Virus record (IMG/VR): IMGVR_UViG_3300047185_000031 | Location: 1 to 44,452 of that record | Strand: one strand, 5' to 3' | Source: a virus | DNA: 44,452 nucleotides | Shown here: positions 1 to 44,452 of the stretch, one piece after another | Layout of the letters: each line of letters opens with the position of its first letter | Position numbering within the stretch: position 1 is the first letter of the stretch | Notes under the pieces: model-generated | The model's input: only the letters and a program-made list of their open reading frames with translations | What the model was told of the DNA's origin: nothing | Database searches by the model: none | Position numbers and translations under genes: made by a program

Positions 1-4
1 TTGG

Positions 5-84
5 TATAGTTTGGCAAGCGGTTCTGGATTTTCTTTCAGATTGTCTGGATTTTTATTATCAGACGGAAAATTTACTGGAATTTT
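5..84. repeat. Terminal transposase-binding-like sites, left edge of window
   Basis: Three CTGGA-containing sites point inward: GGTTCTGGA at 20-28, CAGATTGTCTGGA at 37-49 and ACTGGAATTTT at 74-84. TATAG at 5-9 precedes the first by exactly 10 bases. The same arrangement occurs inverted at the other edge. By analogy with the three MuA sites at each Mu end, these are probably the sites bound by the transposase at 39495-41774. Confidence 0.7.
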
Positions 85-124
85 GGGAACAAAAAAACGA
101 CATCTCCGATTCGGGGATCTCTCT

Positions 125-169
125 AATCTGCTTGTGAAAAGTTTGTAACGCCTATTTCACAATCTTTTT
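125..169. repeat. Copy 1 of a hairpin repeat flanking the methylase gene
   Basis: A TTGTGAAA/TTTCACAA inverted repeat followed on the plus strand by TCTTTTT. It closely resembles 1104-1148 (same AATCTG start, same stem, same T-run). It sits at the 3' end of the methylase gene. It could act as a terminator for plus-strand transcription, or mark the boundary of an inserted gene. Confidence 0.55.
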
Positions 170-935
170 AATAGTTCGATATCAATAATTCGGTCACTGT
201 TTTGTGCGGTGAATGACCGTATCCTGCCGTGTAAATCGTCTTTTCCCTGGAGATCCGAAATTCCTTAAATAGCTCTCGCGTTTTTGGGTGATCATTGATC
301 GATAGAAGAAATTTCCCCCGGATCATCGATAGGATGTCCCTTAATTTTTGAAAGTCTTCTCTGAAAAATATTCCGTCGCCATAGTCTTTCTCATACCCAT
401 AGTAAGGAGGATCAAGATAGAAGAATGTTCCCGGTTTATCAAAACAGGCGATTACTTCCCCATAGGGTTTGTTTTCAATATATACGCGTGCCAAACGGAG
501 ATGAACCATCGAGAGATCCTCTTCAATTCGCAGTAAGTTTAAGCGAGGAGGCCTCTGCGCCGAAATGCCAAAAGTCGGCCTTTTCACTTTACTCGAGTAC
601 CCTGCCTTTAGTAAAAAATAGAATCTGACGGCTCGCTGGATGTCGGTAAGCGTTTCAGGGTCCTCTTTTTTAAATCTCTCAAATTCGTCCCTGGCTACAA
701 GAATCCATTTTAAATAACGAATGAATTCCTCAAGGTGATATTTGACTACACGGTAAAGGGTCACCAGGTCCGTGTTGATATCGTTTAGGATCTCCACCTT
801 TGATTCCTCTTTTGTAAATAGCACCCAGGCCGCACCTGCAAAGACCTCACAGTAACAGGTGTGAGGCGGTATTTTCGGAACGATCTTTCCGGCTAAAAGA
901 TGTTTTCCTCCCGGATAGGCTAATAAACTTCTCAT
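168..935 (-). CDS. DNA N6-adenine methyltransferase, Dam/D12 class (terminal copy)
   Basis: A 255-residue D12-class adenine methyltransferase. The N-terminal YPGGK segment (residues 7-11) matches the AdoMet-binding start of this class and DPPY at 175-178 is the catalytic motif. Length is close to that of Dam (about 270). The ATG follows GGGAGGTTCGGACC. It is the last gene of the genome in transcription order, where Mu carries mom, and stands apart from the upstream cassette by a 199-base gap. It is clearly different from the early methylase at 36247-37074. The expected role is protection of phage DNA or control of methylation-sensitive promoters; the target sequence cannot be read from the protein. 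Confidence 0.88.
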   Translation of the reverse strand: MRSLLAYPGGKHLLAGKIVPKIPPHTCYCEVFAGAAWVLFTKEESKVEILNDINTDLVTLYRVVKYHLEEFIRYLKWILVARDEFERFKKEDPETLTDIQRAVRFYFLLKAGYSSKVKRPTFGISAQRPPRLNLLRIEEDLSMVHLRLARVYIENKPYGEVIACFDKPGTFFYLDPPYYGYEKDYGDGIFFREDFQKLRDILSMIRGKFLLSINDHPKTRELFKEFRISREKTIYTAGYGHSPHKTVTELLISNY

Positions 936-1134
936 GGTCCGAACCTCCCATTGTGTTTTGGGATTAACCCTGATATACCTATTTTTACGTGTGCGGATGG
1001 TAGCGGATTATCCCGTCCTGTGCCTCACACAGGGTTAAGGGAGGTTCTAACTCCCTTGATTACTGTCCGCTAAAAATAAGGGAAGTGTCCCTCTTTATCA
1101 GCCAATCTGTTTGTGAAAAGCTTGTGAATGGCTT
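936..1134. other. Gap with hairpins upstream of the methylase
   Basis: Contains two perfect short inverted repeats, AAGGGAG/CTCCCTT at 1037-1057 and CCTGTG/CACAGG at 1017-1033, and at 1079-1094 a fragment of the GGGAAGTGTCCCT repeat family found elsewhere. No convincing -35/-10 pair is visible. The hairpins lack a following T-run on the minus strand, so a classical terminator is not clear. Confidence 0.4.
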
Positions 1135-1148
1135 TCACAACTTTTTTT
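1104..1148. repeat. Copy 2 of the hairpin repeat flanking the methylase gene
   Basis: Same stem (TTGTGAAA/TTTCACAA) and T-run as 125-169. It overlaps the last codons and the stop of the radical SAM gene ending at 1135. The two copies bracket the methylase gene as direct repeats. Confidence 0.55.
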
Positions 1149-2142
1149 GTTGTTTAAGCCATCGGTTTTTTAGTTCAAAAAGCATGGGAAATAATTTTTT
1201 AAAGGCCCCGCAAAAAGGGGTCCTTTTCCCATAGGTTCCATAAGTTAATTTCCTCGTATAAGGACATCCTCCTTGGCACCACATGATCCATTCGCATCCT
1301 TGGCATTCGGAAAGATTCTTGGCGCTCCATCGCTGCGGGAATTTGAAATCCCTTATGCTCCTGTGAGTCGAGATATGCCCGATCACCGTCTCCATGTCGG
1401 CATTACAACTACGGACCGTACCATCCGGATCCACCACAAGAAACCAGCGGCCGCAGGCATTAGGATTTTTGGGTCCTGGCCATGTGACCGTCATTGATTC
1501 CATGATAAAATTGGGCCACATCGATCTTTCGGCACCGAGAAGAATTTCAAACATCTTGCCCATTTGTTTTTCATATTCATCAACGTATCCGGGAATCGTC
1601 CCTCCATGATAGAGTCGATTTACCCGCATATGGCAGCCGTACTGGACGGCCAATTCCGTAAGCTGCGGGAGGCGTGGCATGTTGAATTCGTCAAGCACAA
1701 TTGCAAGACTGCAGCCACGACAGATTTTTTTTATCTTTAAAATTCTTTTTTCGATTTCGCACAAGGGGTTATTTGTCGGATTAAGAAGGATTTTAATGTT
1801 GCGCCTTTTTAACATCTTTAGTGTTGTATTGCTCAGAAAATCCCCATTTGTAAAAACTACGAAACCGCCTTCAGGAGCCGGATTTGAAAGGTCGGGTTTG
1901 TTTGCATTTACGATATCGACGATTTTGAGCATCGGATGACGATTAAGCAGTGGTTCGCCTCCGAGAAAATGGATTCTATATTCTGGAACATTGCCATTTC
2001 TCATGAGATCGCAGATCCAGAGACTTATTTTTTCAGACATCTTAACGGTCATCTTCCCTTTTCCATCAGGATAATAGCATTGGGGGCATTCTCGATTGCA
2101 TTCTGCGGTCATATAAATGTTGATGTGGAGGGGATCAACCAT
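1135..2142 (-). CDS. Radical SAM/SPASM-domain enzyme (second of the cassette)
   Basis: A 335-residue radical SAM protein. The [4Fe-4S]-binding CxxxCxxC motif is at C15, C19, C22 and the GGEP AdoMet motif at 61-64. The C-terminal third has the cysteine pattern of a SPASM or twitch auxiliary-cluster domain (CGRW, then RSCNAD, CQGC, WCQGGC and a final FC). SPASM enzymes of known function mostly modify peptides or proteins, for example RiPP maturases and sulfatase-maturing enzymes. The start overlaps the GNAT-like gene by 8 bases behind GGGGAGGG, so it is translated with the cassette. No precursor peptide is obvious nearby. The substrate is unknown. Confidence 0.85.
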   Translation of the reverse strand: MVDPLHINIYMTAECNRECPQCYYPDGKGKMTVKMSEKISLWICDLMRNGNVPEYRIHFLGGEPLLNRHPMLKIVDIVNANKPDLSNPAPEGGFVVFTNGDFLSNTTLKMLKRRNIKILLNPTNNPLCEIEKRILKIKKICRGCSLAIVLDEFNMPRLPQLTELAVQYGCHMRVNRLYHGGTIPGYVDEYEKQMGKMFEILLGAERSMWPNFIMESMTVTWPGPKNPNACGRWFLVVDPDGTVRSCNADMETVIGHISTHRSIRDFKFPQRWSAKNLSECQGCEWIMWCQGGCPYTRKLTYGTYGKRTPFCGAFKKLFPMLFELKNRWLKQQKKL

Positions 2143-2878
2143 TCATTACCCTCCCCACTTCATCGGCCGCCTCATTCATTTCCTTGAGCCAACGCTCGAC
2201 GATCTTCTCGTCCCGGCCGGGAGCAGCCATGAAATATTTTTTTAAATCCATGCTTCGGTAAATATCCCCATTGAATTCCAGAAGCAGATAGGTGGCCCAA
2301 GGAGTCTGAAATTCTTGTTTTAGGAAAATATATTTTTGAGTTTCCGGCCCGTCCGAGTCATAGATAATGCTGGCGCATGGAAGGCTGAAATCTATTCTTT
2401 CCCATAGAGGATGCCCCTCGCTATCCTTCCGTGCAAGGGTATAAACATAGATTCTCCTGGCGATTCCGGAGATAAAAAGCATATGGATGAGATCGGAGAT
2501 GGCGTATCTCGAATATTTTGTTTTCCTGTATTTGGGGAATATCCATTTGTGATAGCTGAAGTCATTCTTTCCAAACCCGTGGGGATTATCAATCACTTCG
2601 GTGAAAACAATATTCCCGACGGCCTCCAAATCCCTGTAGATGTAGGCACAGAACCTCCTCCCTGTTTTCTCCCCTTTAAAAATAAGATTCCTGTGATCGT
2701 AAAGCCTTCTATAATCCGGGTCTTCCCTGAAAAATCTTTTCGATGAAATTCTTTCCTTAATAGGAATGTCGTTCACATCGAAATACCAGACTTCAGGATA
2801 AACACAGATGCCGCCCTCTGGTATCAGCCTGTCAAACTCGGATAATCCATCTGATAACATACTCTCAATTTTAGGCAT
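2135..2878 (-). CDS. GNAT-like acyltransferase-fold protein (tentative)
   Basis: An ATG at 2878 overlaps the upstream stop by 8 bases with GAGGA upstream, giving about 247 residues; a longer frame from 3016 would overlap the neighbour by 146 bases and is unlikely. The middle of the protein alternates strands and helices in a way that recalls GNAT N-acyltransferases (GNIVFTEVID, then a basic YRKTKYSRYAISDL helix, then RRIYVYTLARKD and LWERIDF). The call rests on overall pattern, not a strict motif. Mu Mom, which modifies adenine, has a GNAT-like fold and lies at the equivalent place in Mu, but I see no direct sequence match to Mom. Confidence 0.5.
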   Translation of the reverse strand: MPKIESMLSDGLSEFDRLIPEGGICVYPEVWYFDVNDIPIKERISSKRFFREDPDYRRLYDHRNLIFKGEKTGRRFCAYIYRDLEAVGNIVFTEVIDNPHGFGKNDFSYHKWIFPKYRKTKYSRYAISDLIHMLFISGIARRIYVYTLARKDSEGHPLWERIDFSLPCASIIYDSDGPETQKYIFLKQEFQTPWATYLLLEFNGDIYRSMDLKKYFMAAPGRDEKIVERWLKEMNEAADEVGRVMNG

Positions 2879-3620
2879 AGAATGTGCAATCCTCAAAAAG
2901 CCTTCCATCTGGAAGTCTGAATGAAAAGACCTCGGCTCTGCCTGGAATAAAATCTCCTTCAAAGAGAAGGGCGTCTTCCATTTTCCAATTCTCTGAGATC
3001 GATTGATTGATCTCACGAATGAGGTCGCTATTCCTTCCCGGTTTTAGAAAACATTTAACTTGGCCAATCGCTTTTTGGATGTTCGGTCCCTCATCTCCAA
3101 TCGCAATCGATCCAAGCTTTAGACCGTTTTCATCTTTGATTATTTCCTTCAAGAATATCGATTTTGTTCTTCGGGCCGCGTCTCCTACATGCCCCATGAA
3201 AAAAAGAGGGATCTCGGGGCCCCTTGCGATGAGATCGTATTCATGCCTCTCATCGCTTAGGAATTTCATTGTCAGCATCGATAAAACAAGATCAACATAT
3301 CTTTGGATCAGCAGTTTTTCTGCAATGGGTAACAGGATTTTCCATGCCTTATTTTGAGCCTCTCTCCTCCTGGATTCCGACGTAAATAGAGGGCCTTTCA
3401 TTTCCCATTTAATCCCGGCCGCTTCCAGATCGTTGATCTGCTTCGATACATTCTCGGTTCCAGGAAATTTAAGGCCTGTGCGGGCATACAGGAGCGTTTT
3501 CCCGTAATCCGGCAAGATCCTAATGGTGGCATCCCCGAGCGTCTGCGCATAGGCTATAAGCGCTCTATGGCCATCGTGGAGGCCTTTGGTATGACCCGAC
3601 ATTGGAACAAGAATTTTCAT
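2871..3620 (-). CDS. Nucleotidyltransferase-like protein with HxGH motif
   Basis: The start at 3620 forms an ATGA overlap with the stop of the upstream radical SAM gene, which favours it over the upstream in-frame ATG at 3635. The protein is about 249 residues. The N-terminus MKILVPMSGH followed by HDGH (residues 15-18) resembles the HIGH-superfamily nucleotidylyltransferases and pantothenate synthetase, which form AMP- or CMP-activated intermediates. The rest is not recognised; GHVGDAARRTKS may be a second substrate-binding loop. In this context it could activate a small molecule that the other cassette enzymes attach or rearrange. The assignment is moderate. Confidence 0.55.
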   Translation of the reverse strand: MKILVPMSGHTKGLHDGHRALIAYAQTLGDATIRILPDYGKTLLYARTGLKFPGTENVSKQINDLEAAGIKWEMKGPLFTSESRRREAQNKAWKILLPIAEKLLIQRYVDLVLSMLTMKFLSDERHEYDLIARGPEIPLFFMGHVGDAARRTKSIFLKEIIKDENGLKLGSIAIGDEGPNIQKAIGQVKCFLKPGRNSDLIREINQSISENWKMEDALLFEGDFIPGRAEVFSFRLPDGRLFEDCTFYA

Positions 3621-4762
3621 GCTGTTGGCCCGCAATAAAATTCAAAGTTACAGGTGCAGGGTTTCGGCTCTGCAGCACCATCGTGGTTTTCGATCTTTTG
3701 GGCATAATATTTGGAGATTCTTCTTTGCATTTCCACGTATCGGCAGAGCTGCGGGGGGGCCTTCCATATATCCCCCATCATGTCATAATTGACACCAAAA
3801 CAGCCGCCATGACAGGGCGTCCGTTCAAAACATTCTTTCTTTTTGCAATCATCAGGATAAAAATGGATGAATTGATCTCTCAATCCCTTCGATGTGATCC
3901 CATAATCTATATGGCCGAGAATCATCGGCTTTTCATTCCAGGGCCTCTGATCACTGAATTTGCAGAACCTATGGCATGGATAGAAGGATCCATCAATATC
4001 AAATCCAACATAAAACCTTCCTGCCCCGCAGGGCCAGTGGCTTTTGTCTGACCCTCGATAAGATTTGAAATGCTCGATGTCGATTCGAATGCCGTGACTC
4101 TTCATGAATGCCAAGAAGTCGATCGTCTTGAGGCATTCGCTTTCCCAGATTTTCCAATGGTCCTCGGTCCAGCCTGATTCGTAGACCGGGGAAAACATTA
4201 TGTTATAGAGTCCATGTCTCGCCAAATACCGGATATCCTCATGAAATCTATGGATCCCCCCTGCATAAGGGGACATCCTGACTTTCAGTTTGGGCCATAT
4301 CTTCAATGCCTTTTCGACATTCCTCATGATTGTTGATTGGGATCCATCACCATTATGGAAGATTCTGAATTTATTGTGTGATTCCGGGGTGCCATCCAAA
4401 GATATCATGAAGAAGGCTCTGTGGTCGGCAAGGTATCTGATTTTTTCCTCAGTCAAAAGTGTGCCGTTCGTCGTCCCGCCAAACCCGACATTCACGCCAA
4501 ACCACTTTCTCTTGAATTCGGCATAGCGTATCAATTCCTTGATAAGATCCCATTCTAACAGGGGCTCCCCTCCCCAAAAAGAGACCTCAATCCGTTTCCG
4601 GTTTCCCTCGAGGGCATTCTTAAAAAGAAAGTCTATGATCCTTTTCCCCATCGATAGATGAAGTCTTTTGCCCGCCTTGCCGCCGGTAAAGCAATACGAA
4701 CAGGCGAGATTACATGCCTGGGTAAGGTTTAGGGTCGCATTGGTAATCGGGTATAATTGCAT
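3617..4762 (-). CDS. Radical SAM/SPASM-domain enzyme (first of the cassette)
   Basis: A 381-residue protein. CxxxCxxC is at C17, C21, C24 and GGEP at 64-67. The C-terminal half has SPASM cysteines: CGAG, FYPCHRFC, then CKKKEC, RTPCHGGC and QLC. The order and length match anaerobic sulfatase-maturase-like and RiPP-maturing enzymes, which use AdoMet to generate a 5'-deoxyadenosyl radical and carry auxiliary clusters. After SPASM there is a tail ending CTCNFEFYCGPTA, an additional cysteine-rich stretch not expected in the family. The gene starts 10 bases after the preceding stop, with AGGA upstream, and ends in an ATGA overlap with the next gene. The substrate is unknown. Confidence 0.87.
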   Translation of the reverse strand: MQLYPITNATLNLTQACNLACSYCFTGGKAGKRLHLSMGKRIIDFLFKNALEGNRKRIEVSFWGGEPLLEWDLIKELIRYAEFKRKWFGVNVGFGGTTNGTLLTEEKIRYLADHRAFFMISLDGTPESHNKFRIFHNGDGSQSTIMRNVEKALKIWPKLKVRMSPYAGGIHRFHEDIRYLARHGLYNIMFSPVYESGWTEDHWKIWESECLKTIDFLAFMKSHGIRIDIEHFKSYRGSDKSHWPCGAGRFYVGFDIDGSFYPCHRFCKFSDQRPWNEKPMILGHIDYGITSKGLRDQFIHFYPDDCKKKECFERTPCHGGCFGVNYDMMGDIWKAPPQLCRYVEMQRRISKYYAQKIENHDGAAEPKPCTCNFEFYCGPTA

Positions 4763-4771
4763 TATTTGGTC

Positions 4772-5365
4772 CTATGCCCTTTTTGTTTTGATGATCTTCT
4801 TTTCTTCATCAGGGAATTCAATCCAGTCGAGGATCGCCTCCATCTGATTGGGGGTCAATGCCAGTCTGCTTTCCTTTTTTGGTCTTCCATCCTCCTCTTC
4901 TTGGATCTCCACCATCTCGGTGGGCAGATCCTCGCAGCTCACGCGATGGAAATCGATATCAACCATCTTTCTCATTTCCAAATTAAAGTTTTCAATTTTC
5001 TTCTCCTGCGATGATATGACTTCCTTATATTTGCTCTTCAATTTCTTAAGTTCCTCATTGAACTCTCTCTTTTTCTTCTCATCGATTTCGAATACGAAAG
5101 CAAAGGATCCATCAGGATTCGTAATCCTTTTCTTCGCCGGTTCTCCATTTTCAATCCTGGCAAATTTTTTACAGACCTCTTGACGTTCTTTATCATATTC
5201 CCGGAACTCCGAATCTGGCTCAATGGTGCTCTGCATATCGTCGATCTCAGATTTGATTTTCCTTAAATTTTTAGTGGCCGCGTAAGCGAACTTGAACTTG
5301 TCCCCTTTCGGCATATCTTCAATAACTTGTTTCATTCTGAATAGTTCAAATCTTTTGATTTTCAT
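4772..5365 (-). CDS. Conserved-looking coiled-coil protein downstream of the tail fibre
   Basis: A 197-residue, highly charged protein starting directly after the tail-fibre stop behind AAGGAGCATAG. Residues roughly 25-145 are rich in K and E with heptad-like spacing and are likely coiled coil. The C-terminus (LTPNQMEAILDWIEFPDEE) resembles a short helical binding segment. No enzymatic motif is visible. Its position after the fibre suggests a fibre-assembly or tail-associated role, but it could equally be the first gene of the radical SAM cassette, 10 bases ahead of it. I do not recognise the family. Confidence 0.6.
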   Translation of the reverse strand: MKIKRFELFRMKQVIEDMPKGDKFKFAYAATKNLRKIKSEIDDMQSTIEPDSEFREYDKERQEVCKKFARIENGEPAKKRITNPDGSFAFVFEIDEKKKREFNEELKKLKSKYKEVISSQEKKIENFNLEMRKMVDIDFHRVSCEDLPTEMVEIQEEEDGRPKKESRLALTPNQMEAILDWIEFPDEEKKIIKTKRA

Positions 5366-8300
5366 CTATGCTCCTTTTAGGAACCCGTTGGCGTCTATTT
5401 GAACGTTTTTTTGGGCTCCTCCTACCTTGATGTATATCGGATTCGTAGAACCGGCGCCGGTGCCAATAAGTATATCGGTTGGGGCATCGGCACCGAGATA
5501 AACTTTATCATCGCTCCCCATGCCGGCAAGCTGTATGGATACTCCGCCGGTGGTTTTTCCCCTGACACCGATGTTATTGTTAAAGAGCAAATTATTGGTC
5601 AGGAAGCCTCCGGCAAAGGTCGGGGAGGAGGCTTGTTTAACTGCCTGATCTAAATAACTTGCAAACTGATATCCATCCCAGAGATCGGCATTTAAATTAG
5701 CCACTACAGTAGATGAGGCGGTGTAAAGATGACCATCTGCTTCTATGACGAATTTTGAAACTCCTGCAACTTTTAAATCCCAAAAATATCCTGTAAAACT
5801 GCCCCCGTTATTGCCCATGTTCATTATGAAGGCATGGCCGGTCATAGCGGAATTTTGATGATATATGTTGAAAATGTTTCCTGAAGTTTTTCCAAAAGAA
5901 ATCGATTGAAAAGTGCTCTGCGTAGTTGAAGAAATATCGTAAAGGTTAAGGCTTTGCACATTGGCTTCAGCAGAGATCTGGGCTATAACCCCAGTGCTTC
6001 CTGCTTTTCCTACTGCAAATATTCCACGGCCTTGACCCCAGTTGATAATATAATGGCCGATGGCATTTGGAACAGCCTCATTGGGAGAAGGTCCTACATC
6101 CACTCTATACCCTATTCCATAATCCCCTTTCACTCCTGCCCAAAAAGCATCGCCGATTCCATAATTGTTCACACCGAAGGCGGGGCGGTCGTATCCGGTT
6201 TCCCCAGTTTCGATGACCATATTTTGATTGAACCAGGAGGTAACCGGATAGCTGCTTGCGCGGTTATTGGCATACCATCGAACGGGCCTCGCCACATTCG
6301 GGGATAGTCCCTGGTCTACTCCCGATTTGTCGAATATCGAGACGGCGTGGAGAATTGTTCTGGCGCCGATAGAGATGTATTCCGTGGCCGGGTTCGATGC
6401 CTTTATCACGACGCCTGTCCAGCTCTCACCGATGATTTCGAGATCTGCCGCGATGGAATTAGCCGTCGGAATCCATAGCGTAAGATTGGGCAAAAACAAT
6501 CTTTTGTAGCCCGCCGTTATTGCGGCCTCGATTGCTGGAGCATCATTTTCCGTTCCGTTAAAGTGACCTCCTGCAAATAATCTGACATCGCACCAGGGGG
6601 TTTTGACCTGAATACCGGTTGTCTTAACTATTCCACCGGTAGGAGTAAGGATAAGATTTCCACTGGAATCAGTCTGAAAATCAGTGTAGACGGAATTGTC
6701 TGTTTGGGTAAGCCTAAGCTGGGGGGCAGAAGCATATAAGATATCTACTCGGCGGCGGGGAGTAATGGTGTTGACGCCGAAGTAGCCGTTGGCATTTAAA
6801 GTTAATGCGTCGGTCCAGGAAATTGCATTGCCTACTATTCCGGGTGGGGCTATACTCCACGTGTGAGCGCCGAGAGATATCTGATATTTCCCAATCGCAA
6901 TATCGGCAATCGCATATTTCCAGCCGGTAGCGTAATAGAATCCCGTACCGAGATAGAATCCTCCAAGATTTCCAGAAATCCCCGAGCCTGATCCTCCAAT
7001 CTCCATCCCAGTTAATGAATCCCAAGCCTTGGGAACGACACCGATACCGAGGTTGGTTCCATCCGTAAAGATTGGAGAAGCAGCATAAGCAGTTCCACCA
7101 CTGCTATAAGGCAGATAGCCAGCGGCCAGAGAGGATGCCCCTGTGCCGCCATCGGCTATCGATACGTCGGTTCCACCCACCCTGTAAATATACTGACTTC
7201 CAATGGTGATCCCGGTTGGAATATCAGTAAGATTTTCAACATTTCCGATTCCACTTGTAGCCCGGCCAAGAAGTGATGCCGTGGCAATCTGTTGAAATTT
7301 AGCAAAAGTAACGACGTTATTGTCAATCGTCCAAATTTTTCCAATATCCGAACCTGTTCCGGATACGGTTATATCTCCCATATCGGCATTATTTATGTTC
7401 AAAATCCCGGTCCCGGCGTCAATCTGGAGGCTTCCACCTACTTTTATACCTCCTAACACCGAGGCGGTTGCGGTCTGTAGGGTGTAGCCAATTCCAGGTA
7501 TTTTCTGCCAAAGAGTGCCGCTATAATAGCAATCATCCCCAGCTACGAAGGCTATGCCCCCGTGTCCAAAATCAACTGTTCCAGCATCTACCGCACGATA
7601 ATACCACCCGACCGTTCCCGTTCCGTCTGCCAGGGTTGGGGTATTGGTAGAAGCAAGCCAGATCCCTTTATAAACCTGTGAGGCTGCAATCGCTGTCCAG
7701 GCGCCCGATCCATCTATGCCGGTGGACATCCAGAAAAAATTTGCAGCTGCGCCGGTTGATAACTTTATCGTTGGGGTAGCCAATGAGGTTGCAAAATATC
7801 CTGTTCCATTGACATTGAGTTTATATCCTAAATCGGTATTCGTCCCGACGAGGACGTTGCCTCCGCTATATGAATTCAATGTGAGTATAAGACCGTTAAT
7901 GCTTAGTTCTTTGTAAAGAGAATTTGTCCTATCGGCCGCTGTTAAATATCCACGGGATGCAGTTGGATTATATGAAACCTCCAATCCTGCTCCGCTGGTT
8001 GGCACCCTTGGGTAACCAAGAGAACGAATGAATCCATCGACATCCAATTTGGCCGATGGAGTCATACCAATACCGATGTTAGTCCCATCCGTATAAAGCG
8101 GGCTATTCACCAATCCGGCAACATCGCTGGCGTGATAAGGGAAATAGCCGTCAGTCAAGGCGGAAAGCCGGATTGAGACGAATGCCGGACTGTCTGTTTC
8201 CATTAAATCGTCTACTACCGACTGCTTCAAAGTCCGCCAGCTCTTATCTCCTCTCCAGTATTGATCAGGTGTCCCTTGAGAAATGGCAGGTTCAAAGTAG

Positions 8301-8476
8301 GAAGAACCTAAGAAATCCATGAAGTTTTCAAGAGTGACTTTCTTCGTATACCAATAATCATCTCTCTCGGCATCCAACACCAGGAGATCGCTCAAGGTGG
8401 GCTCTAATTCTTCCGGAAGTTCGTGGATGGTTATTTTTCCCATTTTTTGCTCAAGAATAGATGGCCGTTTGCTCAT
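5366..8476 (-). CDS. Tail fibre / receptor-binding protein
   Basis: A 1036-residue fibre protein. It has repeated modules (SPLYTDGTNIGIGMTPSAKLDV and a second SPIFTDGTNLGIGVVPKAW, each shown here in part), an ADGGTGASSLAAG segment and a C-terminal ADLWDGYQF motif, all typical of trimeric phage fibres. The middle (around residues 640-700) resembles the start of a tailspike-like beta-helix (WCDVRLFAGGHFNGTENDAPAIEAAI). It overlaps the hub gene by 26 bases if started at 8476; an internal ATG at 8443 (MGKITIHEL) is equally plausible. It probably determines host range. Confidence 0.85.
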   Translation of the reverse strand: MSKRPSILEQKMGKITIHELPEELEPTLSDLLVLDAERDDYWYTKKVTLENFMDFLGSSYFEPAISQGTPDQYWRGDKSWRTLKQSVVDDLMETDSPAFVSIRLSALTDGYFPYHASDVAGLVNSPLYTDGTNIGIGMTPSAKLDVDGFIRSLGYPRVPTSGAGLEVSYNPTASRGYLTAADRTNSLYKELSINGLILTLNSYSGGNVLVGTNTDLGYKLNVNGTGYFATSLATPTIKLSTGAAANFFWMSTGIDGSGAWTAIAASQVYKGIWLASTNTPTLADGTGTVGWYYRAVDAGTVDFGHGGIAFVAGDDCYYSGTLWQKIPGIGYTLQTATASVLGGIKVGGSLQIDAGTGILNINNADMGDITVSGTGSDIGKIWTIDNNVVTFAKFQQIATASLLGRATSGIGNVENLTDIPTGITIGSQYIYRVGGTDVSIADGGTGASSLAAGYLPYSSGGTAYAASPIFTDGTNLGIGVVPKAWDSLTGMEIGGSGSGISGNLGGFYLGTGFYYATGWKYAIADIAIGKYQISLGAHTWSIAPPGIVGNAISWTDALTLNANGYFGVNTITPRRRVDILYASAPQLRLTQTDNSVYTDFQTDSSGNLILTPTGGIVKTTGIQVKTPWCDVRLFAGGHFNGTENDAPAIEAAITAGYKRLFLPNLTLWIPTANSIAADLEIIGESWTGVVIKASNPATEYISIGARTILHAVSIFDKSGVDQGLSPNVARPVRWYANNRASSYPVTSWFNQNMVIETGETGYDRPAFGVNNYGIGDAFWAGVKGDYGIGYRVDVGPSPNEAVPNAIGHYIINWGQGRGIFAVGKAGSTGVIAQISAEANVQSLNLYDISSTTQSTFQSISFGKTSGNIFNIYHQNSAMTGHAFIMNMGNNGGSFTGYFWDLKVAGVSKFVIEADGHLYTASSTVVANLNADLWDGYQFASYLDQAVKQASSPTFAGGFLTNNLLFNNNIGVRGKTTGGVSIQLAGMGSDDKVYLGADAPTDILIGTGAGSTNPIYIKVGGAQKNVQIDANGFLKGA

Positions 8477-10361
8477 CCATGAAGGTGATTGGAACCATCC
8501 CCTCCTGGGGCAACCCGATATCTTTGACGCGCACCTTCTTCATATTAAGCGAGGAGACAAGAATATCCCCATTCTCTGTTATAACCGAATCCCGATCGGA
8601 GGATGTGATGATCTCCGGGAACATGTTAAGAAATTCGTGGTTCAGAAGGATCATATCTCCGACTTCGGCCGCAATGAATCGAGGATGGCAGAGGATATGG
8701 AATTCCATATTGACCGCAGCTCTCTTCCTGAAGTATTCCACGAGTTTCAACGCCTGTTCCATACTTGTGGTTCCTATGAGGGGAATCTCAATCTGCTTGG
8801 TGTCTCCGGTGATAGATATCATTTGCGTATTTTCGCTATAGGCATAATTTGTCGTATAATTATGTTCTTTGTCGGCAAAAATTCCCTTCACTTTGTAAGG
8901 GGTCTCCGGAATTCCCGCCTGGCTAAGGTAGAATGATTCGGCCGCACCTTCCACGTCATCGGCTGAGAGTATCATTACTGGGGCATCGTCCGTAAATATT
9001 TTAAGCTTGTAGATGCCCCCGGTCCGGATGACGAAGGCGCGCATGTTGGCAAGAACCTCTTCCATGTTATCAAGAAAAGACTGGCGATCCATCACGACCC
9101 CATCGAAATGATAATCCTCCTGGTCGAACCAGTTCGCTGCATCCTTGACGCTCTGATCATCTATTTTGGAGGGGTCGAATCCTAACCCATATCTTATGCT
9201 TGTGAGAAAGTCCCGCCAGACAAGGGCGGGATTCCTGCTCCAAACCGTCGCCCCGTTTCTCGGGTCATATAATTTTCTTCCCTTCAAGATTATTGTGAAC
9301 TCGGGCACGGAATTGAAGGCGTCCTGATTATAAATCAGCCTGAAATAAGAATAGGCCGTGTGCTGCATTGCCTCATTCCAGGCCGGCCACTCGGCCTGAA
9401 GGGAGGCAAGCACATCCTGATCAGACGTCCCTTTCATCAATTCATGAGAAGCGAGATTGAGTCCCCCATAATGAGTATAGTAGTAGAGAAGGCGATCTCC
9501 GATCCAGACACCTTCCCCCGCCCAAAATAACCAGAAGTCATTGAGCGTGTGTCCTGTCGTCGCACCGAATGTCACGATTATATTATATTCCAAACTTTGA
9601 TCCTCGCCTGTTATCGGCACGCCGGTCGCTTTCCAGGTCGACCCTCCATCGTCTGACCATTTGAATGTGTCCGGCGTTCCGGTCCCATCGATTTGTACTT
9701 TGAATTGAAATTCCCCGTTAACGTAACACGCCTGATCGCAGCTGCAACCCTGATAGTTGTAACATTCGAAATAGCAGGCGCACGAGCCTTTTCCTTCATA
9801 TAAATATAAGGTTTGATTGCAGCTGCAGGGCTGGTATTCATAGCAAGTATTATTGCAGGTGCAACTGGTATTTGAGAATTCTCCCCCCGGCTGAAGGTCG
9901 TTCCTACCAGAGCCCGAAAATAGAGGATTGAAATCGACCCCTAACCCGGTCCCCTCGATCTCTCCCTCGCCCCAGTCTATGACGACATTAAAATACTCAT
10001 TGTTTTCCCTCGTGGGCTCGTAAAAATCCCAGTTTCCCCCGACCTTGACCTGGCCATAGATAATCTTGACGGGTTCGGATGACGACTTTGTGTTTATTAG
10101 CATTCCGTTATTTTCGATACTGTTTTGGGAGGATGGTTTCTTAATGGCTGACCAGATGGAGGACCCGATAGCAGCGACGATAAGAACGGTCTTTATCATC
10201 CCGCCTACCGTGATTCCGGCCACCCCAATCGATGTCGAGAGCCAAGCCGAGATTCCCGAAATTATTCCCGATATCGGCTCATGAAGGACAATATCCCGTC
10301 GCCTTCCGATCGGGAGCCTGACTTCATATTTGGGTTTTCTTTTCCAGAATCTCAACTTCAC
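8451..10361 (-). CDS. Tail hub / tip protein (lambda J-like) with a cysteine-rich duplicated module
   Basis: A 636-residue protein starting with GTG behind CGGAGATTATT. Residues about 32-72 are hydrophobic and glycine-rich, as in GTA and lambda J-like hub proteins that sit after an NlpC-type gene. The WRDFLTSIRYGLG and later MILSADDVEGA segments fit this class. Residues 167-212 hold eleven cysteines in two copies of CxCx3Cx5CxC, 27 residues apart, which is exceptional for a tail tip. The cysteines precede a phage domain with FKWSDDGGSTWKATG. The module could bind metal, form disulfides, or be modified by the radical SAM enzymes; none of these is shown. Confidence 0.8.
   Translation of the reverse strand: MKLRFWKRKPKYEVRLPIGRRRDIVLHEPISGIISGISAWLSTSIGVAGITVGGMIKTVLIVAAIGSSIWSAIKKPSSQNSIENNGMLINTKSSSEPVKIIYGQVKVGGNWDFYEPTRENNEYFNVVIDWGEGEIEGTGLGVDFNPLFSGSGRNDLQPGGEFSNTSCTCNNTCYEYQPCSCNQTLYLYEGKGSCACYFECYNYQGCSCDQACYVNGEFQFKVQIDGTGTPDTFKWSDDGGSTWKATGVPITGEDQSLEYNIIVTFGATTGHTLNDFWLFWAGEGVWIGDRLLYYYTHYGGLNLASHELMKGTSDQDVLASLQAEWPAWNEAMQHTAYSYFRLIYNQDAFNSVPEFTIILKGRKLYDPRNGATVWSRNPALVWRDFLTSIRYGLGFDPSKIDDQSVKDAANWFDQEDYHFDGVVMDRQSFLDNMEEVLANMRAFVIRTGGIYKLKIFTDDAPVMILSADDVEGAAESFYLSQAGIPETPYKVKGIFADKEHNYTTNYAYSENTQMISITGDTKQIEIPLIGTTSMEQALKLVEYFRKRAAVNMEFHILCHPRFIAAEVGDMILLNHEFLNMFPEIITSSDRDSVITENGDILVSSLNMKKVRVKDIGLPQEGMVPITFMDEQTAIYS
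9726..9863 (-). repeat. Duplicated cysteine module inside the tail hub gene
   Basis: Encodes C167, C169, C173, C179, C181 and then C194, C196, C200, C206, C208, with C212 following. The offsets 0, 2, 6, 12, 14 are identical in both copies, and flanking residues repeat as well (CYEYQPCSCNQ and CYNYQGCSCDQ). Confidence 0.85.
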
Positions 10362-10374
10362 AATAATCTCCGCA

Positions 10375-10842
10375 TCACAACAACCTCCGCGCCTCGATAA
10401 AAAATTTCAATTTCAAAAGCTCGGTTAGGGGGGCCACCTTCATTCCTTTTTTCACGCCCCAATTTATAAGGACGTTCCCGTTCCCCATATATATCCCCGG
10501 AAAAATCGGTATGTCCATTCTTTCAAAAAGCAGGAGGTCCCCTGCGACAGCATAATTCCAGTCAACAGATTTTCCGAGGCTTCTAAGGAATTGCCTGAAT
10601 ACTTCTCTCGACTTTTTCTCATTCTCGTTCCATCTCAAAACATAATTGCTCTCATCCCAGTCGCCGAATTTGCGTGGAAATTCGGCCCCCATCGAATCAT
10701 AAAATTCCGCAAGCGAATTGAGACAATCCCATCCTTTGCTCATGTCCCCCAATGCGAAGGGGGCATCGAGGAATCGCACGACGGCCTGGGAAAGTCTCTG
10801 CCGTTTCTTTATCCCCAGAGTTTTGGCTTCGTTCCCCACCAT
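10375..10842 (-). CDS. NlpC/P60-like tail assembly protein, apparently without catalytic histidines
   Basis: The start at 10842 (MVGNEAK) follows AGAAGGAGAT; the upstream ATG at 10914 would overlap the DUF2163 gene far more. The resulting protein is 155 residues. GWDCLN carries the expected cysteine (C40), and FPGIYMGNGNVLI aligns with the HVGIYxGNG strand of NlpC/P60 peptidases, but the usual histidine is a proline. The protein as started here contains no histidine at all. It is placed between DUF2163 and the hub, as in GTA and lambda-type tails. It is probably a structural tail-assembly protein rather than an active cell-wall peptidase. Confidence 0.72.
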   Translation of the reverse strand: MVGNEAKTLGIKKRQRLSQAVVRFLDAPFALGDMSKGWDCLNSLAEFYDSMGAEFPRKFGDWDESNYVLRWNENEKKSREVFRQFLRSLGKSVDWNYAVAGDLLLFERMDIPIFPGIYMGNGNVLINWGVKKGMKVAPLTELLKLKFFIEARRLL

Positions 10843-11468
10843 ATCTCCTTCTGGGCGAGAGTGGAAATATAATAGAACCCCCCGAAATGGATCCTGTTCC
10901 CCAGATAGGCGCACGCCTCGGCAGTCTTCTCATTATATAGGCCATCGCCGCAAACCGTTGCGGGCCCTGCTACTGGATATCCGCATTCATCACTTTTGAA
11001 ACCCCACTCGCAAGTCGGGGAATGGGTTCTTCTCGGCGTCAGGATCTGCCACCGGATCAATTCGTCGGAAATCTCTATGACGGCCCGTTTCCGGTCGGCC
11101 TTCAAAATCCTGTCGACGTATCCCGGGAAGATGATAATTGGCGTCTCAATGACACAAAGATTTTTGTCCAGGCAAACTCTTTCTATCCTGCATTCCTTCT
11201 CCCGCACGTCCTCGGTGAGAATCAGATCGGAGAAGGATTTATCGACGTTGTCGATTTCCATCGTAACGCCCTCAGCCTGGAGATCGATGTTCATAACCGG
11301 AGGCCGAAACGTGAATCCTTTTCTTACATACCAATCTTCGGAATAAAAGATGGGTTGGTCGCAGTCCGTCCATCTCTGAATTTCGGCGAAGGAGAAAGTG
11401 ACCAGGTGTGCCATGAAGAAAATTTCTTTCAAAAATTCTTCGATAATTCCGAGGGGAAAGAATCTCAT
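10809..11468 (-). CDS. DUF2163/BR0599-type tail protein
   Basis: A 219-residue protein whose C-terminal half has the hallmark cysteine and glycine pattern of this family (SPTCEWGFKSDECGY, TVCGDG, EACAYLGN, then HFGGFYY). In GTA-like and siphovirus tails this protein (also called hub-associated) precedes the NlpC-like protein and the J-like hub. The start at 11468 is supported by an ATGA overlap with the upstream stop and by AAGGAG; an alternative ATG at 11414 (MAHLVTF) would match the usual N-terminus better. Confidence 0.85.
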   Translation of the reverse strand: MRFFPLGIIEEFLKEIFFMAHLVTFSFAEIQRWTDCDQPIFYSEDWYVRKGFTFRPPVMNIDLQAEGVTMEIDNVDKSFSDLILTEDVREKECRIERVCLDKNLCVIETPIIIFPGYVDRILKADRKRAVIEISDELIRWQILTPRRTHSPTCEWGFKSDECGYPVAGPATVCGDGLYNEKTAEACAYLGNRIHFGGFYYISTLAQKEIWWGTKPKLWG

Positions 11469-12469
11469 GTCTCGAAACTTCTCCTTTCATATATTTTTGT
11501 TGAAAAGTTGCAGAGGTCCGGAGCGAAAATGTCCCACGACAGTGAATCCTCCTTAAATCTTCCCCTGATCCTTAGATTTCCATCGAAATCCGTTGTAAGG
11601 AGATCGCCGGATACAAGGGCATTGATCATCCCTACCTGATCCGCCCCTCCTTCGCCGGTTCCGGGTATAAAGAACCAGTCCGTATTTACTGTCTTCTCTA
11701 TTCCATTGAGGTATATTTTTAAAGTCGCTTCGGATGTGTCTTTCGATGGCAGATCGAAGACCCTCTGGTAATGCCATGCCTTTGTCCCCAGCGGCTGGGT
11801 GGTTTTGGAAGTAAACGAAGAGACCCGGGCCCTGATCCAGTAAACATTCCGGGTCAGCAGTAATTTCTTTTGCCAATCCGAAGGTCTCAGGAAGTTGATA
11901 TCATTTATGCCCGCGGTCTTGAATCCATTGGTGCCATCCGCAACATACGAAAGTGCAACCCATGCCGATCCGTTCCAATATTCATATGTTAATGTCCATG
12001 TTCCGACTCCTGCGGTCCCGACATTGAGTCTAACCGTTTCGAACTTGATCGACCCGCCAAAATAATAGGCATCATTTTTCTGGGGGCTTGCAGGCAGCAG
12101 ATTCATGTCATTGGCGGCAACGCTATTCGCCGCCACTGTTTCATCCGTTTGGACACCTCCATCTTCGGCAATGGCATGGATTAGATTGGCTATCCCCCTG
12201 GCGACAAATTCATCGGTCCATTTATTTTTTTTGAAATCAAAATACCAGAAGGTCTCGGCAGAACCGAACATCTGCTTGAAAAATGCATGGATGGTATCGA
12301 ACTCGGTGATCAACATATTATTGTATGAAAGGGCGAAACTTCGTCTGGAAAATCTCCAGAGCTGTCTCGCCTGTTCCACTCCGGAATCGAAGTCGCTGAT
12401 GAGGGTTTTGAATTCCTCTGACGGATTGTAGTTATAAGATGGTACTGGGCTACTCGGATAAGTTTCCAT
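11465..12469 (-). CDS. DUF2460-like distal tail protein
   Basis: A 334-residue protein. The N-terminus (about residues 8-80) matches the DUF2460 tail-protein pattern: YNPSEEFKTLISDFDSG, then RRSFALSYNN, and TFWYFDFKK. Residues about 98-240 carry an additional domain (VQTDETVAANS to WIRARVSSFTS) of the type found as decorations on phage tail and fibre proteins. The C-terminal part returns to the family pattern. It lies between tape measure and DUF2163 genes, 3 bases after the tape-measure stop and with an ATGA overlap downstream. Confidence 0.72.
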   Translation of the reverse strand: METYPSSPVPSYNYNPSEEFKTLISDFDSGVEQARQLWRFSRRSFALSYNNMLITEFDTIHAFFKQMFGSAETFWYFDFKKNKWTDEFVARGIANLIHAIAEDGGVQTDETVAANSVAANDMNLLPASPQKNDAYYFGGSIKFETVRLNVGTAGVGTWTLTYEYWNGSAWVALSYVADGTNGFKTAGINDINFLRPSDWQKKLLLTRNVYWIRARVSSFTSKTTQPLGTKAWHYQRVFDLPSKDTSEATLKIYLNGIEKTVNTDWFFIPGTGEGGADQVGMINALVSGDLLTTDFDGNLRIRGRFKEDSLSWDIFAPDLCNFSTKIYERRSFET

Positions 12470-12472
12470 TGT

Positions 12473-14446
12473 TTATCTCATTATTTTCCTCATCACTCCG
12501 CCTCTTCTGACATCGGATATCATTGCATCAAAAAACCCTTGCGGATTGCGCTTGCAGAGCTCGATGAAACTTAGGGGATCGACATCATTGACACCTAAAT
12601 AGTGAAAATTGTATATGTTCGTACCCCTCGATCCTTCTATGGGGATTTTGCCGCCTTTCAGCGGGACGACTGCCTCGGGGCCGCCTTCACCGATCAGGCC
12701 GAGAGTCGGCCTTGTGATTGTACCGCCTTCTTGAAATGTATGTACAGGCTTCCAACCCCGAATGATACCGCCTTCTCCATAATAGGACCCCCATCCTCCC
12801 GCTGTCGCGCTTGTCCCCCCTCCAAATAAACTGCCCAACCAACCGGCGATCCCTGCTCCTGCGGTAGGAGTGCCAGTGATGTTGCCAAACATTAGCCAAT
12901 TAGATATCATTCTGGAGACCGCACTGAGGAAGGCATCGCCCATACCGACGAATACCTTTTTGACAGCATCGCCCATATTTTCCGATTCCGAGATGATGTT
13001 CTTCAAACTGAAACTCCATGCAGAGCCAAAATCTTTGGCAAGAGTTTCTCCAAACTGTAAGGGTTTTATTACTTTATAAACTCCACCTGCCCAGTCCTCC
13101 CAGGCTGGCATTTTACCAAGGTCACTGAGTCTTTCGGCATCGGCCACAATTTTTGCGAATTCTAAATCTAATTGAGTGATATCTCTAAGAACCGGCGAAC
13201 GAATCGTTGCAGCCCAATCCTCCCAGGATGGCATTTTACCTGTCTCGCTTAATCTCTCGGCTTCAGCAACCACTTTGGCAAATTCCAAATCGAGTTGAGT
13301 TATATCCCTAAGAACCGGCCCACGAATCGTTGTAGCCCAGTCCTCCCATGCTGGCATTTTGCCCAATTCGCTGAGCCGCTCTGCTTCTGCAACCAATTTA
13401 TGAAATGCCAAGATATCTTCTTCAATTTTTTCTTTACTAAGTACACTTTCGGGGAAGATATCTTTTTTGGTTTCGGCGGCGAGCGCTTTTCTCTTCTCTT
13501 CGGTGTCCGTTAAATCGGCTATTTTCCCTTTTAATTTTTCAATTCGATTGACGTAATCTTCTATATATCTCCCCGAAGCTCCTTGTTTAATGCCGTAGGC
13601 AAGCCAATCCTCAAGATTCTTAAGGTCCTTTTTTAGGCCTTCCAGTTCGTCGCCTTTCCATGATTTAAAAATTTTTGTCAGCCAATCAAAAGTTTCTTTT
13701 AGGACCGGAAGAAAGTCGTTACCAATCACTTTTTTTAAATCGGTCCAGGCATTTTTCATTTGGTCAACCTTACCCGAATAACTGTTTATATCTGCCTGAC
13801 CGGCGCCTCCGAATTTCTTTTGAAATTCCGATATGAAATATGCTGCCTTCTGAGACATTGAAGCGTTTTCGCCGAGCGTATCGTTGAGATGTTTAAATTC
13901 GGGCAACATCCTTCCGAGGACCTCAATGTTCCCAGTCATACCCATACCGATAAAACGGGTGGCAGACGCAAGGTCTATGCCTTTGCGGGTGGCAAGATCC
14001 ATCGCCATTGTGGCGCCCTGTTGGGCTTTCGTAAAATCTTGTGTATACAGAAACATATCATTCAGGGCCTGGCGGGCCTGTTCGTCAGAGAAGCGGGTCG
14101 TTTTCATGATGGAGTTGGCAAATTCGTCAACCGCAACTTTCGCATTTTTCCAACTATAACCAACTCCTTCAACCGTATATTTGAGGCGGTTTTCTATTTG
14201 TTCTGCTTCGGCGGCTTCTTTTACAAAACTATTCATTGTTCTGCCGACTGTATAAATTACGGCAGTGGCAGCCGCGATCTTTGCGGTGAGACCGATCCAG
14301 CCTTCTTGAAGAGATGCGAGGGGACCCCGGGCTTGCTCGGGGCCTTTCTTCATCTCGTCAAAGGCTTTCTTGGTCTCGTCACTCAGGCGTTTGATTACCG
14401 GGGTACCTTTGTCGTCGACGGTTATTTCAAGGACTATACCGGCCAT
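12473..14446 (-). CDS. Tail tape measure protein
   Basis: A 657-residue protein. Residues about 50-70 are hydrophobic (GLTAKIAAATAVIYTVGRT), followed by the PhageMin_Tail-type region with LATRKGIDLASATRF and GMTGNIEVLGRMLPEF. The C-terminus has GLIGEGGPEAVVPL, a motif shared by many tape measures. It sits between the tail chaperone and the distal tail gene. A tract of three near-identical 41-residue repeats (GKMPAWEDWA) lies around residues 347-455. The start follows GGAGATCGT. The protein fixes tail length and plugs the tube. Confidence 0.93.
   Translation of the reverse strand: MAGIVLEITVDDKGTPVIKRLSDETKKAFDEMKKGPEQARGPLASLQEGWIGLTAKIAAATAVIYTVGRTMNSFVKEAAEAEQIENRLKYTVEGVGYSWKNAKVAVDEFANSIMKTTRFSDEQARQALNDMFLYTQDFTKAQQGATMAMDLATRKGIDLASATRFIGMGMTGNIEVLGRMLPEFKHLNDTLGENASMSQKAAYFISEFQKKFGGAGQADINSYSGKVDQMKNAWTDLKKVIGNDFLPVLKETFDWLTKIFKSWKGDELEGLKKDLKNLEDWLAYGIKQGASGRYIEDYVNRIEKLKGKIADLTDTEEKRKALAAETKKDIFPESVLSKEKIEEDILAFHKLVAEAERLSELGKMPAWEDWATTIRGPVLRDITQLDLEFAKVVAEAERLSETGKMPSWEDWAATIRSPVLRDITQLDLEFAKIVADAERLSDLGKMPAWEDWAGGVYKVIKPLQFGETLAKDFGSAWSFSLKNIISESENMGDAVKKVFVGMGDAFLSAVSRMISNWLMFGNITGTPTAGAGIAGWLGSLFGGGTSATAGGWGSYYGEGGIIRGWKPVHTFQEGGTITRPTLGLIGEGGPEAVVPLKGGKIPIEGSRGTNIYNFHYLGVNDVDPLSFIELCKRNPQGFFDAMISDVRRGGVMRKIMR
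13090..13405 (-). repeat. Three in-frame 123-base repeats in the tape measure gene
   Basis: The unit containing GKMPAWEDWA recurs with a 123-base (41-residue) period; the GGCATTTT marker is at about 13107, 13230 and 13353. The copies differ by scattered substitutions. The unit count would directly change tail length. Confidence 0.85.
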
Positions 14447-14457
14447 ACGATCTCCAT

Positions 14458-14526
14458 AGGGACATTTCCCATATTTTTATCAATCCTTATTTTTTTTATA
14501 ATGTCAAAAATATGGGAGGTGTCCCT
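14458..14526. repeat. AT-loop palindromic repeat (GGGACA...TGTCCC family)
   Basis: The arms GGGACATTTCCCATATTTTT and its near-complement enclose an AT-rich loop. It lies between the tape measure start and the frameshift extension of the tail chaperone. Related copies: 31120-31213, 34536-34600, 38739-38804, and a fragment at 1079-1094. Confidence 0.85.
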
Positions 14527-14539
14527 GCTCTTACTGCCA

Positions 14540-15009
14540 TCAGCCATTTTTGATTTCTTCCGCTTGAATCTCATAAAAAGCGATCCAGTATTGAAATTCT
14601 TCCATTGAGAGATCTCTTAGCCCTGTAAGGGTCGTTCGCTTTTTGTCGGCGAGAGCGAACAGGTTTTTCAGGAAGGAGTTATTGATGAGTTTTTTTTTGC
14701 TTCATCAAACGAGATAGTTCTTTGTATCTCGTTTGAGATCCTCGAGACGATCGACCAATCCATTTTCTCAAGATAGGGTCTATCCTCGATAGAGAAGATC
14801 TTCTGGCCTTTTTCATCCTCGGCTTTTTCGATGATCGTCCAGAGATGAAAGTCTTTGGAGCTGGTGCCGCCTCCGGAAAGCGTCATGATTTTTTCCATCT
14901 CGAGGACGGTCACAGGTGTGAAATAGATCGTCTCTCCGAATTCGGGAATGTGGTATTCTTTTCGGCGATCGCTTTGAAGATAATTAATAATTTTTTCTTT
15001 AAGAGACAT
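14540..15009 (-). CDS. Tail assembly chaperone, predicted -1 frameshift product
   Basis: The zero-frame gene (14668-15009) contains a run of nine A (minus strand, 14690-14698) read GCA AAA AAA AAC just before its stop. A -1 slip on A-AAA-AAA continues into an open frame that ends at 14540, adding about 49 residues (starting KLINNSFLKNLFALADKK and including MEEFQYWIAFYEIQAEE). This is the gpG/gpGT arrangement found immediately ahead of tape measure genes in many tailed phages. The extended protein would be about 156 residues. The slippage itself is inferred. Confidence 0.75.
14668..15009 (-). CDS. Tail assembly chaperone, zero-frame product
   Basis: A 113-residue protein starting behind AAAAGGAGGACCCT. 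It is placed between the major tail protein and the tape measure, as expected for gpG-type chaperones that coat the tape measure during tail assembly. The sequence (EYHIPEFGETIYFTPVTVLEMEKIM) resembles small tail-assembly chaperones. It ends FDEAKKNSSITPS directly after the A9 slippery run. Confidence 0.8.
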   Translation of the reverse strand: MSLKEKIINYLQSDRRKEYHIPEFGETIYFTPVTVLEMEKIMTLSGGGTSSKDFHLWTIIEKAEDEKGQKIFSIEDRPYLEKMDWSIVSRISNEIQRTISFDEAKKNSSITPS

Positions 15010-15034
15010 AGGGTCCTCCTTTTCCCCAAAAGAA

Positions 15035-15140
15035 GTGATCAGTAATCAGTGATCAGTGATCAGTGATCAGTGATCAGTCTTAAGAAGTGACCGGTGATCA
15101 GTGATCAGTAATCAGTAACTGATAACTGATGACTGATTAC
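15035..15140. repeat. TGATCAGT-type short-unit repeat tract
   Basis: About 100 bases of imperfect units such as GTGATCAGTAATCA fill the gap between major tail protein and chaperone genes. The same units recur at 16110-16187, 16878-16938, 17401-17461, 34106-34147, 35256-35278, 35835-35900 and inside the transposase gene. Confidence 0.9.
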
Positions 15141-15145
15141 TTTTT

Positions 15146-16075
15146 TTATGTTAGAGCGATTGAGATTTCGTCGTCTCCTGCGCTGAGAGTCGGCTCAAAA
15201 TCAAGGCCGAGCATTCTTAACCCGCCGCGATCTCCAGGGGCGATCGCTGCATAGCGTACTTTTGGGCAGGATACGGAAACGATGTTTCCTGCTGATCCGG
15301 TGGCTGCCAGGGCCAGAGAACCAAGGGTTCCGGGAGTCCTCCAAAGACCATAAAAATCATGTGTGGCAATCAGGGGAAGCTCGGGATCCATTGAACCCTT
15401 GGGATTTCTCCCCGTAATCAATGTACTGATATAACCTGACGACTTATTGATGCTCTCACGCTTCTGAAGGACGTTTGCCACATCGATTTCGACTTTCGAG
15501 CAGATAGCTGCATAGGCATTCAGGAGCAATCCCGCTGATAAAAAAGCCGGCGGAACGATGGCCGTATAAGTAATTCCCGTTAACAGGGCTAAGGTTTCTA
15601 CAACGAAATCGGCTCCCTCAAATTCGAAATGCATGAGCCCCGGCTGGCCGGCAACCATTTCGAATCTTACGGTCCCCCGTGCTCCGAAAATCAACTTCCT
15701 GATCCCATCCATGTAGGCCGCAACGGTTAAGGATGGTATCGATGCCGTGGCAGGTTTATAAGTAACAGAAACAATGGGCGATATCGTCTCCGAAAAGCCG
15801 CATCCTTTGAGAAGCGGCCCATAATCCGGCGCGGTGCCTGGTGTGCCGGAGCCTCTCATTTCCACGGTGAATGCGAGTTTGGCAGAGCGTTTCCCGGAGA
15901 CACTCGGATCTCTTGAGAGGGATCCTCTTAAGAGTTCGCGCTGGTATTGTTCCTGGGTCGGTGTAAAGGCGATGGCTTTACAGAGTATGGCCTGGGCGGC
16001 AGCCAATGTCCCTGGGGTCCCTTCGGTTTCCTCTATTATCGCTGCTAATTGTGTCGCAAATATTCTTGATGGCAT
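15146..16075 (-). CDS. Major tail tube protein
   Basis: A 309-residue protein with the N-terminal pattern of siphovirus tail tube proteins (LAAIIEETEGTPGTL, then LCKAIAFTP) and a C-terminal half ending in DFEPTLSAGDDEISIAL. It starts behind AAAGGAGGACAAA and lies just upstream of the chaperone and tape measure genes. Together with the absence of a sheath gene this indicates a long non-contractile tail. It is larger than lambda gpV, in the range of many environmental phage tail proteins. Confidence 0.82.
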   Translation of the reverse strand: MPSRIFATQLAAIIEETEGTPGTLAAAQAILCKAIAFTPTQEQYQRELLRGSLSRDPSVSGKRSAKLAFTVEMRGSGTPGTAPDYGPLLKGCGFSETISPIVSVTYKPATASIPSLTVAAYMDGIRKLIFGARGTVRFEMVAGQPGLMHFEFEGADFVVETLALLTGITYTAIVPPAFLSAGLLLNAYAAICSKVEIDVANVLQKRESINKSSGYISTLITGRNPKGSMDPELPLIATHDFYGLWRTPGTLGSLALAATGSAGNIVSVSCPKVRYAAIAPGDRGGLRMLGLDFEPTLSAGDDEISIALT

Positions 16076-16109
16076 TTTGTCCTCCTTTGCCCAAAGGGCA
16101 AAAAATAAA

Positions 16110-16187
16110 GTTATCAGTTATCAGTTATCAGTTACTGATCACTGATCACTGATCACTTCTTAAGACTGATTACTGATCACTGATTTA
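16110..16187. repeat. TGATCAGT-type repeat tract
   Basis: Units such as GTTATCAGTTATCAGTTACTGATC fill the gap between the 40-residue gene and the major tail gene. The last bases overlap the stop codon of the small gene. Confidence 0.88.
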
Positions 16188-16307
16188 CTCCGCGGTTTCA
16201 TCATAGGGCGTGAATTCGCCATTCGGATATTGAAGCTCGCTCTCTTCTGGTCCATCGGCGTCGACGTCAATATACGTGGCCGCTTTTAGAACTCTTATTT
16301 CAGCCAT
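16185..16307 (-). CDS. Small acidic protein, 40 residues
   Basis: The ATG at 16307 follows GCCGGAGAAGACA, a good ribosome site with 6-base spacing. The product begins MAEIRVLKAATYIDVDADG and ends DETAE; it is acidic and lacks motifs. It lies between DUF1834 and tail tube genes and is co-directional with them. Similar-sized proteins sit at this point in other Mu-like head-tail clusters. I infer a joiner or tail-completion accessory; the function is unknown. Confidence 0.6.
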   Translation of the reverse strand: MAEIRVLKAATYIDVDADGPEESELQYPNGEFTPYDETAE

Positions 16308-16318
16308 TGTCTTCTCCG

Positions 16319-16383
16319 GCGAGTAATTTAGTTCGGAGAAATTTAGTTCGGAGTCTTAAATCTTTTACTCCGAACTCCGAACC
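16319..16383. repeat. TTCGGAGTT-type repeat tract
   Basis: Units of AGTTCGGAGAAATTTAG and the complementary TCCGAACTCCGAAC occur in the gap upstream of the 40-residue gene. Related tracts lie at 29406-29440, 37996-38024 and 39649-39681. Confidence 0.85.
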
Positions 16384-16406
16384 CAGTTGCTAAATTACTT
16401 TATTTT

Positions 16407-16859
16407 TTATAATGCATACCGGCACTGCGTTTTGAATTCCATCGAATACGCCGAGAACATTTTAGTGTTTACCTCGCCTTTCACATTTGTCGGCAAAAGC
16501 GGATCTATTTCGAGTCCGCAGTTATTGTTGCTTAGAATTGATCTCAGGTCATCGATCATCTTATATACGCCTATCGCAGACTTTCTCGCCTGTCCACCAC
16601 CACGAAGGGATTGGGCACAGAGGAGAATCGAAAAACCCAGGGGCATATCCTGGATCCCGGACATCGAATGAATAAATTCCGGCGTGCCGTTATAAATGAT
16701 CAGAGCACACGGGAGCTGGCCTGCGAAGATTCGGATCTGGTCTTCGAGGTCGCCGCCTTCGATCTGATAGGAATCGATCTTTTTGCAATAGGTATTCATC
16801 GCCGACGCTTTCAGCGTAGTGATGATCGCATCTTCAATTTGCGTGATGGTATAACTCAT
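16407..16859 (-). CDS. Mu gp37-like protein (DUF1834)
   Basis: A 150-residue protein with the DUF1834 pattern: an N-terminal IEDAIITTLKAS helix, the PCALIIYNG strand, and a C-terminal VYKMIDDLRSIL helix followed by EIDPLLP. In Mu-like phages it is the head-tail joining gene downstream of DUF1320. Here it follows the gp10-like gene. It is presumed to act at the head-tail connector. Confidence 0.82.
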   Translation of the reverse strand: MSYTITQIEDAIITTLKASAMNTYCKKIDSYQIEGGDLEDQIRIFAGQLPCALIIYNGTPEFIHSMSGIQDMPLGFSILLCAQSLRGGGQARKSAIGVYKMIDDLRSILSNNNCGLEIDPLLPTNVKGEVNTKMFSAYSMEFKTQCRYAL

Positions 16860-16877
16860 GGTCGCTTCGCTCTCTGA

Positions 16878-16938
16878 AATCAGTTATCAGTCACCAGTTA
16901 TCAGTCACTGATTACTGATCACTGATTACTGATTACTG
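16878..16938. repeat. TGATCAGT-type repeat tract
   Basis: Tandem units such as CAGTTATCAGTCACCAGTTA lie between the gp10-like and DUF1834 genes. The tract runs up to the stop of the gp10-like gene. Confidence 0.85.
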
Positions 16939-17388
16939 CATTTTCCTGAGAAATCCCCAGACCCCATCGTCAAAGACTTTCTGGGGGGTTATTTGTTTCA
17001 ATGCCCTATCAAAAAAAGGATTCGGTTTCATTCCTTTTATCGATCTGACCGGATGAAGTGCTCCAGGCCAAAAAAGGGCCTTTTTTGACACAGGAAAAAT
17101 TCTCTGATGAAACGGACCGAAGGTTCCGGTACCCCGATGAACGAACTCCGAGTAAGGCGCGCCCGAGTTTACCGTTCCTTTTATTCCATCGGGTGAGACC
17201 CAACTCGTAATCAACCTAAAAAGATTAGAACTCTTTACGGGGGCCTCTTTTTTTGCCCGGGCCTCGATTGTTTCGACTAATTTTGTCATGCCTGCCCAAA
17301 TCGTTGTGCGCGAAAATTCCGCCGGATGATCGATGAGTTCCTTGGCGAGTTTGCCTACGATTTCGATTTTGATTTTGGTTTCAATCAT
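16933..17388 (-). CDS. HK97 gp10-like / virion morphogenesis protein
   Basis: A 151-residue protein with the HK97-gp10 pattern: an N-terminal helix (KLVETIEARAKKEAPVKSS), a glycine turn (GTVNSGAPYSEFVHRGTG) and a C-terminal PNPFFDRALKQ. Proteins of this type attach to the connector and complete the tail end. No clear ribosome site precedes the ATG; the upstream gap is a short-unit repeat. Confidence 0.78.
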   Translation of the reverse strand: MIETKIKIEIVGKLAKELIDHPAEFSRTTIWAGMTKLVETIEARAKKEAPVKSSNLFRLITSWVSPDGIKGTVNSGAPYSEFVHRGTGTFGPFHQRIFPVSKKALFWPGALHPVRSIKGMKPNPFFDRALKQITPQKVFDDGVWGFLRKMQ

Positions 17389-17400
17389 ATTTATTGGTTG

Positions 17401-17461
17401 TTAGTAATCGGTGATCAGTCATCAGTCATCAGTTATCAGTGACCGATCACTGATCACTGGT
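17401..17461. repeat. TGATCAGT-type repeat tract
   Basis: Units such as GGTGATCAGTCATCAGTCAT lie between the portal and gp10-like genes, extending to the portal stop codon. Confidence 0.85.
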
Positions 17462-19613
17462 TAGTTGTCCTCATTACAATCGTCCCGCGGCAGTGCGGAT
17501 GATAAGGAGGCAAAAGCCCCTGATCCACATAATTCTGAATATTTTCCAGGATGCTCTGGTTCTCCCCGAGGAAGGTCTGGTATTCATCCGGGGTCATGTT
17601 CGCCTGGTCCATCATATTTTTATAGGCGACGTCGACCTGGATGATTTTGCCGTTCATCATGGCGCAGAAGGCGCACTCCTGGGTCGGTTCGATGATTTCG
17701 ATTTCAGCGATTGCGGCATCATGGAGTTGAGATATATGGCTCCAGTTCTGGATCCGGACGACTCCCGTGTCCACGATCCGATTGATCTGGTATCCCTCGA
17801 GATCTGTCATTTGCTGGGAGAGAAGGTTTTTCAGCTCTGCGATCGCTTTCGGATCGCCTGCCCCAAAAAGTCCTTCGCCTCCCTCGAGGTAGCGGGTTTT
17901 TAAGAAATCCATGAGAGCTGCCTGGGCATCGGGATTGTCAATAAATTTTGAAAGATAAAAGTGATCGAGATTCGAGAGGAAGTTGATCGCACGAATATCC
18001 GCACCTTCGAAGCCAACTGTCGCCGTCAAACCTTCTATGGCTTTATATGCCTGGTAGATCGCGCCGACGGATTCGGTTACGGCAATCTTATCGATATTTT
18101 TGTAGGCATCGCCGAGGATCCCTTTGATGGCCGAGGTAAATTCTTCTTCCGAGGGCGGCGAGGACTGATTACGAAGCCATCCCTCGATCTTACTGAGTGC
18201 ATCTTTCTTCAGCGCACCGAGGGAGGGTGCGAGATTTTTCATGTATTCAGATACCCAGTCGGCTTCGAGGAAAGAAGATGAGAAGTTGTGAAGATGGGAA
18301 GTTGTGAAGTTATGAAGGTTTGAATCTTCGCAGCTTCTTATCTTCTTATCTTCGTATCTTCGCATCTTCGCACCTTCGTATCTTCGCATCTTCCTATTTT
18401 CAGCGAACCCGAAGGGCGTTGGGGCCGCCTTCTGGATAAGAACCGGCTCGTCTCCTTCCGGCATCGGAATCGAATAGGTATCATGGATGAATTTCATTGG
18501 TACATCATCAAGCATCGGCAGAATGACCTGGTGAACCTTAGAAAGTTTTTCGAGATCCTCAGGCGGTTCGACCTCCTTCCAGAATTTTGGATATTTTTTG
18601 ACATTCGGAAAATTGTAATCGACGATCCATCTGATCGATTGATCGTTGAGCCATTCGGAGAGGCGGTCGGCATCGGCCTTGACATATTCCTGGCGGACAT
18701 CGGAACGTGCGGTCTCTTCTCCGAGCTTTCCGGGAGTCCCTACGGTTGTGGCCTCCTGGCCGAGGATAACCAACGTAATGGCGGTATTCCAGAAGTTTCC
18801 CCATTTTTCGTAACTATCGACTGAGCTCGTCCGGGCGGCCTCCAGGAGTTCGACTATCATCGTATCAGGCGTGATGATGGCCTGATCGGTCTGCATGGCC
18901 TTCAGGCAATCGAGAAGATCGTCTTGTTTGGCCTTTTCGGTCCCGGGCGGGTATTTTCCCCAGGGAGTGGGTTGGCCGAATTTTTCTAAGAATACGGCCC
19001 AGAACTTGACGCCGTTTTTTTTGAACCAGACAGGCCAGTAGAGTTTGTTCCCGAGGCCCATGCCGAAGGGGTTATTATTCTTCTCACCAAATCGGAAGAG
19101 TTGAAATTTCCGGTCGGGAACTTCTTCGCCTTCGAGCATGTTTTTATAGGTGAGAAGCCGTAATTGATTTTCCAATCCGAATGTGAACCGGCGGGAATCC
19201 CGACCGCGAAATTCCTTGATCCAGATATCCCCTTCGGAATAATCCCACATAATCTCGGAAGCCTTAAAACCCATGAGAATGCCATCGAGGAGCTCCTCGC
19301 AAGCCCTGTCAAATTTGATTTCTTTAAAATTATTTTCTACGAATTCGGCAATCTTGACATCCTGGGTATCTTCGCTTGCAGGCTCGATAGACCATTCTTT
19401 GCCGATAACGGCAAGCTTTCTCTTCTGCATCTCAGAATAGACCCGGTCGTCGCGCTCGAGTTCCGCATAGACCTTAAGTCCCTGCCCCGCGGCCTCGGTC
19501 GAAAGTACCGTATCGGGATTGATCAGAACGCGACCGATGTAGTACTGCGTAATATCGTTCTGGTAAGTCGCGATTTCGTCGGTGTTTGGTTTCTTCTTTG
19601 CTCTGGTTACCAT
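17454..19613 (-). CDS. Portal (Mu gp29-like, DUF935) fused to a Mu gp30-like head morphogenesis domain
   Basis: A 719-residue protein. Residues 1 to about 395 match DUF935 portals (YYIGRVLINPDTVL, KRKLAVIGKEW, then WFKKNGVKFWAVFLEKFGQPTPWGKY, shown in part). Residues about 450-719 resemble the minor head protein family (SPP1 gp7/Mu F), including a CAFCAMMNGK segment and a terminal HPHCRG. In Mu these are two genes, gp29 and gp30. Residues about 405-447 (RKMRRYEGAKMRRYED and following) are encoded by a short-unit DNA repeat inserted in frame in the linker. The start follows AAAGGACAGT. The gene is displaced: it follows DUF1320 rather than the terminase. Confidence 0.88.
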   Translation of the reverse strand: MVTRAKKKPNTDEIATYQNDITQYYIGRVLINPDTVLSTEAAGQGLKVYAELERDDRVYSEMQKRKLAVIGKEWSIEPASEDTQDVKIAEFVENNFKEIKFDRACEELLDGILMGFKASEIMWDYSEGDIWIKEFRGRDSRRFTFGLENQLRLLTYKNMLEGEEVPDRKFQLFRFGEKNNNPFGMGLGNKLYWPVWFKKNGVKFWAVFLEKFGQPTPWGKYPPGTEKAKQDDLLDCLKAMQTDQAIITPDTMIVELLEAARTSSVDSYEKWGNFWNTAITLVILGQEATTVGTPGKLGEETARSDVRQEYVKADADRLSEWLNDQSIRWIVDYNFPNVKKYPKFWKEVEPPEDLEKLSKVHQVILPMLDDVPMKFIHDTYSIPMPEGDEPVLIQKAAPTPFGFAENRKMRRYEGAKMRRYEDKKIRSCEDSNLHNFTTSHLHNFSSSFLEADWVSEYMKNLAPSLGALKKDALSKIEGWLRNQSSPPSEEEFTSAIKGILGDAYKNIDKIAVTESVGAIYQAYKAIEGLTATVGFEGADIRAINFLSNLDHFYLSKFIDNPDAQAALMDFLKTRYLEGGEGLFGAGDPKAIAELKNLLSQQMTDLEGYQINRIVDTGVVRIQNWSHISQLHDAAIAEIEIIEPTQECAFCAMMNGKIIQVDVAYKNMMDQANMTPDEYQTFLGENQSILENIQNYVDQGLLPPYHPHCRGTIVMRTTNQ
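18272..18400 (-). repeat. ATCTTCGC-type repeat tract inside the portal gene
   Basis: Imperfect units of CATCTTCGTATCTTCG (plus strand) encode about 43 residues in the linker between portal and head-morphogenesis domains. The same repeat type fills non-coding gaps at 19625-19702, 20424-20555, 22630-22732, 23570-23670 and 38150-38227. Confidence 0.9.
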
Positions 19614-19624
19614 ACTGTCCTTTA

Positions 19625-19702
19625 GAAGATATGAAGTTATGAAGTTATGAAGTTATGAAGCTGGGAAACTTCTTATCTTCGCATCTTCTCATCTTCTCAT
19701 TT
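19625..19702. repeat. ATCTTC/GAAGTTATGAAGTT repeat tract
   Basis: Short units of GAAGTTATGAAGTTATGAAG and CTTCGCATCTTCTCATC fill the gap between the DUF1320 and portal genes. Confidence 0.88.
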
Positions 19703-20404
19703 TCAGTAATTATCCAGCTTGCCGCTGGACCCGTCGCTCGCTTTACCCATTGTCATTTTCCGATCGTCATTCGTTCGATCCGTCTTGATCTGCTCGTCAA
19801 AGTCGGCCTCGGTGATCGGCGGGAGAGTTGCTTTCCCGGTTGAGATATCTTTCAGATGAGCGATCGCATCCTTGTAATTGTCCTTAACGATCTCGGGCGC
19901 TACACCCCTGCGCGTATAGAGAAAATAAATTGTGATCGTGATTGAATGCTGTTTAATGATTGCAGGGACGGTCGTAAATGGAACTTCGGCCACCTCGCCG
20001 CAATAGGAATCGATCAGGGCATCGGCCTTGGCGATCGCTTCGGTGACCTTATCCGTATCAACTCCATAAACAGTATCGGTAGAATTTGCGGCGATCGTGG
20101 CAACATCAGCATCGGAGCCGATTTTTAACTTTTCGGCCACGAAATCTCCGACCTGGTCGCTGAGATAGAGATCTCCTGCGGCGGTGCCGCCGGCCCAGGT
20201 TCCGGTTGAGAGAACGACTTCTTCAACCAGTGCGTGAGCTCCACTCGTAGCGCCAACGACCGTATCGCCGGCAGCGATGACATGGGTTCCTCCGGAGGTA
20301 TAAGCGAGTTTCTTTGGAGGCCCCGTTCCGGCATCGTTCGTCAACTCGATGATGTTCTTTTCGGGTATCTGCTTTTTGAGATCTGCTAAAGTAGAATAGG
20401 CCAT
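19703..20404 (-). CDS. Mu gp36-like protein (DUF1320) with an inserted domain
   Basis: A 233-residue protein. The ends match DUF1320: MAYSTLADLKKQIPEKNIIELTND at the N-terminus (shown in part) and ITEAIAKADALIDSYC-like and YTRRGVAP segments in the C-terminal half. Residues about 23-106 form an extra glycine- and threonine-rich domain (GGTHVIAAGDTVVGATSG, GTWAGGTAAGDLYLSDQ) of a type seen in other phage structural proteins; without it the length would be about 150, the family norm. Mu gp36 is a head-tail joining protein. Confidence 0.82.
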   Translation of the reverse strand: MAYSTLADLKKQIPEKNIIELTNDAGTGPPKKLAYTSGGTHVIAAGDTVVGATSGAHALVEEVVLSTGTWAGGTAAGDLYLSDQVGDFVAEKLKIGSDADVATIAANSTDTVYGVDTDKVTEAIAKADALIDSYCGEVAEVPFTTVPAIIKQHSITITIYFLYTRRGVAPEIVKDNYKDAIAHLKDISTGKATLPPITEADFDEQIKTDRTNDDRKMTMGKASDGSSGKLDNY

Positions 20405-20423
20405 GTTCGGTCCGTCCTTAACT

Positions 20424-20555
20424 TCAGAAGTTAAGAAGTTATGAAGTTATGAAGTTAGGAAGTTATGAAGTTAGGAAGTTATGCATCTTCTCAATTTCTT
20501 ATTTTCTCAACTTCTCATCTTCTCATCTTCATATCTTCGCATCTTCTCATCTTCA
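20424..20555. repeat. GAAGTTATGAAGTTAGG repeat tract
   Basis: Over 130 bases of GAAGTTATGAAGTTAGGAAG and CATCTTCTCATCTTC units separate the beta-helix gene from the DUF1320 gene. Confidence 0.88.
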
Positions 20556-20556
20556 T

Positions 20557-22203
20557 CTATTGCCCATACCTCATTCCCCCGCCGTAGTAGTATCGTCTTG
20601 TGAACTGGGGAAGTTCATATGCCCCGATGTCTGTTCCATATCCAGAGGGGACTGCATTGCCAGCATAATCCCAATATAAGCCTACACCCACTCCTGCATC
20701 ACGGGCAGGGGAATCTGGTTTGAGATGAAAATCAGTGGCAGAAACAACAAGTGGATCGGCCCATTTACCATTGGTATCAAATCCTTGATCTGATTTATAG
20801 GTCGCTTGGTCATTATAGTGATATATTTTATATGGAGAAGCAACTTCGACATATATTGCTGTTCCTCCAGCACTTTGATACCAAAGATTATAATCACACG
20901 CAGAAATCACGGCTATAGTATCAGGGAAAAAACAAGCAGTCGAAAAATCAATTGCGATATTGTTTTTTATGACAATACCAGAACAGCCTGTTGTACTTCC
21001 CCCTATACCATAAGATACCAATGCTCCAATGTTAGCATTAGATTTATAAACAGTGTTGTTGTAAATATTACAATTTGTTACATAACGATACCACTTAATA
21101 CCAGATCCCATCATGTCGTGGACAATATTATAATAAATATTCCATGAATCTGCGGCATGAGTGGAATTGCCAGAAACATAAATTCCATCACTAACTTTAG
21201 TGGTATCTGCGTAATTTGACGTATCATAAACCAGATTATACTTAATAACACAATTATTAACGGTTCCAGCATCAATATGGAAGTTTAGGTGCTCGTAATA
21301 GACGTTATAAACTTCATTATTATTGACAATGAAATTTCCTTGGTCAACATCTGCATATCCGTAACACTGAATCCCACCACCTCCAATCTCATATACTTTG
21401 TTATAGCTAATAACATGGGACTTTGATATGGCTATTCCAATACCAGGATTACTGCTTCCTCCCAGGGGCCAAATTCCAAAATGATGAACGGTATTCCTTT
21501 GTATCGTCCAATTCGTTGCAGCAACATTTCCGGCTCCTATTCCCTCAATACTTCCAAAAGCAAGTTCCAGGTCTTGAATTGTTATATATATTTTGCTATT
21601 ATGAGTTATACAACGAAGACCCGTGGTTGCTTCCACCGATGTATATCTGGTATCTGGATCAGTAGCCGCAAAACACCAGACACTTGATCCGTCAGAATAC
21701 CAATAATACTCGGCAGTACAGGCTACCTGACTTGCTTGTTTTTGCCCCCAATGTATTGTACCGTCAGAAGCATTGATAAAGAAGAGAGCCGCAACTGTGC
21801 CTGCATAGGTACATTTCCACTGTGATCCATCTACATCCCAGGTTGTTAATTGGGTTGAACCTAAAATTTGAGGTTTAGCCCCGATCCCAAACGACCCGTA
21901 GGTAATAGGAAGACCCACTGATCCAGAAGAAGGGATAGTAAGTCTCTCTCTCCAGGTCTGGCTTTTTCTAAAATAAACAAAATCCCCCGCAGCGAATGCC
22001 TTGAGATTCACATCTGCAATGGTCTTATAAACTGAATCCGTACCCGTATCCGTAGCAAAAGTAACAGGATTATACGTCGTAAAATCAGGAGTAGCTGAGG
22101 CTACATGCACATCGGTGATGGAGGAGTCAACATAATATACTGCCGCCTCACCCCATTGAGCAAAGGCAAAGATCAGAAAGAGGATTAGAAGAAATTTTTT
22201 CAT
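20557..22203 (-). CDS. Exported right-handed beta-helix protein
   Basis: A 548-residue protein with a clear Sec signal peptide (KKFLLILFLIFAFAQWGEA). The rest is rich in N, S and Y with repeated turns (NNEVYNVYYEH, IYYNIVHDMMGSGIKWY, CNIYNNTVYKSNANIG), typical of parallel beta-helix repeat proteins such as polysaccharide lyases and tailspikes. No catalytic set is certain. Base composition is more AT-rich than its neighbours, which suggests transfer. The start overlaps the upstream stop as ATGA. An exported beta-helix in a head operon is unexpected; it could act on cell-surface glycans or be a virion decoration. Confidence 0.75.
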   Translation of the reverse strand: MKKFLLILFLIFAFAQWGEAAVYYVDSSITDVHVASATPDFTTYNPVTFATDTGTDSVYKTIADVNLKAFAAGDFVYFRKSQTWRERLTIPSSGSVGLPITYGSFGIGAKPQILGSTQLTTWDVDGSQWKCTYAGTVAALFFINASDGTIHWGQKQASQVACTAEYYWYSDGSSVWCFAATDPDTRYTSVEATTGLRCITHNSKIYITIQDLELAFGSIEGIGAGNVAATNWTIQRNTVHHFGIWPLGGSSNPGIGIAISKSHVISYNKVYEIGGGGIQCYGYADVDQGNFIVNNNEVYNVYYEHLNFHIDAGTVNNCVIKYNLVYDTSNYADTTKVSDGIYVSGNSTHAADSWNIYYNIVHDMMGSGIKWYRYVTNCNIYNNTVYKSNANIGALVSYGIGGSTTGCSGIVIKNNIAIDFSTACFFPDTIAVISACDYNLWYQSAGGTAIYVEVASPYKIYHYNDQATYKSDQGFDTNGKWADPLVVSATDFHLKPDSPARDAGVGVGLYWDYAGNAVPSGYGTDIGAYELPQFTRRYYYGGGMRYGQ

Positions 22204-22613
22204 TTATACACCCAGCTATCAACTGTGGCCGTCCCCCCGCCTGTGCCGGCGGTGGTGGTCAAGAGAATTACATATGATGAACCAAAAGTAAGTGGACGTG
22301 ACAATGGAATGTAGGTTGTCGTTGATTCTGCTATCCCTGCTTGGGAATAAATCGTACTCCCAGTCGGATCTAAGATTGAAATCGTGGCTGTAGGAGCCGT
22401 GGCAGCAAAAGCAGGCATGATAATTTTGATGCTGTGAAGTTCGCAATCCGGAAAATCGTATGGAAAAGTGCAGGTTTTCGTGGTATCGGCCGCCTCAAAG
22501 ATAAACCTGCAACCTTCGACCATTGTCAACTTGACGTTTTCTGAATTGACAACGTTTGGCAAAGCGTATATCAGACAGATCATGGCAATAAAACATATTA
22601 GATATTTTTTCAT
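22200..22613 (-). CDS. Exported beta-rich protein of unknown function
   Basis: The start at 22613 follows AGAGGAGCCATC; an in-frame ATG at 22679 lies in repeat sequence and is unlikely. The product is 137 residues with a signal peptide (KKYLICFIAMICLIYALPNVVNS). The mature part (FIFEAADTTKTCTFPYDFPDC, shown in part) is beta-rich with three cysteines and a threonine/glycine-rich C-terminus. It is coupled by ATGA to the beta-helix gene. No family recognised. Confidence 0.65.
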   Translation of the reverse strand: MKKYLICFIAMICLIYALPNVVNSENVKLTMVEGCRFIFEAADTTKTCTFPYDFPDCELHSIKIIMPAFAATAPTATISILDPTGSTIYSQAGIAESTTTYIPLSRPLTFGSSYVILLTTTAGTGGGTATVDSWVYK

Positions 22614-22629
22614 GATGGCTCCTCTACTG

Positions 22630-22732
22630 AAAAGAACGAAGTTAAGAAATTGGGAAGATATGAAGATGCGTAACTTCATAACTTCTTATCTTCCCATCTT
22701 CTCGTTTCCGTATCTTCTCATCTTCTCTTTGT
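22630..22732. repeat. GAAGATATGAAGATGCG repeat tract
   Basis: Short-unit repeat between two exported-protein genes. A close copy of the segment reading GATATGAAGATGCGTAACTT is found at 23570-23670, so the two gaps were probably duplicated from one another. Confidence 0.85.
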
Positions 22733-22737
22733 TTATA

Positions 22738-23538
22738 TTATCTTTCCCACCAACCGATTTCGAACTCGAACGTCGGAGCGGCCGCATTTGCTGCGCCCCA
22801 CATAGCCAAAGTTAGATTTTGGGCTGGGCCGATAATAATCGGGGGGCCAGTGCTCACGATTCTGCCCGAGGCTGCAGCTGATATGGCTGAACCGCCTCCT
22901 TCCAGAGATCCGAAGACAATTACATAGGTATCGAATGTTGTTGGGACCACTCCTCGAAGCGTGCCCCTTGATACAAGGCGTTTGCTAATTCCGACCGCCG
23001 TGGTCAATGCGCCGGAATACATCTGAATGATTGAGGGCGTCCCGATATCGCCATTTGGACTGACAGGAACGATAGCCGTCCCTCCACTCGTATAGCGGGC
23101 AGTCCCGTAGTCAGTGACCATCGCGTATTGCCATGAAGTGGCACTCAGGGGGACCGCGACTACCATCAACTTGATATAGTCGAGATACATCCTCTTGCCG
23201 GTTCGACCGACATCGGCGTTACGAAAATAGAAAAAGTTTCCGACCGCACCTGCAGTATCGGCGTAGCCTGTAATGTTTGTGGTTGCGGCAATCGGAGTCC
23301 CAGGGGTTGCGTTAGTGGCGAGAAAATAGGATCCCTCGTCGGCTAATGCATGCCTGGTGCTATGCATGGGGATGACCATCATCTCCCCATATCGCCCGAG
23401 GCGATAGGGTGAGGGATTGGTATCCGGCATCGCTTGCGGGAGACCCCTGCTTACCCGCCCCGTATCCTCCGCCATAGCGAAGGGAACAGATAGGGTCAAT
23501 ATAAGCAAAATGCTTAGAAACAGATTTAGTCTTTTCAT
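22738..23538 (-). CDS. Exported head-region protein, possible capsid decoration
   Basis: A 266-residue protein starting behind GGAGGAGGAAAAAAG, with a Sec signal peptide (KRLNLFLSILLILTLSVPFA, cleavage near AMA-E). The mature part begins with RLGRYGEMMVIPMHSTRHALADEGSYF, shown here as two short pieces: RLGRYGEMMV and HALADEGSYF. The pattern resembles phage structural proteins encoded beside capsid genes. It lies immediately downstream of the major capsid gene. A virion protein with a signal peptide is unusual in a head operon; alternatively it is secreted. Confidence 0.65.
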   Translation of the reverse strand: MKRLNLFLSILLILTLSVPFAMAEDTGRVSRGLPQAMPDTNPSPYRLGRYGEMMVIPMHSTRHALADEGSYFLATNATPGTPIAATTNITGYADTAGAVGNFFYFRNADVGRTGKRMYLDYIKLMVVAVPLSATSWQYAMVTDYGTARYTSGGTAIVPVSPNGDIGTPSIIQMYSGALTTAVGISKRLVSRGTLRGVVPTTFDTYVIVFGSLEGGGSAISAAASGRIVSTGPPIIIGPAQNLTLAMWGAANAAAPTFEFEIGWWER

Positions 23539-23569
23539 CTTTTTTCCTCCTCCTTTTTTTTACGAGGTT

Positions 23570-23670
23570 ATGAAAAGAACGAAGTTAAGAAGTTGGGAAG
23601 ATATGAAGATGCGTAACTTCGTAACTTCTTATCTTCCCATTTTCTCATCTTCGTAGCTTCTCATCTTCAT
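23570..23670. repeat. GAAGATATGAAGATGCG repeat tract, second copy
   Basis: Near-duplicate of the 22630-22732 tract, sharing AAAAGAACGAAGTTAAGAA and the following units. It fills the gap between the major capsid gene and the exported protein gene. Confidence 0.85.
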
Positions 23671-23681
23671 TGTTTATATCG

Positions 23682-24680
23682 TTAGTCTTCCAGCGGATCA
23701 CTCCACTTGAAGCCGAGATAGGTGCCGGTGGCGACAATGTCGGTTTCTTCTGCCACTTCGTAAACGTCCTGATGCTCGGCCGGCTCCGGCCACGTTGTAG
23801 TCCTGCGGATTCCGCCTCCGCCGTCTTCGCCATAACGGAGTCTGACCTGGACTCCCGGCATGGGAACCTTCAGTCCGATCGTCCTTGGCCGGTAGAAGAG
23901 GAATGCCATGCCGTGGCTCGCGTTGTAATCCCAGATATTCAGGAGAGTGAGCTCCGTGCCGGCCTTTGTCTCCTTAGCCGAACTATAAAGTGCGCCGCCG
24001 ATCAGAATCTCGTCCAGTCCAAAAAGCGCGGCGATCATCTGGGGAGTGACCTTTGCGGGGTCCGCTCCGCTCCCCGTATATTTGATCCGGTCAAGTACCG
24101 CGTCGATCTGCTTGATTTTGCTCCACGTGCCGGCATCTATCATCAATACGTTCGGTTTGACCCCGGTATAGGCCCGAATGGTCTCGATCCGCGTCTCGAC
24201 ATCGAGGATAAAAGTATTTGTACTTCCCGGGGGTGCCCAGAGACCTGCAGCATCTTCTCCTGCTGCGCCGATCGCACACCATGACGTCGCTTTGATCAGG
24301 GCAGCAATTCTTCTTTCTTTTGATCGGTCGATTTTGTTTGCACACAATTCGACGGCATCCTGATCGGGCTGAACAGGAGGCGCCATCCTGGATTTGGCGA
24401 GTTTGCGGTCCTCGACGGTGACTTCCGAGGCAAAGGCGTATTCCTTTGTATTGTAAGGAATGGGATTAAGCTTGAACGTGCTTCTGGGCGCCCTGGCGCT
24501 TGGGCCTCTAATCTGGGCCTCATCCCGAAGCCAATCGCCCCTGAGATATTCATAGATATTCATCTTGGGGTCGTCGGTGTCAATGATCGGGAAGATCCGA
24601 TCGCCGATAAATTCCTCACTTCTGTAGGCAATGCTCACGTCCTTCAAAGGACCTCTTACGAGTTGACCTCTGATATCCAT
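23682..24680 (-). CDS. Major capsid protein
   Basis: A 332-residue protein with the layout of HK97-fold capsid proteins of the P22/E-like type: N-terminal DVSIAYRSEEFIGDRIFP, a central NVLMIDAGTWSKIKQ, and C-terminal WDYNASHGMAFLFYRP and PGVQVRLRYGEDGG. Start behind AAAAGGAGGAAATTGAT. It follows the protease and cement protein genes as expected, but two sugar-modifying genes lie between cement and capsid. It forms the icosahedral shell. Confidence 0.88.
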   Translation of the reverse strand: MDIRGQLVRGPLKDVSIAYRSEEFIGDRIFPIIDTDDPKMNIYEYLRGDWLRDEAQIRGPSARAPRSTFKLNPIPYNTKEYAFASEVTVEDRKLAKSRMAPPVQPDQDAVELCANKIDRSKERRIAALIKATSWCAIGAAGEDAAGLWAPPGSTNTFILDVETRIETIRAYTGVKPNVLMIDAGTWSKIKQIDAVLDRIKYTGSGADPAKVTPQMIAALFGLDEILIGGALYSSAKETKAGTELTLLNIWDYNASHGMAFLFYRPRTIGLKVPMPGVQVRLRYGEDGGGGIRRTTTWPEPAEHQDVYEVAEETDIVATGTYLGFKWSDPLED

Positions 24681-24681
24681 A

Positions 24682-25095
24682 TCAATTTCCTCCTTTTATT
24701 TTTTTGGCTGGGCATCCGGCCCAGGTTTCTCCCGGCGGCACGGATTTTGTGACCGTGGATCCGGCGCCGATCAGGGCTTTTTCTCCTATCACAATCCCCG
24801 GAAGGACCGTCACTCCGGCGCCAAGCCTCGCGCCTCGGCCGATCCAGGTGGCCTGCCAATCCTCCCTTTTTGATGGAGGATAACGATCGTTCGTAAACGT
24901 GCAGCGGGGGCCGATCCAGGCATCTTCTTCGATCGTGACGCCTTCGGGGATGAAACACATCGCCCCGATGCGAACATTTTTCCCGAGGACGACGTTCGGA
25001 CCGATCTCGGTGAAGGCCCCGATGTTAACACCGTCTCCGATGACGACTCCAGGAGAAATGTTACACGGGGGCCAGATTTTAAATGATGGACTCAT
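24682..25095 (-). CDS. Left-handed beta-helix N-acetyltransferase (sugar acetyltransferase)
   Basis: A 137-residue hexapeptide-repeat protein: NISPGVVIGDGVNIGAF, VVLGKNVRIGAMC and VTIEEDAWIGPRC show the [LIV]-G-x4 pattern. FTNDRYPPSKREDW and the ending VPPGETWAGCPAKKI are typical of WbpD/WlbB-like enzymes that N-acetylate UDP-linked amino sugars. It overlaps the glycosyltransferase by 17 bases and its stop abuts the capsid start. The pair suggests modification of a glycan, on the virion or on the host surface. Confidence 0.82.
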   Translation of the reverse strand: MSPSFKIWPPCNISPGVVIGDGVNIGAFTEIGPNVVLGKNVRIGAMCFIPEGVTIEEDAWIGPRCTFTNDRYPPSKREDWQATWIGRGARLGAGVTVLPGIVIGEKALIGAGSTVTKSVPPGETWAGCPAKKIKGGN

Positions 25096-26044
25096 AGATT
25101 TTTACCATCGCCTTGGTCATCTCTAAAAGAGCCGGCACGGGTTCGGTCTTGTTGGGCTCGACCTCAGCGCGTAGAATTTTTATGAGCTGTTTTGCCATTA
25201 TTTGCTGATCTGCCTCGTCAACCCAGTAATCGGAGTATGGATTCCCCGGATGGGAAATTACCTTGCACCCCGACGCTTTTGCCTCCAGGCAGATATGATT
25301 GTGATCGCCGTATTTTACCAGGCCGATATAATAATCGACCCCGACGAAAGCGTTTCTTAACCCCTCCGGGGAATACGCGATCCCACTTACGTGGGAATGG
25401 TATCCGGCTCCATTTCGGTCGATCAGAGGAAACCACCAGCGATGCTGATCGAGCGGAAGTTGAAAGAGATGAAGCCTCAGATCCGGTATCTCCTCGGCAA
25501 CCCAGGGGATAGCGATCATCAGATCGAGCGGCCATTTATAGAGATAGCAGTTCTCCGCCGAAAGCAAGGCGGGCTTGCCGGCAAACCGGCCTTTAGATTC
25601 GACCGGTTTCCAGAATTCGGTGTTAATTCCCATCGGGATAAGATGAACCTTTCGCCCGACATCGCAAAGGCTCTGCCAGATGGCCTGATGACGGGGCCAA
25701 AATGTGACCAGGGCATCGGACGTTTTGAGCAGGTGTATGGTCTGCATCCACGGATCGGAAAATCCGTGGTGATGGCCCAGGCCAGCCTCCACGGCCGTAT
25801 AAAAGATATGCTCGGGCGTTCCGTGGATAACCAAAACCTTTTTCACCTTCCTCGCGTCGATCGAATCGGGAAGATGAGTATGAATGACATGAATATCGGC
25901 ATCTACGCCTTCGGTGACTTGCTCCTTCGCATCAAAGGAAAGGGCCTTCGAGTCGAGACCGAGCGCCCTTTCGCCTTCGGCCATATCCGTAGCCACCCTT
26001 GCCATGCCGGAAATGTTTTTCTCAAGCCAGTGGGAAATCTTCAT
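25079..26044 (-). CDS. Glycosyltransferase, GT-B fold, GT4-like
   Basis: The start at 26044 (MKISHWLEKN) is preferred; the longer frame from 26074 lies in repeat sequence. The product is 321 residues. Features of GT4 enzymes: a Rossmann-like N-terminal half with VKKVLVIHGTPEHIF, the linker VHLIPMGINTEFWKP, and a C-terminal donor site with HICLEAKASGCKVIS (E-x-x-A-x-G). It lies between the cement protein and the capsid gene. It may glycosylate a capsid or tail protein, or alter host O-antigen to block superinfection. Acceptor and donor are unknown. Confidence 0.82.
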   Translation of the reverse strand: MKISHWLEKNISGMARVATDMAEGERALGLDSKALSFDAKEQVTEGVDADIHVIHTHLPDSIDARKVKKVLVIHGTPEHIFYTAVEAGLGHHHGFSDPWMQTIHLLKTSDALVTFWPRHQAIWQSLCDVGRKVHLIPMGINTEFWKPVESKGRFAGKPALLSAENCYLYKWPLDLMIAIPWVAEEIPDLRLHLFQLPLDQHRWWFPLIDRNGAGYHSHVSGIAYSPEGLRNAFVGVDYYIGLVKYGDHNHICLEAKASGCKVISHPGNPYSDYWVDEADQQIMAKQLIKILRAEVEPNKTEPVPALLEMTKAMVKIYESII

Positions 26045-26049
26045 AATGA

Positions 26050-26146
26050 ATTCAGACCTCAGACAATTAGACATCTGACTTCAGACTCGGACCCTCAGAT
26101 CTTAGACCTTAGTCTGAAGTCTAAGGTCCGCGGTCTGTCGTCTATT
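26050..26146. repeat. CAGACCTCAGAC-type repeat tract
   Basis: Units such as TCAGACCTCAGAC and TTAGACCTTAGTCTGAAGTC form an imperfect palindrome filling the gap between the cement protein and the glycosyltransferase. The strand that reads GAGGTCTGA may also serve as the ribosome site of the glycosyltransferase. Confidence 0.85.
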
Positions 26147-26148
26147 TC

Positions 26149-26601
26149 TTAGTGGGCCGAGCTTGTCACATGCGAAAGCACGGAACTTTTGCCCATTGAG
26201 ATCACACACGAAGCTACCAACGCTCCAGGCATGTCAGTTAACATGCATGTTACAAGGTCATCCTCTGCGCCTGAAGCCTCCAGGAGGATTCCTCTCGCCG
26301 TCTCAAGAATTCCGGCCGATCCTTTGCCCGCATCGGTTGCACCGACATATTCCGGAGAGACCACGTCTCCCACCGCAAGGACCCCGTTGACTACGAGCTT
26401 CGAAATTCCGAGAACGCGGACAACTGCTGCCTCGCCCGATTCAGGGGAGTTCTGAAGGATCCCTTCCGGCCACTCAACCGCGGAATCTGGGAGTCTGTAT
26501 TTATTTGCCGTGGCATCTCGAACGACAAAGTGATATTGATAATCGCTCAGATCCTCGTTAGCCGGAGCACTGATATCGAGAATTCTATTTTCTGTAGCCA
26601 T
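26149..26601 (-). CDS. Capsid cement/decoration protein (DUF2190-like)
   Basis: The start at 26601 (MATENRILDIS) follows GAGGAGAAAAACC; an upstream in-frame ATG lies in repeat DNA. The product is 150 residues. The pattern EAAVVRVLGISKLVVNG followed by GDVVSPEYVG and ARGILLEASGAEDDLVTCML is that of DUF2190 head-stabilising proteins, which sit between protease/scaffold and major capsid. It probably trimerises on the capsid surface. Confidence 0.8.
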   Translation of the reverse strand: MATENRILDISAPANEDLSDYQYHFVVRDATANKYRLPDSAVEWPEGILQNSPESGEAAVVRVLGISKLVVNGVLAVGDVVSPEYVGATDAGKGSAGILETARGILLEASGAEDDLVTCMLTDMPGALVASCVISMGKSSVLSHVTSSAH

Positions 26602-26625
26602 TGGTTTTTCTCCTCTCTTTGAGAA

Positions 26626-26660
26626 TTGATGATTTATGATTGATGACTGATGATTGAAGA
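26626..26660. repeat. TGATTGATGACTGATGATTGA repeat tract
   Basis: Short-unit repeat upstream of the cement protein gene, of the same class as the other gap-filling repeats. Confidence 0.75.
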
Positions 26661-26690
26661 ATTTTTCCAATCAGCAATCAACGATCAGAT

Positions 26691-27302
26691 TTATTTTTTT
26701 GGATGTATTTCCAAAAGGTACTCCTCTGCCAATTCGATATTTTCTTTCTGTACCTCGGCGAAGGCCACGCTGAAAGAGAGATCCTTTTTCTCTTTCATCT
26801 TCTTTTCCGTGAGGGCCATTAACTTTTCACTCGCCGTTCCTCCCTTCGATCCATCGTCTCTGGCCACTTCTTTGAAGGTGACGACTTTGGGAAGTTCGGT
26901 AATAAAGTCCTTGAACCATTGGCTCCTGGACTTTTCCTGGCCCTCGGCGAATTTGATCGATTCGCCTGTATCCAAATTGAAGAGAAATTCTTCAATTCCG
27001 GCCTTCATCCAGGCGGGGATGATCTTCCCCTCCTTGGCGAGTCCTTCACAGAAGGAGTGGATCTCGTCCTTCCGGGCCTTGATCTCGATCTCCTTGAGTT
27101 TCTTCTGGGCCTCATCCTTAGCCTTAACCTCTACCTCAATCTTCTTCTGGGCCTCGGCAAAGGCGAGGTCTTTACCGCGCTTCTCGGCGGCCGCGAGATC
27201 GACCTCGGTAAATTTGCTGCCAGGGGATTCCCCGGGCAAGTCTTTTTCCGCCCCGACGATCAGGGTCTTCAATCCACTGAGAAACTCTTTAAACTTTTCC
27301 AT
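26691..27302 (-). CDS. Nested scaffolding protein (Mu gpZ-like internal start)
   Basis: Inside the protease gene an ATG at 27302 follows GGAGGTACTGGT with ideal 7-base spacing, giving a separate in-frame 203-residue product (MEKFKEFLSGLKTL...) made of the charged coiled-coil half (KGKDLAFAEAQKKIE-like region). In Mu the I gene likewise contains the in-frame Z scaffold. The product would form the core around which the capsid assembles and be degraded by the protease. Confidence 0.78.
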   Translation of the reverse strand: MEKFKEFLSGLKTLIVGAEKDLPGESPGSKFTEVDLAAAEKRGKDLAFAEAQKKIEVEVKAKDEAQKKLKEIEIKARKDEIHSFCEGLAKEGKIIPAWMKAGIEEFLFNLDTGESIKFAEGQEKSRSQWFKDFITELPKVVTFKEVARDDGSKGGTASEKLMALTEKKMKEKKDLSFSVAFAEVQKENIELAEEYLLEIHPKK

Positions 27303-27959
27303 ACCAGTACCTCCTTTTTTTTCGACGTGAATTTTACCGGCCTTGCGGCCGATGTATGCACAAATTTTATTTGCACTATCTTCATCGTGGCCTTCGCACG
27401 ACATCATGTGTTCGACACAGCCATCAAACCCGCCAATAAAGGTTCCATCCTCGGCCATGTGAGAACACGCGTTGGCAAACTGGGACAGTCCCGAATCTAC
27501 GCCCCTTAGGGGCCGTAATTCTGGGACAGTCCCTAACTCAGATTCGATGATCCAGGCGGCTTTCTTTTCTCCGAAGGCGGCTTGTTTCAGACCTTTGATG
27601 GCGGGAGGCGTTCCTCCTAAAAATCCGACGTGACGGAGTCCGAGATCCGGATAGAGAGCGATACTAACTTTTTTGTATAGACCTTTGCTGATCCAGTCTT
27701 TGAATTGGTCGACGAGCTGCTTGGGTTTTGCTAAAAGTTTGTCCCCTTCGATCTTTAAGGCCTCGATCCATCCGTAGGCGGGTGAGTCGTGGTCCGGATG
27801 TCCGATAACGATCGGGGCCTCGTGAAGTTCAGGGTTATAGGATGCCACGATCTCGGCAATATCTTTTTCGGTCCAGTCTTTTGTATTGCCCGCCGAGTCA
27901 GTATGGGTACCTGTTTTGAAGATCTCGAACCAGTTCTCCTCATCTCCCCATTTCCCCAT
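26691..27959 (-). CDS. Prohead protease/scaffold (Mu gpI-like)
   Basis: A 422-residue protein. The N-terminal part matches Mu I-type proteases: WFEIFKTGTHTDSAGNTKDW, HEAPIVIGHPDHDSPAYGWI (each about 20 residues) with the conserved GHP and later SIALYPDLGLRHVGFLGG. Residues about 185-213 form a small cysteine/histidine domain (CVEHMMSCEGHDEDS). The C-terminal half is a charged helical scaffold. Residues 142-160 are encoded by a palindromic repeat. The first residues (MGKWGDEEN) come from a TCCCCATT-type repeat, so the true start could differ slightly. It is followed by the cement gene. Confidence 0.86.
   Translation of the reverse strand: MGKWGDEENWFEIFKTGTHTDSAGNTKDWTEKDIAEIVASYNPELHEAPIVIGHPDHDSPAYGWIEALKIEGDKLLAKPKQLVDQFKDWISKGLYKKVSIALYPDLGLRHVGFLGGTPPAIKGLKQAAFGEKKAAWIIESELGTVPELRPLRGVDSGLSQFANACSHMAEDGTFIGGFDGCVEHMMSCEGHDEDSANKICAYIGRKAGKIHVEKKGGTGMEKFKEFLSGLKTLIVGAEKDLPGESPGSKFTEVDLAAAEKRGKDLAFAEAQKKIEVEVKAKDEAQKKLKEIEIKARKDEIHSFCEGLAKEGKIIPAWMKAGIEEFLFNLDTGESIKFAEGQEKSRSQWFKDFITELPKVVTFKEVARDDGSKGGTASEKLMALTEKKMKEKKDLSFSVAFAEVQKENIELAEEYLLEIHPKK
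27481..27535 (-). repeat. GGGACTGTCCC palindromic repeat inside the protease gene
   Basis: The arms CTGGGACAGTCCC occur at both ends of a 55-base element with an inner CCCCTTAGGGG stem. It is read in frame and encodes about 19 residues (VPELRPLRGVDSGLSQF). A related element lies inside the transposase at 41300-41361. Confidence 0.85.
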
Positions 27960-27973
27960 TTCCCCATCCCCCT
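27941..27973. repeat. TCCCCATTTCCCCATT repeat tract
   Basis: Short-unit repeat between terminase and protease genes that runs into the first codons of the protease. Related tracts lie at 29450-29482, 37077-37131 and 41777-41797. Confidence 0.85.
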
Positions 27974-27974
27974 A

Positions 27975-29459
27975 TCAGTAATTTACCGCCTTGCGGCTGT
28001 GCGGCATATAACTATCCATCTCCGTGAAAGTGCGCTTATCGCCGGAGGTTTTGAATTCGATGACGCCTATCGGCTGGCTGGCTGCCTGCGTCGCCAGCCC
28101 TTTGGCCCAGAAGTGATCGGCATGGCCGGTCTCCTCGGTTTTGTCAGCATCAAACCGGAAATGACCGGTGCTTGTCTCATATTTTTTTACGCTGTGCAGA
28201 GAATTTCTAATTGCCTGAGCCATTGGGATCCGCGACTGGAGATCTTCGAAGTTCTTCTTAAGTCCCGTGGCCAGTGCCTCCTTGTTGGCTACCGTGAAGT
28301 CGACACCCTCGACCTTGTACTCTCCATAAAAATCAATGCAATCTTCGGCGATGTTTTCCCCGAGTCCCGTTTTGTCAATGCAGGCCCGCCGTGTCTTTGG
28401 ATGGCCGAGTAACCAGAACATGATTCGCCTCTGTACAAAAAAAGGCGCCTTTGAAAGTTCAATTACTGCGCGTGTCCAGGCGATATTGTTTTTATACTCG
28501 TCAAGCCAGATGATAGAAAGATCCCTTCTCCGTGCTACATCAAACCCAACATAGAGATCACCATCGATATCGGGATAGTCTTTAAGGGGAGGAGGGGCGA
28601 TCTTTGTCTTTTTGTAAATTTTGTAGGCCTCCTCCGCATCTTTGATTATTGGAATAAGCCAGGTGGGCATGAAGTCGGCCTCGTCGCTTTCGACTGTCGC
28701 AATCAGCTCGTAGGTCAGCCAGGCTGTTGCCTCATCGATGAATTCGACATCATATTCCTGTGCCCATCCTTCGTCATCCCCGAAGGCTTTTTTGAGGGCT
28801 TCGATCGTTGAAGGTTTGCCGTTCTCATCTTTTAATATGAGGCCCTCCTGAATGGCCTTTGCGATAGGTACGAGATGTTTCGAGTACCCATTATCTTCCG
28901 TGCAGAGTTCATAGAATTTATTTTTCTTTCCGAATGGGGTCGAGATGATCCGGATCTTGTAGCCCCGGGTAATGGTCGGGAATAGCGCACGCCAGATGGC
29001 CCGGCTGTCTTTGTGGAGGGCGAATTCATCAAGTAGAATATTTCCACTCCAGCCACGGGCCGTATCAGGATTGGCTGGAAGGCCGATGATGCGCGACCCA
29101 TTAGAGAAGACGATCTCTAACATCTTATATTCGGCATCTTCGCCCTTGAATGTCGATTCGAGTTCTTCCACGGCGGCACCTATCGCCTTGGCATGGACCT
29201 TGGCCTGGGCGATTAGTTCTTTCGATTGCCGCTCGCCGCGGGAGAGACAGACCCAGAGGACCTTGTGCTCATGACAATCGAGCACGGCCTCGAGAGTGGC
29301 TTCAAAGGTTTTCCCACCCTGGCGCGTCACCCGACCGATTTTGAAGCGGGCACCATCCTCAACCCATCGCTTCTGATAGAGCGTCAATGGCACCGCAGGT
29401 GCCTTGAAGTTCGGAGTTTGGAGTTCGGAGTTCGGAGTTATTTTTTTTCTCCCCATCAC
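27975..29459 (-). CDS. Terminase large subunit (Mu gp28-like)
   Basis: A 494-residue packaging motor. The Walker A position reads RQGGKT (46-51) and Walker B ILLDEF (141-146), with the coupling motif IISTPFG. The nuclease domain begins YVGFDVARRRDLSIIWLDE and continues with RACIDKTGLGENIAEDC. The length fits Mu gp28. Residues 7-18 (ITPNSELQTPNF) are encoded by a TTCGGAGTT-type repeat, so the N-terminus has acquired or been built from repeat DNA. It starts 2 bases after the small-terminase stop. Confidence 0.92.
   Translation of the reverse strand: MMGRKKITPNSELQTPNFKAPAVPLTLYQKRWVEDGARFKIGRVTRQGGKTFEATLEAVLDCHEHKVLWVCLSRGERQSKELIAQAKVHAKAIGAAVEELESTFKGEDAEYKMLEIVFSNGSRIIGLPANPDTARGWSGNILLDEFALHKDSRAIWRALFPTITRGYKIRIISTPFGKKNKFYELCTEDNGYSKHLVPIAKAIQEGLILKDENGKPSTIEALKKAFGDDEGWAQEYDVEFIDEATAWLTYELIATVESDEADFMPTWLIPIIKDAEEAYKIYKKTKIAPPPLKDYPDIDGDLYVGFDVARRRDLSIIWLDEYKNNIAWTRAVIELSKAPFFVQRRIMFWLLGHPKTRRACIDKTGLGENIAEDCIDFYGEYKVEGVDFTVANKEALATGLKKNFEDLQSRIPMAQAIRNSLHSVKKYETSTGHFRFDADKTEETGHADHFWAKGLATQAASQPIGVIEFKTSGDKRTFTEMDSYMPHSRKAVNY
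29406..29440 (-). repeat. TTCGGAGTT repeat inside the terminase N-terminus
   Basis: Units of TTCGGAGTTTGGAGTTCGG encode SELQTPN near the terminase start. The same repeat read in the same frame gives TPNSEL in the transposase and in the membrane protein at 37713-38132. Confidence 0.88.
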
Positions 29460-29482
29460 CCTATTTCCCTATCTCCCCATTT
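29450..29482. repeat. TCCCCAT/CCCTATTTCCC repeat tract at the terminase junction
   Basis: The tract encodes the last residues of the small terminase (GEIGK) and supplies the GGGTG sequence ahead of the large-terminase start. Confidence 0.75.
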
Positions 29483-29937
29483 TTCTTTACAGAGATTCCA
29501 TAGATTTCTTCTTTGATCTTCGCCAGCGTTTCTTCGGAAAGCCCGATTTTCCTCTCCGGATCCACGGGCAGATCCTCCACGGGTTTCATCTTCTCTTCGG
29601 AGTCAATGATCCTCTGAAGATTTGCCAGTGCATGGACGGTTTGAGGATCAGTAGATGCCATTGCACTCTCAAGAATCTTATCGCGAAGCGTATAGAGATT
29701 TTTTCGATAATCGACCCTCTTTTTGACCTGGGTGAACTTTTGACCCCGCCAATCTTCCTGGGCGCCCCATCGCAAAAGTTGCGGAACTGAGACGCCGGTA
29801 ATTTTTGAAATCTCCTCATAAGTTTTTTGCCGATATACATAAAGGTTGGAGGCCGTCTCCCGAACCTCCATCGAATACTCTCGTTTCTCTCGTTTGTTTG
29901 GTTTTTCTGGTTTCTTTAGTTTCTCTGGTTTCCGCAT
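29461..29937 (-). CDS. Small terminase (Mu gp27-like, DUF1804)
   Basis: A 158-residue protein. Residues about 37-60 form a helix-turn-helix (YRQKTYEEISKITGVSVPQL, shown in part) followed by RWGAQEDWRGQK, the DUF1804 pattern. The gene lies directly before the large terminase. The first 22 residues (RKPEKLKKPEKPNKREKRE) are encoded by a TTTCTCTGGTTTC-type repeat; an internal ATG at 29871 (MEVRETASNLY) preceded by GAGAG may be the true start. It recognises phage DNA for packaging. Confidence 0.8.
   Translation of the reverse strand: MRKPEKLKKPEKPNKREKREYSMEVRETASNLYVYRQKTYEEISKITGVSVPQLLRWGAQEDWRGQKFTQVKKRVDYRKNLYTLRDKILESAMASTDPQTVHALANLQRIIDSEEKMKPVEDLPVDPERKIGLSEETLAKIKEEIYGISVKKNGEIGK
29877..29937 (-). 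repeat. CTCGTTTCTCTCGTTTG repeat at the small terminase start
   Basis: Units of TCTCTGGTTTCTTTAG-type sequence cover the first codons of the longest reading frame of the small terminase. This could be an in-frame N-terminal extension or untranslated leader. Confidence 0.7.
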
Positions 29938-30031
29938 TAAAAAAGCCCATTTTCAATCACTGATGTCGAACCTTCCGTTTGAAAGGATATCCAAACAGCC
30001 CCAAAGGATACCCAAAGGGTGCCCAAACGGA

Positions 30032-30268
30032 TCAACTTTTCGGGGGTATGACCTTATCCATTGACTGCCCGAAAAAGTCTTCTCCTGGCGCATCCTGTGC
30101 ATTAGGGGATATTTCGTGATCTTTGGCCCAGCGGATGAAACTATCCTCAAGAATGAAGACCGATTTCCCGATTTTCACCCAGGGCATTCCGAAACTTCTC
30201 CACTCGAGTAAGGTCTTCTCGGCAATCCCCAATTTTTTTGCGATATCTTCCGCTTTTTTGAGTTTCAT
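30032..30268 (-). CDS. Small helix-turn-helix DNA-binding protein
   Basis: A 78-residue protein. Residues 5-50 follow the excisionase/MerR-like pattern: KAEDIAKKLGIAEKTLLEWRS, then the aromatic wing GMPWVKIGKSVFILEDSFIRW (both about 20 residues). The start overlaps the upstream stop as ATGA, behind AGGGGGAAA. Being placed just upstream of the terminases, it could be a regulator of the late operon or a packaging-associated DNA-binding protein. Confidence 0.72.
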   Translation of the reverse strand: MKLKKAEDIAKKLGIAEKTLLEWRSFGMPWVKIGKSVFILEDSFIRWAKDHEISPNAQDAPGEDFFGQSMDKVIPPKS

Positions 30269-30462
30269 TTTCCCCCTGTCTTGATCCTCCTCAAAGACCC
30301 ATCTTCTGAGATCCGGTAGATCTTCCCATCCTGAGACTGGATAGTTGATCCCGGCTCATGAAAGGTGACATAAGTTTTTCCGTCTTTTTGGAAAAGAAGT
30401 TTGGCCATATATTTTTCCTTGGCTTCGTCTTCCATCTCCTTGAGGGTTTTCTTAATTTCCAT
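30265..30462 (-). CDS. Hypothetical 65-residue protein
   Basis: Small, charged protein with an N-terminal helix (KKTLKEMEDEAKEKYMAK) and a beta-hairpin-like part (YVTFHEPGSTIQSQDGKIYR). It is coupled to the HTH gene by an ATGA overlap. No family recognised. The ribosome site is weak and the upstream gap is repeat-derived. Confidence 0.55.
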   Translation of the reverse strand: MEIKKTLKEMEDEAKEKYMAKLLFQKDGKTYVTFHEPGSTIQSQDGKIYRISEDGSLRRIKTGGK

Positions 30463-30474
30463 GTTTGTTCTTTG

Positions 30475-30510
30475 CCATCGGCCATTAGCTATTAGCCATT
30501 AGCCAATTAT
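30475..30510. repeat. GCCATTAGCTATTAGCC repeat tract
   Basis: Three units of (C)CATTAGC/TATTAGC fill the gap downstream of the winged-helix gene. Confidence 0.8.
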
Positions 30511-30812
30511 TAGAATTCGACGTTGACCCCAATGTCTTTTGTGAATTTATCGAGTATATCGAGACCAACGGCGGTGATCCGCGCCATTTCCCTCTTAATG
30601 CCTCCCGCTATTCGCTCTTCCATCTTGATCTCCATTTTTTCCTCGAGATAGGAGAGATGACTTCTGAGCTCTTCTTCCCTGGTGGGCAATCCCAGATCAT
30701 CGAGGAGAAAAAGGATTTCTCTTATCTCAAGTGGCCCGGGGTGCTGATGGGCGAGAAGGCTTAGGATCGTCCCCCGGATTTGCCTATATCTCTCTTTTTT
30801 GGGATCCGTCAT
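30510..30812 (-). CDS. Winged-helix protein at the start of the packaging operon (Mu gp26-like)
   Basis: A 100-residue protein with an ArsR-like winged-helix pattern (RGTILSLLAHQHPGPLEI, then LDDLGLPTREEELRSHLSYL and a C-terminal RITAVGLDIL). Similar small winged-helix proteins open the packaging cluster in Mu-like phages. It starts behind GAGGAGAGAAAG and overlaps the upstream gene by 29 bases. Likely a DNA-binding accessory; the precise role is unknown. Confidence 0.65.
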   Translation of the reverse strand: MTDPKKERYRQIRGTILSLLAHQHPGPLEIREILFLLDDLGLPTREEELRSHLSYLEEKMEIKMEERIAGGIKREMARITAVGLDILDKFTKDIGVNVEF

Positions 30813-31110
30813 CTTTCTCTCCTCTTAGGGATAATTTCTCGACCTTATTGAGAATAATTTTTTGTAGTAGAATGATCTCCCGATGCTCTGAGAGATCTCT
30901 TTCAATATAGTTATGGATCGCATTGGTCAGGCGGTCCATGCTATTTGCCTGTTGGCTCAATGCCCCAGATGGCTTTTCAAGTGCTTCAACGATCTTGATT
31001 CCAATGCTTTTAATTAATCGAAAAAGTCCGTAAAGCATCAGGGCCGCGATGAGCATTCCCGGCCCCCAATCAATCAAAGAACTAAATCCTTTTTGAATAA
31101 GCTGTTCCAT
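30784..31110 (-). CDS. Membrane-anchored coiled-coil protein (DUF2730/holin-like)
   Basis: A 108-residue protein with one transmembrane helix (about residues 15-35, GPGMLIAALMLYGLFRLI) and a following amphipathic coiled coil. Its architecture resembles Mu gp25 (DUF2730) and its position, at the end of the lysis genes, also permits a holin or pinholin role. It is 29 bases overlapping the winged-helix gene. Confidence 0.6.
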   Translation of the reverse strand: MEQLIQKGFSSLIDWGPGMLIAALMLYGLFRLIKSIGIKIVEALEKPSGALSQQANSMDRLTNAIHNYIERDLSEHREIILLQKIILNKVEKLSLRGEKDDGSQKREI

Positions 31111-31119
31111 AATCTACCC

Positions 31120-31213
31120 AGGGACACTTTCCATATTTTTATCAATCTGGGGACACCTCCCAATTTTTGTCATTTCTAATTTTTTCGAAAGGTTAAAAAT
31201 TGGGAAGTGTCCC
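31120..31213. repeat. GGGACACTTTCC palindromic repeat, compound copy
   Basis: Contains one left arm, a nested second left arm GGGGACACCTCCC at about 31147, an AT-rich loop, and the right arm GGGAAGTGTCCCT. It looks like one repeat inserted into another. It lies between two late genes. Confidence 0.85.
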
Positions 31214-31218
31214 TTCTT

Positions 31219-31677
31219 TTATAATCCCAGCGCCGTTACATAGGGCAATATCTTAGCCAAGACGGATGGAAAGAATGTTTGAAGAATTTTATCCGTTCCC
31301 GATTTTACAATCGCTCCCCAGGTTTTGCCCCAGTAGTAAACAATTTTCCCGCAGTCGTTATCGTTTAATTCCTCGCAGGTTAGAAGGCCATTGGCATCTC
31401 GCTTCTGACATTTCGCAGCAATAGTATCAAGTGTTTTGAGATCCTGTTCGCAATTACAGGCGATAAAGCCCTTCAAATCCTGTAGGGCGGGAGTAAGGAA
31501 TCCGCTATTCAATGCCCAGGTCGAGCCAATTTGTCGAGCCGTGGCCCTCGTAAAAGCAGCATTCTGGACATCATATTGGATCAACTGGGTTGCATTCATG
31601 GAAGCGCAACTCACCAGGGTTAACATAATCACAACAACTAAGAGCAATTCGATTAGTGTAAATCCTATTGTTTTCAT
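31219..31677 (-). CDS. Protein with both a type IV prepilin motif and a lipobox
   Basis: A 152-residue protein starting behind AGGAGGTCTAT. The N-terminus MKTIGFTLIELLLVVVIMLT carries an exact prepilin peptidase site (G5, F6, E10) and the hydrophobic stretch is immediately followed by LVSC (21-24), a lipobox. The mature part has six further cysteines including CNCEQD. If processed as a lipoprotein it could be an outer-membrane spanin partner or an exclusion protein; if processed as a pilin it could join or block a type IV pilus. It lies in the lysis region between a membrane protein and a phosphoesterase. Confidence 0.65.
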   Translation of the reverse strand: MKTIGFTLIELLLVVVIMLTLVSCASMNATQLIQYDVQNAAFTRATARQIGSTWALNSGFLTPALQDLKGFIACNCEQDLKTLDTIAAKCQKRDANGLLTCEELNDNDCGKIVYYWGKTWGAIVKSGTDKILQTFFPSVLAKILPYVTALGL

Positions 31678-31686
31678 ATAGACCTC

Positions 31687-32373
31687 CTATGTAAAATTTT
31701 TTACCTCAATTTTGTCTCCATCAATTAAGATGGCTTGACCTCCTAACCCTACCCACGATCCAGCGTTCCAGCTTGGCCCATCAGTGGCAAAGTGGGTATG
31801 ATGAAAAATCACCTCTCTTTTTCTGGTTTGTGCCCAATCCAAAAAAGCCAATTTTGTGGCTTCATGCTTCCCAAGATTCCTGACCGTGGCCGTGGTAGGA
31901 TCTTTAAATACCCCTGTGAGTTGAAGATTGCGCCAAATATGGCGGACAAAAAACTTTCCTAACCACGAGGCCTGATAATTAAAGAAGTCCCCCACGTGCC
32001 CGTGGGTCCAAAGGACTTCTTTGCCAGAATTGAGAACAAGAATATAGGCCATAGGAAGGGTAGGATCGGGATCATGGTTACCTTGGATCTGGTAATCCCC
32101 CAGTTCTAAAATCTTCCAGACGGCAGGATACTGAGCTTTAATCTTTGATCGGTCAGGATTTTCCCAATCGTCAGTTATGTCTCCGCCGAGGAGGAGAGAA
32201 CACTCTGGTTTTATATAGGGAAAAATCGAATTAAAAAAGAGTACGTCATGCCCATCGAAGTCATCAGCGTTATCCCGCACCCCGAGGTGAAGATCACCAA
32301 TGATGATAGCCTTCCCGATCTTGATTCGCTGGCTTTCTTTAAAAAGTTTGTCAAGATGATCCTGAATGGTCAT
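31687..32373 (-). CDS. Calcineurin-like metallophosphoesterase
   Basis: A 228-residue protein with the full set of metallophosphoesterase motifs: GDLHLG (D27, H29), LLLGGDITDD, IQGNHDPDP, WTHGHVGD and FHHTHFA. This binuclear metal site hydrolyses phosphoesters, for example nucleotides, lipids or nucleic acid. The start overlaps the upstream stop as ATGA and the stop lies next to the ribosome site of the prepilin/lipobox gene. A phosphoesterase inside a lysis cluster is not standard; it might process host nucleotides or signals. Confidence 0.9.
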   Translation of the reverse strand: MTIQDHLDKLFKESQRIKIGKAIIIGDLHLGVRDNADDFDGHDVLFFNSIFPYIKPECSLLLGGDITDDWENPDRSKIKAQYPAVWKILELGDYQIQGNHDPDPTLPMAYILVLNSGKEVLWTHGHVGDFFNYQASWLGKFFVRHIWRNLQLTGVFKDPTTATVRNLGKHEATKLAFLDWAQTRKREVIFHHTHFATDGPSWNAGSWVGLGGQAILIDGDKIEVKNFT

Positions 32374-32558
32374 GGATTCACCACTGGTTCTTGGCTAATT
32401 TTTTGCCCTACTGCTATTCCAAACAGACCTGAAAGGGCATTACTGGCGATCTCTTTAGCATCTATCCCAAGCATATAGACGGAATAGACTACAATGACAA
32501 GCACTGCAAAGATCACCAAATTCTTGTCATTCCCAAATATTAGAGTTACCGTCCTCAT
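32370..32558 (-). CDS. Small single-helix membrane protein, possible holin
   Basis: The start at 32558 (MRTVTLIFGNDKNLVIF) follows AAAGGAGGTGAGAGC; a longer frame from 32597 is unlikely. The product is 62 residues with one transmembrane helix (NLVIFAVLVIVVYSVYMLG) and a second weak hydrophobic part (ALSGLFGIAVGQ). Its place between the exported protein and phosphoesterase, near the endolysin, makes it a holin candidate. Not proven. Confidence 0.6.
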   Translation of the reverse strand: MRTVTLIFGNDKNLVIFAVLVIVVYSVYMLGIDAKEIASNALSGLFGIAVGQKISQEPVVNP

Positions 32559-32575
32559 GCTCTCACCTCCTTTCT

Positions 32576-33286
32576 TTAGAAGCCTACTTCCTTCCATCCA
32601 TTAATAGTTCCGGTTATCGTCATCGTATGCCTTCCCTGTGGGATATACAGGTCAGAAATGTTTGGGCTTGGGGCTGACTGGCTCCTCACACGCAAGCTCA
32701 CACTGTAAGTCCCTGTACCGAGAATCTTCCCAAAAATGGGATCGGTCGGAAATACCCTCCCATCAGGAAATGTCCAAGCGAACTGAGCATCCGTCTCGTT
32801 TGTCGTGCCAACCACCTGAATTAATAGGGCCGGCGTATCTGCGGGGATGCAAACGTGTAGAGTCCCTGGCCCTGCTGACTCTCTTGCTATGGGCTTGTCA
32901 GTATCACCCGACTGACAAGCCGCAATTGATTGAGCAAAAGTGATAGTAGCGGTAAGGTTTGAAGTGACGTTTGTGATCGTCCAGGTACTACCTGACAAAC
33001 TACCTATAGAGACCGAAGCCGCATAGCCGGAATTGATTGCAACACTGAGGGTTGCCTGACCACCGGGGGCAATTCCAGATACGCTCGTAGGTGAAACAGA
33101 ACCCCCTGCCGAATTGACAACCGAAACCGTTACGGTGTAGGTTGATGCGGGCGGTGGCGGAGGCGTTGTTGAGCAGTTCCCTTCATACACCTTGGTTCCC
33201 CTGAACCAGAACTCAAAATCTGAGGCATTGGATACGGAGACAAAAAGAAATAAGATTAAAAACATTATGGCGAAGATCTTCTTCAT
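32576..33286 (-). CDS. Exported protein with an InlB B-repeat-like domain
   Basis: A 236-residue protein starting behind AGGAGGAAAACT and overlapping the endolysin stop as ATGA. It has a signal peptide (KKIFAIMFLILFLFVSVSNA), a proline-rich linker (TTPPPPPAS), and a domain of the divergent InlB B-repeat type (TVSVVNSAGGSVSPTSVSG, then VAINSGYAASVSIG and ATITF). The C-terminal half is another beta-sandwich-like region (TFPDGRVFPTDPIFGK). It may lie on the cell surface or periplasm; a role in lysis is only inferred from position. Confidence 0.68.
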   Translation of the reverse strand: MKKIFAIMFLILFLFVSVSNASDFEFWFRGTKVYEGNCSTTPPPPPASTYTVTVSVVNSAGGSVSPTSVSGIAPGGQATLSVAINSGYAASVSIGSLSGSTWTITNVTSNLTATITFAQSIAACQSGDTDKPIARESAGPGTLHVCIPADTPALLIQVVGTTNETDAQFAWTFPDGRVFPTDPIFGKILGTGTYSVSLRVRSQSAPSPNISDLYIPQGRHTMTITGTINGWKEVGF

Positions 33287-33759
33287 AGTTTTCCTCCTAC
33301 ATCACTCCTAAAAATTCGTAAATCAAAAAGTTTCCCCGGACAACTCTTTGGGGCATAGTCCCGATGGCCGACGATAAATTGAGGCAAAATATCAAAAATC
33401 TTGCAAAGGCTCGCCACAAAGGCGACGCCTTTCCTCCACTGGTCGAACGGAACCGGGGTTTCATCAAAATTTCCAATAAAGCAGATCCCGATGGCCTCCT
33501 GATTCATCCCAATACAATGAGCGCCTTCCTGGTCGAGGTTCCGGCCTACTAAAATCTCAAATCCCCCCTCGCCCCCCTTTTCTAAAGGGGGGTTGGGGGG
33601 GCTTATCGCGCCAATTTGTTCAATTCCAAAGTGATAGCCAATATCTTTCCAGCCCATCGTCTCTTTGTGATATTTCCGGATCGCCTGCCACGAAACGGTA
33701 GCGCCGTCTTTTGTGAGGGAATGATGAAGCATGATATGTGACCATCGCCGATCAAGCAT
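33283..33759 (-). CDS. N-acetylmuramoyl-L-alanine amidase endolysin (Amidase_2)
   Basis: A 158-residue endolysin that cleaves the amide bond between MurNAc and the stem peptide. Zinc ligands are visible: H12/H13 (IMLHHS), H132 (GHRDYAP) and C140 (KSCPG); YHFGIEQIG aligns with the family core. It has no signal peptide, so release depends on a holin. Residues about 52-67 (SPPNPPLEKGGEGGFE) are encoded by a GC-rich palindromic repeat inserted in a surface loop. It is the first gene after the candidate late promoter and terminator; start behind GAGGAAAATCA. Confidence 0.9.
   Translation of the reverse strand: MLDRRWSHIMLHHSLTKDGATVSWQAIRKYHKETMGWKDIGYHFGIEQIGAISPPNPPLEKGGEGGFEILVGRNLDQEGAHCIGMNQEAIGICFIGNFDETPVPFDQWRKGVAFVASLCKIFDILPQFIVGHRDYAPKSCPGKLFDLRIFRSDVGGKL
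33562..33601 (-). repeat. CCCCCC...GGGGGG palindrome inside the endolysin gene
   Basis: C-rich and G-rich arms flank TTTTCTAAA. The element is read in frame as PPNPPLEKGGEGG. The same peptide type is familiar to me as the translation of a common interspersed repeat in several bacterial groups. Confidence 0.88.
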
Positions 33760-33813
33760 TGATTTTCCTCAAAACCCTGATGGAGTAGGCTCAAAGCCAT
33801 TCCACAGGATAAA

Positions 33814-33876
33814 TAAAAAAACCCGGCTCACTCTGTCTCGTGCCTTTCGGCACGCGCAACAGAATAAGTCGGGTTC
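33814..33876 (-). terminator. Hairpin terminator ahead of the lysis genes
   Basis: On the minus strand AACCCG pairs with CGGGTT, with inner pairs CTGT/ACAG and the stable tetraloop stem GTGCC-GAAA-GGCAC, followed by TTTTTTT. It lies between the promoter at 33926-33953 and the endolysin start, so late transcripts must read through it or be terminated. Confidence 0.85.
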
Positions 33877-33893
33877 TTCCTCGTCCTTATTCC

Positions 33894-33911
33894 CGTCCCG
33901 CCTTGGCGGGA
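33894..33911 (-). other. Second leader hairpin
   Basis: TCCCGCC-AA-GGCGGGA forms a short stable stem on the transcript just downstream of the candidate late promoter. Confidence 0.6.
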
Positions 33912-33918
33912 TTAATTT

Positions 33919-34095
33919 TTAATCTATTTTACCACAGTTTTTTGAAAAATCAATAGTTTTTTTATTGATCCAGAACCGCAAGGTCAAGGAGACAAGTTTC
34001 ACCTCCCCGTCCCGTCTCTCCTCCCTATAATCACAATAGAGACCATGCTCTTTGGTAATTTCCTCACAAATCTTTCGGGCCTCTTCGAGGGTCAT
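33919..34095 (-). CDS. Small protein, 58 residues, end of the early operon
   Basis: The ATG at 34095 follows TTGGAAGAAT. The product begins MTLEEARKICEEITKEHG and is basic and charged, ending NCGKID. It is co-directional with the early genes and follows the 128-residue gene. Its C-terminal codons overlap the candidate late promoter. No family recognised. Confidence 0.6.
   Translation of the reverse strand: MTLEEARKICEEITKEHGLYCDYREERRDGEVKLVSLTLRFWINKKTIDFSKNCGKID
33926..33953 (-). promoter_or_regulatory. Candidate late (Plys-like) sigma70 promoter
   Basis: TTGATT (33953-33948) and TAAAAT (33931-33926) on the minus strand with a 16-base spacer. The predicted start, near 33919, precedes two hairpins and a terminator before the endolysin gene. 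In Mu the Plys promoter is at the same place. Confidence 0.6.
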
Positions 34096-34105
34096 ATTCT
34101 TCCAA

Positions 34106-34147
34106 TTACTGATGACTGATCACTGATCACTGATTACTGGTTACTGG
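34106..34147. repeat. TGATCACTGAT repeat tract
   Basis: Tandem units such as CACTGATCACTGATTACTGG that overlap the last codons of the 128-residue gene (SNQ stop). The repeat has apparently reached into the coding end. Confidence 0.8.
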
Positions 34148-34520
34148 GTATTAGTGATCTTAAAAATTCTTGCGAGTGTTCTTCGGCGCGATAGATCTTT
34201 AAGTTGCCGTTTTCTAATTGGCCATTTTGTTCTCTGATCCTAAAATTCTCTTCATATAAGTTCATCTTATTTCGAAGTTCAACCGTATTGAAAATTTCAT
34301 GGAGGCCATCATAGTTTGGATTTTTTGTTCTGGCCCCCGGATTATGAGTATGGACATAGACCCTGGTCCTTAATCCTTTTGCGATCCGCGCCTGGCAGAC
34401 CACTGATCTCGAACATTTATATCGATCCATCAGCCAGGCGGTAGATTTCTGGAGTTCTTCTTTTGATGTTTCCCAGATCTTGCTTCTTTTGAATGTGCCG
34501 TTTTTGAGTCTAAGCAGCAT
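34134..34520 (-). CDS. Hypothetical basic protein, possible DNA-binding
   Basis: A 128-residue protein starting behind CGGAGAA. Residues 15-50 (KIWETSKEELQKSTAWLM, then CSRSVVCQARIAKGLR) look helical with an HTH-like turn; the following HTHNPGARTKNPNYDG is a basic loop. It lies after GemA at the position where Mu carries mor, the middle-promoter activator, but I see no convincing Mor similarity. Role unknown. Confidence 0.55.
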   Translation of the reverse strand: MLLRLKNGTFKRSKIWETSKEELQKSTAWLMDRYKCSRSVVCQARIAKGLRTRVYVHTHNPGARTKNPNYDGLHEIFNTVELRNKMNLYEENFRIREQNGQLENGNLKIYRAEEHSQEFLRSLIPSNQ

Positions 34521-34535
34521 TTCTCCGCTCCGTCA

Positions 34536-34600
34536 AGGGACACCTCCCATATTTTTATCGATTCTCACCTTTAGGGGTTAAAAATATGGGAGGTGTCCCT
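34536..34600. repeat. GGGACACCTCCC palindromic repeat at the GemA 3' end
   Basis: Nearly perfect arms AGGGACACCTCCCATATTTT and complement with a short loop. The right arm encodes the last residues (RDTSHIFNP) and stop of the GemA gene, so the gene end was built from the repeat. Confidence 0.9.
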
Positions 34601-34963
34601 GCGATTTTGCATCGCCTTGAGCCCTTCGACGCACTCATAGGCTTTTCTTCGATCTAAAAAATTTAAATCACTCACCTTGACATGTCTCCAAAGGAATTTT
34701 CTTAGATCTCTGATCTCATGATCGCCTCTATAAATTTGGTGCCAGAGATTTTTGATTTTCCAGATTATTTCATCCGATGGCGCGTAGACATCTTTATGAA
34801 AATCTCTTAATCTACGGATGAAGACCACGGCCTGGTGATTTTCCAATTCCTTTGAACTTTGAACATTGAACTCCCATTTCAGGATGTACCGGTAATCGTG
34901 CTCCTCGATGGCTTTCTCTTTTTTCATGATTTGAATGCGGGCTAAATATTTTTGATCTGGCAT
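34571..34963 (-). CDS. gemA: GemA-like regulator (Mu gp16 family, DUF1018)
   Basis: A 130-residue protein with the GemA layout: an N-terminal LARIQIMKKEKAIEEHDYR (compare KIHIAKKxLGLDDxxYR), and a C-terminal IWKIKNLWHQIYRGDHEIRD (in part) followed by FLDRRKAYECVEGLKAM. Mu GemA modulates host gene expression and DNA relaxation during lytic growth. It lies after Gam as in Mu. The last nine residues derive from a palindromic repeat. Confidence 0.82.
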   Translation of the reverse strand: MPDQKYLARIQIMKKEKAIEEHDYRYILKWEFNVQSSKELENHQAVVFIRRLRDFHKDVYAPSDEIIWKIKNLWHQIYRGDHEIRDLRKFLWRHVKVSDLNFLDRRKAYECVEGLKAMQNRRDTSHIFNP

Positions 34964-34970
34964 CTTTTCT

Positions 34971-34998
34971 CTGCCTACTGCCTACTGCCTTCTGCCCC
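34971..34998. repeat. CTGCCTACTGCCTACTGCC repeat tract
   Basis: Short-unit tract between GemA and the 88-residue gene, partly overlapping the end of the latter. Confidence 0.75.
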
Positions 34999-35241
34999 TG
35001 CCGCAAGTGCCTCCTGTATTTTTGGATCCTCCATCACCACTCCGATAAATGCACAAATATTCCAGAGGCATTCCGTATTCCAGACCGTGTCGGGTTCTGG
35101 GAAGAATGTGTACTGGCGCCATCTCGGATACCATCTGACGACACCCAGAAGATCTCCATGTTTTTTTGAGATGACATGAAAACTTTTTGTTTTCTCAGTT
35201 TCCGAATATTGTTTAAAAAGAAGATATTTGCTTGGTTTCAT
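34975..35241 (-). CDS. Hypothetical 88-residue protein
   Basis: A basic, aromatic-rich protein (LGVVRWYPRWRQYTFFPEPDT in part; CLWNICAFIGVVMED). The WYPRWRQYTFFPEP segment recalls small phage proteins of unknown function found near gam in other phages. Its final residues (AAGAEGSRQ) overlap repeat DNA. No catalytic motif and no clear ribosome site. Confidence 0.55.
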   Translation of the reverse strand: MKPSKYLLFKQYSETEKTKSFHVISKKHGDLLGVVRWYPRWRQYTFFPEPDTVWNTECLWNICAFIGVVMEDPKIQEALAAGAEGSRQ

Positions 35242-35255
35242 GGTTTCTTTTTCCC

Positions 35256-35278
35256 TTACTGATTACTGATCACTGAAT
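35256..35278. repeat. TGATTACTGATCACTGA repeat remnant
   Basis: A short tract of the TGATCACT family immediately downstream of the Gam gene. Confidence 0.75.
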
Positions 35279-35285
35279 CTTTACC

Positions 35286-35807
35286 CTACGCCGCTTTATT
35301 CAACTCCTCATCCTTCAACAGTGCATTGATTAATTTGTCAATCTCTGAATCCGTGGGTTTAATGAAAACCTCGTCGCCTGTCTCGATCACGGTAACGCCA
35401 ATCTTCTTGAGATCTGCAACCGAAAGCTGCGCCAGGGCCGTCTTTATGGGTGTTTCAGTGATCTTGATCAATGTCTCGGCCTGGTCCGGGAAATTCTTTT
35501 TAATGAGACGGATAACCTGGTCTACGTTTTCCCAGATGATCTCGCCGCGGGATTTTTGATAACCGAGACGAATCCCGTGGAAAATAAATGTCTTTGGCTT
35601 CTGGAAAAGTCCGGGTTCCTCTTCAATGGCGGCTCGCAGGACTTCATGTCTCTGGGCAACCTTCTCCACGGCTCGACGGATCGCCGGCATAAATTCTTTT
35701 TTGATCGCCGCCATTTTAGACTCCAATTCATCAAGTCCTTCTTTGAGATTGAACCTCGCATCCGCCAATTGTTTTGCCAGAATTTCGATTTCCGCTAAGG
35801 TTGCCAT
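35286..35807 (-). CDS. gam: Host-nuclease inhibitor Gam (Mu Gam-like)
   Basis: A 173-residue protein matching Mu Gam: a long N-terminal coiled coil (LADARFNLKEGLDELESKM), the central PKTFIFHGIRLGYQKSRG strand pair and a C-terminal VIRLIKKNFPDQAETLIKI followed by LKKIGVTVIETGDEVFIKP. Gam dimers resemble Ku and bind DNA ends to protect them from host exonucleases. Start behind AGGGAGGAATGAA. Confidence 0.93.
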   Translation of the reverse strand: MATLAEIEILAKQLADARFNLKEGLDELESKMAAIKKEFMPAIRRAVEKVAQRHEVLRAAIEEEPGLFQKPKTFIFHGIRLGYQKSRGEIIWENVDQVIRLIKKNFPDQAETLIKITETPIKTALAQLSVADLKKIGVTVIETGDEVFIKPTDSEIDKLINALLKDEELNKAA

Positions 35808-35834
35808 TTCATTCCTCCCTTTTTCCTAAAAAAA

Positions 35835-35900
35835 GTTATCAGTTACCGGTTATCAGTTATCAGTAAAAACTGGTCACTGATCACTGATTACTGATTACTG
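35835..35900. repeat. GTTATCAGTTACCGG / TGATCACTGAT repeat tract
   Basis: Tandem short units between the Gam and winged-helix genes, reaching into the last codons of the latter. Confidence 0.85.
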
Positions 35901-36250
35901 AATTTCAAAGACAATTGACCCAGATAGTCTTTCATCTCGATTTTTCTGAGCTTCGCCGAGACAAAGAGCGAACTCAGGCCATAGCCATCATAATATTTGC
36001 AGACCTTCTCGATTTCCTCTGCCGTAACCGCCATGAAGTAGCCCCAATGACAAGAACCGATCGGGGTCCCGTGTTGAGTGACTAAGTGTTTAACCGCATG
36101 TCTTATGGTTCTTTCACTGACCTTAAATTCTTCGAGATCACATACCTGCCTAACGAGAGATTCGCGACTGATCGCCTCGGCCTGGCCTCGGTGGCCTTCA
36201 AGAATCAAGAGGATCGATGCTTCAAGATTGTTTAAGGGTTGATCAGTCAT
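35888..36250 (-). CDS. Winged-helix DNA-binding protein
   Basis: A 120-residue protein. LEASILLILEGHRGQAEAIS, then LVRQVCDLEEFKVSERTIRH and AVKHLVTQHGTPIGSC follow the pattern of a winged-helix regulator of the type common in early regions of Mu-like phages. The start overlaps the methylase stop as ATGA. It might regulate early genes or help transposition-replication. Specific role unknown. Confidence 0.7.
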   Translation of the reverse strand: MTDQPLNNLEASILLILEGHRGQAEAISRESLVRQVCDLEEFKVSERTIRHAVKHLVTQHGTPIGSCHWGYFMAVTAEEIEKVCKYYDGYGLSSLFVSAKLRKIEMKDYLGQLSLKFSNQ

Positions 36251-37074
36251 TCCCCCACCTTTTTTTTAACGAGGATCCAATCGATCGCGTTCTCTTTCTG
36301 TGCGCCTCTGCGTTGGCTATTCTTTACATTCTGTATGGGATGCCATTCCCATTTGTTTTGCGGATATAAACCCTGGATTTCTGGGGCGCGGTAATAACTG
36401 CATACGACGGAGGCCTTGCAGTTAGACAATAGATGCGCGAGAAATACATGGTCCGCCTTCGACATTTGTCTGGAATAATAATTCTCGGTGCCGACGTACG
36501 GTGGGTCCACAAATAGGACTATGTTAGATCGCCAGCCGTAGAGTTTAATGCATTCGGAAAAATCCAAGCATTCGATCGCTGTATCCTGGAAAAAGGTCGC
36601 CAATTTTGCCAGACGCACCACCGAATTAGAATATCTCAATACTTCTTTGATTGTTTTTCGATCAGAGGTACTAATCGTGAAACCGCCTGATCTAAGTTTG
36701 CCTCCGAAAGCAAACTGGAGACGGTAAAATAGATGAAAAGCTCTTTCTGCTGGATCGTTTATATAAGAAAAACTAAATCCATTTGCGGCATATTTATTAT
36801 AGTGAGTCTCAAAAATCGATCGTGCCACCGGCGTAAGTTGGATTAATTGCAGAAACTTCGCACGATATTCATCGTTTGCAAGCACGCGAAAGAAATTCAC
36901 GAGATCTCCATCGATATCGTTATAAATCCGTTTCTGGAATCCAGAATTGAGAAGCACCGCTGCGCTTCCCCCAAAAACATCGACCAGGCAATCAGCACCG
37001 GTCGCATGAAGATAGACAGCGATCTGTTTTGCAATTCTATGTTTCCCGCCAATGTAAGGAATTGCAGAAATCAT
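36247..37074 (-). CDS. DNA N6-adenine methyltransferase, Dam/D12 class (early copy)
   Basis: A 275-residue D12-class methylase. N-terminal PYIGGKHRIAKQI (AdoMet site) and DPPY at 190-193 are intact; YNDIDGDLVNFFRV matches the class. It is in the early operon between small membrane proteins and a winged-helix gene and differs strongly from the terminal methylase at 168-935. Early expression suits protection of incoming or replicating DNA from restriction. The ribosome site GGGGAGAG is supplied by a repeat. Confidence 0.9.
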   Translation of the reverse strand: MISAIPYIGGKHRIAKQIAVYLHATGADCLVDVFGGSAAVLLNSGFQKRIYNDIDGDLVNFFRVLANDEYRAKFLQLIQLTPVARSIFETHYNKYAANGFSFSYINDPAERAFHLFYRLQFAFGGKLRSGGFTISTSDRKTIKEVLRYSNSVVRLAKLATFFQDTAIECLDFSECIKLYGWRSNIVLFVDPPYVGTENYYSRQMSKADHVFLAHLLSNCKASVVCSYYRAPEIQGLYPQNKWEWHPIQNVKNSQRRGAQKENAIDWILVKKKVGE

Positions 37075-37076
37075 TC

Positions 37077-37131
37077 TCTCCCCATCTCCCTATCTCCCCG
37101 TCTTTTCTTTTAATTCCCTCATCTCCCTATC
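37077..37131. repeat. TCTCCCTATCTCCCC repeat tract upstream of the early methylase
   Basis: Short-unit repeat whose minus strand reads GGGAGATAGGGAGATGGGGAG, shown in part, directly before the methylase ATG; it therefore serves as its ribosome site. It also overlaps the end of the 79-residue gene. Confidence 0.8.
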
Positions 37132-37358
37132 GTCTTTTTAGGAGACGGTCCCTCGAGTACCGTCATTCTTCCGTGCAGGTCTTTGACGCTCGCATCATTT
37201 TTCAGCGTGATCTCTCTCGTATCGTCCTTTTGCCGATCGCGGACAATGTAGCCGGCCTCGAAGGCAGCCAGGGATAAAATAATACAGAAGGTGATCCAGA
37301 AAAATTCTTCTCTGATCTTCTCCCAGGGAATCCTATGGTTTTTAATTTTAACGTTCAT
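37119..37358 (-). CDS. Small membrane protein
   Basis: A 79-residue protein with one transmembrane helix at about residues 20-40 (FFWITFCIILSLAAFEAGYI) and a charged C-terminal tail with a likely coiled coil (ASVKDLHGRMTVLEG). It overlaps its upstream neighbour as ATGA. Role unknown; small inner-membrane proteins in early regions often mediate exclusion. Confidence 0.6.
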   Translation of the reverse strand: MNVKIKNHRIPWEKIREEFFWITFCIILSLAAFEAGYIVRDRQKDDTREITLKNDASVKDLHGRMTVLEGPSPKKTIGR

Positions 37359-37525
37359 TTAGATTTCACCCGGAAGATCTCTTCTAATTTATTTTCCATC
37401 GGGTCAGTTATATTCCCGTATTTTTTATGGCCTTTTTCACGCGCCTCAACGAATCTCTCTTCCCACGGCGTGAGTCGATCCCAATCAAGGCCACTAATGA
37501 TCCATTTCAATCGATCTTCGGTCAT
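37355..37525 (-). CDS. Small charged protein, 56 residues
   Basis: Both ends form ATGA overlaps, with the upstream cysteine-rich gene and the downstream membrane protein gene, which supports translation. The product begins MTEDRLKWIISGLDWDRL and ends FRVKSK. It contains a WEERFVEAREKGH segment with helical character. No family recognised. Confidence 0.65.
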   Translation of the reverse strand: MTEDRLKWIISGLDWDRLTPWEERFVEAREKGHKKYGNITDPMENKLEEIFRVKSK

Positions 37526-37722
37526 CTTCTAATTCCTGCGTGCGCTAATGTGTCATAATAATTCGGACCGGCCGCCGATTTAAAATGACACTCCGGAATA
37601 GGCCCGATATAGTTTGAGCATCGCACAATTGTTGTATGTCTTTTCCAATCGAGGCACCGCGTAGCCCCCCCGGCTTTGTAAGATTTTCTCTCGCACGTAT
37701 AACACGCGATTCTTATTTCCAA
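37522..37722 (-). CDS. Small cysteine-rich protein, possible zinc binder
   Basis: A 66-residue protein with C7, C10 (ACYTCERK), C23, C35 and C45 in the core. It resembles small zinc-binding phage proteins. It overlaps its neighbours on both sides (10 bases upstream, 4 bases downstream). No function assigned. Confidence 0.55.
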   Translation of the reverse strand: MEIRIACYTCERKSYKAGGATRCLDWKRHTTIVRCSNYIGPIPECHFKSAAGPNYYDTLAHAGIRR

Positions 37723-38132
37723 AGCTCTCTCATCGAGAAAGGCCCAAAAACAATGAGACTAAAAATTACCGCTATGGCTATCACTAATGCCCCGATACAG
37801 ACCAGATCAAGAACGGTCCTCCAATTGATACAATCGATGAATTTTCTTATAAATGATTTTTTGGGTGCCTGGATGTGAACCTGCCTCAGAATAAGGGTCT
37901 CCCGTCTGAATTCTCTCACAATGTCTTCGCCAGTGGTTTTGATGGTACTATAGTTCGGATCTCGGATTTCAGAATGCGGAGTAAGATTAAGATGGTTCGG
38001 AGTTCGGAGTTCGGAGTTCGGAGTAAAATACTTTGATAATAAGGGATTCCAGGAGGCCGGATCTCTATACCCCCATTCTCTCAACCTTCGCTCATGTGTA
38101 CTATGAAAACCATTTTCATTTTTTCTCGGCAT
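37713..38132 (-). CDS. Membrane protein with a repeat-derived segment
   Basis: A 139-residue protein. Residues 35-63 (YFTPNSELRTPNHLN and on) are encoded by a TTCGGAGTT-type repeat in frame; a transmembrane helix lies at about 107-130 (VLDLVCIGALVIAIAVIFSL). The N-terminus (HERRLREWGYRDPASWNPLL) resembles a short conserved phage segment. Function unknown. Confidence 0.58.
   Translation of the reverse strand: MPRKNENGFHSTHERRLREWGYRDPASWNPLLSKYFTPNSELRTPNHLNLTPHSEIRDPNYSTIKTTGEDIVREFRRETLILRQVHIQAPKKSFIRKFIDCINWRTVLDLVCIGALVIAIAVIFSLIVFGPFSMRELWK
37996..38024 (-). repeat. TTCGGAGTT repeat inside the membrane protein gene
   Basis: Four units of GAGTTCGGAGTTCGG are read in frame as TPNSELRTPN, the same peptide as in the terminase and transposase. 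Confidence 0.88.
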
Positions 38133-38149
38133 CTTGCACCTCCTTTCTG

Positions 38150-38227
38150 AAAAGAACGAACTTAAGAAGTTAAGAAGTTATGAGGTTGGGCATTTTCTCA
38201 ACTTCATATCTTCTCATCTTCCCACCT
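38150..38227. repeat. AAGAAGTTAAGAAGTTATGAGG repeat tract
   Basis: Short-unit tract of the ATCTTC family (units shown in part) between the winged-helix and membrane protein genes, reaching into the last codons of the former. Confidence 0.8.
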
Positions 38228-38726
38228 TCGGGCTCGCGACGTAGGGCCGCTTAGGGCCGCAGTCGCGAAGTAGCCTCCACTCGACCCCCGGGCCTCCTCC
38301 TGATCTGGAGGGTTGAATGATTCCGATCTTTCGGAGCGATTTTAAATAGGACCTGGCTGAATTTTTCACTACGCCGCCAAGGACGATAAGATCGCGGAGC
38401 GTAAAGAATCCGTCGGCCTTTGTTTTGTTTCGAATAACTGACCACATCCGGTCCTGACCGGTATTTTCTTTGAACCTTGGGGCTATCCTGGCAGCCAGAT
38501 CTTTTCGGTTGGCGACCCGGTATATAATTGAATAGGTTGGGGGCAACCCGGGTCGGTGTTCTTTCTTCCGTTTTTTGATCACCTTGATTAGACTTTCCTG
38601 ACAAAAAACGACGAGAACATCATTTGAATATTTCTTAGAGATCCCCGTATCCCTGGCAATCTGATCCAGCGAAAAAAAACCAGGATACTCGAGTATGGTC
38701 GCTCCAATAGTTCTGAGATTATTCAT
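38214..38726 (-). CDS. Two-domain winged-helix DNA-binding protein
   Basis: A 170-residue protein with two winged-helix-like segments: residues 10-50 (GFFSLDQIARDTGISKKYSN, in part) and 97-145 (FTLRDLIVLGGVVKNSARSY, in part). It follows MuB in transcription order, where Mu-like phages commonly encode small DNA-binding accessories. Start behind GAAGGCAGAA. Its C-terminal end (YVASPKVGR) abuts repeat DNA. Specific role unknown. Confidence 0.65.
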   Translation of the reverse strand: MNNLRTIGATILEYPGFFSLDQIARDTGISKKYSNDVLVVFCQESLIKVIKKRKKEHRPGLPPTYSIIYRVANRKDLAARIAPRFKENTGQDRMWSVIRNKTKADGFFTLRDLIVLGGVVKNSARSYLKSLRKIGIIQPSRSGGGPGVEWRLLRDCGPKRPYVASPKVGR

Positions 38727-38738
38727 TTCTGCCTTCTC

Positions 38739-38804
38739 AGGGACACCTCCCAGATTTTTGTCGATTCATAATTTTAGAATGTTAAAAATCTGGGAAGTGT
38801 CCCT
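38739..38804. repeat. GGGACACCTCCC palindromic repeat
   Basis: Arms AGGGACACCTCCCAGATTTT and near-complement with an AT-rich loop, located between MuB and the winged-helix gene. Its left arm overlaps the ribosome-site region of the winged-helix gene. Confidence 0.88.
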
Positions 38805-38823
38805 ACGTCCCTATGCCTTCTGA

Positions 38824-39498
38824 TTATTTAAAATCTTTCGCTCCAACGATCTTCACCTGGTTCGTCCTGGCGACGGCCTCGGCCCGGTGAATCATGGTGA
38901 TGATCTCGCTGATTTTTCCATCGCTGTCAGCGGCGATCCGCTCAATGGCATCGTCCTGATATTTGACATCGGATACTTCGCTCAAAAAATGCTTCACTCC
39001 CTCGAGATCAAGTTTTTCAAATCTCACGATATCTACAAATCTCCGGTAGAGTCTGCGATTCGACATGAGTTTTTTATCGGCCATCTCTTCGCCGATAAAA
39101 ACCATCGGGCAATGGCAGATATCATGGATATCCCGGAGCGTCTCGAGGATCTCGGGTTTATGGGCGAAGCGGTCCACTTCGTCAAAAATAATTGTCCGGG
39201 GTTTTGAAGCAAGGAACTGACTGATGAGATCGAAATTTCTATCCGTTCTATAGGCCGGAGCAGCTCCGAGTTCCGAGACGATCTTTCTCAGGAGCCAGGG
39301 GCCGGTCATGAGCTCAAGGGTGCGAATCATCACCGCTCCGTTTTGGGCGGCGTAATGAATGGCGGCATCGGTCTTACCGAGGCCCGGCTCGCCTACAGTC
39401 AGAGACATTCTCTCGACACCTTTGAGTTTGTGGTTGATATGATCGATTGCCTGATGGAATTTTTTAACCGATTTAGTAATAACGAACTGATTTTTCAT
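38824..39498 (-). CDS. MuB-like AAA+ ATPase, transposition target activator
   Basis: A 224-residue AAA+ ATPase: Walker A GEPGLGKT (36-43) and Walker B IIFDEVD (103-109), with a sensor region FIGEEMADKKL. It is shorter than Mu B (312) and more like the TnsC/IstB-style B proteins of D3112-type phages. The gene overlaps the transposase stop as ATGA. It binds target DNA, delivers it to the transposase and provides target immunity. Confidence 0.92.
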   Translation of the reverse strand: MKNQFVITKSVKKFHQAIDHINHKLKGVERMSLTVGEPGLGKTDAAIHYAAQNGAVMIRTLELMTGPWLLRKIVSELGAAPAYRTDRNFDLISQFLASKPRTIIFDEVDRFAHKPEILETLRDIHDICHCPMVFIGEEMADKKLMSNRRLYRRFVDIVRFEKLDLEGVKHFLSEVSDVKYQDDAIERIAADSDGKISEIITMIHRAEAVARTNQVKIVGAKDFK

Positions 39499-41774
39499 CT
39501 TTCACCCCCTTGTGCCGTATGTTTATAAAGCGAACTTCTCGACATAAAGTCATCGAGCCATGCCCGATCTTCAGCGGTGATCGAGGTCACCAACTGTTTC
39601 ATCAACCAATCGTATTTTTCATAGTCATCATAGAACCAAGGCCTTCCTGGTTCGGAGTTCGGAGTTCGGAGTTCGGAGTTTTCGCTATGCGCTATGCGCT
39701 CTGCGCTCTGCGTGTCATTGTCAACAAACGGCGATATTTTGACGACTTTTGGTTTCTTGACTGCCTCGATCTTTTGGATCGTTTCTGAAATCTCGGTCTT
39801 CTTCGTTTTGCTCCAATCGATCTGGCCGGCTTGCCTCGAATCGAGTAGGTCGCAGAGTTTGCGTGTCGTGTTCTTAACCTTTTTCTTCAGCCGTATGACT
39901 TCTTTTACAGCCTCCATGTCTTTGGGGTTTTCGCTCTCGGAGGCCATTGGATTGACTTTTTCGATAGGATGCGCCGTGCAGAGAAATTCGTTTTTATGGA
40001 AGATGTAGATTTGTGAAAGATCGGAAAGTGAATACCGGATGACAACCTTATCTTTGAGTCCGTAAAGCGCCTCGTCATACCAATGCCATCCAAGCCAGGT
40101 GACTCCGTTTCGGTGGATATATTTGATCTCCCGTTCCATCATTAGATAAGTAAGCTCATTCGGATCGACACCGGGGCCTTTGCCATCATTAAATATATCG
40201 ATAGGCCTGAGACCATCGCGGCCCCTGGACGGTCTCTCTGCGTAGCGGTCGCGCCACGCGCGGATCAGATCGTTGGTCTCTTCGATTGTGGGCACAAACG
40301 GATTGTGGAGAGATTGGGCATATTTTTCGTTTCTCTTCATTCTGGGAGGCTTATCCTCGATGGATGCGCCGGTATAGGATGGGATCAGACGCTCGAGCTG
40401 CTCGTTGAGGATCCCAAATATCCTTTCAATCGGTTTCGCCTGGGCGTTATAGGGTTGGGCGAAGTGATAGTTAATATTGAGGCGGGCGAACATCCCGGGA
40501 AGCTCGGTATCTTCAAGGGTGATATCCTCGGTGAATATTTTTGCACTGAAGGCTTTGCCATTGTCCAAATAAACCCATTTCGGAATTTTACCCAGGGCGA
40601 GAATGGCGTTTCTAAGGGCTGAGGCGACACATTGAATATTCTCCTCGAGCATGAGCTCCCAACCCAGGGGATAGGAGCTTTTCCAATCCCAGAATAGCAC
40701 CAACGCCGGCCGACAGGCCTTGCCGGTGATGGGATTGATGACTTGAAAGTTGAGCCGGTGCCCATCGGCAACCAGACCATCGCCCACCTCGAGTAATCTC
40801 CAGTCGCGCTCGGCATAAGGAGCGACTTTATCATTGAGTGCCTTCTCTCCCTCGCGGCGGAGGACCCAAATATCGTAATGCTCTTTTTTGAATTGATCGA
40901 CGAACCGGCGAAGAGTCGCCGGTGATGACGGAGACTCGATTTTTTTCTTTTGGAGATAACTTTTTGCGAGGGTAATGGCATAGGCGGTTTTTAGGCGGTT
41001 TTGATGAAGGACCAACGTGAGAAGAAGGTTTTTTTCGTGCTCGGTGGTCTTCGAGATCCCCGCGCCTCCGTATTGAGGCACAAGGCCGGCTATACCATCG
41101 ATTTCATAGGCCCTAATCCATTCATAGAGTGTGGATCGGGAAATTCGACGTATATCATTATATATAGTGGGGTGTGAGACCCCCGAATTATAGAGGTCAA
41201 GAAACTGCCGAACGATCTCGGATTTCGGCCGGTGATTGTTTTTGATTTCTTCCTGGAGGGATTGGAGGAGGGCATAGCGGAGATGAGCGATGCGATTGTA
41301 GGGACTGTCCCTATTTACGGACCCGACCACGGGGAGGGTCGTAGAATGGGGACTGTCCCCATCTTTTTGAATTTCCGGCAGATTTGGCGTCTGGTCACTG
41401 ATTACCGATGACTGATCACTGATCACCGGTTCTCCTTTTACGATTGGCGTTACGACCCGGCACCCCGGCTCGCCGCGATGTACACGATATCGGTCTTTAT
41501 TTTTGGCTTTTTTCTGATCACTGATCACTGATGACTGATCACTGATCACTGATAACTGATCACTATCATTTATATATACCTTGAGCACCATCCCTGCTTT
41601 ACCGCCGCCTTTATTGCTTGGTTCAAATTGGCCTTCCAATTTCCCGCGTTCAAACCATTTCTGAATCGCCCTGACCGTGACCCCCAAAGTCCTCGCCGCC
41701 GTCTCGGTGTCCACCAATATTCTCTTAGAGTTGTCATTCTGAGCGGAGCGAAGAATCTCTGTGTCGACTTTCAT
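39495..41774 (-). CDS. MuA-like DDE transposase with several in-frame repeat insertions
   Basis: A 759-residue transposase. The catalytic triad is D337 (VADGH), D404 (YLDNG) and E450 (KPIERIFG); the 67-residue D-D spacing equals that of Mu A. The N-terminal part holds a helix-turn-helix (VDTETAARTLGVTVRAIQKW, in part). It is about 100 residues longer than Mu A (663) because of repeat-encoded segments: residues 5-15 (TEILRSAQNDN), 71-87 and 115-128 (VISDQSSVISDQ), 138-158, and 688-709 (NSELRTPNSE). All keep the frame. It acts on the terminal sites. Confidence 0.94.
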   Translation of the reverse strand: MKVDTEILRSAQNDNSKRILVDTETAARTLGVTVRAIQKWFERGKLEGQFEPSNKGGGKAGMVLKVYINDSDQLSVISDQSSVISDQKKAKNKDRYRVHRGEPGCRVVTPIVKGEPVISDQSSVISDQTPNLPEIQKDGDSPHSTTLPVVGSVNRDSPYNRIAHLRYALLQSLQEEIKNNHRPKSEIVRQFLDLYNSGVSHPTIYNDIRRISRSTLYEWIRAYEIDGIAGLVPQYGGAGISKTTEHEKNLLLTLVLHQNRLKTAYAITLAKSYLQKKKIESPSSPATLRRFVDQFKKEHYDIWVLRREGEKALNDKVAPYAERDWRLLEVGDGLVADGHRLNFQVINPITGKACRPALVLFWDWKSSYPLGWELMLEENIQCVASALRNAILALGKIPKWVYLDNGKAFSAKIFTEDITLEDTELPGMFARLNINYHFAQPYNAQAKPIERIFGILNEQLERLIPSYTGASIEDKPPRMKRNEKYAQSLHNPFVPTIEETNDLIRAWRDRYAERPSRGRDGLRPIDIFNDGKGPGVDPNELTYLMMEREIKYIHRNGVTWLGWHWYDEALYGLKDKVVIRYSLSDLSQIYIFHKNEFLCTAHPIEKVNPMASESENPKDMEAVKEVIRLKKKVKNTTRKLCDLLDSRQAGQIDWSKTKKTEISETIQKIEAVKKPKVVKISPFVDNDTQSAERIAHSENSELRTPNSEPGRPWFYDDYEKYDWLMKQLVTSITAEDRAWLDDFMSRSSLYKHTAQGGER
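39649..39713 (-). repeat. Two adjacent repeats inside the transposase C-terminus
   Basis: GTTCGGAGTTCGGAGTT at 39649-39681 followed by CGCTATGCGCTATGCGCTCT units at 39683-39713. Together they encode ERIAHSENSELRTPNSEP between the catalytic core and the MuB-interacting end. Confidence 0.88.
41300..41361 (-). repeat. GGGACTGTCCC palindromic repeat inside the transposase
   Basis: GGGACTGTCCC occurs near both ends as the same-strand palindromic core, around CCGACCACGGGGAGGGTCG. It encodes residues 138-158 and is related to the element in the protease gene (27481-27535). Confidence 0.85.
41391..41430 (-). repeat. TGATCACTGATC repeat inside the transposase (copy 1)
   Basis: Read in frame as PVISDQSSVISDQ. 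It is identical in type to the intergenic TGATCACT tracts. Confidence 0.88.
41515..41564 (-). repeat. TGATCACTGATC repeat inside the transposase (copy 2)
   Basis: Read in frame as SDQLSVISDQSSVISDQ, in a linker after the N-terminal DNA-binding part. Confidence 0.88.
41731..41761 (-). repeat. TCATTCTGAGCGGAGCGAAG repeat at the transposase N-terminus
   Basis: Encodes EILRSAQNDN. This peptide and its DNA belong to an interspersed repeat that I recall from many bacterial genomes. It lies before the HTH domain. Confidence 0.8.
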
Positions 41775-41776
41775 TT

Positions 41777-41797
41777 AATCCCTCATTCCCTCATCCC
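41777..41797. repeat. TCCCTCATTCCCTCATCCCC tract before the transposase
   Basis: Its minus strand (GGGGATGAGGGAATGAGGGA) provides the GAGGGA ribosome site of the transposase and encodes the end of the upstream gene. Confidence 0.7.
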
Positions 41798-42259
41798 CTG
41801 AAGTTTCGCCTCAACAGCTTTTTCCTCCTCGGTGAGTTTTCTTTTCTCATCCTTGATCCGTCCGAGTTTCATTAAGAGGGCATCCTTGCTCTCAATCACA
41901 TATACCCCGAGGAGATCCGCCAGAATCCGGAAAGGTTCAAGATTCCCCACCACATGACAAAAGGCCGGTAAATAACACGCCGGAAATCTATAGACACCCT
42001 CGCGACTCTCGGCCGTCCACGAATCGATCATCGACTTCGTGATCTCGAAGCCCAGGACCTCCGACATTTTGGCTGCAATTTGGAACCGCGAATGCGGACA
42101 ATCCTTAATGGCCCGGGAAATGGCATCTCGAAGTTGGAGGTCTATATTAAATGTAGAGGAATCGCTTATTTGAGGTCGGAGATCTTTTAAAAGATCGAGT
42201 AGAGAGAGTTGGTTAGGATTGCGATTTTTAATCATAAAATTGCTATTGATTTCGCTCAA
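41783..42259 (-). CDS. Early protein upstream of the transposase, probable DNA-binding
   Basis: A 158-residue protein. AISRAIKDCPHSRFQIAAKM, then SEVLGFEITKSMIDSWTAES and RFPACYLPAFCHVVGN form an HTH-like pattern that I associate with a small conserved protein upstream of MuA in Mu-like phages of diverse bacteria. The start at 42259 is TTG with no ribosome site; an ATG at 42235 (MIKNRNPNQL) is an alternative. Its end nearly touches the transposase. Likely an accessory of early regulation or transposition. Confidence 0.62.
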   Translation of the reverse strand: MSEINSNFMIKNRNPNQLSLLDLLKDLRPQISDSSTFNIDLQLRDAISRAIKDCPHSRFQIAAKMSEVLGFEITKSMIDSWTAESREGVYRFPACYLPAFCHVVGNLEPFRILADLLGVYVIESKDALLMKLGRIKDEKRKLTEEEKAVEAKLQGMRE

Positions 42260-42274
42260 AAAAATTTATATGAT
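42246..42274 (+). promoter_or_regulatory. Candidate plus-strand sigma70 promoter
   Basis: TTGATT at 42246-42251, a 17-base spacer, TATGAT at 42269-42274. Transcription would start near 42281, at the foot of a strong hairpin, and run towards the plus-strand zinc-ribbon gene. The promoter overlaps the 5' end of the gene at 41783-42259 on the other strand. Confidence 0.6.
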
Positions 42275-42277
42275 TTC

Positions 42278-42335
42278 AAAATAAAGAGGCCGCAGATCCT
42301 GACTCCCCTCTCAAGGTTTCGGATCATACGGCCTC
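42278..42335 (-). terminator. Hairpin terminator/attenuator in the early operon
   Basis: On the minus strand, GAGGCCG and GATCC pair with GGATC and CGGCCTC (42335-42286) with short internal loops, followed by TTTATTTT. It lies between the Ner/zinc-ribbon genes and the transposase unit, so it could limit early transcription. The same stem exists in a plus-strand transcript. Confidence 0.65.
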
Positions 42336-42372
42336 CCCAGGGGAACCAGCCCCCTCGTTTTTAAAAATCTCG
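42281..42372 (+). ncRNA. Candidate structured leader or small RNA
   Basis: A plus-strand transcript from the promoter at 42246-42274 would begin at stem GAGGCCG-CA-GATCC / GGATC-ATA-CGGCCTC (42286-42335), then form GGGG-AACCAG-CCCC followed by TCGTTTTT (42341-42362). This hairpin-plus-terminator layout upstream of an AAAGGAGG site resembles a leader with conditional termination, or a short antisense RNA. No known class recognised. Confidence 0.45.
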
Positions 42373-42387
42373 TCAAAGGAGGAACTC

Positions 42388-42648
42388 ATGAGATTCGATC
42401 GATACGTCATATGCTCAAACCCATCGTGTAATTTCAGTGTACAGGCCGTGAGAGAAACAATCGCGGGTTGCCCTCGGTGCGGAAGTGATTTGATCTATGA
42501 ATGCCCTTATTGCCATAATTCCCTTTATTTCAAAAACCAGTCTTTCTGCATCGAAAAAGATTGCAGAAAACCCATTAAGCCCGCGACGGAGGTGGGTCCA
42601 GAAAAGAAACTGCGATCCCGCAAAAAGGGCAGCAAGCCACAGGCTTAG
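42388..42648 (+). CDS. Zinc-ribbon protein encoded against the early operon
   Basis: An 86-residue protein with an excellent ribosome site (AAAGGAGGAACTC). Pairs CSNPSC, CPRC, CPYC and CIEKDC indicate two zinc ribbons in the first 57 residues; the C-terminus is basic (KKLRSRKKGSK). It is the only plus-strand gene between transposase and repressor. Its end overlaps the 3' end of a minus-strand zinc-ribbon gene by 74 bases. It may be a regulator expressed in lysogeny. Confidence 0.75.
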   Translation: MRFDRYVICSNPSCNFSVQAVRETIAGCPRCGSDLIYECPYCHNSLYFKNQSFCIEKDCRKPIKPATEVGPEKKLRSRKKGSKPQA

Positions 42649-42775
42649 GAGAAAACCAGGCATGAAACATCTTTCCACAATTAATACAGGTGGTCATTAA
42701 ACCGATGAGATTCCCAAAACAGTGAGGGCAATGATGACTATCGGAATCAATATGTGCTTCACAAATGGGGCACAT
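42575..42775 (-). CDS. Double zinc-ribbon protein
   Basis: A 66-residue protein with four CxxC pairs: CPIC, CPHC, CINC and CPFC, in the usual order of a double zinc ribbon (MCPICEAHIDSDSHHCPHCF, in part). The start directly abuts the stop of the Ner-like gene. It runs convergently into the plus-strand zinc-ribbon gene. Probably a small regulator or adaptor of early transcription; no specific family. Confidence 0.72.
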   Translation of the reverse strand: MCPICEAHIDSDSHHCPHCFGNLIGLMTTCINCGKMFHAWFSPKPVACCPFCGIAVSFLDPPPSRA

Positions 42776-42976
42776 TTACGCCGCCTTTCTTTGGGCCGGA
42801 AGAAACTCCGAAACGCTCGTGCCGGTCTTCCGGGCAATGTACCGAAGGATTCTCATCGATTTTCCCTTGCGATGCAGCACCAACGAGACCCAGGTCTCGG
42901 TAACACCCAGTTCCCATGCTGTCTGCCGCTGGGTCAAATTATGCAGTCTCATGATTCGCTGAATTTTTTTTGTCAT
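42776..42976 (-). CDS. Ner/Cro-like HTH regulator
   Basis: The start at 42976 (MTKKIQRIMRLHNLTQRQTA) follows AAAAGGCCT; the longer frame to 43141 runs through the control region and repressor and is spurious. The product is 66 residues with a helix-turn-helix (LTQRQTAWELGVTETWVSLV). It is the first gene from the early promoter, as Ner is in Mu, and probably represses early and repressor promoters late in infection. Confidence 0.82.
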   Translation of the reverse strand: MTKKIQRIMRLHNLTQRQTAWELGVTETWVSLVLHRKGKSMRILRYIARKTGTSVSEFLPAQRKAA

Positions 42977-43006
42977 AGGCCTTTTTAACTTAAAGAATTT
43001 TGAACA

Positions 43007-43036
43007 AATATAGACTAAAAATAATCTATTTGTCAA
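43007..43036 (-). promoter_or_regulatory. Early promoter (Pe-like)
   Basis: On the minus strand: TTGACA (43036-43031), an 18-base spacer, TATATT (43012-43007). It drives the Ner-like gene and the transposase operon. A repressor-operator-like palindrome lies within the spacer. Confidence 0.75.
43011..43028. promoter_or_regulatory. Operator-like site O1
   Basis: TAGACTAAAAATAATCTA, an imperfect palindrome that covers the early promoter spacer. It shares the core ACTAAAAATA with O2. Confidence 0.65.
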
Positions 43037-43045
43037 GAAAAAAAT

Positions 43046-43057
43046 ACTAAAAATAGT
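43046..43057. promoter_or_regulatory. Operator-like site O2
   Basis: ACTAAAAATAGT, a palindrome 32 bases (about three helical turns) from O1 and just ahead of the repressor start, suggesting cooperative binding and autoregulation. Confidence 0.65.
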
Positions 43058-43064
43058 CTTTTTT

Positions 43065-43469
43065 GTGGAACCTATTGATTTAAAAGAGGATTTAAAAAAG
43101 AAAATTGGAGCCGAAATTAGACGGATTAGAGGGGATCTCACCCTTGAAAAATTCGATAATTTAACCGGTGTCCATAAGGATCAGTTGAGTAGATATGAAA
43201 GGGGAAAAAGCCTTCCCAGGCCGGAGACGTGGAAAAAAATTGTCAAATATGACGCTGATGTCTCTGAGTTTTTGAAAGTCTCTGAGCCACCCCCCCCTTA
43301 TCAAGTTCGCACGGTGGAACATGAAAAACTATTTGACAGTATGGCCGAAATTTTAGAAAGTGGTAATGAGACAATGATCGACGCTCTAAAGGCCAATATT
43401 AAGGCTTTCCTTGAAGCCGTCCGCATGGCCCAAAAGAACGATGAAGACAAATCCAAGGGAGGCGATTGA
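43065..43469 (+). CDS. Phage repressor, XRE-type HTH
   Basis: A 134-residue repressor with an N-terminal XRE helix-turn-helix: GAEIRRIRGDLTLEKFDNLT (in part) then VHKDQLSRYERGKSLP. It is divergent from the Ner-like gene. The start is GTG and lacks a ribosome site, so the message may be leaderless. It probably binds O1 and O2 to block the early promoter and maintain lysogeny. The C-terminal half is helical and may dimerise; no protease-type domain is present, unlike LexA-type repressors. Confidence 0.85.
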   Translation: MEPIDLKEDLKKKIGAEIRRIRGDLTLEKFDNLTGVHKDQLSRYERGKSLPRPETWKKIVKYDADVSEFLKVSEPPPPYQVRTVEHEKLFDSMAEILESGNETMIDALKANIKAFLEAVRMAQKNDEDKSKGGD

Positions 43470-43470
43470 A

Positions 43471-44058
43471 ATGAAAAAAGTGTACTTTATTTTAATTTTT
43501 ATTTTTATTGTCCCCTCCTTTGGGGAGGCACAAAAGGCCATTGCTCCTGATAGTTTTCTTGGTTTTAAATGGGGATCCACAATTGATGAATTTATAAAAT
43601 TGAAGGACCCGGGGCCAGAACCTTCATACTCGGGTTTATCAGATCAACCAATCGATAGATTTACATCTCTTGGTTCTAAAAAAGACATAAGAATTGGCAA
43701 AAGATGGTTAAGTAAAATCGGCGAGGTGGATGTTGGGAGTACAGGTTATCTGTTTAATAAAAATAGGTTTTACATGGCTATCGTTCACTTTAAAGAAAAC
43801 AAAAACTATCGAATTTTAAAAGATGCTCTTATTTTAAAATATGGTCGACCACATAAGATCTCACCCTTTATTTTAAAGGTAAATCCTAATTCAAAGGGTG
43901 GAGAAGAATGTAGTTGGGAAATAGAAACTGTTTGGATAACTTTAAAATTTAATGAACTGAAAAATGAAGGATTATTACAATATTCTTATATGCCAATTAT
44001 TTATGAAGGGTTAAAAGAAGAGAAGCAGGAAGCTGAAAAAACAAAGGATAGTTTGTAA
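43471..44058 (+). CDS. Exported protein co-transcribed with the repressor
   Basis: The start at 43471 follows AAGGGAGGCGATTGAA, one base after the repressor stop, so it should be expressed in the lysogen. The product is 195 residues with a signal peptide (KKVYFILIFIFIVPSFGEA) and a mature start APDSFLGFKWGSTIDEF that recalls small periplasmic proteins of unknown function. Codon use is AT-richer than the structural genes. It is a lysogenic-conversion candidate, for example for exclusion of other phages. Confidence 0.72.
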   Translation: MKKVYFILIFIFIVPSFGEAQKAIAPDSFLGFKWGSTIDEFIKLKDPGPEPSYSGLSDQPIDRFTSLGSKKDIRIGKRWLSKIGEVDVGSTGYLFNKNRFYMAIVHFKENKNYRILKDALILKYGRPHKISPFILKVNPNSKGGEECSWEIETVWITLKFNELKNEGLLQYSYMPIIYEGLKEEKQEAEKTKDSL

Positions 44059-44080
44059 AATTTCACAAAGTCCGGGGTTG

Positions 44081-44135
44081 GAGGTGGCGAACGGTGACGA
44101 ACGGGTGGCGAACGAGGTGGCGAACGGTGACGAAC
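44081..44135. repeat. GGTGGCGAAC/GGTGACGAAC tandem repeat
   Basis: The 22-base unit starting GAGGTGGCGAACGGTGACGA occurs at 44081-44102 and again at 44114-44135, with an intervening GGGTGGCGAAC. Five copies of a roughly 10-base unit result. The function is unknown; it could be a protein-binding array near the phage end. Confidence 0.8.
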
Positions 44136-44298
44136 TTTAAATTTCAGGTACTTAGGTTGTTTAAGGAGTTTCCGGCGACGCATCTGTGGGGCTGGTGGGC
44201 GACAGGTGGCGGACTCGGCGCGTCGTAAAATTTTTTACAATTTTAAATTATCCCATTGAATTTATTAACTTTTTAAAATTTTTCTTTTTAAAAATCCG

Positions 44299-44450
44299 TC
44301 CAGACAATCTGCAAGAATTTGCCCATTTTCCAGAAAAAATCCAGAACCTCACCTTCCCTGTTGAAAACCTCATTAACCTCTCATAATCATATCCCTTTTA
44401 TATCACCCAACATAGCAATATCAACGTCCAGAACCTCCTACCCCCCTATA
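44299..44450. repeat. Terminal transposase-binding-like sites, right edge of window
   Basis: TCCAGACAATCTG at 44299-44311 is the exact reverse complement of the site at 37-49. TCCAGAACC occurs at 44340-44348 and 44427-44435 (reverse complement of 20-28). The outermost is followed after exactly 10 bases by CTATA (44446-44450), mirroring TATAG at the other edge. Confidence 0.72.
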
Positions 44451-44452
44451 AC

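Follow-up and report, generated by a model that had tools for sequence, protein, structure and literature searches.

The transposase gene of a Mu-like phage contains five peptide-coding segments written in repeat DNA, and these were very probably gained as host-type interspersed repeats were captured in frame again and again, under a filter for an open reading frame and for protein disorder, with near-neutral growth of the linkers. The gene lies in an IMG/VR virus record of 44,452 bases, all of which was analyzed and is referred to here as the window. In related phages, the same linkers hold other repeats, and the five families of the window gene are dispersed in the genomes of one bacterial order.

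Five Repeat-Coded Segments in an Intact MuA-Type Transposase

Genes encoding a Mu-type portal (PF06074), a terminase, and a GemA-like protein identify the window as a Mu-like phage. Its transposase contains DDE_2, Mu-transpos_C, and HTH domains (Pfam; PF09299, 2e-11, and PF02914, 3e-5, both passing the cut-off) and matches the PHROG 310 transposase (1e-95). The catalytic triad D337/D404/E450 is intact and invariant across 49 homologues. An AlphaFold2 model (mean pLDDT 79) gave structural matches to TnsB and to MuA transpososome chains. With MuA (PDB 4fcy), the protein has in common the fold of the core and end-binding domains, the DDE core, and an adjacent MuB-like ATPase, whereas the structural alignment has ~18% identity and the tethers of the window transposase are repeat-coded. 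The protein probably works. A heavy repeat load can mark relaxed selection, but a decaying pseudogene still free of stops is very improbable, given 759 open codons, the intact triad and MuB-like partner, and the specific change of in-frame stop slots described below.

The original prediction placed five segments of the transposase in repeat DNA from at least four families found elsewhere, with no frame broken. Their coordinates matched (Table 1), five families were counted, and the ORF (39495-41774) is unbroken across all 759 codons. That the repeats occur elsewhere held within the window for three families, namely the TNATCAG heptamer (several intergenic places), TTCGGAG (29407-29438 and 37993-38024), and GGGACTGTCCC (27482-27533), but not for the CATTCTGAGC repeat and the CGCTATG heptamer, which within the window are confined to the transposase gene. 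Since 0 of 100 shuffles had any match to CATTCTGAGC or CGCTATG, chance is excluded for both. A search of Rfam gave no match at the gathering threshold. The first segment may be a leader upstream of the true start, if translation begins at TTG20 or GTG21, both of which align beside the start of L009. Before ATG1, the likely ribosome-binding region (41775-41800) is built of an 8-nt repeat (GGGATGAG GGAATGAG GGATTAAATG).

Table 1. Transposase, its partner, and repeat copies in the window
Feature	Position	Strand	Evidence or remark
TniB/AAA ATPase (MuB-like), transposase neighbor	38824..39498	-	Pfam; PHROG 296 DNA transposition protein
MuA-type DDE transposase gene, 759 aa	39495..41774	-	ORF, Pfam/PHROG, structure matches, triad
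Segment 1, aa 5-15 TEILRSAQNDN, CATTCTGAGCNNAGCGAAGAATC repeat, possible 5' leader	41730..41762	-	Repeat DNA match
Segment 2, aa 71-87 SDQLSVISDQSSVISDQ, TNATCAG heptamer array, in-frame slots TTA and TCA	41514..41564	-	Repeat DNA match
Segment 3, aa 115-128 EPVISDQSSVISDQ, second TNATCAG array, in-frame slot TCA	41391..41432	-	Repeat DNA match
Segment 4, aa 138-158, palindromic element GGGACAGTCCC...GGGACAGTCCC	41301..41363	-	Hairpin z -3.3
Segment 5, aa 688-709, CGCAGAG heptamers then CTCCGAA heptamers	39648..39713	-	Repeat DNA match
Second GGGACTGTCCC hairpin element copy, in frame inside ORF 26691-27959	27482..27533	-	Hairpin z -5.1
CTCCGAA-type heptamers forming N-terminal tail (TPNSELQTPN) of terminase ORF 27975-29459, if first start used	29407..29438	-	
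CTCCGAA heptamers, in frame, N-terminal part of 139-aa ORF 37713-38132	37951..38024	-	
~75-bp hairpin element with AGGGACACCTCCC ends, four copies	14450-14528, 31112-31216, 34528-34606, 38731-38808		z -6.8 and -9.5 for two copies folded
Octamer arrays GAAGTTAT/CTTCTCAT	18249-18418, 19616-19745, 20410-20579, 22628-22736, 23563-23679, 38148-38256		Mainly between genes, as inverted pairs
Intergenic CTGATNA arrays	15034-15141, 16109-16184, 16881-16938, 17403-17459, 34105-34146, 35834-35901		

Repeats also occur in other parts of the window. The ORF that harbors the second hairpin element copy is without a Pfam family; only its position and pattern suggest a Mu I-type protease/scaffold. The GemA-like ORF (34571-34963) ends in one of the ~75-bp elements, which supplies its C-terminal tail and stop codon, and the paired octamer arrays are possibly terminators. 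The intergenic CTGATNA arrays often consist of TNATCAG units followed by CTGATNA units, forming large hairpins, a design also found in genome G400 (L199-L238).

Different Repeats Occupy the Same Linkers in Related Transposases

A single-sequence scan of viral_contigs found no relative, while an alignment query gave 369; 80 viral loci were compared along with 80 bacterial loci. The closest among these were L009 (50% identity), L089 (54%, residues 157-703), L240 (45-48%), and L010 (42%). In a five-way alignment, the N-linker has two insertion points and the C-linker has one. At the first point (after VYIND), where the window gene has a TNATCAG array, L009 has a GGGACAGTCCC element, L240 has ATTCAAG-like heptamers, and L010 has GATCAGGG-like units. 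At the second (after G-x-P), TNATCAG in the window gene corresponds to CGCAGAG in L009 and to no array in L240. In the C-linker, the window gene has CGCAGAG and CTCCGAA, L010 has PSPRPSPARGEG repeats, and L009 is free of repeats. Both linkers of L014 are occupied by the GGGACAGTCCC element. The CGCAGAG element of the window gene C-linker is identical at 32 of 33 nt to that in the N-linker of L009 and is read in the same frame at a non-homologous place. Different families at the same points, the CGCAGAG element at non-homologous sites, and the arrangement in L014 require repeated independent arrivals.

Alignment with homologues had been proposed as the way to define insertion points and target duplications. 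It located the three points, with boundaries good to within a few codons at 42-54% protein identity; neither a DNA-level empty site nor a target duplication was found. The original prediction had also stated that the same segments in homologues would make them ancestral protein sequence. The segments proved not to be common to homologues, the closest of which carry other families at the same points, or none. That ancestral sequence resembles the repeats by chance is hardly credible: no supporting point was found, the segments are absent or replaced in the relatives examined, and bacterial genomes contain dispersed copies of these DNA families.

The arrays would have entered as insertions, or a native seed (e.g., GGTGATC) would have expanded at the site. 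Growth of all arrays in place, by replication slippage from native seeds, with their likeness to dispersed repeats reflecting a common 7-nt slippage bias, is possible but unlikely. At site 2, the window gene reads GAACCGGTGATCAG and the array-less L240 GAGCCGGTGATCTGG, so that GGTGATC may be native, and period 7 dominates the tandem repeats of G400 (213 of 472 arrays in 650 kb). Exact family sequences nevertheless recur at unrelated places and in unrelated genomes, and the CGCAGAG elements at non-homologous sites in two phages are nearly identical. Slippage also cannot produce the hairpin element or the CATTCTGAGC repeat, neither of which is a tandem array.

An apparent internal stop in L239 sits upstream of the ORF and outside any repeat. 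In L022, a 33-nt piece of the transposase core (aa 290-301, REGKKALND) is repeated just downstream of the gene.

Repeats Are Concentrated in Predicted-Disordered Linkers

Stretches with AlphaFold2 pLDDT below 50 cover residues 1-15, 74-154, and 686-707, which are the repeat-coded stretches and their surrounds, plus residues 656-658 and the last four residues. The prediction that the segments lie in linkers outside the DDE core therefore agrees with the model, in which all five are beyond the folded domains. In MuA, the HTH and end-binding parts and the domain III and tail parts are flexibly linked, which would explain the tolerance of repeats.

The same distribution was found across 167 homologues, in which repeats present elsewhere on their own contig (at least 36 bits) fell in linkers in 23 of 26 cases and in domains in 3, with 1 in the reversed-contig control; these counts are lower bounds because the viral and bacterial contigs are short. 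Linkers make up 27% of the length (binomial p 7e-11 for 23 vs. 3, although the independent number is smaller than 26 because several segments were counted per gene). At the loosest cut (32 bits), 26 linker and 10 domain repeats were found against 3 and 6 in the control (p 0.05). Second transposase copies were left out of the linker and domain counts, and the apparent repeats of L162 and L165, which look like such copies, were excluded as insertions. Examples in linkers include six segments in L098, GGAAGGG heptamers in L035, a CATTGCGAGCGAAGCGAAGCAATC repeat in L016, and others in L049 and L043. The proposed tolerance of linker growth is thus upheld by the location of the segments in predicted-disordered linkers and by the other repeats that the same linkers hold in relatives, and the effect of the repeats on the transposase is probably near neutral.

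In-Frame Slots of the Heptamer Arrays Are Free of Stops

The TNATCAG unit meets the reading frame at every third unit (21 bp), and its TNA slot becomes a stop when N is either G or A. Because neighboring units do not meet the frame, the heptamer has a built-in selection test. In the transposase arrays, the in-frame slots are TTA, TCA, and TCA (0 of 3 stop-like), whereas all 9 off-frame slots are stop-like (Fisher p 0.0045), an excess that cannot separate filtering at insertion from later mutation, because an open ORF necessarily has no stops at its in-frame slots. Across the intergenic TNATCAG arrays of G400 and the window, 392 of 422 slots carry G or A. The probability of three clean slots by chance is 0.017 on the window-only intergenic slots (32 of 43 stop-like, 11 of 43 not) and 0.0004 with G400 included. 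None of 57 sense-frame readings of intergenic 49-nt TNATCAG arrays is open. The off-frame excess shows that an unfiltered array is unlikely to be open. The original prediction that repeats are filtered by frame is supported by the closed intergenic arrays and by the transposase, where every in-frame slot is changed and every off-frame slot is stop-like. The first array has a 21-nt periodic, coding-adapted form encoding (L/S)SVISDQ. Among the 121 arrays of G400 and the window, placed with gene calls from a simple hexamer-scored finder, 103 are intergenic, 16 overlap gene ends, and only 2 lie inside genes, both in the window transposase.

Heptamer Arrays in Other Phage Proteins

Scans of viral_contigs yielded 154 distinct arrays, including those of the window, of which 14 lie within long ORFs and are flanked by 30 codons or more on each side. 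In these 14, 0 of 20 in-frame slots and 41 of 54 off-frame slots are stop-like; open ORFs were selected, so the in-frame count carries no information and the off-frame count does. All embedded arrays have the TNATCAG orientation and none CTGATNA, as expected from the fixed TGA of the latter. The carriers include Mu-type portals (L259 and L271), a portal-Mu F fusion (L320), terminases (L279, twice; L288, L300, and L308), and a Mu-like I protein (L314), among others. Seven of nine placed arrays lie outside Pfam envelopes (3.4 expected), several of them exactly between two domains. A scan without selection for stop-free slots found 6 of 90 viral arrays embedded vs. 0 of 82 in G400 (p 0.03). In the related terminases L300 and L308, a heptamer array at the same point is followed by different repeat-like inserts between the N and C domains.

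Positive selection of the segments, for longer or sticky linkers that alter assembly or target choice, is improbable. The same tethers have been filled again in several relatives, as such selection might produce, but the sequences differ wholly between relatives, some of which have none at a given site, and the same heptamer arrays occur in terminases and portals with other jobs; length tolerance alone explains the pattern. In a wider view, which we regard as doubtful, disordered linkers of transposable-phage proteins (MuA-type transposases, portals, and terminases) would be general, reused landing zones in which host-type repeats persist and evolve a coding-adapted form lacking stops at every third heptamer, and phages would collect repeats and carry them between bacterial hosts.

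The Repeat Families Are Dispersed in One Bacterial Order

Each of the five families has dispersed copies in one bacterial order represented by 17 genomes, and one of its members, G143, carries all five. CTGATNA arrays (at the 3- or 4-unit level) were found in several of the 17 genomes, TTCGGAG in 9, CGCTNTG in 8, CATTCTGAGC, dispersed, in 4, and the paired GGGACNGTCCC element in 3, while the same patterns read backwards gave zero. The GGGACAGTCCC element of segment 4 is also present in L009 and L014 and in bacterial genomes G084 and G143. Among bacteria, the transposase has its closest relatives in this order too, namely L089 (Deltaproteobacteria bacterium K_DeepCast_250m_m2_302) and L240. This order probably includes the phage host. 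Counting against this placement, none of the 17 genomes contains the 8-mer GAAGTTNN arrays of the window; the GAAGTTAT/CTTCTCAT octamer arrays were likewise not detected in them. G400 was considered as a near-host on the basis of 130 heptamer matches and rejected, since its G+C content is 58% vs. 47%, TTCGGAG falls outside its main families, and the order of G001 fits better. The extreme period-7 load of G400 comprises many heptamer families, almost all intergenic.

Discussion

Recurrent in-frame capture of repeats would proceed as follows. Several unrelated short repeat families, comprising heptamer tandem arrays and hairpin elements, would have colonized the phage genome, possibly seeded by native partial matches (e.g., GGTGATC at site 2, also in L240). 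Copies reaching the transposase would survive only if frame-keeping, stop-free in frame, and within a disordered tether, with selection acting against frame breaks after arrival. The tethers in question would join the N-terminal HTH domain to the end-binding domains and domain III to the C-terminal tail; because they hold different repeats in related phages, they appear to be recurrent landing zones. Apart from the length they add, the peptides most likely serve no specific function.

Comparable behavior is known from cellular genes. Rickettsia palindromic elements (RPE; Ogata 2000/2002, reviewed in PMC10969869) are short dispersed elements that have inserted into many protein genes without breaking the frame, at positions that the fold tolerates. 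The transposase repeats are similarly dispersed outside the gene (all five families), absent at the same site in homologues, and located where AlphaFold2 predicts no order, and segment 4 is likewise a palindromic hairpin element. Unlike the RPEs, which are ~150 bp and occur in Rickettsia, the phage segments span 30-65 bp, and a single gene holds five families unrelated to one another, stop-prone heptamer arrays among them. The likeness would be one of behavior only, and we do not claim membership. TAACTGA heptamer direct repeats occur in cellular genes of Beggiatoaceae, cyanobacteria, and Bacteroidetes, are mostly intergenic, and are translatable in reverse orientation (LSVISYQ), mostly at protein peripheries (MacGregor 2015, PMC4679880). 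The heptamer is the same, CTGATAA being another register; the phage peptide is LSVISDQ/SSVISDQ, and arrays in G400 and the window are mostly intergenic too. However, the form found here is the degenerate CTGATNA/TNATCAG (N = A, C, G, or T), with strict TAACTGA as one variant, and it lies in the transposase of a Mu-like phage, where precisely the in-frame slots lack stops, as well as in terminases and portals of other phages. Enterobacterial RU repeats (Delihas 2007, PMC2759123) are mobile intergenic families of 103-168 bp that fuse in frame with enterobacterial genes. Such in-frame fusion of mobile repeats with genes resembles the present case, but the abstract of PMC2759123 mentions no recurrent landing sites in one protein family. 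A partial literature search, which is weak evidence, found no paper on repeats in Mu-like transposases or phage genes. New here are the presence of the repeats in phage proteins, five families in one gene, landing sites common to relatives, and the slot-by-slot stop pattern.

That the repeats in these linkers differ from one related phage to the next implies that mobile short repeats keep lengthening phage proteins where this is harmless. Short bacterial repeats thereby have a route into essential phage proteins. The same tethers, filled independently with different sequence, offer a natural experiment on linker growth, and phages may help explain the presence of the same heptamer families in distant bacteria, a question raised in PMC4679880.

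Follow-up and report, generated by a model that had tools for sequence, protein, structure and literature searches.

Why does a Mu-like phage carry a promoter that points away from its own transposase operon? In the window, which is the whole stretch of DNA analyzed here (a virus record of 44,452 bases), the initial annotation had described transcription on the plus strand, opposed to the transposase operon, with a promoter, two hairpins, and a zinc-ribbon gene, and had suggested either a leader-controlled gene or a small antisense RNA. Our analysis supports such a unit, with a real coding gene in it. From comparison with relatives, we consider it likely that its promoter is a CII/pRE-like promoter of the repressor operon that overlaps a terminator of the early strand and carries swappable cargo. 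We favor this reading because of the 17-bp spacing of the promoter, the geometry of an adjacent dyad, the repressor gene downstream, and the pC1 transcript of Fc02.

On the minus strand of the window, a ner-like HTH gene, a zinc-ribbon gene, and a 150-aa PHROG_2345 regulator gene precede the genes for the Mu-type transposase and an AAA/TniB-like ATPase. The plus strand has the flagged promoter, the hairpins, a second zinc-ribbon gene, and then a repressor-like HTH gene. The features are listed below with the evidence for each in parentheses; relatives are designated by L numbers.

39495-41774, minus: Mu-type transposase gene, in the downstream part of the early operon (Mu-transpos_C, E 2.2e-11)
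41783-42235, minus: PHROG_2345 regulator gene, proposed CII-like activator (PHROG_2345, E 1e-31; HTH fold in the model)
42219-42245, plus: dyad TTGCGA (42219-42224) / TTGCTA (42240-42245), candidate activator site (conserved geometry and covarying half-sites in 43 non-redundant relatives)
42246-42274, plus: TTGATT-N17-TATGAT, the proposed lysogeny promoter of the repressor operon, expected to start transcription at about 42281 (relatives share its place and its 17-bp spacing)
42277-42285, minus: U-rich tract of the putative early-strand terminator, overlapping the plus-strand transcription start (sequence, alignment, and spacing)
42286-42335, minus: hairpin 1, a putative intrinsic terminator or pause site for the early transcript (the minus-strand fold is the more stable one in seven phages; six retain all 13 outer pairs)
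42339-42362, plus: hairpin 2 with its T-tract, resembling a weak terminator of the plus strand (−7.0 kcal/mol; counterparts in L005, L007, L009, and L038)
42375-42382, plus: ribosome binding site AAAGGAGG (sequence)
42388-42648, plus: cargo gene for an 86-aa double zinc-ribbon protein (L005 homolog 54% identical and in the same place; dN/dS 0.20, from one sequence pair with synonymous sites near saturation)
42575-42775, minus: early-operon gene for a 66-aa protein with a double zinc ribbon (Pfam DZR at E 7.7e-6, narrowly missing the cut-off; dN/dS 0.33, likewise from one pair near synonymous saturation)
42776-42976, minus: ner/cro-like HTH gene (weak HTH matches and position)
43007-43036, minus: predicted early promoter TTGACA-N18-TATATT (11 of 12 consensus matches)
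43065-43469, plus: HTH gene resembling a repressor, which the plus promoter is proposed to serve (Pfam HTH_3, E 6.3e-9; almost all relatives have it on the strand of the promoter)

Several kinds of repeats were also observed. Dispersed filler repeats of the ACTGATCACTGATG type lie in frame within the transposase gene (window 41400-41560), and other repeats are inserted between promoter and hairpin in L004 (66-98) and L005 (2165-2215). Beyond the repressor gene are non-coding tandem repeats that differ per phage (window 44083-44135, L005 360-500, L009 10585-10740); they may be arrays bound by the transposase close to the end of the phage.

Promoter and dyad beside the regulator gene

The promoter was found where it had been annotated, with the −35 element TTGATT at 42246-42251 and the −10 element TATGAT at 42269-42274. 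In a single genome it is not above chance, with 8 sigma-70-like sites per 3 kb compared to 5.5 ± 2.3 in shuffles; its significance comes only from comparison with relatives. Relatives of the regulator were gathered from viral contigs and from bacterial genomes, the latter being deltaproteobacterial, betaproteobacterial, and other metagenome-assembled genomes whose host assignments hinge on binning. In the 100 nt around the regulator start, the mean promoter z score over 55 loci was +2.0 antisense vs −0.3 sense, and the −35 element falls at one identical position in 25 of these loci. Among 44 non-redundant loci with CATTG at the regulator start codon, the −10 score plotted against spacing shows one distinct peak, at 17 bp on the antisense strand; since CATTG was the inclusion criterion for these loci, the −10 element is the sole independent test there. 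Both in the window and in relatives, the promoter overlaps or adjoins the start of the PHROG_2345 gene and points away from it. D3112 and DMS3 (L068 and L069; 1390-1430) encode the same regulator family (orf3) and have no CATTGAC promoter at the start codon, a point against reading this element as a lysogeny promoter.

Comparison also brings out an inverted repeat beside the −35 element. The half-sites in the window are 21 bp apart from center to center, the right half abutting the −35, and this copy is imperfect, matching at only 4 of 6 positions. We aligned the loci on the −35 and scanned for dyads with position and spacing varied. The best inverted repeat directly abuts the −35 with 21 bp spacing and scores 3.33/6, compared to 1.42 ± 0.34 over all settings; because the repeat had been spotted by eye beforehand, the scan serves as a check and not as a blind discovery. 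In the 43 non-redundant loci, the dyad score is 3.74/6 at 20-21 bp vs about 2.0 at other spacings. Swapping halves between loci gave 3.14 ± 0.12, and none of 2000 such shuffles, which do not fully remove relatedness, reached 3.74. Half-sites differ between lineages, for example TGTCTA/TAGACA (L029 and L059), TGTCCG/CGGACA (L111), and TGACGA/TAGTCA (L036). They lie partly within coding sequence, so codon conservation contributes.

Most likely, the PHROG_2345 product binds this dyad upstream of the −35 and activates the plus promoter. We propose an activator function because of the position of the gene and the dyad; the structural resemblance is generic for HTH proteins. The AlphaFold model of the regulator has a mean pLDDT of 84.6, and its HTH core resembles XRE-type domains. 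Phage 186 regulator chains, which we take to be CII, came near the top for this model (Foldseek rank 2, E 0.34; VIA-align Z 8.2), a likeness no better than that to unrelated HTH proteins. A search of solved structures by sequence gave no match to the regulator. The L058 regulator matches PHROG_101 (CII-like) at E 0.001, whereas the window protein does not. The near-consensus plus promoter may also be independent of the activator.

Hairpin 1 and the early strand

The long hairpin annotated at the predicted start is present, beginning about 5 nt past it, with arms GAGGCCGCAGATC and GATCATACGGCCTC at 42286-42335. Its stability is above chance (z −5.1 for minus-strand RNA and −4.0 for plus-strand RNA), with 0 of 500 shuffles as stable on either strand. 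That the minus strand uses it as a terminator agrees with a comparison of seven phages (the window, L004, L005, L007, L009, L038, and L080), in which the advantage of the minus-strand fold over the plus-strand fold ranges from 6 to 14 kcal/mol (mean 10.2, vs 2.7 ± 2.9 in shuffles), and with the U-rich sequence past the hairpin on that strand. Where plus-strand RNA has C.A or A.C mismatches, minus-strand RNA has G.U pairs. The outer 13 pairs of the stem form in all 6 aligned sequences; covariation is thin, because changes on both sides occur in two pairs and both come from L038 alone. An early-operon terminator, in the position of lambda tR1, is probably the selected function of hairpin 1.

The hairpin begins 5-8 nt past the plus start in 5 of the 7 phages, which places the expected point of minus-strand release on the plus promoter. 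In L004 and L005, 35-48 nt separate the −10 element and the hairpin, which loosens the geometry for occlusion. The window clade and L080 have a stable hairpin with a U-rich tract in the interval that separates the ner-like gene from the regulator gene; most other relatives lack it.

We also considered whether terminators on both strands might be the general rule. With a loose cut-off, early-strand sites were found in 19 of 54 loci vs 7 in one shuffle set, and lysogenic-strand sites in 17 of 54 vs 11 in shuffles. Our terminator claim is therefore limited to strong hairpins. The hairpin as a host-wide repeat was likewise rejected: a covariance model (R1) run on 12 relative-carrying bacterial genomes returned weak matches only, the best at 28.9 bits. 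A zinc-ribbon protein as partner of the hairpin was set aside, L007 and L009 having the hairpin and neither zinc-ribbon gene. A loop-to-downstream pairing UCCCCU/AGGGGA, considered as a plus-strand antiterminator, was dropped; visual inspection showed it in L005, L009, and the window and not in L007.

Cargo genes and alternative readings

The strong ribosome binding site and the zinc-ribbon gene behind the hairpins were both recovered as annotated. The open reading frame starts with ATG at 42388 and has 86 codons with eight cysteines, and its comparison with L005 marks it as a real gene; the minus-strand zinc-ribbon gene retains eight of eight cysteines in L005. The two genes overlap tail to tail by 74 nt (42388-42775), and both appear to be under purifying selection vs L005. 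The gene at the cargo place is a zinc ribbon in the window and L005 and an unrelated 78-aa gene in L009; L007 has none, and L003 and L075 lack both the cargo genes and the hairpin. As judged from these sequences, the zinc-ribbon gene is exchangeable cargo. L002 was rejected as a relative of the plus-strand zinc ribbon, its match lying antisense within a structural-gene region and being taken as spurious.

The annotated second GC hairpin is also present but weak (−7.0 kcal/mol). Its stem (42339-42355) is followed by CGTTTTT, placing the T-tract two bases past the stem, and it is not above chance, with 6 terminator-like sites vs 3.8 ± 2.1 in shuffles. It could stop the plus transcript before the repressor. 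An unlikely reading built on this is a short antisense RNA, in which a plus transcript of about 80 nt runs to hairpin 2 and acts on the polycistronic early mRNA, by pairing or by interference, ahead of the regulator and transposase genes. Such an RNA would fit the weak terminator-like hairpins past hairpin 1 in the window, L005, L007, L009, and L038, the lack in L007 of any gene separating the hairpins from the ner-like gene, and a promoter that is conserved while its cargo is not. However, at −5 to −9 kcal/mol the stems of hairpin 2 are weak, the T-tract of the window is offset, hairpin 1 favors the other strand, and most relatives have the promoter and no such hairpin, with the promoter facing the ner-like or repressor gene. 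For a small antisense RNA regulating the transposase, as first suggested, we found no evidence; the predicted transcript heads toward the repressor and away from the transposase.

Less probable still is a moron cassette, an autonomous insertion of promoter, gene, and terminator unrelated to repressor control. Gene and hairpin do come and go as a block, as in L003 and L075, but the promoter is kept where the gene is absent, G+C is near that of the neighboring early genes, and a simple scan found no plus-strand terminator-like site past the gene, where other terminator types are possible. Finally, that hairpins 1 and 2 form an attenuator or riboswitch-like cis-regulatory leader dedicated to the zinc-ribbon gene is very improbable: the order of leader, terminator-like hairpin, and strong ribosome site and the near-identical outer stem of hairpin 1 in five phages would suit it, but hairpin 1 favors the minus strand, where the plus-strand mismatches pair, the genes behind it are unrelated or absent, and an Rfam search of the window at the gathering score gave 0 matches.

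A proposed lysogeny switch and its known counterparts

The repressor-operon reading also draws on gene order. In nearly all loci in which both genes were found, a repressor-like gene lies on the promoter's strand, and several loci have no ner-like gene between promoter and repressor. We observed a changed gene order in L100, L101, L106, L108, L109, and L111, where the ner-like gene lies past the regulator, so that the antisense promoter faces the repressor directly.

In the proposed mechanism, the plus promoter sits at the 5′ end of the PHROG_2345 gene, whose product would activate it through the dyad in the manner of CII. The plus transcript would take in the cargo gene, cross the ner-like gene antisense, and arrive at the repressor. 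Hairpin 1 would stop or pause the opposing early transcript and, going by the geometry, a polymerase halted on the plus promoter could occlude it. How general this is remains evenly balanced in our judgment: many PHROG_2345 transposable phages, in several bacterial phyla, may share a CII-type circuit, comprising an activator gene whose 5′ end holds both its own operator and the repressor promoter in antisense orientation, while the operators diverge in specificity from lineage to lineage, and in the window clade an early-strand terminator over the promoter start may couple the opposing transcripts. We found no paper on an establishment promoter in transposable phages in the open-licence literature. 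If the proposal is correct, a wide range of transposable phages would choose between lysis and lysogeny by the logic of lambda and 186, and PHROG_2345, a family of unknown target, would gain a testable function and a binding site. The stretch just past the promoter would become a predictable place for lysogen-expressed genes such as the Fc02 exclusion gene olg1, and a terminator over an opposing promoter would offer a natural case for studies of transcriptional interference.

The layout resembles that of lambda, in which the first part of the activator gene contains pRE, a promoter that reads cro in antisense and leads on to cI, and the terminator tR1 lies between cro and cII; polymerase pausing at tR1 occludes pRE (PMC5869508, PMC6593788). 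Lambda differs in not being transposable, and its establishment transcript, unlike the one predicted for the window, has no cargo gene between pRE and cI. In phage 186, CII binds an inverted repeat with halves two helical turns apart, at −38 and −58 of pE, the right half beside the −35 as in the window, and an HTH regulator gene likewise adjoins a promoter that is convergent with the lytic promoter (PMC6593788). However, the basal activity of pE is negligible vs the near-consensus promoter of the window, the half-sites of 186 are unlike those of the window, which vary between lineages, and homology of the regulators is not established.

The remaining counterpart is the lysogenic operon read from pC1 in Fc02, a Pseudomonas phage, and its equivalent in B3. 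The B3 regulator at the corresponding place, ORF15, is annotated as CII-like and has no established homology to PHROG_2345; the cargo gene olg1, which serves superinfection exclusion, bears no relation to the zinc ribbon, and a tR1-like hairpin at the promoter start is not described in PMC9936078. As in the window, these are transposable phages with a distal repressor-strand promoter beside a regulator gene (CII-like in B3) and a cargo ORF that overlaps an early gene antisense (PMC9936078). Strand-specific RNA-seq of the Fc02 lysogen revealed a transcript, ascribed to the distal promoter pC1, that runs through olg1 into the repressor (PMC9936078). By analogy, and with an Fc02 regulator that differs from that of the window, this transcript provides the closest experimental support for the repressor-operon promoter proposed here.
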